Shown here piece by piece: positions 1 through 42,727 of a stretch of 42,727 nt of DNA. The DNA is taken from assembly GCA_028822935.1 (NCBI GenBank), contig JAPKCM010000038.1, forward strand, positions 1 to 42,727. The letters run 5' to 3'. Positions within the stretch are counted from its first letter, which is position 1. Each line of letters starts with the position of its first letter. The stretch comes from Akkermansiaceae bacterium. Its GTDB lineage: Bacteria > Verrucomicrobiota > Verrucomicrobiia > Verrucomicrobiales > Akkermansiaceae. The translations under genes and the position numbers were made by a program. A model generated the notes under the pieces. That model had not been told where the DNA came from, ran no database searches, and saw only the letters and a list, made by a program, of their open reading frames with translations.

Positions 1-431
1 GTGAGGGTGACGCGCTTGATTACATCGCAGGCTACGCGGTGCATAACGACTACTCTGAGCGTGAGTGGCAGTTGGAGAAGGGGGGCCAGTGGGTGAAAGG
101 GAAATCCGCTGACAGCTACGCGCCCTTTGGTCCCTACCTCGCAACCAAGGACGAGGTGGGCGATCCGAATAATCTCAATCTGTGGCTCACGCTGAATGGC
201 AAGAAGCTCCAGGACGGTTGCACGACAGATTTCATTTTTAATATCCAGCATGTCATCAGCTACCTTAGCGAATTTATGACCCTGCTCCCGGGCGACGTCA
301 TTTCCACCGGGACTCCAGCGGGGGTTGGTCTGGGATTTGATCCACCGAGGTATTTGAAGGCCGGAGACGTGGTCGAGCTGGGGATCGACGGACTGGGATC
401 GCAGAAGCAAACGGCGGTCAAGGAGAGCTAG
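1..431 (+). CDS. Fumarylacetoacetate hydrolase family protein, C-terminal part (probable 2,4-diketo-3-deoxy-L-fuconate hydrolase)
   Basis: The reading frame is open from the window edge (first full codon at 3), so the N-terminus lies outside. The visible ~142 residues carry the end of the FAH fold: the strand DYIAGYAVHNDYSEREWQ, a K-rich substrate segment, GPYLATKDEVGDPNNLNLWL and the signature VISTGTPAGVGLGF near the C-terminus. FAH-family enzymes hydrolyse or isomerise 2,4-dioxo acids using a metal bound by acidic residues, most of which would lie upstream. The next gene starts one base after this stop and encodes L-fuconate dehydratase. In the non-phosphorylated L-fucose pathway an FAH-family hydrolase splits 2,4-diketo-3-deoxy-L-fuconate into pyruvate and L-lactate, so that role is inferred from context. 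The family assignment is secure; the exact substrate is not. Confidence 0.85.
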   Translation, partial: EGDALDYIAGYAVHNDYSEREWQLEKGGQWVKGKSADSYAPFGPYLATKDEVGDPNNLNLWLTLNGKKLQDGCTTDFIFNIQHVISYLSEFMTLLPGDVISTGTPAGVGLGFDPPRYLKAGDVVELGIDGLGSQKQTAVKES

Positions 432-432
432 A

Positions 433-1767
433 ATGATGAAAATCACTTCCGCCGAAGTCATCGATCTGCGCGTGCCGACGTCGGATGATATGCTGGGGTC
501 GGATCCCTTTCACAAGGCTCCCGATTATTCTTCCGCGGTCTTGCACCTCGAGACCGATGGCGGGCTCCGTGGGGTCGCGGTGGTGTTCACGGTTGGCGCT
601 GGGACGGACTGGATCTGCCACGGTATCCGCGATCTCGCGCAGCTGGTGGTGGGAACTTCGCTTGAGGATTTTTCGGCCGCGCCCCTGAAACTCTACCGGC
701 GCTTGATCGACCACCACCAGCTGCGCTGGCTGCACGATGGGGTTTTCCGGATGGCTTGCGGAGCGATCATCAATGCGATGTGGGATCTGTGGGCGAAGTC
801 TGAGAACAAGCCCTTGTGGAAGCTCCTGGTGGATCTTGAGCCGGAGTTTGTCGTCGCTTGCATTGACTGGCGTCACCTGCAGGATGCGCTGAGCCCGGAT
901 GAGGCCCTCGCGATTTTGAAGACCGCGAAGGCGCACAAGGTGACGCGCGAGCAAGAGATGAGCGTGCTCGGTCCGAAGGCCTACTGCACCGCAGGTTGGC
1001 TGGGCTTGAGCGATGAGGCGATTCTTGAGACCGTGCGGAAGCTGCAGGAAACAGGCTTCGATGCCTTCAAGTTGAAGGTCGGGCAAGATCTCGAGAGGGA
1101 TGTGGCGCGTCTTCAATTTCTGCGCGATGCCCTTGGTCCCGATCAATCCTTGATGGTCGATGCGAACCAGTATTGGGGCGTCGATGAGGCCAAGGAGCAC
1201 ATCGAGCACTACGAGCCCTTTGGATTGAAGTGGGTCGAGGAACCGATTGCCCGGGATGACGTCCTTGGCTATCTTGAACTCTCTGAGACCTTCAAGGGTG
1301 CCTCCTTTAAATTTGCCTGTGGCGAGCAAGCCGCCTCGCCCGTGATTTTCAAGCAACTGCTCAAGAGCGGTGGGATCGGATACTGCCAGATCGATGCGGT
1401 GCGGGTGGCCGGGGTCAATGATGTCATGGCGATCATTCTCATGGCGGCAAAATTTGGCGTCCCGGTCTGTCCCCATGGCGGCGGAATTGCGCTGTGCAAC
1501 ATGATTCAACACTACGGAATGTGGGATCAAATTGCCGTGAGCGGGCACTCGGACACGCAGCTCGTGGAGTACATCGATTTCCTCCAAGATTCTGTCGAGC
1601 ATCCGGTGCGGACGAAGAGTGGCCACTATGTCACGCCCGTAGCCCCGGGTTGGGGATTGGAATTCAACGCTGATTTTCTTGCCGATCACACCTTCCCGAG
1701 CGGGAAGATCTGGCGCGAGCGCCCGGAGAACCGTTGTGGTGTTCACTTCGAATGCGATCTTGGATAG
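433..1767 (+). CDS. fucD: L-fuconate dehydratase (enolase superfamily)
   Basis: This 444-residue cytoplasmic enzyme removes water from L-fuconate to give 2-keto-3-deoxy-L-fuconate. It matches the FucD/ENOSF1 branch of the enolase superfamily in length and content. It has the catalytic KxK pair (K213-x-K215 in FKLKVG), metal ligands D243 (MVDANQ), E269 (VEEP) and E298 (CGEQ), and the general acid/base histidine H348 in CPHGGG. The N-terminal capping domain contains WLHDGVFRMACGAIINAMWD. A good ribosome-binding sequence (AAGGAG around 420-425) precedes the start by about 7 bases; ATG at 433 or 436 could be used. It is tightly coupled to the upstream FAH hydrolase (1-nt gap), which supports an L-fucose/L-fuconate operon. 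The long antisense frame over this gene is a codon-bias shadow. Confidence 0.93.
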   Translation: MMKITSAEVIDLRVPTSDDMLGSDPFHKAPDYSSAVLHLETDGGLRGVAVVFTVGAGTDWICHGIRDLAQLVVGTSLEDFSAAPLKLYRRLIDHHQLRWLHDGVFRMACGAIINAMWDLWAKSENKPLWKLLVDLEPEFVVACIDWRHLQDALSPDEALAILKTAKAHKVTREQEMSVLGPKAYCTAGWLGLSDEAILETVRKLQETGFDAFKLKVGQDLERDVARLQFLRDALGPDQSLMVDANQYWGVDEAKEHIEHYEPFGLKWVEEPIARDDVLGYLELSETFKGASFKFACGEQAASPVIFKQLLKSGGIGYCQIDAVRVAGVNDVMAIILMAAKFGVPVCPHGGGIALCNMIQHYGMWDQIAVSGHSDTQLVEYIDFLQDSVEHPVRTKSGHYVTPVAPGWGLEFNADFLADHTFPSGKIWRERPENRCGVHFECDLG

Positions 1768-1865
1768 AATACTGCTCTCCCATTCGGAACTCTGAGATCT
1801 TACTGAACCTCTAGTCTGGTTTTGGGCTTCTTTGCTCGTGGCTCTCCCGTTAGGCTTGCGATCCA

Positions 1866-3236
1866 ATGCGACCTAGCAGTGATCCCTATAAACTCGACCC
1901 ATCCAAAATAGAGGAGCCTCCGACCACCTTGCGCGGCAGCCTCAAACACATCGGACCCGGGTTCGTGCTGTCGGCGTCCATCGTGGGCTCGGGCGAGCTG
2001 GTCGCGACCACGACCCTTGGTGCCGAGGCGGGATTCATCGCCCTGTGGGTGATCCTCATTAGCTGTTTGGTGAAAGTCGCGGTGCAGGTGGAATTTGGAA
2101 AACGCGCGATCGCGACCGGCAAACCGACCTTTGCATTGCTCGACAAATTGCCCGGTATGAGAATCGGCAAGGCGCACTGGAGCATCTGGGCGTGGCTTTT
2201 TTTGATGCTCTTCAAATTCCTCCAGGTCGGCGGCATCATTGGCATGGTCGCGGTGCTTTTGAACATGGCCCTCCCTGCGATATCGACCGATATTTGGCTG
2301 GTGGTGACCGTCGTAATCGTCGGGATCATCGTTTCGGGAGGTTACTACAAATTGATCGAAACCCTCTCCGTGGTGATGATCGGCTTGTTTACCGTTTTCA
2401 CTCTTGTCTCGCTGGTGGCGCTGCAGCTCGGACCGGAGGCCGTCACGATCGGCGAGGTGTTTTCGGGTCTCACTTTCAGTCTGCCGAGTGACAATGCGAT
2501 GCTCTTGCTGGTCATCGGTGCCTTCGGTATCACGGGGGTCGGAGGGGACGAGATCATGGCTTACAACTACTGGTTGATTGAAAAAGGCTACGCCGCGAAG
2601 ACCGGCGAATCTGACGGCAGCGACGCGTGGGCGCGACGCGCGAAAGGTTGGACCAAGGTGATGATCGTCGATGCGGTGGCAGCGATGACCGTCTATACCG
2701 TCATGACTGCGGCTTTCTACATCCTTGGCGCAGGATTGCTGCACGGGCGTGGCGAGGTTCCCGGCGGCGGCGGTGGGCCATTCCTGGAATACCTGGCAAC
2801 GATGTATACGACGACGCTGGGAGACTGGGCGGGACCGATGTTCTACGCCGGCGCATTTGTGGTGCTGTTCTCGACGACTTTTGCCGCGCTCGCGGCTTGG
2901 ACCCGGCAGTTTGCTGATGCCTTTGGGCAGATCGGGATGTTCGATTTCTCGAATTTAAAAAAGCGCATGCGCTGGATTGCGGGCTTGGCCTGGGTCATTC
3001 CAGTTCTGTGGGCGATCGTCTATAAAGCGGTCGGCAATCCGGTCTTCATGGTCTTCGTCGGCGGCTTTGTCACTTCGATCATCCTCCTGATTGTGCTCTA
3101 TGCCGCAATCTATTTTAAACGGCGTGACTCCGATCCGCGTTTGGATCTCGGTAAGGGTTTCGCGGTCTGGTTCTGGGCGAGCGCGATCCTAATCGTGCTG
3201 GTTGGGATCTGGACAGCGGCGAAACCGTTCCTCTAA
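1866..3236 (+). CDS. Nramp-fold membrane transporter lacking canonical metal motifs
   Basis: A 456-residue polytopic membrane protein with about 11 hydrophobic segments, clearly related to Nramp/SLC11 transporters: the N-terminal LKHIGPGFVLSASIVGSGEL segment aligns with Nramp TM1. Canonical Nramp proteins bind Mn/Fe with DPGN in TM1 and MPH in TM6. Here the TM1 position reads GSGEL (residues 41-45) and the TM6 region reads GVGGDEIMAYNYW (about 223-235), so neither motif is present. This divergent subfamily is common in PVC bacteria and is usually annotated as a divalent-metal transporter. The gene starts 98 bases after fucD on the same strand, so transport of a sugar acid or another substrate is a fair alternative. 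No clear Shine-Dalgarno sequence was seen before ATG 1866. The fold is secure, the substrate unknown. Confidence 0.85.
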   Translation: MRPSSDPYKLDPSKIEEPPTTLRGSLKHIGPGFVLSASIVGSGELVATTTLGAEAGFIALWVILISCLVKVAVQVEFGKRAIATGKPTFALLDKLPGMRIGKAHWSIWAWLFLMLFKFLQVGGIIGMVAVLLNMALPAISTDIWLVVTVVIVGIIVSGGYYKLIETLSVVMIGLFTVFTLVSLVALQLGPEAVTIGEVFSGLTFSLPSDNAMLLLVIGAFGITGVGGDEIMAYNYWLIEKGYAAKTGESDGSDAWARRAKGWTKVMIVDAVAAMTVYTVMTAAFYILGAGLLHGRGEVPGGGGGPFLEYLATMYTTTLGDWAGPMFYAGAFVVLFSTTFAALAAWTRQFADAFGQIGMFDFSNLKKRMRWIAGLAWVIPVLWAIVYKAVGNPVFMVFVGGFVTSIILLIVLYAAIYFKRRDSDPRLDLGKGFAVWFWASAILIVLVGIWTAAKPFL

Positions 3237-3257
3237 GAATGTGAGCCTGCCCCGAAA

Positions 3258-3284
3258 GAATCGTTTCGCTCGACGAGACGATTC
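3258..3284. terminator. Hairpin between convergent genes, possible bidirectional terminator
   Basis: An 11-bp inverted repeat (GAATCGTTTCG ... CGAGACGATTC, one G-T pair) with a 5-nt loop sits in the 81-bp gap between the convergent transporter and threonine synthase genes. There is no T-tract on either side, so intrinsic termination is only suggested by position and stem strength. Confidence 0.4.
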
Positions 3285-3317
3285 GAGATGGAGGCCGCTC
3301 CAGGATTCGCTCGGCGT

Positions 3318-4544
3318 TTAGACGAATTGGGAATAATCGATTGGACTGTGTCGATCCAACTGATCGGTCACTGGAGGCATGTCGTACTTGAGGCCGGTAG
3401 CGCAGTTAAATAGAACCACAGACTCATCGCGACGGACCCTTCCGCTCGTCAGTTCCTTTTTGTAGGCGGCGTAGGTTGCGGCGCCTTCGGGGCAGAGCAA
3501 AATCCCCTCGCGATCAGCAACTTCCTGGCGCGCGGCGATGATGGCATCATCGTCGACCGCGGTGGCAAAGCCTCCAGTCTCCCGCACGCCGCGCAGGATA
3601 AGAAAATCGCCAACCGCCGCCGGCACGCGGATTCCGGCGGCCACAGTGTGCGCATCTTCCCACAGCTCGGCGTGGTCGGCACCGTCCTCGAAGGCCTTGA
3701 CGATCGGTGCGCAACCGCTGGCCTGCACCGCCACCATACGAGGGCGTTTCGAACCAATCCAACCGATCGCCTCGAGTTCGTCGAAGGCCTTCACCATCCC
3801 GATGAGCCCGGTTCCACCGCCGGTGGGGTAGAAGATGACATCCGGGAGCTGCCAGCCGAACTGCTCGGCGAGTTCCAAGCCCATCGTCTTTTTTCCCTCA
3901 ATGCGATAGGGTTCTTTAAGCGTCGAGAGATCGAACCAGCCTGTGTCTTCAACTCCCTCGCGCACGATTTTTCCGCAGTCCGTGATGAGCCCGTTGACGC
4001 GCCACACCTTGGCACCCTGCATCGCGATCTCGCGGATGTTCGTCTCCGGCGTGTCCTCGGGGCAAAACACGAAGGCCTCCATGCCGGCGCTGCGCGCGTA
4101 AGCGGCCATCGCAGCGCCTGCGTTGCCGTTTGTTGGAATGGCGAGCTGATTCAAGCCGAGTTCCTTGGCCATCGAGACCGCCAGGCACAAACCGCGCGCC
4201 TTGAATGAACCGGTCGGTAAGCGTCCTTCGTCTTTAATGAAAACTTCGTCGCCACCTCCTAATCGTGAGGCCCTTAATAGGGGCGTCATCTGCTCGCCGA
4301 GACTCACGATATTCTCTGGCTTCCGCACCGGGAGGAACTCGCGATAGCGCCAAAAATCTTCGGCTCGTTCGAGGAGATCGGCCGGTTTCAAGGCAGCGCT
4401 GAGTGCGGGCAAATCGTAGCGCACCAAAAGGGGAGCACCCACTTTGGAGAGGCCGTGGACCTCATTCGCGCGATAGTGCTCGCCAGTTTTGGAGCATTCG
4501 AGATGCGTGACAAAGTTCGGTTGATCATTTGTGGTATTGGACAT
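3318..4544 (-). CDS. thrC: Threonine synthase
   Basis: A 408-residue PLP-dependent enzyme that converts O-phospho-L-homoserine to L-threonine in the cytoplasm. The PLP-binding lysine is K115 in LPTGSFKARG. The cofactor is further held by the TNGNAGAAMAAYA segment and the glycine-rich loop PTGGGTGLIGM. The N-terminal LECSKTGEHYRANEVHGLS matches the zinc-ribbon-like beginning of many threonine synthases, but only one cysteine remains there. Length and motif order agree with the archaeal/plant-like class of ThrC. Related fold-type II enzymes such as threonine dehydratase are less likely because they lack this N-terminal extension. It is transcribed alone, convergent with the transporter and divergent from the CotH-type gene. 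It looks like a housekeeping gene between two accessory regions. Confidence 0.9.
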   Translation of the reverse strand: MSNTTNDQPNFVTHLECSKTGEHYRANEVHGLSKVGAPLLVRYDLPALSAALKPADLLERAEDFWRYREFLPVRKPENIVSLGEQMTPLLRASRLGGGDEVFIKDEGRLPTGSFKARGLCLAVSMAKELGLNQLAIPTNGNAGAAMAAYARSAGMEAFVFCPEDTPETNIREIAMQGAKVWRVNGLITDCGKIVREGVEDTGWFDLSTLKEPYRIEGKKTMGLELAEQFGWQLPDVIFYPTGGGTGLIGMVKAFDELEAIGWIGSKRPRMVAVQASGCAPIVKAFEDGADHAELWEDAHTVAAGIRVPAAVGDFLILRGVRETGGFATAVDDDAIIAARQEVADREGILLCPEGAATYAAYKKELTSGRVRRDESVVLFNCATGLKYDMPPVTDQLDRHSPIDYSQFV

Positions 4545-4858
4545 GACAGAATATGATTAGGATCTTTTATTTGCTCTCGAGGCTTGCGCCACGCCGGGTC
4601 ACCTCCAGCTTCTAGGCGGCGAAAAGAAATCACCAGCACCGTCGAGCTTGTGGTATTTTCTCGGGGGGGAGCTTCCCAAACCGGGGACGTTTGGGGAATC
4701 CTAAATGATGAAGAGGTTATCGGAAGTGCCTTGTAGTCGCATTTTTGTCATGGCTTTTGTTGAATCATTGTTGTGGCTTAAGTTTTTACTTTTGTTGGTG
4801 TCACTCTTTAAAGTGTCATCTTCACATCACACATCCGTCCCGAATCCCGTTTCCTATC
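4545..4858. other. Intergenic region between divergent genes
   Basis: This 314-bp gap separates threonine synthase (-) from the CotH/lamin-tail gene (+) and must hold both promoters. It contains the strong hairpin annotated at 4673-4697 and a direct repeat GTGTCA at 4798-4803 and 4813-4818. I could not assign a confident -35/-10 pair. The frame of the downstream gene is open from 4745, but the translation before 4859 does not look like protein. Confidence 0.5.
4673..4697. repeat. 9-bp inverted repeat in divergent promoter region
   Basis: TTCCCAAAC and GTTTGGGGAA-type arms (7 perfect pairs CCCAAAC/GTTTGGG plus two outer pairs, one of them G-T) enclose the 7-nt loop CGGGGAC. Its position between divergent genes fits an operator, an RNA hairpin, or a copy of a dispersed palindrome. 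No second copy was noticed in this window. Confidence 0.45.
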
Positions 4859-7800
4859 ATGAATGCTCCGCTCTTCTGCGGATGGGCCCTCATCGGCTTC
4901 ATCCGTTCCTGCTCCCTCGTCTTCGCTGCCGTCGCCATTCTCGGCTTCTCGGCAGTAAACTCTCTCGCGGCTCCGGTCATCGTCGAGTTCATGGCTTCCA
5001 ATGACAAATCCCTTTACGATGAGGATGGAGAATCATCCGACTGGATGGAGATCTTTAATCCGGCTCCGGCTCCAGTTGATATCAGCGGATGGTTTCTCAC
5101 CAATGATCCCGGTGAACTCGACAGGTGGCAACTGCCCATCGGCACCATTCTTCCCTCGGGGGGATCACTCATCGTCTTCGCCTCCGACAAGGATCGGGAT
5201 GCGGGCGAGTTCCATACCAACTTCAAACTCAGCAAGAATGCCGGTGGCTATCTCGCACTCGTGGAAGCCGATGGCCGGACCATCGTGCAAGACTACCCAA
5301 ACTATCCAGAGCAGTTCGACGACTTTTCCTACGGTCTGGCCCAGACCGGGAGCGGCTCCGACGTCACCATCGTCCCTGAGAATTCCATCTGCACTCTCCT
5401 GGTCCCGACCTCCGATATCGGAAACTCCTGGCGGGACAAGCAGTTCGATGATTCCTCTTGGTCCACTGCCAATACCGGTATCGGGTACGATTACGGTAAT
5501 CTCATTGGGAGCAACGCCGATGTGCAGTCCCAGATGGATGACACCAACGGCAGCGTCTACATCCGCATTCCCTTCACCATCAATGACCCTGCTGTCCTGA
5601 CCTCGCTCACCCTTCGCATGAAGTACGACGATGGCTTTGCCGCCTATCTCAACGGCGAGCTGGTGGCCTCCGCCCAAGCTCCGGCCAGCCCGCAGTGGAA
5701 CTCGCTGGCCACTGCCGATCATTCGGACGGCAGCGCAGTCGTCTTTGTCGACTTCAACATCTCGGCAAATCTCAATCTGGTGGACGCCGGAAGCAACGTC
5801 CTCGCCATTCATGGACTCAACAGAAGGCTGGACAGCTCCGATCTTCTGATTCTCCCCCAACTCGATACCACGACCGCGGCCACGAATCCCGGTCTCGGAG
5901 CAGTCGATTATTTTCAGAACCCCACTCCGGGCACCTCGAACGGCAGTAACCAAGGCCTTCCTGCGGAGGCCGTGGCCTTCTCGATTCCCGGTCGCGGATT
6001 CACGGGTTCTTTGTCTCTCGGCCTCTCCGTCTCTTCCCCCACTGCCCAGATCCGCTACACCTCCAATGGTGACTCGCCGACCTCATCATCTACCCTCTAC
6101 ACGGGCTCGCCCATCAACATCACTTCATCCCGGATCATTCGCGCCCGCGCCTACGATTCGGGCTTGGCGCCGGGTCCGGTCACCGAGGAGGGTTATATCG
6201 AGCTCGCTGCCAGTGCCGCATCGTTCACCTCCGATATTCCGGTCGTAGTGATGGAGAAGTTCGGCGGTGGACCCAGCGCAAGTAATGGAAAGGCCTACGT
6301 CTTTTTCGCCTTTTTCGAGCCTGATCCCAACACCGGGATCACCACTCTGAACAAGCCATATGCCCTGGGCACCCGGGGCGGTTACAAAACCCGGGGATCC
6401 TCTTCCGCTGGATTTGAGAAGAAAGCCTACAGCATCGAGGCCTGGAACGAAGACAACCGGAACAAGGATATCGCTCCCTTAGGAATGCCGGAGGAGTCCG
6501 ACTGGATCCTCAACGCCCGCTCCCAGTATGACCCTTCACTGATGCGGAACGCCCTGATTTACAACCTGAGCAATCAATCGGGCCGCTATGCCGTCCGCAC
6601 TCGTTTCGTGGAGCTCTTTCTTAACACCAACGGCGGCAACCTGAGCTACGGCACAAGCAGCTCCTTCGATTACGACGGAGTCTACACCTTCATGGAAAAG
6701 ATCACGCGCGACAAGGATCGCATTGATGTGGAACGGCTGCCCGAAAGCGTCACCAGCGAGCCGGGGATTACGGGTGGATACATCATGAAAATCGACCGTC
6801 TCGATCCCGGTGACAGTGGATTGAGCGCGGGCGGAAGATCCCTCGGCTGGGTCTATCCGAAAGAGGAAGACGTCACCCCGGAGCAGGCCAACTGGCTCCG
6901 CGATTACCTCAATGCGATGAACAGTTCGCTCAGCGGAAACAACTACGAGGACTACATCGATCCTCTGGCCTGGGCGGACCACCACCTGCACAATGTCCTC
7001 GCTCTCAATGCCGATGCCCTGAGGCTGAGCACCTATTTCCACAAGACTCGCCAGGGAAAAATGGAGTTTGGCCCCATCTGGGACTTCGACCGCTCCATGG
7101 ATTCTACCGATGGCCGTGACAACAGCCCGACGTCCTGGTCCGGGGGCACCGCCTACTTCACCTTTCCCTGGTGGAACGAACTCTTCAACAACGAGGATTT
7201 CTGGCAGCTCTACATTGACCGCTACTTCGAGCTCCGAAAGGGACCCTGGACCACCGCCAACGTGCAGCAAATCATCGACGATTACGCAGCCGAACTTAAC
7301 CAGGCTCAGGTCCGCAACTTCCAACGATTCTCCAATCAACCCCGCTTTGGGGGATACTCCGGGGAGGTCAACCACCTCCGGAACTGGCTCACGACGCGCC
7401 TCAACTGGATGGACGGGCAGTTCGTCCCCGAGCCCGCCACCAACCTCAGTAACGGCACCTTCCCGGCTGGAACGAACCTCACGCTTTCCGGCGACCTCAG
7501 CAATGGCCGCACCATCTGGTATACCCTTAACGGGACGGACCCCCGCTTCACTAGTAACACCACCATTCTCAGTACCGAGACCCTCGTCGAGGTCACGGCG
7601 CCGGCCAAGGCCATCGTTCCTACCAGTAATATCGGAACCACCTGGCGTGGCGACAATGAGCCCTACAACGACGCCACCTGGATCAGCGGCACCAACGGCG
7701 TTGGGTTTGACTCCGCTACCACCTATAATCCCTACATCAACATCAACTTCGAGGCCCCCAATCCCGTCATGTCCGGGGTCAACACCAGCGCCTACGTCCG

Positions 7801-10165
7801 CATCCCCTTCAATGTCGATGCCGGTGATCTCGCTTCCTTCAATTATATGACCCTCGAGATGCGCTATGACGACGGCTTCATCGCCTACCTCAATGGCACA
7901 CAGATTGCCTCCGGAAACGCGCCCGGCTCCCCTGCGTGGAATTCGACCGCAACCCAGAATCACGATGATGGCGTGGCGGTCACCTTTGTGGAGTTCGGGG
8001 CCGATGCCTTCCTTAGCGCCTTGCAGCCCGGCCAGAACATCCTCGCCATCCACGGCCTCAATGGCAGCAGCACGAGCAGTGACTTCCTCGTTCAGGCCCG
8101 GCTCGTGGCAGGCGAGAAGCAGGTCGACCCGGGCGCTTCCGGCGGTATCCAGTACACCGGACCCATTGCGCTGAACGAAACTGCCCGCCTGTTCGCCCGA
8201 ATCTCCGATCCGCGTGGAGGCAACAACCCGGGAGCAGGTGTCCCCGTCGGCACGGGCTGGGGCGCTCCCTTGAAAGCGGAATACCTGGTGAACGAAGTCC
8301 CGGCGAGCTCCGTCAATCTCACCATCCGCGAGATTATGTTCGATCCCTATGACCTCGGTGACGCCCTGACCGATGACAGTGCCTATGAGTTTGTCGAACT
8401 CGAGAATCTCAGCAATACCAAGTTGTCTCTCAGCGATGTCGCCTTCACCAATGGAATCGATTTTAACTTTTCCTCGGGCTCCATTCTCTCCCTGGCACCC
8501 GGTCAGAAAATTCTCGTCGTCAACGACCTCACTGCCTTCCGGCAGGTCTATGGCAACGGGCGAGATAGCCTCATCGCCGGGGAGTTTGAAGGCTCCCTTA
8601 ACAACGACGGGGAACTCCTCGAGCTCCGGGACGCCGCCGGCGCCATCATCCAATCCTTCACCTTCTCCTCGGCAGGAATCTGGCCGGGCCAGGCGGACAA
8701 TGGCCGCTCACTCATTCTCGTCAATTCCGACGATCCTGCGAACGGCGCCAACTGGACCGCCAGCCGGAGTCTTCTCGGATCTCCCGGAACCAACGAACCC
8801 ACTTTGGCCCAGATTCCCGACATCTTGGTCCATGAAGCCCTGACCAATGCTCTCTTCCCCGCCACCGATTCCATCGAGATTTTCAATCCCAATCCCGCTC
8901 CCGTCGACATCGGAGGGTGGTGGTTGACCGATGATTTGGGGCAGTCCGGGAAATTCCGCATTCCCGCCAATACCATTATCCCCGGGGGTGGATTCCTCGT
9001 CCTCGACGAGTCCGACTTCAATCCCACCCCTGGTGTCGACCCCAGCTTCGCCCTCAGTTCAGGAGGCGAGGAAATCTACCTCGTTTCCGCGACACCCGCG
9101 GGTGATCGGACCGATTACGTCCATGGATTCACCTTCGGGGATGGAGCTGCGGGATTCAGCTTCGGCCGCCATGTTAACTCGGTTGGCGAGGTCTCCTATC
9201 CGCCGCTCCAGTCGAACTCCTTCGGCTTCGCCAATGATCCTCCCCGGGTCGGTCCTCTGGTCATCACCGAGATCATGTATCACCCGCTCGATGGCAGCGT
9301 CGAATTCGTCGAAATTCAGAATATCTCCGGCTCCCCGGTTCCATTGGTGGGTGTTCAGATCGAGGGCGTTGGGTATGTTTTCGGCGCTGGTGCGCCTGAA
9401 CTCGATCCCGGAGAAGTTGTTCTCGTGGTCGAGAATGACCCCACCACTTTCCGTGCCACCTTTAATCCGCCGGCTGCGGTTGGCGTCTTTGGACCCTATG
9501 CCGGGCGTCTCTCCAACGGGGGAGAAAAGGTCGACCTCAACCTGCCGGAAGCAAACCCGCTCCCCGCTGAACCCGACCTCAAGCCCGCGGTCGATAGCGC
9601 GGACTACAACGATGCCAGCCCATGGCCGATTTCGCCCGACGGAACCGGAACCACCCTGGAGCGTCTCCTCCCGGCAAGCTACGGAAGCGATCCTGCAAGT
9701 TGGCAGGCTTCCGTCAGTTCAGGTGGCACTCCGGGCGTCGTTGATTCTTCGCCTCCGACCGACTGGCGCGACGCTTACTTTACTTCCGCCGAACTCCTCG
9801 ATCCGACCCTCTCAGGGCCGCTTGCCGATGCCGATCTCGATGGCGTCAATAACCTGCTCGAGTACATCTTCGGGACCGATTTGCGCGACGGCACCTCCTT
9901 TGAGCTTCCCACCATCTCCCTGGTCGAAAGCGACGGGGCAACCTACCTCGAATTGTCCTACCGCTTGAGACAGGGCGTCACTGGGTTCGCCATCAGCATC
10001 GAAACGGCAACCGATCTTTCGGACTGGGCGGGTGCAGAGTTTACCATTCAAAGCAATCTCGACAACGGCGACGGCACCTCCAACATCACGACTCGCGAGA
10101 ATACGCCCGTCATCGCTGCGGGCAGCCGTCAGTTCAGACTGCGTGTGGATGAAATCGCTCCTTAA
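4859..10165 (+). CDS. Giant secreted CotH-kinase / lamin-tail-domain protein
   Basis: I place the start at ATG 4859 because it gives a clear signal peptide ending NSLAA|PVIVEF; the frame is open from 4745 but those residues look non-coding. The 1768-residue product contains, in order, a lamin-tail domain (about 38-160), a galactose-binding-like domain (180-340), a chitobiase/HexA C-terminal-like domain (370-447), and a CotH domain (456-850) with YKTRGSSSAGFEKKAYSIE and the acidic motif GPIWDFDRSMDS. A second chitobiase-like domain follows, split by a second galactose-binding-like domain (about 919-1085). Three more lamin-tail domains (1150-1630) precede a C-terminal DADLDGVNNLLEYIFG segment with a short beta domain. 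CotH proteins are atypical secreted kinases; lamin-tail modules are thought to bind surfaces or polymers. A surface or extracellular role is inferred; substrate unknown. The large antisense frame at 6536-8653 is a shadow. Confidence 0.9.
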   Translation: MNAPLFCGWALIGFIRSCSLVFAAVAILGFSAVNSLAAPVIVEFMASNDKSLYDEDGESSDWMEIFNPAPAPVDISGWFLTNDPGELDRWQLPIGTILPSGGSLIVFASDKDRDAGEFHTNFKLSKNAGGYLALVEADGRTIVQDYPNYPEQFDDFSYGLAQTGSGSDVTIVPENSICTLLVPTSDIGNSWRDKQFDDSSWSTANTGIGYDYGNLIGSNADVQSQMDDTNGSVYIRIPFTINDPAVLTSLTLRMKYDDGFAAYLNGELVASAQAPASPQWNSLATADHSDGSAVVFVDFNISANLNLVDAGSNVLAIHGLNRRLDSSDLLILPQLDTTTAATNPGLGAVDYFQNPTPGTSNGSNQGLPAEAVAFSIPGRGFTGSLSLGLSVSSPTAQIRYTSNGDSPTSSSTLYTGSPINITSSRIIRARAYDSGLAPGPVTEEGYIELAASAASFTSDIPVVVMEKFGGGPSASNGKAYVFFAFFEPDPNTGITTLNKPYALGTRGGYKTRGSSSAGFEKKAYSIEAWNEDNRNKDIAPLGMPEESDWILNARSQYDPSLMRNALIYNLSNQSGRYAVRTRFVELFLNTNGGNLSYGTSSSFDYDGVYTFMEKITRDKDRIDVERLPESVTSEPGITGGYIMKIDRLDPGDSGLSAGGRSLGWVYPKEEDVTPEQANWLRDYLNAMNSSLSGNNYEDYIDPLAWADHHLHNVLALNADALRLSTYFHKTRQGKMEFGPIWDFDRSMDSTDGRDNSPTSWSGGTAYFTFPWWNELFNNEDFWQLYIDRYFELRKGPWTTANVQQIIDDYAAELNQAQVRNFQRFSNQPRFGGYSGEVNHLRNWLTTRLNWMDGQFVPEPATNLSNGTFPAGTNLTLSGDLSNGRTIWYTLNGTDPRFTSNTTILSTETLVEVTAPAKAIVPTSNIGTTWRGDNEPYNDATWISGTNGVGFDSATTYNPYININFEAPNPVMSGVNTSAYVRIPFNVDAGDLASFNYMTLEMRYDDGFIAYLNGTQIASGNAPGSPAWNSTATQNHDDGVAVTFVEFGADAFLSALQPGQNILAIHGLNGSSTSSDFLVQARLVAGEKQVDPGASGGIQYTGPIALNETARLFARISDPRGGNNPGAGVPVGTGWGAPLKAEYLVNEVPASSVNLTIREIMFDPYDLGDALTDDSAYEFVELENLSNTKLSLSDVAFTNGIDFNFSSGSILSLAPGQKILVVNDLTAFRQVYGNGRDSLIAGEFEGSLNNDGELLELRDAAGAIIQSFTFSSAGIWPGQADNGRSLILVNSDDPANGANWTASRSLLGSPGTNEPTLAQIPDILVHEALTNALFPATDSIEIFNPNPAPVDIGGWWLTDDLGQSGKFRIPANTIIPGGGFLVLDESDFNPTPGVDPSFALSSGGEEIYLVSATPAGDRTDYVHGFTFGDGAAGFSFGRHVNSVGEVSYPPLQSNSFGFANDPPRVGPLVITEIMYHPLDGSVEFVEIQNISGSPVPLVGVQIEGVGYVFGAGAPELDPGEVVLVVENDPTTFRATFNPPAAVGVFGPYAGRLSNGGEKVDLNLPEANPLPAEPDLKPAVDSADYNDASPWPISPDGTGTTLERLLPASYGSDPASWQASVSSGGTPGVVDSSPPTDWRDAYFTSAELLDPTLSGPLADADLDGVNNLLEYIFGTDLRDGTSFELPTISLVESDGATYLELSYRLRQGVTGFAISIETATDLSDWAGAEFTIQSNLDNGDGTSNITTRENTPVIAAGSRQFRLRVDEIAP

Positions 10166-10374
10166 TCTCCACAACGGGATACTACCTCCAAACGATTGTT
10201 CAGTCGCTCGTACGAAGAATCTGGTCTGACCGGGGATTGGGAAACCCAATTCAACAGTGGTCGTTAGTTCCCGCCGGGAAGGTTGATGGCACTCCCCGGA
10301 AGTCATTGCGACCTGCGCTACGTGGGCGCCAATTTCTTGGTAGGAATACGGGCAAGGTCGCGTAGAAGGGTCCA

Positions 10375-13047
10375 ATGAAATTCATGCTCCTTTTTCTTCC
10401 GCTTGCTCTGGCAGTTCTGGCACAGGCTAATCCTACCCGACCCTTGGCGGGTCCCGTGCGGGACTTGCGCAAGGAGATTGATTTCGAGCGAGTGGGAGAG
10501 TTCCACCTGGGGCCGACCGGGGCCATGGGCTGGATGCATGTGAGCGCGAACTTCATGACCGGGGAGGCCCGCCAGATTCTGGTTACGAAGGTCGAGCCGG
10601 GAAGTTCGGCGGATAGGGTGCTGCAAGCGGGCGATGTCCTTCTTGGTGCAAGCGGAGGGTATTTCTCCGAGGATGCACGCAAGGCGCTGGGGCGGGCAAT
10701 TGATGAAGCGGAAACCGAGGAGAAGGGCGGGGCCTTGAAGCTGATCCGCTGGCGTCCGACGAAAGGAAGTACTGCTCGCGAGGGTAAGGAGGAAACGGTT
10801 TCGGTGAAGCTCAAAGTGCTGGGAGCCTACGCGGAGAGCACGCCCTACGAGTGCCCGAAGAGCGCGCGGATCATGGACGTGGCCGTGGACCGCCTGCTCG
10901 ACGAGAAGAGTTGGGGGAAGTTCGGGGAGAAGGTCCTCGCGCTCCTGGCCACTGGCGAGAAAAAGTATCATCCGCTGGTGCGAGAATTCATCCACGAGGC
11001 CAAGTTTGCCAAGCCCGATCTTGAGATCAGCTTGGAGAACGGGGGCCTGGTCTGCTGGGGCTACGGTTACCACAGTCTGGTCCTCGCCGAATACTACCTT
11101 GCTACCGGTGATGATTACGTTCTTCCGGCCTTGCGCGAGTATGCCGTCAAGGTCGCGATGGGGCAAAGCAGCGCGGGGACCTGGGGGCACGGCTTTGCAT
11201 GGACGAGCGAGAATGAGGGCAAGGCCCACGGGCGCCTGCGCGGATACGGTGCCGTTAACCAGGCGGGTTTACCGTGCTTCCTCTCTCTGATCCTAGCGCG
11301 CAAGTGCGGGATCGAGCATTCCGAGATCGATGAAGCCATTGCCCGCGGAGCTCAATTCTTCGGCAGCTTCGTGGGACATGGCTCGATCGGCTATGGCTTT
11401 CACCGACCCAGCCTGGAGATCTATGCCAATGGGAGGAATGGGATGTCGGGGAATGGCAAAAACGGAATTGCGGCGGTGGCGTTCCGCTTGCTCGATGATG
11501 AGCCCGGGACACGCTTCTTTTCCCGACTGACGGCCTCGCTCTCCAACACGATGGAGTATGGCCACAGTGGGAACTCCTACAGCTACTTTTGGGACGTCCT
11601 GGGTGCGCATTGCGGTGGTCCGGAAATGGCGGCGGCCTTCCAGAAGGAGTTACGATGGTATTACGCTCTCACGCGCAAAGGCGATGGCCGCTTTGTCTAT
11701 CAGCAGCTCGGAGGGATCTACGGGAAGGGATTGCTCGATCCAACCGTCGCGCAGGTTCTCATCGCGAGCCTGCCACTGCGGGCACTCCACCTCACGGGGA
11801 AAGGGATGAGTGATCAACCCTTATTCAGCAGCGAAGAGGTTGCGGAGACGATCGCAGCGGGTCGTTGGCGTCTCGAAAATCCGGATGCGGTGAATGCGGA
11901 GAAACTGATCTCCAGCTTGAATAGTTGGTCGCCCATTGGCCGCGAGTGGATCGCGAGGCTCCTTGCGAAAAAGGAGGGGAACTTTACGAAGCACTTGCTG
12001 GAACTACTCAAGAACGACACGCTCGAAGCCCGGGCGGGAGCGTGTGCGGCCCTGGGCCACCAGGGGAAGAAAGCCGGGGCTGCGGTGGAGGCACTGGCGC
12101 GATCCCTTGGGGACGATCCGCCCGTTGCCATTGCGGCCAGCTATGCCTTGGCCCGGGTCAACAAGCCGGCCGCTAAGGTGATGCCGGAGTTGCTGGAGGC
12201 GGTGCTGGCTCGCGAGGAAGAGGGCGAGATGCGGCCGGTTCAGCAGGCCATGGCTTTTGCCATCGGGTATGACGCGGGCCGCGTGGCGCCCCTCTACTTC
12301 GATGGCTTGCTCCCGGTTCTTGCTGAGGAGGGAGACCCGCTCGAGGGAGTGGACCGCGAGCTTCTGCATCCGGCCTTGGCCAAGCTGTTGCGGGTTCCGG
12401 GGGGGCGGACCCGTGGGACCGCAGCCTACGCCTTTGTCCATTTTTCGCGAGAGGATCTCGGGGGAATGGCACAGGAGGTCCACGACGCGGTCGCCAAGCC
12501 CGCGCCACACTACCGCATGTTCAGCGACCAAGCGCGCCAGTATGCCCTCGATCTCATGCTGGAGCATCGCATCGCGGAGGGGGTTCCCTTGGCGCTGGAG
12601 TCGATCGACCTCAAGGACTGGGGCCTGGGGGAGCGCCTGCCGCATCGTTGGAAGATTCTGAAAGGATACGGAGGGAGTGCGAAACCCTACCTCGACCGCA
12701 TCAAGACCCTGAGGACGAAGTTCAAACCGGAGAGCGAGGGACGCAAGGTGCTCGATGAGATCATCGCACTCCTGGAGGCAGAGGATCATCCGACTCCCTT
12801 GGTCAGCCTGCACACCCTTGTGGATGAAAAACTGGCACGCGATCTGGCAGTTATCGAGACCGACGAACTGCGCTTGATGGCATGCCGGGCCTTGATCGAG
12901 AATAACCCGGGTCGAGGCTTCTATCAGGCCGCCTGCCTGCGGAAGTTGGTGGCCTTGGTGGGAGATCGAGCCAAGGGGGATGTCGAGCGAGCATTAAAAT
13001 CTGAAGACGAGATCCTGCGCAAGGTGGCGAAGAAGCTGTCGCAATGA
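10375..13047 (+). CDS. Secreted DUF6288-type protein with PDZ-like and HEAT-repeat regions
   Basis: An 890-residue exported protein with signal peptide MKFMLLFLPLALAVLAQA|NPT and a GAAGG ribosome-binding sequence 7-8 bases before ATG 10375. Residues about 55-145 look like a PDZ domain (ILVTKVEPGSSADRVLQAGDVLLGA is its core). Residues about 175-480 form a helical region resembling an alpha/alpha toroid, with GWGKFGEK-like packing, GGLVCWGYGYHSLVLAEYY and GHSGNSYSYFWDVLGAHC. From about 520 onward there are HEAT-like helical repeats (RAGACAALGHQGKKAGAAVE). I recognise the overall architecture as the PVC family I know as DUF6288; no catalytic function is established and I see no obvious active site. 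It follows the CotH gene by 209 bp on the same strand and may be part of an outer-surface or periplasmic assembly. Function is unassigned. Confidence 0.8.
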   Translation: MKFMLLFLPLALAVLAQANPTRPLAGPVRDLRKEIDFERVGEFHLGPTGAMGWMHVSANFMTGEARQILVTKVEPGSSADRVLQAGDVLLGASGGYFSEDARKALGRAIDEAETEEKGGALKLIRWRPTKGSTAREGKEETVSVKLKVLGAYAESTPYECPKSARIMDVAVDRLLDEKSWGKFGEKVLALLATGEKKYHPLVREFIHEAKFAKPDLEISLENGGLVCWGYGYHSLVLAEYYLATGDDYVLPALREYAVKVAMGQSSAGTWGHGFAWTSENEGKAHGRLRGYGAVNQAGLPCFLSLILARKCGIEHSEIDEAIARGAQFFGSFVGHGSIGYGFHRPSLEIYANGRNGMSGNGKNGIAAVAFRLLDDEPGTRFFSRLTASLSNTMEYGHSGNSYSYFWDVLGAHCGGPEMAAAFQKELRWYYALTRKGDGRFVYQQLGGIYGKGLLDPTVAQVLIASLPLRALHLTGKGMSDQPLFSSEEVAETIAAGRWRLENPDAVNAEKLISSLNSWSPIGREWIARLLAKKEGNFTKHLLELLKNDTLEARAGACAALGHQGKKAGAAVEALARSLGDDPPVAIAASYALARVNKPAAKVMPELLEAVLAREEEGEMRPVQQAMAFAIGYDAGRVAPLYFDGLLPVLAEEGDPLEGVDRELLHPALAKLLRVPGGRTRGTAAYAFVHFSREDLGGMAQEVHDAVAKPAPHYRMFSDQARQYALDLMLEHRIAEGVPLALESIDLKDWGLGERLPHRWKILKGYGGSAKPYLDRIKTLRTKFKPESEGRKVLDEIIALLEAEDHPTPLVSLHTLVDEKLARDLAVIETDELRLMACRALIENNPGRGFYQAACLRKLVALVGDRAKGDVERALKSEDEILRKVAKKLSQ

Positions 13048-13129
13048 CGGGCTCTTCGATCCCCTGTGGATAGAGATAACTCTACTTTGGACTCCGTCCG
13101 AGTCTCTCTCCCCGACATACTGCATTCAC

Positions 13130-14404
13130 ATGAAACGATCCAGCTCCCAAACACGTCGCGCGTTTTTAAGAACCCTAACCACGCTGGCCAGCGGAGCGCT
13201 GGTGATCGCTTCCCCGCAAGTGCTCCAGGCACAGGTGAACGATACCGAGCGGCCGCTCATCGCCTATGTGGGGACTTACACCTCGCCGCTGAAGAACGTC
13301 CTGTCGACCCAAGTGGATTTGCCTCCTGGAAATGGTCGTGGCATCCACCTGTTTCAGGTCGATCGCGACACCGGGGCGATGACGCCCTGCGGCTTGCACG
13401 AGATGGGGACGAGCCCGAGTGCGCTCGCTTTCAACGCCGACCAGACGCGCCTTTATTCGGCCAACGAGACTGAGCGAATTGGAGAAAACGAAGCGGGCTC
13501 GATCAGCGCCTTCGCGATCGATCGGACCGACGGGACCCTTAAGTTGCTCAACTCCGTGAGTTCCGGAGGAAAGGGCCCGGCCCATCTGAGCGTGCACCCA
13601 TCCGGCAAGTTCGTCTTGGCGGCCAACTATTTCGGCGGCTCGGTGGTTGTCTTACCGATTCGACCCGATGGCAGTCTCGGACCGGCCAGCGACTTCAAGA
13701 AGGATGAGGGAAAAATTGGGCCGACCAAAGCCACCAACGCACCGCCGGGGAGCTTCGCCATCAGCGGGCACGACCTGGCTCACGCGCACATGATCGAAGC
13801 CGACCCCTCCGGGCGATTCGTGCTTCACGTTGATCTGGGATTGGACAAAATTTACCTCTGGAAATTCGATGACGAAAAAGGTCTTCTGTCGCCGAACGAC
13901 CCGGCGTCGGTCTCCTTGCCGCCGGGCGACGGGCCGCGGCACTTCCATTTCCATCCCAACGGGCGCTGGTTGTATTCTCTGCAAGAGGAAGGGTCTACCA
14001 TCGTCTTGTTCGACTACGATTCTGCCCAGGGAAAGTTGAGTCAGAGAAAGACAATTTCCAGTTTGCCACCGGGATTCGCCGGAAGTAATTTCTGTTCCGG
14101 GATCCTAGTCTCCGAGGATGGCCGCTTTGTCTATGCCGGCAATCGCTTACACGATAGCATTGGGATCTTCTCGATCGGCGCGACCGGTGAATTGACCTTC
14201 GTCGCCGATGAGTGGACCCGGGGCGACTACCCGCGCAGTTTCAATTTCGATCCAACCGGAAAGTTCCTCTACTCCTGTAATCAACGCGGCGACAACATTG
14301 CTGTTTTTAGGGTGGATCAAAAACTGGGAACACTGAAGTTCACCGGAAAATACACACCCGTCGGCAACCCTTCGACCATCGTATTCCTCGACCTCGCTGA
14401 GTAG
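13130..14404 (+). CDS. Tat-exported lactonase family beta-propeller (6-phosphogluconolactonase-like)
   Basis: A 424-residue protein of the YbhE/Pgl lactonase family, a seven-bladed beta-propeller that hydrolyses sugar lactones or binds related ligands. The N-terminus is a twin-arginine signal (SQTRRAFLRTL, then a hydrophobic stretch ending QVLQAQ), so it acts outside the cytoplasm. Propeller hallmarks are IAYVGTYTSP, repeated blade cores such as SALAFNADQTRLYSANE, AHLSVHPSGKFVLAANY and GPRHFHFHPNGRWLYSLQE, and the closing strand NPSTIVFLDL. The conserved histidines in AHAHMIEADPSGRF and GDGPRHFHFHPNG are typical of this family. Because it is exported, it is unlikely to be the pentose-phosphate enzyme; a role on extracytoplasmic sugar lactones, perhaps made by PVC dehydrogenases, is inferred. 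It lies 82 bp downstream of the DUF6288 gene. Confidence 0.88.
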   Translation: MKRSSSQTRRAFLRTLTTLASGALVIASPQVLQAQVNDTERPLIAYVGTYTSPLKNVLSTQVDLPPGNGRGIHLFQVDRDTGAMTPCGLHEMGTSPSALAFNADQTRLYSANETERIGENEAGSISAFAIDRTDGTLKLLNSVSSGGKGPAHLSVHPSGKFVLAANYFGGSVVVLPIRPDGSLGPASDFKKDEGKIGPTKATNAPPGSFAISGHDLAHAHMIEADPSGRFVLHVDLGLDKIYLWKFDDEKGLLSPNDPASVSLPPGDGPRHFHFHPNGRWLYSLQEEGSTIVLFDYDSAQGKLSQRKTISSLPPGFAGSNFCSGILVSEDGRFVYAGNRLHDSIGIFSIGATGELTFVADEWTRGDYPRSFNFDPTGKFLYSCNQRGDNIAVFRVDQKLGTLKFTGKYTPVGNPSTIVFLDLAE

Positions 14405-14535
14405 CCGGTAACGATGCCCACAGGCGCAGCGCTCTTTGACCGCCTTGTCTTCGTGACGAACGACGAGATTAGCTGGGTTTTTGTGTAGGTGGTTTGAATT
14501 TTATTGAGTCGCTTTCTTCGGGAAAAGATGGCGAT

Positions 14536-15717
14536 TCACGCGATCTCCCACTTGTAGGGTGAATGGGAAATCTTTTCGTTGCCACCGGGGACGAGGTGGA
14601 TGACGTCTTCGATCCGAACGCCGCCGAGTCCCAGGTAGTAGAGTCCCGGCTCCACCGTGACGATCTGCCCTTTCTTGAATTTGAAAGGAGCTGCGGCCCG
14701 GATGATGGGACTCTCGTGGACCTCGAGTCCGATCCCGTGACCAAGCGCGTGGAAGAAGCCTTCCGGGGTCTTACTGTCTTTAACCGTCTTATAGCCCTCT
14801 TTTTCGAAGAACGCCTGAACAGCTTCGTGGACCTTACCTCCCACCTGGCCGGGCTTGATCATGCGGATTGCCAACTCGTGACCCCGTTTCACGGTTCGTA
14901 CCAGTCGTTTTTGTGCGTCGCTGGCCCTCCCCTTGAGGAAAGTTCGCGTCATGTCGCCCCAGTAACCGTCTTCCGGTCGTCGTGGAAAGATGTCCACGAT
15001 GATGAGCTCGTCAGCCATGATCGGCCCGTGGCCGGGGGAGTGGTTGTTGCAGACTTGGTCGCCGCAGGAGGCGATGGTATGAAGTGCCACCGCGCCTTCC
15101 TCCAGCGCAGCGTGACTGATCAACTCTCGCAGTCGCTCGGAGGTGAGAACTTTGCCCTGGTGGATGAGCTGACCTCCTCGAATTTTGGATTCGGTCAGGG
15201 TTTTCTTTACCACGCGGAAGCCAGCTGCGCTGGCGCGATTGCCCTTGCGCAGGGCTGCGATCTCGGTGGCAGTCTTGATCTCACGCTTGGGGAACAAGCT
15301 GACGTTCTTATCGATCTCGAGTTTCAGCCCGGACTGTTGGAGGTCGGCGGCAAGGCCAGCTGGGAAGCGGGCACCGATCCGGAATGAAGGGATCCGGTAG
15401 AGCTTTGCCAAATGCCTGACCATCTGGCAGGTGTCGGGCTGCTGTCCCTGCGGTAGCTTGAAGCGCCGTGCCGCGCCTTCGCTGATCTCTTGCAGTAGCA
15501 GGATCTCGTCGAAGCCTGATTCGGCGACCATCCTCCCGTATTCCGAGGCGTGGGCGATTCCGAACTTCTTGCGGCCCACCGAGAAAGCGAGATAGGGGTC
15601 GAAGGCATTGAATTTACTGAAATAAAGCATGTCCGGGTCACTTGAATCCGCGTGAAATAGCATCGATTGCTGGCGGTGCGTCTGGTTCTTTGGGACGCCG
15701 GAGTTACGCTGGGTCAT
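14536..15717 (-). CDS. M24 family metallopeptidase (Xaa-Pro aminopeptidase-like)
   Basis: The protein has an N-terminal creatinase-like domain and a C-terminal pita-bread fold. All five dinuclear metal ligands of M24 peptidases are visible: Asp in IVDIFPRR, Asp in WGDMTRTF, His in HALGHGIGLEVHES, Glu in VTVEPGLYY and Glu in GGVRIEDVIH. The frame is open to 15783, but the extra N-terminal residues look artificial; ATG 15717 (MTQRNSG) or ATG 15663 (MLFHADSSDPDML) are better starts, and neither has a strong ribosome-binding site. Such enzymes remove an N-terminal residue preceding proline from peptides in the cytoplasm. It may be co-transcribed with nothing: the next minus-strand gene upstream starts at 17802 and ends at 15847. 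Family secure; exact peptide substrate unknown. Confidence 0.9.
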   Translation of the reverse strand: MTQRNSGVPKNQTHRQQSMLFHADSSDPDMLYFSKFNAFDPYLAFSVGRKKFGIAHASEYGRMVAESGFDEILLLQEISEGAARRFKLPQGQQPDTCQMVRHLAKLYRIPSFRIGARFPAGLAADLQQSGLKLEIDKNVSLFPKREIKTATEIAALRKGNRASAAGFRVVKKTLTESKIRGGQLIHQGKVLTSERLRELISHAALEEGAVALHTIASCGDQVCNNHSPGHGPIMADELIIVDIFPRRPEDGYWGDMTRTFLKGRASDAQKRLVRTVKRGHELAIRMIKPGQVGGKVHEAVQAFFEKEGYKTVKDSKTPEGFFHALGHGIGLEVHESPIIRAAAPFKFKKGQIVTVEPGLYYLGLGGVRIEDVIHLVPGGNEKISHSPYKWEIA

Positions 15718-15846
15718 GGTGGAATTTAGCTTGGATGGAATAGGATTCTCGAGAGGAGAAGCGTAATGCGAGATCAGGGGCAATTCAGATCCTACGGCAG
15801 GGCCGATTGGCTTGCCGCGTGGAACCCCGCAATAAAGAAGGGTGCG

Positions 15847-17802
15847 CTAGCGCTGCACCGCAAAATTAATATAGCCGATGAACATTTCTTCGTCGCTCTG
15901 CTCTCCAAAGCCCACGGATTGAGTGGGGTCGGGGTTCTCGGAATTTTGGGGCGAGTTGTCAAAGGCACCGCGCACGCGGATTCTTGTTCCGGCGGGCAGC
16001 CACTTTGGCTCGGCGAGACGATAGAGTAACTGCCAGTCAAAGATATAGTAAGGCACCGAGAGAAGTTTCTCGATCTCGCCATTCGGATAGATCGCATCGT
16101 ATTCCATCCGTGAGCCACGGAAGTGCATGTGAGGGCTCAATTCATAGAGGAGAGTTGGTTCCGTGGCCGACAGTACCACTGAAGCCTCGCGCTCGTAATC
16201 TCGCACGTTCGGAACAATATTAATGGCAATGGTGCTGGCGGCGGTGGTGCGATACTCCATCTCTGGAGGCGTGGAGTGAAAGTAGAGACCAAGCTGGGTC
16301 GTGTCGGTCTGAGGGCTCCCGTTGGTCTGATAATGCATTTGAACGGTGAGAGTGGGATTCGCTTTAAGGAGTTTCCCTGCATTGGGAGGGAAGGGTTTCG
16401 CTTGAACCCCCGGAACGTAACTTGCGAAGTAGCCATTCAGCCCAGCACCTTGAATGAAGGCCTCAAAGGTGGATCCGATGAAGGCAAGGCCGTGGTGAAC
16501 GACCTCGGGGTTGCCCGGTTTGATAATGGCAGCCCGGAGGTAGGTATTTGCCGGAATATTCGGGTCCAGTTCGATGTAACGATAATCAACCTCGCCATTG
16601 GCCGGGATGTTCTGAGAGGGGATGGTGAGAATCATGTCCGGCTCGCCTAACTCTGACGGCCAGTTAAAGGGGTATTCGCTGGGAGGCGGGGTGTTGGCGA
16701 CAAAGTCGGCCAGAGGATCAGTCTCGCCATCCTTCAGTGCCCCTTGATCGATCCAGTCGACGAGCGCTCTCAGAGACTCCTTTGAGAGAGACCAATCGTC
16801 CTCATAACTCCCGAACTCGGGATCGGCAAACCAGGGCGGCATTTCGCCGGTGAGAGTCACTTCGCGAATATCGTGCGCCCATACCGCCACGCTCTCGTAG
16901 CTATCGAACGAAAAGGGCGCGATGTTGTTCGGGCTGTGGCAGCGCACACAGCTTTCAATCATCATGGGAGCAATGACATTCTCGTAGGAAACTAGCTCTG
17001 TTGGGCCCAAGGGAAGTGGATCACCAGTGGTTGGAGTGTGGCGGTAAGTCGATGGTTGCCCGCTAAAGAATGCGGTGAGCGCATCGGAAAGATAGGGTTG
17101 CGCAGGAGATTCGTCCACCGCAGGACGCTCGATCGCACCCCGGTAGAAGACGGTCCAGGAGGCGGTATCAATAACAACTACTTCGGTGCCTCGGTCCACC
17201 TTGTATGCCCGCGAGACCAATTGAGCCGAATCGTGAAGAATGGGGACATCCGTTTGCCAAGTGTCGGCAGTGGCAACGAGCTCGGAGCGGTTCTTCGAGA
17301 TTGGGTCGATGACCCAGAACTCGACGGCTTGCGCCCCGAAGGAATTCTTCAAGGCCTTCAGAGTGGCTTCCAAAGATGGATCGGTATCAGGATCAGTGAA
17401 GAAGAGAACAATGGCCTTTTGGAAGCTGTGGTAATGCAGTTGTTGCGTACGACCCTCGTGGTCGATCAGGCGGAAATCGGCGGCCTCTTCGCGCGGTGCA
17501 CCTCCGGGCCACTGCAAGAGTCGATAGAACCCCGATCCCCGGTTGGGTGCGAGAGGATCGTTCCACTGAAAGGGGCTGGACGGGAGACGGAGCGAGAGCA
17601 GAGATTCCCAATTTTGCGCATCGGGAGAATACTGCAAGACATGATCTTGCGTCGGCTGGCCGTGGAGGTTGATCCGGATGGAGTCGTTATCCGCTGGCAC
17701 ATCGATCACCAGCTCCTGTGCCAGCGCCGGACCAAACAACACCAAGGCTAAGGAAAACAGGGGCGAGGCAATTCGCCGGGAAAGTATTCTTGAAAGGTTC
17801 AT
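15847..17802 (-). CDS. Secreted fusion of redoxin-like domain, cytochrome c and PHM-type copper monooxygenase domain
   Basis: A 651-residue exported protein (signal peptide ending FGPALAQ). Residues about 105-250 resemble an AhpC/thioredoxin fold (KAIVLFFTDPDTDPSLEATL) but the catalytic cysteines are absent. A c-type haem motif CVRCH is at 285-289, with a downstream GEMPPWF methionine as possible axial ligand. The C-terminal half resembles copper type II, ascorbate-dependent monooxygenases (peptidylglycine alpha-hydroxylating family) and retains what look like all copper ligands: H436-H437 (VVHHGLAF), H490 (VQMHYQTN), H558-x-H560 (SPHMHFRG) and M640 (DEEMFIGY). These enzymes hydroxylate C-H bonds with O2 and two electrons. 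The haem domain could deliver the electrons in the periplasm; that is inference. Similar haem-copper fusions occur in PVC and Acidobacteria genomes, generally without known substrate. Confidence 0.85.
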   Translation of the reverse strand: MNLSRILSRRIASPLFSLALVLFGPALAQELVIDVPADNDSIRINLHGQPTQDHVLQYSPDAQNWESLLSLRLPSSPFQWNDPLAPNRGSGFYRLLQWPGGAPREEAADFRLIDHEGRTQQLHYHSFQKAIVLFFTDPDTDPSLEATLKALKNSFGAQAVEFWVIDPISKNRSELVATADTWQTDVPILHDSAQLVSRAYKVDRGTEVVVIDTASWTVFYRGAIERPAVDESPAQPYLSDALTAFFSGQPSTYRHTPTTGDPLPLGPTELVSYENVIAPMMIESCVRCHSPNNIAPFSFDSYESVAVWAHDIREVTLTGEMPPWFADPEFGSYEDDWSLSKESLRALVDWIDQGALKDGETDPLADFVANTPPPSEYPFNWPSELGEPDMILTIPSQNIPANGEVDYRYIELDPNIPANTYLRAAIIKPGNPEVVHHGLAFIGSTFEAFIQGAGLNGYFASYVPGVQAKPFPPNAGKLLKANPTLTVQMHYQTNGSPQTDTTQLGLYFHSTPPEMEYRTTAASTIAINIVPNVRDYEREASVVLSATEPTLLYELSPHMHFRGSRMEYDAIYPNGEIEKLLSVPYYIFDWQLLYRLAEPKWLPAGTRIRVRGAFDNSPQNSENPDPTQSVGFGEQSDEEMFIGYINFAVQR

Positions 17803-18090
17803 GTTATAGTGGTTAAGGCAAAACTGCTGAAATACCAGCTGCGAATTGCATCAAATTATCATAGCATGGCTTGTTGTTGATCCCGGCAGGCGGGGTCATT
17901 TCCGTGAGGGAGATCAGAGACGGTCGCAATTGTTTACGAGAGAGTCGCGAGCGACCTGATCTTAACGTCGTCCGAAAGAAGCTCCCTAAAACTACGTTGA
18001 TTACTTGTCGCCCCGTTAGAAAAGAAAACCTTTCAACGGGGCAGTCCCCGAAATCCCATGACCCATCGATCACCCTGCACCCACCGCCCG
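17803..18090. other. Intergenic region between divergent genes
   Basis: A 288-bp AT-richer gap between the haem-copper fusion gene (-) and the sialidase (+). It should hold both promoters. Short self-complementary stretches are present (GTCGCGAGCGAC near 17950, GGGGCAGTCCCC near 18040), but none is long enough to call. No convincing small gene was seen. Confidence 0.4.
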
Positions 18091-19212
18091 ATGCTCACCC
18101 GTTTAATTCTCGCCAGCGCAGCTTTCCTCTTCGCCACCTTCGCGATGGCAGCTCCTCCAAAGGTCACGATCCACGACATCAAAACCATCTCTTTCCAGCC
18201 CGACCTCTACTGCGGCTGGCCCACCGCCACCCGCCGCGCGAACGGCGAACTCCTCGTCGTCTGGTCCGGCGGCCGCGCCGGTCACATCTGCCCCTTCGGC
18301 CGCGTCGATATGATGCGCTCAAACGACAAGGGCGAGAGCTGGACCTTTCCCCGCGTCGTCCTCGACACCCCTATTGACGACCGCGACGCCGGCGTTCTCG
18401 AAACCGCCAAGGGTTCCATTCTCATCACCACTTTCACCTCCCTCGCCTACGAATCCTACCTTGAGAGAAAGAAAGGCACTCCCGAAGAAAGCAAATGGCT
18501 CGCCGCTCATCACCGGATCAACGCCGAAGAACGCAAGGCCCTTCTTGGGAGCTGGATCCTCCGCTCCACCGACGGCGGACAGATCTTCTCCGCTCCCTCC
18601 CGCATCCCCGTCAATTCCCCCCACGGCCCCATCCAGCTCTCCGATGGCCGCCTCCTCTATGCTGGCAAGAAACTCTGGACCGACAAAGCGAAGATTGGCC
18701 TCGCCGAATCCCACGACGACGGCGTCACCTGGAAATGGCTTGCCGAAATCCCCACTCGCCCCGGCGACTCCGCGCTCAAATCCTACCACGAACTTCATGC
18801 CATCGAAGCAGCCAACGGCACTCTCATCGCCCACATCCGCAACCATAATCCCGCCCAGAAGGGCGAAACCCTCCAGAGCGAGTCCCATGACGGCGGCAAG
18901 ACCTGGAGCGTTCCGCACTCCATCGGCGTCTGGGGCCTTCCCTCCTTCCTCACCCGCCTCTCCGGCGACCGCCTCCTCATGACCTACGGCTATCGTCGTA
19001 AACCTTACGGCAACCAGGCCCGCATCAGCGATGACCACGGCACCACCTGGTCCGAGCCCATCACCATTTCTGACGACGGTGTATCCTCCGATCTCGGCTA
19101 CCCCTCCACCGTCCAACTCGCCGATGGCACCCTCCTCACGATCTGGTACGAAAACCCCAAGGATTCCTCTAAAGCGGTTCTCCGCCAGGCCCGCTGGTCT
19201 CTCAATCCCTAG
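18091..19212 (+). CDS. Secreted sialidase-family (BNR/Asp-box) glycoside hydrolase
   Basis: The frame is open from ATG 18058, but ATG 18091 gives a classical signal peptide (MLTRLILASAAFLFATFAMA|APP) and is preferred; the mature enzyme is about 350 residues. It is a six-bladed propeller with at least five Asp-boxes: SNDKGESWTF, STDGGQIFSA, SHDDGVTWKW, SHDGGKTWSV and SDDHGTTWSE. An N-terminal arginine-rich segment (GWPTATRRANGELLVVWSGG) fits the arginine region of sialidases. Such enzymes usually release terminal sialic acid, but this PVC subgroup is functionally uncharacterised and may act on other acidic sugars. Codon third positions are strikingly C-rich, as in the CotH and kinase-MurQ genes. 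It is convergent with the SMP-30 gene. The partner genes for sialic acid catabolism are not in this window. Confidence 0.85.
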   Translation: MLTRLILASAAFLFATFAMAAPPKVTIHDIKTISFQPDLYCGWPTATRRANGELLVVWSGGRAGHICPFGRVDMMRSNDKGESWTFPRVVLDTPIDDRDAGVLETAKGSILITTFTSLAYESYLERKKGTPEESKWLAAHHRINAEERKALLGSWILRSTDGGQIFSAPSRIPVNSPHGPIQLSDGRLLYAGKKLWTDKAKIGLAESHDDGVTWKWLAEIPTRPGDSALKSYHELHAIEAANGTLIAHIRNHNPAQKGETLQSESHDGGKTWSVPHSIGVWGLPSFLTRLSGDRLLMTYGYRRKPYGNQARISDDHGTTWSEPITISDDGVSSDLGYPSTVQLADGTLLTIWYENPKDSSKAVLRQARWSLNP

Positions 19213-19440
19213 TCCGACAATCCTTGCATATTGGAAGCCATCACCTCCTCTCCTCAACGCCGCTCTCAAGCGGTCCAGCCAATATGAAAAATCCTAGCAG
19301 TAAGGCGATGCGCAGTTCAATGTCGTTTGGTAGTAGATATAGACGCTCCAAGGTCGGGAAGACTCCGATTCCCGCGAAGCAGGAATAGGGTGATCGCGAG
19401 CGAGATGATCCGTGGCCCGGTCCTTGTTTGATGAGGCTCG

Positions 19441-20355
19441 TTACCACTTGGCACCCTTCGGCTTGGCCCCTTTCGCGAGGGTCTTCACGGAATAGAGCCC
19501 GGTGCGGGCCGTGATAAAGAGGGTATCGTAATTGGCGCCGCCGAAGCAGACATTGGCGGGATGTTCTGGCGTTGCGATTACTCCGATCTTCACTCCGTCC
19601 TTATCGAAGATGTGGATGCCCCCTCCTGCGGTGGCGTAGAGATTCCCGTCGGTATCGATGCACATTCCGTCGCAGCGGATGTCGATCTCGAAGAGAGGTG
19701 CCCCGAGCATTCCCTTCTCCACCACTGCAAAGGCCCGGATCTTCCCAACCTTCCCGGTATCGGCGAGGTAGACCCGTTTTTCGTCTGGCGAGAATGCGAT
19801 ACCGTTTGGCATGTCGTGCCCCTTGTAGAGCACCGAGACGCCCCCTGACTTCGGGTCGATCTTGTAGACCCATCTACCTCCGACCTCTGCGGCGCGTCCT
19901 TTCAGTCCGTAGCTCGGATCAGTGAACCAGATCGTGCCATCGGCGCGGATCGCGAGGTCGTTGGGCGAATTGAGTTTCTTTCCATCGAACTTGTCGGCGA
20001 GGACCGTGATCTTGCCCTCCGCGTCTGTTACAATCACGTTGCGCCCGCCGTGTTGGCAGGAGAGGAGGTTGCCCTTCAGATCGAGGAGGTTGCCGTTGGA
20101 AGACTCCACCTTGCGATACTCCTTCAGTCCACCGGCCGCGCTCCACTGCATCTGGCGGCTGTTCGGGATATCGCTGAAGACGACCATCTTCTTGGAGGGA
20201 ATCCAGACCGGTCCCTCGGTGAACTTCATCTCGCCGCCCAGTTTCACCATCTCGGTCCCTGGCGTCACGATCTGCTCAAGGGCTTTGTGGTGATCCGCCG
20301 CAGCGTTAGAAATGAGGGCGGCAGCGAGGAACGGCAGGGCGAGAGTGGGTTTCAT
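19441..20355 (-). CDS. Secreted SMP-30/gluconolactonase-family protein
   Basis: A 304-residue six-bladed propeller of the SMP-30/gluconolactonase/LRE family. The frame is open to 20430, but ATG 20355 begins a normal signal peptide (MKPTLALPFLAAALISNAAA|DHH) and is preferred. The single metal-ion site of the family is visible: E47 (MKFTEGPVWIP), N132 (LNSPNDLAIR), N184 (MPNGIAFSPDE) and D199 (RVYLADT). Enzymes of this family open sugar lactones such as gluconolactone in a Ca- or Zn-dependent reaction. Export suggests it acts in the periplasm on lactones released by sugar oxidation, alongside the Tat-exported lactonase at 13130-14404. It is separated from the PVC haem protein gene upstream by 119 bp and may share its transcript. 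Confidence 0.9.
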   Translation of the reverse strand: MKPTLALPFLAAALISNAAADHHKALEQIVTPGTEMVKLGGEMKFTEGPVWIPSKKMVVFSDIPNSRQMQWSAAGGLKEYRKVESSNGNLLDLKGNLLSCQHGGRNVIVTDAEGKITVLADKFDGKKLNSPNDLAIRADGTIWFTDPSYGLKGRAAEVGGRWVYKIDPKSGGVSVLYKGHDMPNGIAFSPDEKRVYLADTGKVGKIRAFAVVEKGMLGAPLFEIDIRCDGMCIDTDGNLYATAGGGIHIFDKDGVKIGVIATPEHPANVCFGGANYDTLFITARTGLYSVKTLAKGAKPKGAKW

Positions 20356-20474
20356 AGTAGCGGATTCTGGCCCCAAAGCAAATTTCCTCGCAAGCCAAAA
20401 AAAGAAGCACCCCAATGCGGGATGCTTCATGATCGGTGTCGCGGATTGGGGATCTTGAGATCCCGAAACGATCG

Positions 20475-23400
20475 CTATTTCCTAGAGTGAGGGTGTTGCT
20501 TCAAGAGCACATCGGGGCTGAACATATCGATCTTGCTTTTCGTTTCGGCCCGAACTTTTTTCACTTGAGCTGCTCCGATCGCCGAAGCTTTGTTTCCGAA
20601 CGAATTACGAACATAGGTCAAGACCGATGCCATTTCTTCGTCGTTCAGCAAGCCGCCAAAGGCAGTCATGGGAACCTGCCCCAGGTACTTTTTACCCTTC
20701 ACTTCGATGGGTCCCATAAGCCCCTTAAGGCTTAACTTGATGAGGCGATCAGGATCTCCAAGCACCCACTTGGTCTCGGAAAGCGGTGGGAATCCGGCAT
20801 CAGGGAGGCCTTCACCTTTGGACTGGTGACAGGTCATGCAGTAACCTTCTCGGGCATAAATCGCTCCTCCTTGCACAAACAACTTCGCATCTTCCTTCGA
20901 CAGGTGCTTCGGTGCCACGATAACTTTCTCCTTTTCCGCTTCCACAGCTTCACCTGCGAAAATGGCATCAGCGAAGTCGATACTCTGTTTTATGTATGAG
21001 TCGACTTCCTTCGCCTTTGCGATGGAAAGGACGGCGAGCCCTTGATCAGTTGGGAGGTAAGTTGCTGCAGTGATCGCTTCCAAACGGACTCTTCCGTGGT
21101 CGTCGTGGGCTGCACGAGAGAGGATCTGAACGAGATTCTTCAACTTGTGTTCATTGTATCGGGCCACTCGAACGGCAGCGCTCCGAATCTTGTGATCTTT
21201 CGAAGCCAGAAGCTCGGCGAGCAAATTTACGTCAATCTTATCAGCACCCCATGTCACCCACAGTGCTTCCAGCTTAAGTCGCTCGCTACTCTGAGTGGAG
21301 GCCCATTTGGTCGCGGCAGTGGCAACCTTCACGGGATCTCTTTCGCGCAATTCACGACGAGTGCGATAGCGGGTACGATATTCCGGGAGGGTGAGATTCC
21401 CAAGAAGCCCCGCAATACTGGCTCCGTCAACCTTGGCCGGTTTTACAAGAGGACGGCTCGGATAGGTGACCCGATAGATCCGGCCGTGCTCGTGATCACG
21501 ATACGGGTCACGGGCATTGTGCTGCATATGACCAATCAACATATTGTGCCAGTCGGCAAGGTAGAGTGATCCATCAGGGGCAAATTCAAGATCGACAGGA
21601 CGGAAGTTCGAATCCTTTGAAACATAGAGATCCTGCACATACTCGGTGGTGAAGCCCGTGCCATCTTCGATGACACGATGCTGTTTCGCACCGAGGTAAC
21701 CGATGCTATTATTGATGAGAACATCACCTTGCACTTCATCAGGGAAGTGTCGGCTTGAAATAAACTCAACACCCGAAGTTGGGCGTACTTTATTGCTCTT
21801 TATAATATCCGGTGCTCTCAAATTTGCGCCGTAGCGGGCTTTCACCGTCCCGGGAAGCATCCAAGAAAAGCTGGTTCCAGAGGTATGGAGGAAAAAATCC
21901 TGACCGTAGTCATCGTAAGCCACTCCCCATGGATTCGGAATTGAGAATTGTGCGTACCTCCGGATCTGCTTTTTCTGCGGACTGTAGCGGAAGAAGCCAC
22001 CGTTACTCCCGCGCTCGGGCCCATAGACACTCTCAGTGTTTGAGTGGAGGAAAACTCCCTCACACATGACAAAGGCACCACTTGGATCGGCACAGAATGC
22101 GGAGATCGCATGGTGAGTGTCATGGTCATCGAAACCGCTCAAAAGGAGGTCCTTCTTGTCATAGTGATCATCACCATCGGTATCTTGAAGACGGATGAGA
22201 GACCCGCTTTGCGAAACATAGACGCCATCGTGGGAGATCTCGAAACCAATTGGAATGTGCAGGTCGTCGGCGAAGATGGTCTGCTTATCTGCCACTCCGT
22301 CGCCATCGGTATCTTCAAGGATGAGGAGCTTGTCCTTGGGACGCGCATCTCCAATCTTATAATGAGGGTAACTCTCCATCGTGGCCACCCAGAGGCGGCC
22401 TTTGTTATCGAAGGCAATCTGCACTGGGTTTTTCAAATCAGGAAAGTTTTCCTCGGATGCAAACAAGTCGATTTTGTAACCCTCGGGAACCGCGATCTTG
22501 GTTTGGGATTCCTGCCCTGGCCGATACTCGGGGGTTCCGTTTTTATTACTCGGCTTATAGTTGGATTGAACGGGTGGAAGTTTCGAGGTTTTGGCGTCCT
22601 CTCCGGCCACGTCAAATTTCTCTCCTTTTAAAGTAGCCCAGATTGCCTGGTCGCGGATCTGGGTAAACTCCCGGGTCTTTTTCAACTCAAAGGGATAGTT
22701 CGCGGGGCCGTAGGGATTGTATCGGCGACCGTAAACGTGCACGCCATTGGGAACCTTAAAGTCATTTAGCCACATGAAGTTCTTTTCCTGGACCGCTGCA
22801 TGGACCTCGTCGAGCATGCTTTGATTTGGAGTTTCTCCACTGAAGAGAGCATCGGCAAGCCAAGGCGTGAGCTTTCGGTATCCATCATCATTAAGGAGAG
22901 CACCGTCGATAGTCAGTCTCTCATCGGAAACGGCAAACCATTGGGCAGATGTCGCAAAGGCATCCACAAATAGAGCTCCATTGGCATTTGCGACATCCTT
23001 CATCGCGGCGGCATAAAGTTTCAAATTTTGATTCCCTTCCTTGCCATCGGGCACGCTGAATTTCCCTGACAAATCCTGCATGGCAGTCGGCGAAACAAGG
23101 GCTAGCTGAGGAATGTTTTTGCCGTTGTATTTCCGGGAGAGCGTGTGCTGGACAAAAGCGGTAAGCTCCGCCTTGTAGCGATTCACCCCCTTGGAACCCT
23201 CAAAAGAAGAATTGTATCCAAAGAAGGCAACGATGGTGTCAGCTCCGAGACCAGTCAGCCATTGATCGGGCGTCTCAAAGTGCCCTTGCGGCCCCGAACC
23301 AGCCTGGAGCTTTTCTGGCAGCAATTCTTTGGCTCCCGGAAAGGCATATTGCCCCTCTTGGTTCCTACCGGGATGGGGACGAAATCCAGGCGTATTGCCT

Positions 23401-23732
23401 TCGTCACCCATATTACGAATCTTGAGGTTGCTGGTCGGAAAACGCAGCTGGATCTCGGTTTCGAAATATCCGAAGTGATTCATCCTCGAGGCCATTCCGG
23501 AACCAAGCAAAACGACCGTATCTCCCTTCTTGAGCGAGAGCTTCGACGGAGCGGCCTTCACTTCGAACTTCACGCTCTCAGGATTCATGGGAGCAAGCAC
23601 CCCAGGGGCGAGCTTGGCCTCTTTTTTAGGAGGTGCCGCTCCGACCTCGGAGATTAGAATTTGAGCATTCGCCAAAGGGCTCTGCCATGTGATGGCTGTC
23701 AATAGAATGGTTTTAATGACCGGGAGTTTCAT
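20475..23732 (-). CDS. PVC-type haem-binding protein: SGNH-like, beta-propeller, HEAT and cytochrome c domains
   Basis: I choose ATG 23732 (signal peptide MKLPVIKTILLTAITWQSPLANA|QIL) over the upstream 23762 codon. The 1085-residue product starts with an SGNH-hydrolase-like domain (about 50-310) whose catalytic positions look degenerate: VVLLGSGMASRM instead of a GDS motif and DGALLNDDGYRKL without the usual DxxH. Then comes the propeller of PVC-type membrane-bound dehydrogenases (YKIDLFASEE, NPVQIAFDNKGRLWVATMES, about 400-740), HEAT repeats (about 760-900), and a cytochrome c domain with CMTCH at 965-969 and a likely distal methionine in GQVPMTAFGG. The family is greatly expanded in Verrucomicrobia and Planctomycetes and is thought to oxidise sugars or alcohols outside the cytoplasm; the substrate is unknown. 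It is on the same strand as the SMP-30 gene downstream. Confidence 0.9.
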   Translation of the reverse strand: MKLPVIKTILLTAITWQSPLANAQILISEVGAAPPKKEAKLAPGVLAPMNPESVKFEVKAAPSKLSLKKGDTVVLLGSGMASRMNHFGYFETEIQLRFPTSNLKIRNMGDEGNTPGFRPHPGRNQEGQYAFPGAKELLPEKLQAGSGPQGHFETPDQWLTGLGADTIVAFFGYNSSFEGSKGVNRYKAELTAFVQHTLSRKYNGKNIPQLALVSPTAMQDLSGKFSVPDGKEGNQNLKLYAAAMKDVANANGALFVDAFATSAQWFAVSDERLTIDGALLNDDGYRKLTPWLADALFSGETPNQSMLDEVHAAVQEKNFMWLNDFKVPNGVHVYGRRYNPYGPANYPFELKKTREFTQIRDQAIWATLKGEKFDVAGEDAKTSKLPPVQSNYKPSNKNGTPEYRPGQESQTKIAVPEGYKIDLFASEENFPDLKNPVQIAFDNKGRLWVATMESYPHYKIGDARPKDKLLILEDTDGDGVADKQTIFADDLHIPIGFEISHDGVYVSQSGSLIRLQDTDGDDHYDKKDLLLSGFDDHDTHHAISAFCADPSGAFVMCEGVFLHSNTESVYGPERGSNGGFFRYSPQKKQIRRYAQFSIPNPWGVAYDDYGQDFFLHTSGTSFSWMLPGTVKARYGANLRAPDIIKSNKVRPTSGVEFISSRHFPDEVQGDVLINNSIGYLGAKQHRVIEDGTGFTTEYVQDLYVSKDSNFRPVDLEFAPDGSLYLADWHNMLIGHMQHNARDPYRDHEHGRIYRVTYPSRPLVKPAKVDGASIAGLLGNLTLPEYRTRYRTRRELRERDPVKVATAATKWASTQSSERLKLEALWVTWGADKIDVNLLAELLASKDHKIRSAAVRVARYNEHKLKNLVQILSRAAHDDHGRVRLEAITAATYLPTDQGLAVLSIAKAKEVDSYIKQSIDFADAIFAGEAVEAEKEKVIVAPKHLSKEDAKLFVQGGAIYAREGYCMTCHQSKGEGLPDAGFPPLSETKWVLGDPDRLIKLSLKGLMGPIEVKGKKYLGQVPMTAFGGLLNDEEMASVLTYVRNSFGNKASAIGAAQVKKVRAETKSKIDMFSPDVLLKQHPHSRK

Positions 23733-23968
23733 AAAGATACGTTCTGGGAATGTTGGAGCCAACGTTTCGCTGGATCCGATTTTAGGGAGTTTATCTACAT
23801 CGAAAAAATACCGTTCCCTTCCCCTTGGTTAGGGGAAAAGGAAAGATTCTCAATCTTATAAAATGCATGCCGTTAGCAAAAACAGGGCATGTTTTAGAGA
23901 AACCTTGGGAAATTCGCTCCGGCCTCACTATCGCAACTCCGCAGATGGTTAACGAAGGGTAGTTCCAT

Positions 23969-25738
23969 TTATTTAGTGAGCGCGTCGAGGGTGGCGCGGA
24001 CGTTCCAGCGATGTGCGGCCAGGTGCTGGTGGGCCTCCTGGTAGGTGCAGCGGTGCAGGGTGGTGAGCATGCGGGCGGCACGGGCACGGAGCTTTTCGTT
24101 GGAAGCGTTGAGGTCGATCATGAGGTTGCCCTTCACCTTGCCAAGGCGGATCATGGTGCAGCTGGAGATCAGGTTAAGGGCGAGCTTGGTGGCGGTGCCG
24201 GCCTTGAGCCGGGTGGAGCCGGCGATGAGTTCGGGGCCGGTGGGGAGGTCGATTTCGACATCAGCGGAGGGCCCCTCGCGGTGGCGTGCGGGATTACAGG
24301 TCAGAAGGATGGTTCGGGCGCCGAGAGTGCGAGCCTTTTTCAAGGCGCCGTGGACAAAGGGGGTGTTGCCGGAGGCGGTGATGCCGCAAACAACGTCCTG
24401 ATCGTTCACACCGCGATCGGTGATGGCGATGGAACCGGACGGGGCGCTGTCTTCGGCGCCTTCGACGGCGCGGTGGAGGGCCTCATGGCCGCCGGCGATG
24501 ATTCCCTGAATGAGATCGGGGGAGGCGCTGAAGGTGGGTGGAATCTCGCTGGCATCGAGAACTCCCAGGCGGCCGCTGGTTCCGGCGCCTACGTAAAAAA
24601 GGCGGCCTCCCTTTTTAAGATTTGCGTAAACGAGATCGACGGCGGCTTCGAGCTCAGCCTTGCGGTCGGCAAGGGCGTGGGTGACGGCTTCTTGGTCTTT
24701 GACGAAGAGTGTGACGAGGGCGGGGGTGTCGAGTTCGTCGAGGTGGGCGGAAGCGGGGTTGGCCTGTTCTGTCTCGGCGGTGGCGAGGTCCTCGGTGCGG
24801 TCGGCTGCTGGCTCGTTCGTGGCAGGTTCCGAGGTGGTGAGGGTTCCCTTGGAGGCGATGAAGGCTGCGCCGTGGGCTCCCGAGCGGCCGCAAATCTCGA
24901 CCTCGGCGTCGGGTGTGTGGCAGGCGAGGTGTTTCTTGAAGAGGTCGACGTACTTGGGCTGATGGGCAAAAACGCTACCCAGCAGGCAGATTGGGGGATG
25001 CTTGAAGTCGAGCCTGCTGGCCACCACTCCAGCGTATTCGGCGAGGCGGCGGGCACAGACGTCGAGGATGATATCAATCTTGGAGCCGGGGACTTCGGCG
25101 GCCTCGAAGACGAGGGGGGCGAGCTTGCCGATCGCAGACTTATCGGCTTCTTGAGCCCAGAGAACAAGGTCGTTGAGGGAGTTGAGACCGAGTTCGCATA
25201 AAAAGGATTGAGCGAGAGGATGGGTACGATTTTCGACATCATACATACGAAGGCAGTGGCGCAGTCCGTGAACCGCGATGTCGAAGCCGCTGCCGCGATC
25301 GCCGAGGAGTTGGCCCCAGCCGCCGGCTTTCTCGATTTTACCATTGCGGCGGCCATGGACGGCGGATCCAGTGCCGGAGATGACGATGATGCCGTCCTGA
25401 TCGCCGAAGGCGGCCGCTAGGCCACTTTCGCGGTCTCCGCCGGTGGCGATTTCGGCGTCGGGCCAAATGGTGGCGCCGAGGGTGGCGAGTTCGTCGGCCC
25501 CGGCAACCGTCGCGCAGCCGGCGAGAAAGATGCCGACGTGAGTGGCCTGGGAGGGAAGAGAACGCAGGAGGGTTTTGAGATCTGCTTGCTCAATGAGCCG
25601 GTAGTTGGCGGCAGGGAGGCGACCTCGGTCGAGGAGGGTGGATTGACCGTCGGGGGAGATCTGGAGGTAGACCCAGTCGGTCTTGGTGCCGCCGCCTTCG
25701 ATGCCGAGGATGTAGTTCGTTGCAGGAGCGAAAGCCAT
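23969..25738 (-). CDS. Fused BadF-type amino-sugar kinase and N-acetylmuramic acid 6-phosphate etherase
   Basis: A 589-residue bifunctional protein. Residues 1 to about 305 form a BadF/BadG-type (ASKHA) kinase: phosphate loop GIEGGGTKTD (12-21), a central DQDGIIVISGTGSAV and GGWGQLLGDRGSG. Kinases of this type phosphorylate GlcNAc and, in the MurK group, MurNAc. An acidic Ala/Glu/Thr-rich linker (about 306-340) leads to a complete MurQ etherase: SIS fold with GAGTSGRLGVLDASE, then E398 (SEIPPTF) and E429 (VEGAEDS). Their 31-residue spacing equals that of E. coli MurQ Glu83 and Glu114. The C-terminal helical tail (HRCTYQEAHQHLAAH) is also MurQ-like. MurQ cleaves the lactyl ether of MurNAc-6-phosphate, giving GlcNAc-6-phosphate and D-lactate. 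The fusion would couple phosphorylation and ether cleavage in cell-wall sugar recycling. The large antisense frame at 24011-25201 is a shadow. Confidence 0.93.
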   Translation of the reverse strand: MAFAPATNYILGIEGGGTKTDWVYLQISPDGQSTLLDRGRLPAANYRLIEQADLKTLLRSLPSQATHVGIFLAGCATVAGADELATLGATIWPDAEIATGGDRESGLAAAFGDQDGIIVISGTGSAVHGRRNGKIEKAGGWGQLLGDRGSGFDIAVHGLRHCLRMYDVENRTHPLAQSFLCELGLNSLNDLVLWAQEADKSAIGKLAPLVFEAAEVPGSKIDIILDVCARRLAEYAGVVASRLDFKHPPICLLGSVFAHQPKYVDLFKKHLACHTPDAEVEICGRSGAHGAAFIASKGTLTTSEPATNEPAADRTEDLATAETEQANPASAHLDELDTPALVTLFVKDQEAVTHALADRKAELEAAVDLVYANLKKGGRLFYVGAGTSGRLGVLDASEIPPTFSASPDLIQGIIAGGHEALHRAVEGAEDSAPSGSIAITDRGVNDQDVVCGITASGNTPFVHGALKKARTLGARTILLTCNPARHREGPSADVEIDLPTGPELIAGSTRLKAGTATKLALNLISSCTMIRLGKVKGNLMIDLNASNEKLRARAARMLTTLHRCTYQEAHQHLAAHRWNVRATLDALTK

Positions 25739-26041
25739 CGCCTTAATTATACCGCGATGGGGGGAAAGTGGAAGGTGAAAAATATGCCCAAAAGTAGGCC
25801 TTGCTTATTGGATCGAGACTAGGTTCTTGGCGTCTTAAGGGGCACTTTGTGGCCCTCAAAATGAAGCGCAGGGACTCCTTGCAAAAACGGACGAAATTAA
25901 TGCTCCTGCTTGAACTGCTTCCATTGTAAAATTTCGGAAATGAAGGCCACGATAAAATTTTTGCGGAACCCAGCAAAGCGATCTCACACTCTTTAAGCAA
26001 GACTCAGGACAACCCTCAGGTTAGTTTCCTCTATCATTCCA
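25739..26041. other. Intergenic region between divergent genes
   Basis: A 303-bp gap between the kinase-MurQ gene (-) and the CRTAC/UnbV gene (+), less GC-rich than its neighbours. It should contain two divergent promoters. A minus-strand frame of 85 codons runs through it but has no recognisable content. I see no clear repeats, RNA gene or promoter pair. Confidence 0.4.
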
Positions 26042-29029
26042 ATGAGACTACCCCGTCACTTGCTCTTTCTTTTTTCCACTCTGCTGACCACGGCCATTGC
26101 AGAGCCGATCGTCGTCAAAGACGGATTGATCAAACTGCGGCTCAAAGAAATGGCGCGCGCCGACCGCTTGCCTCATTCTGATCCAAAGGAAATAACCTCC
26201 ACCGGAGTCTCTTTCGTGGAAGACCTCCCCGAATCAGGAGCAGGTGAAGCTTGGCCTGGCGAAAAATTTTCGGAAGCTGCTCTTGCACAATTGTATCGTT
26301 TGATCGAGGCCTCTAACGAGGGAGAGGCTCGGGATCTCCTCGCTCAGGGTTTCCTGAGCTCCGAGCTTGAAGCCAAAGAGAGCGTGGAGAGTCTCGGGCA
26401 AAAAATCTCGCTTCATTCCGGGACACCCGGGAAGGCCATAAGCACGAGCCCTCGTGAATTTATCGCGAGATTACACGGACTTGGGAAACTGAAACTCAAA
26501 GTCATCGGGATTGAAAACCTAACCACGCGTTTCCATGTCGAGGCGAACCGCGAAGGAGCTGAATATTCTGCGACCTGGCTCTGCACTTGGGATGATAAAA
26601 TCACGCCCAAGCTCAAGAAGCTCGAAGTTGAAAAATTCGAAACGGTCCGCTCAAAAGAACGATGGTTTATCGATGCTACCAGCAGCGCGATCGGAACGAA
26701 CCCGCGATTCGAGGCCCAAGTGATGCGGGGTATTGGCTATTGGTCGGAGCGCATCACCCGAATCGGCGACCTCGCCATGACGGGTCATCACGGGATTGCC
26801 GTTGGAGACGTCAATGGCGATGGTTTGGAAGACCTCTACGTCTGCGACGGAGGAAGCCTACCGAATCAACTCTACCTCCAGCAAGCAGATGGCTCGGCGA
26901 AGGAGGTCGCCTCGCAATGGGGCGTGGCGTGGCTGGAGGATTCGCGAAGCGCCCTATTGGTTGATCTCGATAATGACGGTGATCAGGATCTCGTCGTCGC
27001 GACCATTGCCATGATCGCTTTCGCGGAAAACACCGGCCGGGGGAAGTTTGAATTAATGGGCGGATTTCCGGGCGCTCCCTATCCTTTCTCACTGAGTGCG
27101 GCCGACTTCGATTCGGATGGAGACCTCGATATTTACACCTGTGTTTACAGCGCCGGAGATGACTCGGTTTCAGGCAAGCGTGGCTTCGAAGCGACATCAC
27201 CCATTCCATTCAATGATGCGGAGAACGGTGGCCGCAACGTGCTTCTGGCGAACCTTGGTGATTTTCAATTTGGAGAGATCACAAAAGAGGTGGGCTTGGA
27301 GCAAAACAACACGCGGTGGAGTTTTGCGGCATCTTGGGAAGACTTCGACCGTGACGGCGACCCGGATCTCTACGTCGCCAATGATTTCGGAAGAAACTGC
27401 CTCTACCGGAACGACGAAGGACGGTTCGTCGACATCGCCGCCGATACCGGAGCCGAGGACATGGCCGCCGGGATGTCCGTTTCGTGGGGAGATTTTAATC
27501 GAGATGGCGGGGCTGATTTATTGGTTGGGAATATGTTCTCATCGGCCGGCCAGCGGGTGGCCTTGCAAAGGCGCTTGGGCGAAGGCACGAAACGTATGGC
27601 TCGCGGAAACAGCCTCTTAACGGCGAGGGAAGGTGCGTTTGAAGACGTCAGCATGGCAAGCGGCATCACGAATGGCGGCTGGGCCTGGAGCTCGGCCTTT
27701 GCCGATCTCAATAACAACGGTTGGCAGGATCTCGTGGTCGCGAACGGATATCTCAGCAACACGCGCGACGATGACTTGTGAAGTTTTTTCTGGCGACAGG
27801 TCGTGTCGCCCTCCGAAAAAATCGACGATTACGCACGCGGCTGGACCGACTTGATGAAGCTCGTCCGCAACGGACACTCATGGAGTGGCAGTGAACGAAA
27901 TCGTTTTTTTCTCAATGGTGGACAGGGAAGATTTCATGAAATGTCGCACCTCGCCGGACTTGATCAAATCGAAGACGGTCGCGGGCTGGCCCTCGTCGAT
28001 TGGGACCACGATGGCCGAATTGATCTTTGGTATCGGAACCGCAGTGCTCCCCGACTCCGACTCATGTTGAATCGCCGCGAGAGTCCGGTTTCCATCGCAA
28101 TCAAACTGGAGGGAACAACCTCTAACCGCGACGGCATCGGCGCCGTCGTCGAATTGCTGCCCGCCCAAAAGAACAAGAGCTTGGTTCGTTCCGTGAAAGC
28201 GGGGGATCTCTTCCTCTCGCAATCGAGTAAGTGGCTGCACTTCGGCCTGGGGGACGAGACCGGCTACACTCACGCTTCTGTTATTTGGCCCGGCGGTGAA
28301 AAGGAATTCTTCGAGAGGATCGACGGACCAGGCAGGCGCTTCGTCCTGAAACAAGGAAGCGGGCAGGCGGTTTCCGTAGCTCCCCGCGGCGATATCGAGC
28401 TGCCAGCGAAGCCTCTCGCGACAGCTTCACAGAATGATGGTGCCGCCCGGATCATCTTACCTGCCAGAGTTCCGTTTCCTGCGATGACTTATCGAGATCA
28501 AGCCGCCCAGCTGAAGACTCTCGCTGGAGCCGGAAAGCCTCGTCTTGTCATCCTGTGGTCCGGCACATGCGGGCACTGCAAATCAACCCTGAAGGAAGTG
28601 GCCAACAATGCCGCTGCAATCCGTGCCGCAAACCTCGAAGTGCTCGCGCTGAGCGTGGATGGCCTCGCCGGCCCGGCGGCCGATGTTTCCCCGGCTTACG
28701 ATCTCATCGATCAAAGTAAGTTCCCCTTCCCCTGGGGACTCACCGACACCTCTTCGGTTCGCGGTGTTCACAAATTTCAGGCGGCACTTTTTAATGGTAC
28801 TCCAGCCCCCTCGGTTCCACTCGCCATTCTTCTCGATCCCGCTCATGAGGCCGTTGCGATTTACCGTGGCGCATTTTCTATTATCGATGTCCTACAAGAT
28901 TGGCGTGCGGTCGCGAATGTGAGCGAAACCCAACGCCACCATTATGCCCCGCCCATGAGTGGCACTTGGTTCACCAACCCTCTCCCGCAGCGAGACGTGA
29001 AGAAATTGTTTCCAGCGGTGAATCGGTAA
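26042..29029 (+). CDS. CRTAC/ASPIC-UnbV protein with C-terminal thioredoxin fold; in-frame UGA, candidate selenoprotein
   Basis: Two apparent ORFs (26042-27781 and 27803-29029) lie in the same frame and are separated only by TGA at 27779-27781. Read through, they give one 995-residue protein with the UGA at codon 580, in the context RDDDL-U-SFFWRQVV. The product has a signal peptide (LLTTAIA|EPIV), FG-GAP/VCBS calcium-binding repeats (GDVNGDGLEDLYV near 256, then near 307, 354, 434, 483, 555 and 653), an ASPIC/UnbV domain (about 683-785), and a thioredoxin-like domain with CGHC at 843-846. Both sides of the UGA are well-preserved coding sequence with no frameshift. A hairpin fitting a bacterial SECIS follows the UGA. 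Alternatives are a recent nonsense mutation, a sequencing error or ordinary read-through. CRTAC proteins are exported; function in bacteria is largely unknown. Confidence 0.75.
27782..27810 (+). promoter_or_regulatory. Candidate bacterial SECIS hairpin after in-frame UGA
   Basis: Directly 3' of the TGA codon there is a perfect 7-bp stem GGCGACA (27792-27798) / TGTCGCC (27804-27810) with apical loop GGTCG (27799-27803). The loop begins 17 nt after the UGA and starts with G. E. coli fdhF has a GGUC apical loop at nearly the same distance (18 nt after its UGA). No bulged U is present in the stem, unlike in E. coli. The assignment is inference from structure and position. Confidence 0.6.
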
Positions 29030-29129
29030 CTCCCAATCTAATCACCCGGCATCGTCACCACGATGCGCCGCGCATGCGGTTGATTTTGGTGCTCAAAAAG
29101 TAAGAGTCCCTGCCAGGTGCACAAGTGAA

Positions 29130-30005
29130 CTAAGCTTTGCCGATCATCAGCTGGTCGATCAACTTGCTGGTATCCTCGAGCGACTTGTCGCTACCCTCGC
29201 GGGTCGCCCAGCCGTAGAAGCCGGTCTCTTTGAGCGCGACACGCACCTTGTCCCAATCGACATCTCCCTCGCCGAGTCGGCAGAAGCCGTTCTTCTTTCC
29301 CCAGTCTTTGATATCGAGCTTCACGGTGCGTTTGCCGAGCGTGCGGATCCAGTCCTCGGCGGGTGCGAACTTCTGCATGTTGCCAATATCAAAATACGCG
29401 CCGACCCACGGGCTGTTGAACTCGTCGATGTAGTCGCGGAACTTTTCCGGACTCTCACAGAAGCCGTTCCAGACTGTCTCAATCAGGACGCGCACGCCGA
29501 GCTTGGCAGCCATCGGGATGACGAGGCGGATCTGTTCGATCGAGCGGTTCCAAACGTCCTCGTGAGTCTCGTTGGCACCGTTCACTTTGCCGGGCACGAG
29601 CAGGACGGACGAACCGCCGAGGCGGTGGGCACTGACCAGATGGTGCTCGAGATTCTTGCGACCCTTTTCGCGCACGGCGGCATCCGGATCGCTCAAGCGA
29701 ACGCCCCAGTGGCCACCGTTGACGAGGCCGTGAACGCGAATGCTGGTCTTTTCGGCGGCGGCGCGGTAGTCTTCCGCTTTCGCGGGGTTGCCGCTTTCGA
29801 CCCCGTCGAAGCCGAGAAATTTGAGCCGTTCGAAGAAGGCCTCTGGAGTTTCGCCGCCCTTCTGGCCACCTTTCAGAGCTTTAAAAATGCGTCCTTCAAG
29901 CTTGGGGCCGGTCGTTTTCTCCTTTGCGGCAAGGGAAGAGTTTGCGAGGGCCAAGCCAGTGCCGAGGGTGGCACTCTGTTTCAAAAAATTGCGTCGAGTT
30001 TTCAT
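29130..30005 (-). CDS. Tat-exported sugar phosphate isomerase/epimerase-like TIM barrel
   Basis: A 291-residue protein with a twin-arginine signal (MKTRRNFLKQSATLGTGLALANSSLAA) followed by a xylose-isomerase-like TIM barrel. Metal-ligand candidates are Glu in VLIETVWNGFCESPE, Asp in VGAYFDIGNMQ and the later TVKLDIKDWGK and LGEGDVDW segments, which match the E/D/H/E pattern of the AP_endonuc_2/IolE-like group. Members isomerise or epimerise sugars, and some act on 3-keto-glycosides. Export means it cannot use cytoplasmic sugar phosphates, so a periplasmic keto-sugar is the plausible substrate (inference). It lies 197 bp downstream of the propeller/cytochrome operon on the same strand and may belong to the same function. 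Confidence 0.88.
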   Translation of the reverse strand: MKTRRNFLKQSATLGTGLALANSSLAAKEKTTGPKLEGRIFKALKGGQKGGETPEAFFERLKFLGFDGVESGNPAKAEDYRAAAEKTSIRVHGLVNGGHWGVRLSDPDAAVREKGRKNLEHHLVSAHRLGGSSVLLVPGKVNGANETHEDVWNRSIEQIRLVIPMAAKLGVRVLIETVWNGFCESPEKFRDYIDEFNSPWVGAYFDIGNMQKFAPAEDWIRTLGKRTVKLDIKDWGKKNGFCRLGEGDVDWDKVRVALKETGFYGWATREGSDKSLEDTSKLIDQLMIGKA

Positions 30006-30201
30006 GGAAAAACGACTCTAGCGCCTGAGCATCGGATCACGAGACGAAAACCTCAGATTGCGAAGGATTTGATTCTTAGGAATCTACTTTTGGGGTCGGG
30101 TGCTTGAGGAGGTCGTTGAAGGGATCGGAGAGGGGCAAAAAGGAGATGATTGATTCTGTGCCTAGATAATACTGCCCCAAACAAGACGAGAACGACACCA
30201 T

Positions 30202-31698
30202 TCACTTGGGAATGCGATTCAAAGTGTAGTAGGCATTTGGAAATTCCAGCTTCGCGCCGGAAGCAGATTTAATACCAGACGTCCGAAGCTCATGAACAAA
30301 GAGCGCGCGCATGTCTTCGACACGGAAGCGAACCGTCTTGCCATTATCATCCACGGTAATGCCTCTCACCGCATGTTGTTTCGTCAGGATCTCGGCGCTG
30401 CCGTAGGAGGAAGAGTATTTGTAGGTGTAACTGCTGACCGCGAAGGCCGTGTCGCTCAGAGTTGCCGCATCAATCGGGGCGGTGAAGAGTAATTCAAAAC
30501 CATCCGGCTTTGCTCTCATTTCTTGAATCGCAAAAGGAGTGGAACCGGAATAATCAAGGCGCTGAAGACCATAGGATCGATTCCCAAGAGAGGACCAACC
30601 GCGATTGGTCATCCCGACGAAAAGTTGCCCTTCAGGAGAAAAGCACAAACGAATCACGGCCGCCGGAAATCCTCTCATAAAGGGAAAACAAGCACCCTGA
30701 TATTCACCATCCACTTTTTCAAGAAAGACCCGGTTGATCGCGGAGTTCGTAAATTCGCCCACGAGCAACTGCCCATCAAAGGGCCCGAACCTGCCGTCCT
30801 GATCAATGAGCTCAATATCCGTCGCGCTCCGGCCCATCTTGTTATAGGGCAACCAGACGGCGGGGGGCACAAATTCAGGGACACTGGCGAGCGCTTCTGG
30901 ATACGGGACGTTTGCCTTTGGGAAGGAGGCCATCTGAAATGGAGCCCCGGGCATCTTGAGACTTTCCACGGATTCTTGATTTCCATAAAAGACGCCCGGC
31001 CGAAGATGATAAATCGGGGTTGCGGGAATCCACGTTCCTTGCTGATCGGAGAAAAACATCTCGCCGGCAAGATCACGCCCCATCCCGGAAGGAGAACGCA
31101 TTCCCAGCGACTTGGGTTGAAATGCGCCATCCTCCCCGATGGTGCCTCCCCATCCGCGCCACCCGATTTGATTATTGGTGAGAGCCCCCATGCCAAGATT
31201 CAAGGTCACCCAGAGATTATTCGCGCCATCACGCTCCGGCCCATACGCATAGGCATGGTAATTCCCGGAAACATTCCACCCATCGCATTCCGTCAAAAAT
31301 GCATCGGCAGTGCCGTCTCCCTTGGAGTCCTTCAAGCGGGTGATCTCTCCCCGCTGCGAAACCAAGAGATCGTCTCCATCCGCCGTCAGCCCGAGTGGCT
31401 CGTGAAGCCCCGAAGCAAACTTTCGATAAGTAATGTTCTCTTTGTCGGGAGAAAGCGGGCTGTCGATGAGCCAGATTTCACCTTTGCGAATTGCCACCGC
31501 GAGCGATTTTTTGAACCACGCCATCCCGCTCACTTCCATCGTGATGCCGTCACCGGGTTGCCATTCCTTGGATCGCGAATCGCTCGGCGAACTGGCCGAC
31601 ATTAATTCGAAGACCTCATAGGCCGGTGTAGCCTCTTCCGCTGACACGGAAAGAGTGATTGCCGTGATCGTTCCCCAGACTGCTGTTAGAATTTTCAT
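30202..31698 (-). CDS. Secreted beta-propeller protein, partner of five-haem cytochrome
   Basis: A 498-residue exported protein (signal peptide about 20 residues ending LSVSA|EEA). It is built of propeller-like repeats (VSGMAWFKKSLAVAIRKGEIWLI, HEPLGLTADGDDLLVSQRGEI, GPFDGQLLVGEF, RLCFSPEGQLFVGMTNRG) with a C-terminal beta domain (PDGFELLFTAPIDAATLSD). The repeats resemble the soluble quinoprotein/PVC dehydrogenase propellers. Its start overlaps the end of the upstream five-haem cytochrome gene by 4 bases, so the two are translationally coupled. The pair likely forms an extracytoplasmic dehydrogenase: propeller for substrate, cytochrome for electrons. No cofactor-binding residue can be named with confidence; substrate unknown. 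Confidence 0.82.
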   Translation of the reverse strand: MKILTAVWGTITAITLSVSAEEATPAYEVFELMSASSPSDSRSKEWQPGDGITMEVSGMAWFKKSLAVAIRKGEIWLIDSPLSPDKENITYRKFASGLHEPLGLTADGDDLLVSQRGEITRLKDSKGDGTADAFLTECDGWNVSGNYHAYAYGPERDGANNLWVTLNLGMGALTNNQIGWRGWGGTIGEDGAFQPKSLGMRSPSGMGRDLAGEMFFSDQQGTWIPATPIYHLRPGVFYGNQESVESLKMPGAPFQMASFPKANVPYPEALASVPEFVPPAVWLPYNKMGRSATDIELIDQDGRFGPFDGQLLVGEFTNSAINRVFLEKVDGEYQGACFPFMRGFPAAVIRLCFSPEGQLFVGMTNRGWSSLGNRSYGLQRLDYSGSTPFAIQEMRAKPDGFELLFTAPIDAATLSDTAFAVSSYTYKYSSSYGSAEILTKQHAVRGITVDDNGKTVRFRVEDMRALFVHELRTSGIKSASGAKLEFPNAYYTLNRIPK

Positions 31699-33884
31699 TT
31701 CCAGGAATAGGTGTAAGTCAGGATGTTTTCTCCAGACGCTTCTGATTTCAAAACGTCTTTGGGATGTCTTAGTTTCGGAGGATCGCCTTCAACCCAGCGC
31801 ACTTCCCGAATGAGTTGGCCCTCAGCCACCGAGAATCGCTCCCTGAATTCGCGGCCACCACGATTGACAATGAAGGTGGGATTCCCGCCCTCATCCAGTT
31901 CATAGCCACGAAAGCGACCTTTCGTCCCAGGTTTCGGAACTTCGTAAACCTCATCTCCCAGAGGTTGTCCGAAAGGGGCGGCGCGGGTGAACCAGGTATC
32001 GTATGCGTCGAAGAAACGACCCCGCCATACCATTGAAAGGAAACCACTGTCGCCATCGAAAGCGAGATGGACCTCACCCGGAAACCCCACCAGAATGGCC
32101 TTGGTTCCGGTCTTTTTCAAAAAAGTTCGTTGAATGATGGGACGATCCTGGGGGAGCAGCTCGAACTGTCCACCGAGTCGGTTCGCAAAGCCTTCGGGAA
32201 GGCCTTCGCCATTCTCGATGAAATTCCAAATTGCACCGATCTGACGCTCCGAGTCGCCCTCCAGGACATCCTTGACACTTGCGTGTCCCTCCGGCCAAAA
32301 AGAAGGCATTAACGTTCCGGGACGGTATTCAGCCGGGTTGAGGAGGTAGCTCCGAAACCATGAAGGCTGAAGGCGTTCATTCAAGGAACTGAGATCAAGA
32401 GCGGGAATCCCGAGCGCCTTTTGATCGCCCCAGTTGTGGCAGGTAATGCAATTCACGCCACCGTTGATTCCGAGCAATTTGCGACCTGCCTCCAGATCAT
32501 CGGGTCGATCGATAAGAGTCCTTGCGCCGTCTTCTTGATCAATTTTTGCAAACCAATCGGCGAAGGTCGACGCGTGAGCGGCATAGGCTGGCATCTGCGT
32601 TTTGAGATAGGGACGTACCCGTTTTTCAGGCTCTCCCGCGAGCACCCCCCTTAACCAGTCTCGCTTTAATTTGTGACCGATCCCAGTGAGAGGCGGAGGC
32701 AGTCGCCCGGAATCCCCCAAGGCTTCATTCCCGACGAAGAATCGATTGGTGTCATGGGTAGGCCCGCCAACCCCATTACGGTCATGACAGGCATAGCAGT
32801 TCATTGCTGAGAGTGTTAGATGTCCGGTCTTATCTTCGATTTTATCTGGTGCCTCCAAAAACAGATTCAGAGATTCCCGTTGTGACTTGGTCAGCTTGTA
32901 GTGAGGAGTTCCCGCCTGCGGCTTGCTCGAAAGACACTGCGTTAAGCCGGTGCTTTTAAGCGGAATGACATCGAGCGGTGTCACTTCGGGGATACTATGA
33001 CAGGCCGCGCAGTTCATTTTTTGAACCAGGGCTTTTCCCTCTGCCACTAATTTTACGCCGACTTTTGGCCACTCTTTGACCGAACCCGCCTCCCTGGGAT
33101 CAGAGGCCTGAAAATTCATTAAGTGTGCCGCGACATCCATCGCCTCCTGCGTGTTGAGTTGGATGTGAGGCATCCGCCCATCGACCCGGTATTTGGATGG
33201 GTCTCTTAAAAACAAACCCAAGGCCTCGAGGCTGGTCTTGGCATTGAGATCAGGATGAGAGATTGCGAGAGCTAAATCAAAACTGTCGCCGTTTCCATGA
33301 GGTGATTTAAAATCTGCCGTCGGAGCATGGCAGGCCACACATCCTTTCTCATGATAGAGCGCGCTCCCTCGCTCCGCATTGGCATGGCGTTCCGTTCTAA
33401 ACTTGATCCCTTTTCCCTGCTTACCAAGAAAGGCAACCACCGCCTCGATTTGGCCGTCTTTGAGACCATGCAACATTGACGGCATCGTGGAGCCCTTTCG
33501 ACCTGATTCAGGCTTGCGGAGAAACTTCACAAGCCAGTCACGCTCGATCCGCTGACCCAGGTCGATAAGGTTCGGGCCCTTGCGTGAAATTTTAACCGGC
33601 GAGCCACCGTGACAATTCGCACAAGCGAGTTCCGAAAATAAGAGAGCACCGCCCTCCTTAGTAGGATTTTCAGAATGAAAGCGCTCATATCCGACCACGT
33701 GAGGCTGCGCGTGAACTGCCGAAGTGAACACACCACCATAGAGAACGACAGCCCCGATTGTGGCCTTGAAAGGGCGGGTGGAAGGCCGGGACAACCATAG
33801 AAAAAACAGCCAAACCAAATTGGGTTTGGTCACTGACCTCACAGGATGAGCTTGTATTTTTTGATCTGATCGTCTCAATTTCAT
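31695..33884 (-). CDS. Exported five-haem c-type cytochrome
   Basis: I choose ATG 33884 (MKLRRSDQKIQ) because the frame's earlier start at 33983 would overlap the upstream gene by 86 bases. The 729-residue product has a long N-terminal region with a hydrophobic segment ending TSAVHA|QPH, then five c-type haem motifs: CANCH (88), CVACH (182), CAACH (292), CYACH (363) and CITCH (479). Probable distal methionines occur in GSTMPSMLHG, DGRMPHIQL, LKTQMPAYA and GTLMPSFWPEG. A C-terminal beta domain of about 170 residues (HLAFDGDSGFLSMVWRGRFFDA) follows. It lies between a TIM-barrel protein gene 13 bases upstream and the propeller gene that overlaps its 3' end, so all three are probably one operon. 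An electron-transfer role from a sugar or alcohol dehydrogenase is inferred. Confidence 0.87.
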   Translation of the reverse strand: MKLRRSDQKIQAHPVRSVTKPNLVWLFFLWLSRPSTRPFKATIGAVVLYGGVFTSAVHAQPHVVGYERFHSENPTKEGGALLFSELACANCHGGSPVKISRKGPNLIDLGQRIERDWLVKFLRKPESGRKGSTMPSMLHGLKDGQIEAVVAFLGKQGKGIKFRTERHANAERGSALYHEKGCVACHAPTADFKSPHGNGDSFDLALAISHPDLNAKTSLEALGLFLRDPSKYRVDGRMPHIQLNTQEAMDVAAHLMNFQASDPREAGSVKEWPKVGVKLVAEGKALVQKMNCAACHSIPEVTPLDVIPLKSTGLTQCLSSKPQAGTPHYKLTKSQRESLNLFLEAPDKIEDKTGHLTLSAMNCYACHDRNGVGGPTHDTNRFFVGNEALGDSGRLPPPLTGIGHKLKRDWLRGVLAGEPEKRVRPYLKTQMPAYAAHASTFADWFAKIDQEDGARTLIDRPDDLEAGRKLLGINGGVNCITCHNWGDQKALGIPALDLSSLNERLQPSWFRSYLLNPAEYRPGTLMPSFWPEGHASVKDVLEGDSERQIGAIWNFIENGEGLPEGFANRLGGQFELLPQDRPIIQRTFLKKTGTKAILVGFPGEVHLAFDGDSGFLSMVWRGRFFDAYDTWFTRAAPFGQPLGDEVYEVPKPGTKGRFRGYELDEGGNPTFIVNRGGREFRERFSVAEGQLIREVRWVEGDPPKLRHPKDVLKSEASGENILTYTYSWK

Positions 33885-33897
33885 CGCGACAGAATAA

Positions 33898-34806
33898 TTA
33901 CGAAAGCAACTTGGTGAGATGCGCACGTGATTTGTTGATGGCCCCGGAAATCTTCTCCGGAGTATCGAGCACGGGAACACCACGTGGAACCGGATGCATG
34001 AAGATCTCGGAGAGTCCGCCGTACTTAATCTCCTTCAAGGCCGCAATAATCGGAGCGTAGTCCAAAGATCCGAATCCCGGCATTTGTTTCAATTGCTCTT
34101 CTTTGGACATCTTTATTTTTGATGACGGGTGATGCTCCTGAAAATAAAAGAACGGAAGATTTTCTTTTCCACAGTCACGAATCAATTGGGGAATGTCATC
34201 CAGAGCATCATAGAGATGGTGCGGGGCAAACGCGATCCCAACGTTTTTCGAGGGGTTCAGCTCAACGAAATAGCGAATTGAATCTGGTGAAGACAGCATC
34301 GCGTTCTTGTGATTCTCAATCGCGATGGTCACGCCAAGCGCCTCGGCCAATTCATAATGCGGCTTCAGCTTCTCGAAGAATGCCTGAACCTGCTTCTTAG
34401 CCTCGGGACCTACGGGGTCCTTTTCCCCCATACTCCCGGAACCACAAACCGTCATCCGTCCGCCATTTTTTTTGACCCAACGCATTTCATCGTCCTGTTT
34501 AAACGGCCCGAGCGGGTAGCAGGTTGAAACAGTCATCTTTGTGTCGTGTTTCTTGAGAAGCGCCTGAAAAGCATCGTCACCCATTTCGACAATTTGCTCG
34601 CGATGCGTGGCATGAACTTTTCGCCAAACATCAACGGATCGACAGCCGGATTTTACGGCTTCAGCGAGAACACTTGCGAGCGGCATATTTCCAAACAATG
34701 CCGAAGAGAGAACATAGTTGAGTTGAAATTTCCCGTTCGCTGCCGAGAGCAACGAAGGAGTTACGAGTGAGGCACCAAATAATTGGCAGACTTTACGGCG
34801 GTCCAT
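33898..34806 (-). CDS. Exported sugar isomerase/epimerase-like TIM barrel
   Basis: A 302-residue protein with an RR-containing signal-like N-terminus (MDRRKVCQLFGASLVTPSLLSAANG) and a xylose-isomerase-like TIM barrel. Likely metal or catalytic residues sit in VTIAIENHKNAMLSS (Glu-Asn-His), VGIAFAPHHLYDAL (His-His), FFYFQEHHPSS and GGLSEIFMHPVP, which match the order of strands 4-8 in the AP_endonuc_2 group, though the usual Asp of strand 6 is replaced by an alanine/proline context. It is the first gene of the operon that continues with the five-haem cytochrome and propeller. An epimerase or lyase acting on a ketosugar made by those redox proteins is inferred. Exact reaction unknown. Confidence 0.85.
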   Translation of the reverse strand: MDRRKVCQLFGASLVTPSLLSAANGKFQLNYVLSSALFGNMPLASVLAEAVKSGCRSVDVWRKVHATHREQIVEMGDDAFQALLKKHDTKMTVSTCYPLGPFKQDDEMRWVKKNGGRMTVCGSGSMGEKDPVGPEAKKQVQAFFEKLKPHYELAEALGVTIAIENHKNAMLSSPDSIRYFVELNPSKNVGIAFAPHHLYDALDDIPQLIRDCGKENLPFFYFQEHHPSSKIKMSKEEQLKQMPGFGSLDYAPIIAALKEIKYGGLSEIFMHPVPRGVPVLDTPEKISGAINKSRAHLTKLLS

Positions 34807-34839
34807 AATAATAGGGGTTTGTTAGGATTGAAGTTAGAT

Positions 34840-35004
34840 TTATGCTGTAGTTTCTTCCAGCATTTTGATCCAGGGGCCCACGGAGTAACCCTTGTCATGA
34901 AGAGTTCCGGCTAAGACAAGAATACTGTCAACAACGCGGGGTTCGTTCACATAGGCCCCACCGCAAATTTCCAGAGCGAACTGGTATTTCGGAATCGTTG
35001 CCAT
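34840..35004 (-). CDS. Possible small protein of 54 residues, unknown function
   Basis: An ATG-initiated frame begins MATIPKYQFALEICGGAYVN and ends GPWIKMLEETTA. It has a balanced, protein-like composition with aliphatic clusters (VVDSILVLAGTLHDKG), no signal peptide and no transmembrane segment. It lies 33 bp upstream of the TIM-barrel gene on the same strand and could be the first gene of that operon. I see no clear Shine-Dalgarno sequence and recognise no family, so it may equally be a chance frame or a gene remnant. Confidence 0.35.
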   Translation of the reverse strand: MATIPKYQFALEICGGAYVNEPRVVDSILVLAGTLHDKGYSVGPWIKMLEETTA

Positions 35005-35419
35005 GCAGGGGCTTTGGATCCGCTCCGCTCGTGCCGGAATCTAAACTCCATGAGGCTGTATTCTCGCCTCCTGTAGCCAGAAAGGGGTGATGGTGGCCTG
35101 TTTGAGGAAATCGGATAGAGGAAGGATGGTGACGACGAACCTCAAAAAGGGTGATTACTGCTCCAAACTTCCCCACCTCATCCCATTTTAGTTAAAGGAA
35201 TTGAAGGAAGCTACTCCTCCACTCTGCTCGGCCTCTTTTTTCCTTTTTCTTTTTTATTGCACCTTAGGCTTGGGAATTGGAGGCTCTCGACATCTTCCGC
35301 CTAGATGGGTAGATAGAGCGTATTTTCGATCGGCGCACGGAGCGCCTTTTAGCCAGCATCCTAACTCCCCAGCCCCTTAACAAAACCACAAGCGTATTAG
35401 AGCCCAAATCCCTTAAACT
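35005..35419. other. Intergenic region upstream of phosphate transporter
   Basis: This 415-bp stretch has no convincing gene; an 82-codon minus-strand frame at 34928-35176 has unlikely composition. It contains a pyrimidine tract (about 35231-35262) and, near its end, a short GC-rich hairpin followed by TTTT (35332-35350). Promoters for the divergent operons should lie here, but no Pho-box-like repeat could be recognised. Confidence 0.4.
35332..35350 (+). terminator. Short GC hairpin with T-tract, terminator-like
   Basis: GGCGC (35332-35336) pairs with GCGCC (35342-35346) around loop ACGGA, followed immediately by TTTT. It is a minimal rho-independent terminator shape lying 70 bp upstream of the PiT start codon, so it could be a leader attenuator, but the stem is only 5 bp and chance is possible. 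Confidence 0.3.
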
Positions 35420-36991
35420 ATGGAGATCGAAAACATTCAGAAATTAGAGAAAGCGACGGCATTAGGGCGCAAAGAAATGTTCCGTATCGGATCGGCGCTA
35501 CTTTTCATTGTAGCAGTCATGCTTTTCTCTTCGAGCATTCGCCCGGAAGGACAACCTGTCAGCATTGAACTCGTGATTGCCGCGATGATCGGGGGCTATA
35601 TGGCAATGAACATCGGGGCAAACGATGTCGCCAACAATGTCGGTCCGGCCGTTGGTTCCAAAGCACTGACCTTGACTGGCGCGATCATCATTGCCGCAAT
35701 CTTTGAAGCTGCGGGAGCACTCATCGCCGGGGGAGGAGTGGTCGACACAATCAAGAAGGGAATCATCGACCCCTCTCTGATCCCAAATTCCAATGTCTTC
35801 ATCTGGCTGATGATGGCGGCTCTCCTTGCCGGTGCGATCTGGCTAAATATTGCCACTGCCGTCGGGGCTCCTGTTTCCACGACCCATGCGATCGTCGGAG
35901 GCGTCCTTGGGGCTGGAATCGCTGCGGGAGGATTCGGGATCGCTAATTGGGATCAGATGAAGTTGATCGCGGCGAGTTGGGTAATTTCACCTGTCATCGG
36001 AGGGATCATCGCTGCCGCCTTCCTCTACTGGATCAAGCATGGTATCACCTATAGGAAAGACATGATCTCTGCCGCTCAGCGGATCTTGCCAATTCTTGTC
36101 GCGATCATGGTGCTGGCTTTTAGCACCTACTTGATCATGAAGGGGCTCAAGAAGGTGATCAAAGTAGATATCTTACCTGCCGCTGGAATCGGTCTATTCT
36201 TGGCCGTTATTACCTATTTCATCGTAAAATCGCTGACTCGCAAGCACTCAAGCGCGATGAAGAACGAAAAGAAGAGCATTAACCGACTTTTCACCTTACC
36301 CCTGATTTTTGCGGCGGCTTTATTGAGTTTCGCGCACGGAGCAAATGATGTTGCAAATGCGGTCGGTCCGCTCGCTGCAATTGCTGATACCATTACCAAC
36401 CATGGTGTGGCATCCAAAGCGCCGATTCCATTCTGGGTCATGGGAGTTGGAGCTTCGGGAATTGTTCTTGGATTGGCGCTGTTCGGTCCGAAACTGATTC
36501 GCACCGTCGGAAGTGAGATCACGGAGCTCGACCAGATGAGAGCGTTTTGCATCGCGATGGCGGCGGCAATTACCGTGATTATTGCCTCCCAATTTGGCTT
36601 GCCTGTGAGTTCGACCCATATTGCGGTCGGAGGGGTCTTTGGAGTCGGCTTTCTTCGAGAGTATCTTAAGGCCAATTACGCGAAAAAAATTCACAAAATC
36701 GAGCTACATCATTCCGGAAGGGATCAAGCGGAGGTAGAGGCCTTTATTGTGAAGTTCAGGAGTGGGTCTATCGCAGATAAACGCAAGATGCTCACTGAAA
36801 TCAAAGAGCACACAACAAAGGCTGAATTCACCAAGAGGGAACGCAAAGGGCTCAAGAAGGTCTACCGGCAGGAATTGGTAAAGAGGTCGGCGCTGCTAAA
36901 AATTGTGGCAGCTTGGGTTATCACTGTTCCGGCCTCGGCAATCATGGCGGCATTGCTGTTTTACACTATCCGTGGCATAATGCTTCCTTAA
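35420..36991 (+). CDS. PiT-family inorganic phosphate transporter
   Basis: A 523-residue polytopic inner-membrane protein with the two inverted PiT signature repeats: MNIGANDVANNVGPAVGSKA (near residue 65) and SFAHGANDVANAVGPLAA (near 305). PVSTTHAIVGGVLGAG and PVSSTHIAVGGVFGVG close the two halves. About 11 hydrophobic segments are visible. A basic and acidic cytoplasmic loop (about 415-480, KRKMLTEIKEHTTKAEF) separates the last helix, AAWVITVPASAIMAALLFYTI. PiT carriers import phosphate (often as a metal-phosphate complex) using H+ or Na+. It stands alone, with no adjacent DUF47/PhoU-like regulator, which often accompanies bacterial pit genes. ATG 35420 is preferred because the N-terminal soluble helix (MEIENIQKLEKATALGRKEM) is usual in this subgroup. 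Confidence 0.93.
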   Translation: MEIENIQKLEKATALGRKEMFRIGSALLFIVAVMLFSSSIRPEGQPVSIELVIAAMIGGYMAMNIGANDVANNVGPAVGSKALTLTGAIIIAAIFEAAGALIAGGGVVDTIKKGIIDPSLIPNSNVFIWLMMAALLAGAIWLNIATAVGAPVSTTHAIVGGVLGAGIAAGGFGIANWDQMKLIAASWVISPVIGGIIAAAFLYWIKHGITYRKDMISAAQRILPILVAIMVLAFSTYLIMKGLKKVIKVDILPAAGIGLFLAVITYFIVKSLTRKHSSAMKNEKKSINRLFTLPLIFAAALLSFAHGANDVANAVGPLAAIADTITNHGVASKAPIPFWVMGVGASGIVLGLALFGPKLIRTVGSEITELDQMRAFCIAMAAAITVIIASQFGLPVSSTHIAVGGVFGVGFLREYLKANYAKKIHKIELHHSGRDQAEVEAFIVKFRSGSIADKRKMLTEIKEHTTKAEFTKRERKGLKKVYRQELVKRSALLKIVAAWVITVPASAIMAALLFYTIRGIMLP

Positions 36992-37250
36992 GCAAGATTG
37001 CGGAGGAAGCGGCCTCTCGTAAAGACATGGCCTCGTTATGTTCCCCTCTCCTATCCCAATCGAAGGAAATTCATCCTGCGGAAATCATTGATTTGCTACT
37101 CGGAATTTACACAGCTCCTGCCTCTTTTTATAAGAAATACGAGGTAGCCTGCGATTAAGCGCCTTACTCTGGCTGCTGCTGATTTCTCGCATCGCGCTCA
37201 TCATCACTGATGAAAACCTAAAACGGGGTCTCGATATCATCGAGGAAGCG

Positions 37251-38636
37251 CTACGCGATGATGTCGTGCACCACTTCGCCGTGAACATCGGTCAGCCGGA
37301 AATCACGTCCGCCATAGCGGTAAGTGAGCTTGGTGTGATCCAGGCCGAGTAGGTGTAGCATGGTCGCGTGCAAGTCGTGGAGGTGGACCTTGTTCTCCAC
37401 CGCTTCGTAGCCAAGTTCGTCGGTTTTTCCATAGGCTAGGCCACCGCGAACGCCGCCGCCCGCCATCCAGATCGTGTAGCCCGCAGCATTGTGGTCTCGA
37501 CCGGGGGAACCTTGTCCATCGAGGAGCTGCGACTCCGGCTGACGCCCGAACTCGCCTCCCCAGAACACCAGCGTCTCGTCCAACAGGCCGCGGCGTTCGA
37601 GGTCGGTAAGAAGTGCGGCGATCGGTTGGTCGATCTCCTCGCACCGCGCTGGAAGACCGGTTTCGATGGCAGAGTGATGATCCCATCCACTACAGGCGAC
37701 CTCCACAAAACGCACCCCCGACTCGACCAATTGGCGCGCCATCAGGCACTGGCGGCCAAAATCGTCGGTCCGTTTCCCGCCGATCCCGTAGAGATCCAGG
37801 GTCTCCTTTGATTCCCTGATGGTGTCGATGACTTGAGGGACAGCCTCCTGCATGTTGCTGCTTAGATTGAGCGAATCGATGACTCCTTTGACATTCGGAT
37901 TCCCACCACTGCGCTGCAGCAATTCGTGATTCATTGATTGGGTGAAGTCCAAGACGCCATTCGAGACTCCCGGCGCACTCCCGTTTCCGCTCAGGTTCTT
38001 AATTTTCGCATCTTTCACCGGTCGCCCTTCCCAGCCGATGCGGCTCGCCTGGTAGGCGCTCGGCAGGAATGCGTTGCCATAGTTGGACGGTCCGCCGAAT
38101 GTGCGTGTCGGCTTGACGGTGACATAACCGGGAAGATTTTCGTTCGAACTTCCGAGGCCATGCAAGACCCAGGAACCGAGTGAGGGGCGCACGAACTGAA
38201 AACTCCCGGTGTGTAGTAAGGGGATGGCCAGCGGGTGCGCGCTGCTGTCCGTCTGCATGCTGTTAATGACGCAAAGCCGGTCGGCCTGCTTGGCGATGTG
38301 GGGCAGTAGTTCGGAAATCCACAGCCCGCTCTTGCCATGCTGCGAAAAGTCCCACAGCGGGGCCATGAGCTTCTTTTTCTTTTTTCCTTCCTTACCACCA
38401 TCTGCGAAAAGCTTCGGCTTGTAGTCGAACATGTCGTGCTGGGAAGGGCCGCCGTTCATAAACAGGAATATCATCCGTTTGGCCTTCGGTGCGAAATGGG
38501 GCCCGCTTGGAGATTGCGCTCCAGCCCTGTTCTGGCTGGCTGTTAGACCTGCCAGAGCGAGCGAGCCAAACCCGCACGATCCCAGCTTGAGCCAGTTGCG
38601 GCGTGACATGTTGAAGGGCTGTTGTTCGGGATTCAT
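37251..38636 (-). CDS. DUF1501 Tat-exported protein
   Basis: A 461-residue member of the DUF1501 family, related to the alkaline phosphatase/sulfatase fold and abundant in PVC bacteria. The N-terminus carries a twin-arginine signal (MSRRNWLKLGSCGFGSLAL). Family hallmarks are AKRMIFLFMNGGPSQHDMFDYKP, HIAKQADRLCVINSMQTDSSAH, GVRFVEVACSGWDHHS, LVFWGGEFGRQPES and GRDHNAAGYTIWMAGGGVRGG. The histidines and acidic residues in these segments may form a metal site. It starts 4 bases after the stop of the DUF1549/DUF1553 gene (TAG-TAAG-ATG), so the pair is translationally coupled, the usual arrangement in Planctomycetes and Verrucomicrobia. The biochemical function is unknown; a periplasmic role with the haem-containing partner is inferred. 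Confidence 0.92.
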   Translation of the reverse strand: MNPEQQPFNMSRRNWLKLGSCGFGSLALAGLTASQNRAGAQSPSGPHFAPKAKRMIFLFMNGGPSQHDMFDYKPKLFADGGKEGKKKKKLMAPLWDFSQHGKSGLWISELLPHIAKQADRLCVINSMQTDSSAHPLAIPLLHTGSFQFVRPSLGSWVLHGLGSSNENLPGYVTVKPTRTFGGPSNYGNAFLPSAYQASRIGWEGRPVKDAKIKNLSGNGSAPGVSNGVLDFTQSMNHELLQRSGGNPNVKGVIDSLNLSSNMQEAVPQVIDTIRESKETLDLYGIGGKRTDDFGRQCLMARQLVESGVRFVEVACSGWDHHSAIETGLPARCEEIDQPIAALLTDLERRGLLDETLVFWGGEFGRQPESQLLDGQGSPGRDHNAAGYTIWMAGGGVRGGLAYGKTDELGYEAVENKVHLHDLHATMLHLLGLDHTKLTYRYGGRDFRLTDVHGEVVHDIIA

Positions 38637-38640
38637 CTTA

Positions 38641-40944
38641 CTATTCGATATCGACTAGGTAACGGAACTCGGCGGTTGAAAACAATGACAGAAAGAGGGT
38701 CGACCAAGCGCTCTCATCGCGGTCTTCGATCTCTGCCTCGGTGTCGAGCGTCAGCGCGAGGAGCACGCGCGCGCCCTCTTGCTCTTCCGCAGTGGCCGCG
38801 CGTGAAAATACCCAACGCATCGCAAGGTCGATCCGGCCGGCATCATTGCCCGCAGAAGGATCTGCGAGCAGGCGTCTCGCCGCGTGCTTGGCCTGCTCGG
38901 CGACAAATTTGGAATTCCGCAGAAAGAGCGCCTGGGAGGGGACTTCGGTCACGGCCCGCTTCCCACTGACCAGGCTCGAGGAGGGAAAGTCGAAACGGTC
39001 AAACATTTCGGGCGCATAGTCGCGGATCACCGGCAGATAGACGCTGCGGTGATTGCTGGGCGGCTGCAGCTTCTCCGTATCGACGCCGCGCACCAACTTG
39101 TCGCCCAGACTAGTCACGGTTGACCCGACCGGGGGTTCGATATCGAGCTGGCCACTGACGGCGAGGATCGCATCACGAATCGCCTCCACAGGTAAACGGC
39201 GTGGCATCGAGCGCCATAGCAAGCGGTTCTCTGGATCGATCTCTTGGCCCTGCTCATCTCTCGCACAGCTGAGTTGATAGGTCCTGCTGAGAACGATTTT
39301 GCGGATTGTCTGCTTGATCGACCAACCCTCGTCCATGAACTCAACAGCCAAGGTGTCGAGTAATTTGTGGTGGCTGGGAGGCGTGCCCGTCGCGCCAAAG
39401 TTGTCCACTGACTCGACCAAGCCACGACCGAAGAGATGGTGCCAGATGCGGTTGACCATCACTCGGGCGGGCAGGGGGTTGTGGCGGCTTGTCATCCAAT
39501 TGGCCAACTGCAGCCGACCGCTCTGTTTGGGATCGATCGCGGGCACATCAGTGATCGGGATAGCGCTTAGAAATCCGCGTGGGGCAAGTTCGCCCGGTTC
39601 GCTGAGTTCACCACGGATGGCAATCTTCGTATCTGCGGGATCCGACCGATCCCGGGCGCTCATCGCGTAAGGTGGGCGCGGCGGGCGCTTCTTTTCCAGC
39701 TCCGTAACAGCGGCTTCAAGCGGCGCGAGCTCTCCCTTGAGCCTGGCAATCATGGCCTCCGGGGTCTCTTTTGGTTCTGCCGTATTCTTCGGAATTTCAG
39801 CTTCAGCGGGAGATGATGACCCAGCCTCGGGAGCCGCCGCTTCGGACTTGGCGATCTCCTTCGTTGGCTCTGCTTTCTCCGCCTCTTCAGCTTTTGTCAG
39901 CTTGGTTTTCTTCTCGTCCCGGGACTTCTTTGCCGCGTCGATTTTCTGTTCGTAAGTCTCAGCGGCGGCGTGCAAATCCACGCCATTGCGACCAAGCGGA
40001 AGCAGGTCCGTTGGGTTGTTGCTGTACTTCTGTTTGATGGTGCCATACAGAGCTTCGGTGCTGAGGAAAATACCGGCCAAGGAGTAGTAGTCTTTGGTCG
40101 GGATGGGATCGAACTTGTGATCGTGGCACTTCGCGCAGGAGACGGTGATCGCAAGGAAAGCGCGGGTGGTGACATCGATCTGGTCATCGACGATCTCCAT
40201 GCGATAGGGCATTCCGCTGGAGTTGTGCCGCTTGGTTCCAAATGACAAGAGGCTGGTTGCCACCAGCCGATCTTCGTGATCTTTGGTTAATTCGTCAGGA
40301 GTTCCAGGCAACAGGTCTCCAGCAACCTGCTCCCGGATAAACTGATCATACGGTTTGTCTGCGTTGAGAGCGCCGATTACGTAATCCCGGTAGGGCCAGG
40401 CATGGGGGTAGGAAAAGTTGAACTCCTTGCCACTTGATTCGGCAAATCGCACCACATCGAGCCAGTGCCGCCCCCAGCGCTCGCCAAAACGGGGAGAGGC
40501 GAGCAGTTGATCAACGAGTTTGGCAAGGGCGTCAGGGGCCACGTCATCCAAAACCTCCTGGACCTGATTGGGAGTTGGCGGCAGACCGACAAGGTCAAAA
40601 TAGAGACGCCGCACAAGCGTGGCGCGGCCCGCATCGGCCACCGGGGTCAATCCGGTTTTCTCAAGTTTCGACAGGGTGAAGAAATCGATCGGGCTCCGCG
40701 GCCAGTCATCGTTCTCAACCTCCGGTGCCACAGTAGCCTGCGGGGGTTGAAATGCCCAGTTGCTTGAACCAGACTTCGGTTCCTCGGCGCGGGATGACAT
40801 GAGCGCCAAGAGCACCAGACAAGAAGATATGATCAACGTGTGGCCATTGTGAATCGCCTCCCCAAGGCAGCGAACCACCGGCCCCTGCGATTCTGCGCCG
40901 GAGAGGGAAAAATCAGAAGAATCTCTGTCCTCTTCTTTCAGCAT
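38641..40944 (-). CDS. DUF1549/DUF1553 (PSCyt2/PSD1) haem-motif protein
   Basis: I choose ATG 40944, which has AGGA 8 bases upstream, over the GTG at 40965. The 767-residue protein has an N-terminal membrane/signal segment (HTLIISSCLVLLALMSSRA), then the DUF1549 domain (RRLYFDLVGLPPTPNQV, SPRFGERWGRHWLDVVRFAES) and a c-type haem motif CAKCH at 270-274 within CAKCHDHKFDPIPTKDYY. A Lys/Glu/Ala-rich coiled-coil insertion follows (about 330-430), then the DUF1553 domain (LANWMTSRHNPLPARVMVNR, WHHLFGRGLVESVDNFG, VPSQALFLRNSKFV). It lacks the separate N-terminal PSCyt1 cytochrome present in many longer homologues. Such proteins are exported and paired with DUF1501 proteins, as here. Function unknown; a role in PVC extracytoplasmic catabolism or redox is usually supposed. 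Confidence 0.92.
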   Translation of the reverse strand: MLKEEDRDSSDFSLSGAESQGPVVRCLGEAIHNGHTLIISSCLVLLALMSSRAEEPKSGSSNWAFQPPQATVAPEVENDDWPRSPIDFFTLSKLEKTGLTPVADAGRATLVRRLYFDLVGLPPTPNQVQEVLDDVAPDALAKLVDQLLASPRFGERWGRHWLDVVRFAESSGKEFNFSYPHAWPYRDYVIGALNADKPYDQFIREQVAGDLLPGTPDELTKDHEDRLVATSLLSFGTKRHNSSGMPYRMEIVDDQIDVTTRAFLAITVSCAKCHDHKFDPIPTKDYYSLAGIFLSTEALYGTIKQKYSNNPTDLLPLGRNGVDLHAAAETYEQKIDAAKKSRDEKKTKLTKAEEAEKAEPTKEIAKSEAAAPEAGSSSPAEAEIPKNTAEPKETPEAMIARLKGELAPLEAAVTELEKKRPPRPPYAMSARDRSDPADTKIAIRGELSEPGELAPRGFLSAIPITDVPAIDPKQSGRLQLANWMTSRHNPLPARVMVNRIWHHLFGRGLVESVDNFGATGTPPSHHKLLDTLAVEFMDEGWSIKQTIRKIVLSRTYQLSCARDEQGQEIDPENRLLWRSMPRRLPVEAIRDAILAVSGQLDIEPPVGSTVTSLGDKLVRGVDTEKLQPPSNHRSVYLPVIRDYAPEMFDRFDFPSSSLVSGKRAVTEVPSQALFLRNSKFVAEQAKHAARRLLADPSAGNDAGRIDLAMRWVFSRAATAEEQEGARVLLALTLDTEAEIEDRDESAWSTLFLSLFSTAEFRYLVDIE

Positions 40945-41156
40945 TCTGGATGTCCTATGGGTCACTTCGTTGAAGGCTACGTGGCAAATCGCTCTGTGCT
41001 GTCAAGGCTTGCTGACTTCTCTGACTCCGGACCTCACCTGATTCTCGAAGATTCCTGACTCCACCTGAAGAGAGGGCCAAGCCCGAATACAAAAATGACT
41101 AGGCTTGATTGCATTGCGTGGTGCGGCAAATTAGTAGATTTACCAATTACATCACC

Positions 41157-41529
41157 ATGAAGTCATCCATTCTCAAAGCACTCCTTCTGGCCGTATTGGT
41201 CGTTTCGCCAGGGAGGCTCCCCGTGCTCCGTGCCACCCGTCATTGACGCCACAACTGAGGGTCATCCAGTTCGGGTTCTTGCTGAGGACATCCTTCTCAA
41301 GGCGGGCGAGCATTTGGTTGGATTTGTGACCGGAAATGCCGCCAGTGCCCTCAACGCCTTCCCTCTTCAGTCCCTCGATCACGAGCTGGCAGTAGCCCCC
41401 TTTGCGTGCTCCGGCGGCGGTGATTGAATCACCGAGGAAGGCGATCTTTTGACCACTCTTGACAAAAATCGCCGTTGCGGGGGCGTCTTCTGCATGAATG
41501 GCTGAGTCGTAAAGGCGACTCGCCTGCAA
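41157..41529 (-). pseudogene. Rearranged SGNH hydrolase remnant (body on minus strand, signal peptide on plus strand)
   Basis: On the minus strand 41529 to about 41209 encodes the first half of an SGNH/GDSL hydrolase: AIHAEDAPATAIFVKSGQKI, LGDSITAAGARKGGYCQL (block I), GISGHKSNQMLARLEKDV and LSCGVNDGWHGARGASL (block III). The sequence then loses homology (AKRPIRPEGVL, stop at 41173), so the last half with the DxxH catalytic pair is absent. No ATG start exists; a TTG at 41529 opens the frame. On the plus strand 41157-41207 encodes a perfect orphan signal peptide start (MKSSILKALLLAVLVVS) ending exactly where the minus-strand homology ends. Joining the plus-strand piece to the inverted body would give VLVVSAIHA|EDAP, a normal signal cleavage site, suggesting an inversion of about 300 bp plus loss of the 3' end. 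Confidence 0.7.
41504..41525. repeat. Overlapping short palindromes at rearrangement boundary
   Basis: GAGTCG (41504-41509) and CGACTC (41516-41521) form a 6-bp inverted repeat, and AGGCGA-C-TCGCCT (41513-41525) forms an overlapping 6-bp palindrome. The repeat lies at the outer boundary of the inverted SGNH segment. It may be a dispersed palindromic element involved in the rearrangement, or coincidence. Confidence 0.4.
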
Positions 41530-41531
41530 TC

Positions 41532-41627
41532 TTAGCCTCCGCCTTTGCTTTTGCTTTTCCCCACGATCAGTCGTTCCAAGGAAGGAGTGACTGCGGCATT
41601 CCGTCTCAGTGAGATGGATTGTTTCAT
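41532..41627 (-). CDS. Possible 31-residue basic peptide
   Basis: A frame starting 8 bases after the stop of the SGNH lipase encodes a short basic peptide beginning MKQSISLRRNAAVTPSLERL and ending KSKSKGGG. It has no signal or membrane segment. Its coupled position and orderly composition (a helix-prone core and a Lys/Gly tail) suggest a real small gene, but I recognise no family and it could be a chance frame or degenerated leader. Confidence 0.3.
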   Translation of the reverse strand: MKQSISLRRNAAVTPSLERLIVGKSKSKGGG

Positions 41628-41634
41628 GGCGGGA

Positions 41635-42621
41635 TCAGTCCCTCTGAGTCTGGAAGAATCCGGTCGGAGTGCCTGGGCCTCCGATGGTGGCGGTATAGGC
41701 CGGGCTGCCTAGGAAGCTCGCGGCCGGGGTGAGCGCATCAGGCCGCAGGCCGGAGAGGATCTGGTAGCTGAGTCCGGGGTGGGCGAGCCAGGTCTGGCGT
41801 AGGGTGCCGGCCGGGCTGATCGACCAAGAGATTACCTCGATGCCCGCTCCCTCTGGATCAAGCACCACCTGGGCCGCGGCCGCGAGCAGGAAATGGCTGC
41901 GGCTGGTCGGGTGGATGGCGTCCCAGAAGGCGTATTGCTCCGGGGGGGTGTCGGCGGGAGTGTTCCGCCATTCGCCCGTGGTGTTGGTGAGACCATAGTC
42001 TGCCGAGTTAGCGAGCATTTTCTCAAACATGCCGAACACGTCAAGCCGATCGATGGTGACGCCTAGCGCGGTGGCACGGCTGTCGAGTTCGGCGGCGAGG
42101 GCGGCATTGAAGGCGATCGTGCCGGCGCGGCGAGCGGCGATCAGGGTAGGATTGCCGAGTGATTCGGGGATCGCACCGAGGTCAGGAAGGTTGGGTACCA
42201 TGAAGTGGTCGATGCCGAGGCCGGTGAGTCGCGCGATGATCCCTCCGATCTGCGTGGCGAGGGCAGGCATGTTTTGGGCTGAGTTGTCGCGCAAGTCATT
42301 GCCACCGATCCACAGGGCGCAAAGGTCGCCGGATTGCCAGGTGTGACGGGACTGATAGCGGGTCACCTGGGAAGACAGATTCGAAACCAAGGCGCCGCCG
42401 ACAGCGAGGTTGAGGCCGCTTGAGCCGAGGAACCCGCCGACGGTGGCCCGCTGGTGGTCGAGGCGGTCGGCGAGGGTTTCATGCCACAGGTCGCCATCCG
42501 TGAAGCGGATGCCAAGGTAGTATCCACCATCCGAGAGGCTGTCGCCGAAGACCACCATGTCGCCGGCCGGGAGTGGCGAGGCGAGCAGGAGCGTGAGGGG
42601 GAGGATGATGCTGAAGTTCAA
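41635..42621 (-). CDS. Secreted SGNH/GDSL lipase or esterase with C-terminal beta domain
   Basis: A 328-residue exported enzyme (signal peptide MNFSIILPLTLLLASPLPAG). It has all catalytic blocks of the SGNH family in the lipase/thermolabile-hemolysin subgroup: nucleophile S28 in MVVFGDSLSDGG, oxyanion glycine in NLAVGGAL (block II), N108 in WIGGNDLRD, and D234/H237 in FWDAIHPTSRSH. These enzymes hydrolyse lipid or carbohydrate esters. The last ~70 residues (ISWSISPAGTLRQTW, GLSYQILSGL, FFQTQRD) form a small beta domain like those that end many verrucomicrobial secreted proteins, including the CotH-type protein here. It may have a role in sorting or attachment (inference). All residues needed for activity appear intact. 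Confidence 0.9.
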   Translation of the reverse strand: MNFSIILPLTLLLASPLPAGDMVVFGDSLSDGGYYLGIRFTDGDLWHETLADRLDHQRATVGGFLGSSGLNLAVGGALVSNLSSQVTRYQSRHTWQSGDLCALWIGGNDLRDNSAQNMPALATQIGGIIARLTGLGIDHFMVPNLPDLGAIPESLGNPTLIAARRAGTIAFNAALAAELDSRATALGVTIDRLDVFGMFEKMLANSADYGLTNTTGEWRNTPADTPPEQYAFWDAIHPTSRSHFLLAAAAQVVLDPEGAGIEVISWSISPAGTLRQTWLAHPGLSYQILSGLRPDALTPAASFLGSPAYTATIGGPGTPTGFFQTQRD

Positions 42622-42727
42622 GGCAGGGTTTAAGAGGCTATTTTACTATAGGGGGCGATGCGTGAGATGCAACACCCCCCTTTCACCCCTCTCCGATCCC
42701 CTCAACGGCGACCTCAAGCTCCTCACC

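Follow-up and report, generated by a model that had tools for sequence, protein, structure and literature searches.

Does a single polypeptide that joins a sugar kinase to a MurNAc-6-phosphate etherase (MurQ) carry out two consecutive steps of peptidoglycan sugar salvage, or do its halves serve separate ends? This question is raised by one gene in the window, the whole 42,727-nucleotide stretch of Akkermansiaceae DNA that was analyzed (Table 1). Soil and water harbor abundant Verrucomicrobiia, and among open-licence PMC papers we found little on their cell-wall salvage. On the basis of sequence comparison and structure prediction, we consider it likely that the protein is a cytoplasmic, bifunctional enzyme of peptidoglycan sugar salvage, a MurNAc (probably also GlcNAc) 6-kinase and MurNAc-6-phosphate etherase in one. 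The N-terminal half would use ATP to phosphorylate MurNAc at O6, and probably also GlcNAc as C. acetobutylicum MurK does; the C-terminal half would remove the lactyl ether of MurNAc-6-phosphate, giving GlcNAc-6-phosphate and D-lactate; and NagA, encoded elsewhere in the genome, would carry the product on to GlcN-6-phosphate. We further infer that MurNAc enters unphosphorylated by a non-PTS route, and that joining the two halves may serve balanced expression or proximity rather than a closed tunnel.

A kinase and an etherase in one open reading frame

The original prediction of a kinase and MurQ in one chain was confirmed: its coordinates are correct, the coding strand is the minus strand and family models match both halves. 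A 396-aa open frame on the opposite, plus strand (window positions 24011-25201) is most likely a coding-strand shadow of the fusion gene.

Table 1. Positions of the fusion gene, its domains and its key codons in the window.
Feature	Window positions	Strand	Basis or detail
Whole fusion gene	23969..25738	minus	589 aa; ATG at 25738, stop at 23971-23969
BadF/NagK/MurK-type sugar kinase half, residues 9-296	24851..25714	minus	PF01869 at 11-295; 8zo3 fold alignment 7-300, Z 32.3
Asp102 codon, predicted catalytic base of the kinase	25433..25435	minus	Asp in 43/43 type-A kinase halves
Linker, residues 300-311	24806..24841	minus	pLDDT <50
MurQ (MurNAc-6-phosphate etherase, SIS fold) half, residues 318-589	23972..24787	minus	MurQ models; 4s12 aligned to 316-589, Z 32.6
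Glu398 codon, equivalent of E. coli MurQ Glu83	24545..24547	minus	alignment with E. coli K-12 MurQ
Glu429 codon, equivalent of E. coli MurQ Glu114	24452..24454	minus	alignment with E. coli K-12 MurQ

The kinase half matches Pfam BcrAD_BadFG (PF01869, BadF/BadG/BcrA/BcrD ATPase family) with 77 bits against a cut-off of 31.5, and its phosphate loop, GGGTKTD, occupies residues 15-21. By both profile and fold, the nearest solved relative is C. acetobutylicum MurK (8zo3), which a profile of 19 kinase halves ranks first among solved structures (207 bits) and which aligns with the kinase half over 290 residues (rmsd 2.6, 27% identity). Other fold matches were S. tokodaii hexokinase (Z 29.8), human NagK (29.3), a Chromobacterium kinase (27.8), T. 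forsythia K1058 (25.8) and the T. forsythia MurNAc kinase MurK (25.7). The NCBIfam equivalog NagK_SO3507 was not reached (59.5 against a cut-off of 370), and no PF03702 (AnmK) match was found in the fusion protein at E up to 0.1. The expectation of a MurK-like kinase joined to MurQ is thus supported by the family models and by the profile and fold match to C. acetobutylicum MurK, with which the kinase half has in common the glycine-rich loop, the catalytic Asp and the GTG and GGWG motifs. The clostridial enzyme is, however, standalone, and its NDAE and GDEGS motifs are GDRE and GDRGS in the fusion kinase; kinases of the common (type-A) fusions keep the GDEGS Glu in 0/43 cases, as opposed to 15/30 of the other kinases compared. 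The reaction pair that we propose is that of T. forsythia MurK and MurQ, encoded in the murTKQ operon, for which PMC5790795 describes entry of unphosphorylated MurNAc and no PTS. There the two enzymes are products of separate genes, and MurK is 18% identical by fold alignment and has other lactyl-pocket residues.

Asp102 and Asp147 are invariant in all 43 type-A kinase halves, and the kinase is therefore under constraint. From motif context rather than alignment, we take Asp102 as the equivalent of D95 of T. forsythia MurK (PMC10465942). In that report the lactyl group is given space in T. forsythia MurK by T94 and by S133-P134-L135, and an Asn at the T94 position, carried by most homologues and by glucose and GlcNAc kinases, would hinder or strain it. 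At these places, as judged by motif, the fusion kinase has GGWG and Gly101 instead of the T. forsythia residues, and across the type-A halves Asp102 is preceded by Ser in 17, by Glu in 13, by Asn in 7 and by another residue in 6. GGWG is also present in human NagK and C. acetobutylicum MurK, which have Thr and Asn, respectively, before the catalytic Asp. Because C. acetobutylicum MurK (GGWG, Asn) accepts MurNAc as well as GlcNAc, slightly favoring the latter (PMC5790795), and human NagK combines GGWG with Thr, the pocket residues do not settle specificity.

An alternative reading is that the kinase half is in essence NagK, a GlcNAc kinase, and that MurQ is fed by AnmK or a PTS, the two halves being parallel producers of GlcNAc-6-phosphate rather than steps in series. 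The presence of human and bacterial NagK among the fold matches speaks for it, as does the slight GlcNAc preference of the clostridial MurK (PMC5790795). The scarcity of Asn before the catalytic Asp speaks against it, weakly, since C. acetobutylicum MurK with Asn takes MurNAc and human NagK has Thr. We regard this reading as unlikely, in view also of the genome content described below.

The MurQ half exceeds the cut-offs of two NCBIfam MurQ models, PRK05441 at residues 318-584 (342.6 bits, cut-off 168) and TIGR00274 at residues 323-582 (309.8 bits, cut-off 302). Residues 8-273 of E. coli K-12 MurQ align with fusion residues 323-589 at 43% identity with one gap, and in this alignment the spacing of Glu398 and Glu429 matches exactly that of E. 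coli Glu83 and Glu114, as had been predicted; we take the latter pair to be catalytic, and both glutamates are invariant in the 29 aligned fusions. MurQ structures were the top fold matches, with Y. enterocolitica MurQ (4s12) aligning over 270 residues at an rmsd of 1.4. The E. coli, H. influenzae and Y. enterocolitica enzymes (4lzj, 4s12) are standalone, however, and E. coli MurQ is supplied by MurP (PTS) or AnmK. The fusion stops at E. coli residue 273 of 298 and thus lacks the final 25 residues that the standalone enzyme has; the view that both halves are complete needs correcting on this point.

An AlphaFold2 model built on the 29-fusion alignment predicted both halves well (mean pLDDT 89.4), with a pTM of 0.59 and the poorly predicted linker listed in Table 1. 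Between the two domain matches lie 9 to 35 residues in type-A fusions and 40 to 48 in those of a second type (type B). With the linker poorly predicted, the pTM at this value and the length variable, nothing points to a tunnel; a closed hand-over of MurNAc-6-phosphate is thus not supported, and neither is the proposal that the sugar is converted without release of the intermediate. The variable inter-domain stretch, together with the split descendants described below, argues for a joint that is of use without being strictly required.

Spread and history of the fusion

How widespread the fusion is was assessed in a class sample of 188 Verrucomicrobiia genomes, 88 of which matched with an E-value of 1e-20 or lower. 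One match spans both halves in 70/188 genomes, among which one row reaches only residue 509 and another starts at residue 68. A single open frame for both halves was confirmed on DNA in 31 of the 70, including G239 and G110, which have one stop each in the match table; the remaining 39 rest on the match table, where no internal stop is reported. Of the other 18 matched genomes, seven have a MurQ match only, three have adjacent unfused genes (G190, G218, G251), three carry the second fusion type (G039, G048, G233) and five are partial or kinase only; G010 and G075, counted as MurQ-only at the class threshold, have BadF-type kinases elsewhere in the genome. An assembly accident is ruled out by the occurrence in 70/188 genomes, several of them single-contig (G042, G072, G078, G132). 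In a wider phylum sample, 47/96 genomes matched at E up to 0.001 and eight gave a both-half match, seven from the window's own class and one (G004) from another. Among the 88 matched genomes none other belongs to the window's own family, f1; the fusion is present in a further Akkermansiaceae locus, L068.

The arrangement is thus common in Verrucomicrobiia, and of the possibility that it is a known, ubiquitous one only half held: it is widespread in this class, and a full-text search of open-licence PMC papers found, among those listed, none describing a kinase-MurQ fusion. On this literature basis MurK and MurQ are a known pair of enzymes, and their fused form is a new variant common in one class.

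The kinase tree, with 83 rows, places all 43 type-A fusions in one group (support 100/99), which also holds seven unfused kinases that are best read as later splits or losses. An extra unfused kinase of the fusion clade (L153, G195:C2) was seen in a genome that also carries a fusion. The second, divergent fusion type (L010, L011 and L158, families f3 and f62), which has the longer linkers and a longer MurQ tail, clusters with Bacillota kinases (90/92). A single clade for both fusion types is not rejected by the kinase tree (p-AU 0.133, 40 rows) and is rejected by the MurQ tree (p-AU 5e-6, 45 rows), in tests that used these subsets of rows and groups named after the first tree was seen. Because the MurQ tree strongly rejects one clade, two separate fusions within Verrucomicrobiia are the better reading, of which the kinase tree alone gives no proof. 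If true, the joining of the same pair on two independent occasions would speak for some benefit in keeping both steps together. Rows left out of the kinase tree were L063 (the L003 locus), L142 (the L012 locus), L013 and L014 (L149 covers the L013 locus and L014 is a close relative), and the partial L024, covered by L160; L042 and L064 are identical in this tree.

Salvage genes in genomes with the fusion

We compared the pathway company of the fusion across the 188 class genomes. AnmK is present in 5/70 fusion genomes (one, G184, partial), 0/3 genomes with the second type and 6/7 with a lone MurQ. The corresponding counts are 4/70, 3/3 and 7/7 for an AmpG-like permease (at least 60 bits, our own threshold, with none attaining the curated 350), 10/70, 2/3 and 3/7 for a PTS EIIC (PF02378) over the cut-off, and 44/70, 3/3 and 6/7 for NamZ. 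Fisher tests of fusion against lone-MurQ genomes gave 1e-5 for AnmK and 1e-7 for AmpG, values that are descriptive and overstated, as relatives are counted as independent and five of the seven lone-MurQ genomes come from one family. Relative to all 118 other genomes there was no difference for AnmK (5/70 vs 6/118, p 0.54) or PTS (p 0.34), whereas the AmpG-like permease was rarer in fusion genomes (4/70 vs 29/118, p 7e-4). These distributions suggest two alternative layouts in the class: in one, AnmK and an AmpG-like permease accompany a lone MurQ; in the other, the common kinase-MurQ fusion mostly occurs in the absence of AnmK, AmpG and PTS. The two layouts yield a testable prediction as to which sugar is recycled, free MurNAc or anhydro-MurNAc.

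Two patterns from a first sample did not carry over to the larger one. NamZ, considered as the supplier of MurNAc, had been present in 7/8 type-A genomes and is not enriched in the larger sample (44/70 vs 64/118, p 0.29); a general absence of PTS from fusion genomes, with 0/8 over the cut-off at first, gave way to the 10/70 above.

The window's own genome is exceptional among fusion genomes in carrying AnmK, a 228-bit homologue on contig C121 (L163:8489-9712, G000:C121) as compared with about 450-470 bits in family f5. Contamination as its source was rejected: C121 has DUF1501-like and window-type genes by inspection, and its GC and tetranucleotide make-up are similar. With its own AnmK, this genome could also derive MurNAc-6-phosphate from anhydro-MurNAc. 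NagA, expected elsewhere in the genome, was found there over its cut-off (284 bits), and neither a PTS EIIC of PF02378 nor an AmpG-like match was detected. The prediction that MurNAc enters unphosphorylated and not by a PTS therefore fits with the missing EIIC and the presence of NagA, and is tempered by the AnmK of this genome and the EIIC of 10/70 fusion genomes; among the flanking genes scanned, no MurNAc importer was identified. NamZ in this genome lies inside a 785-aa protein, behind a beta-lactamase-family domain (L164:3011-5365, G000:C86), so that this salvage pathway has a further fusion besides that of kinase and MurQ. Open frames with NamZ in other genomes of the class are about 770-850 aa long.

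No neighbor cluster recurs in more than 3 of the 12 fusion loci with flanks, and among 10 chosen flanking proteins scanned there was no wall-recycling enzyme or importer; these proteins include DNA ligase, RecQ, PDZ proteases, a sulfatase and an ABC ATPase, and an L,D-transpeptidase (YkuD) domain occurs in one of them (L063).

For the reading of two parallel GlcNAc-6-phosphate producers, the window's own genome is the favorable case, as the fusion is its sole BadF-type kinase match and AnmK is present there. Across the class the balance goes the other way: 57/70 fusion genomes have neither AnmK nor a PF02378 PTS EIIC, although incomplete genomes could hide genes, so that no other maker of MurNAc-6-phosphate, and hence no supplier of the etherase, was found there among those searched (AnmK, PF02378). 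A further possibility is that the kinase half acts on anhydro-MurNAc or a MurNAc-peptide rather than on free MurNAc. AnmK is absent from 65/70 fusion genomes, and its reaction could fall to another enzyme; moreover, NAGK, a related kinase, is reported to phosphorylate muramyl peptides (PMC9477735). We nevertheless judge this very unlikely, as both sequence and fold place the kinase half in the BadF/NagK/MurK family, it has no AnmK match, and an AmpG-like permease is found in only 4/70 fusion genomes. In addition, MurQ requires a peptide-free sugar. Serial action on free MurNAc thus remains our preferred reading, although several points weigh against it: a lactyl pocket unlike that of T. forsythia MurK, the missing GDEGS Glu, the AnmK of the window's own genome, the lack of NamZ enrichment, and scanned flanks devoid of wall-recycling enzymes and of an importer.

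In animals, GKRP is a descendant of MurQ that controls a sugar kinase, glucokinase. That one half of the fusion regulates the other in this manner, with only one of the two reactions real, is extremely improbable: GKRP domain models and structures (Z about 22) do match the MurQ half, but the MurQ models score far above the GKRP models and the aligned fusions invariably keep the catalytic residues of both halves. A broader proposal keeps both reactions, and holds that the fusion from MurNAc to GlcNAc-6-phosphate evolved twice, that the common type mostly replaced the AmpG/AnmK and PTS routes, and that the halves communicate, through hand-over of MurNAc-6-phosphate or control of the kinase by the sugar-phosphate site in the MurQ half, as a bacterial parallel to glucokinase and GKRP. 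Taken as a whole, we consider this proposal doubtful and quite speculative.

Unfused pairs outside the phylum

We examined the best 80 loci of a GTDB scan. Twelve are one-frame fusions, all from Verrucomicrobia or groups within, and no fusion outside Verrucomicrobia was found among these 80. A 692-aa frame at L105 was rejected as a fusion, as its N-terminal part resembles wrong-frame sequence. In 15 of the 68 non-fusion loci the two genes are adjacent but separate and share a strand, with the kinase first in 12: Poribacteria (3), Alkalicoccus, Lachnospiraceae, Cytobacillus, Eremiobacteria, Oscillospiraceae, an alphaproteobacterial MAG, Hydrogenedentota, Anaerolineae and Rhizobium. MurQ comes first in one spirochaete and two Clostridia. 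At two more loci, L081 and L110, the kinase lies about 1.1 kb upstream, and at the other 51 the DNA examined contains MurQ but no kinase match.

The pairs in Poribacteria, Bacillota, Hydrogenedentota and others place the same two families side by side but unfused, and some adjoin ABC importer genes: the Cytobacillus pair lies beside genes for an importer solute-binding protein and two permeases, and the Alkalicoccus pair beside one for a solute-binding protein. These neighboring kinase and MurQ genes in other phyla resemble the T. forsythia murTKQ operon (PMC5790795). As a separate observation, a frame of about 550-600 aa at L080:853-2640 (minus strand) has two MurQ-like matches, comparable with the tandem SIS layout of animal GKRP, and frames of the same size range with two separate MurQ-like matches each, in the same GKRP-like layout, were seen in further genomes (for example G006, G009, G011, G016 and G022).
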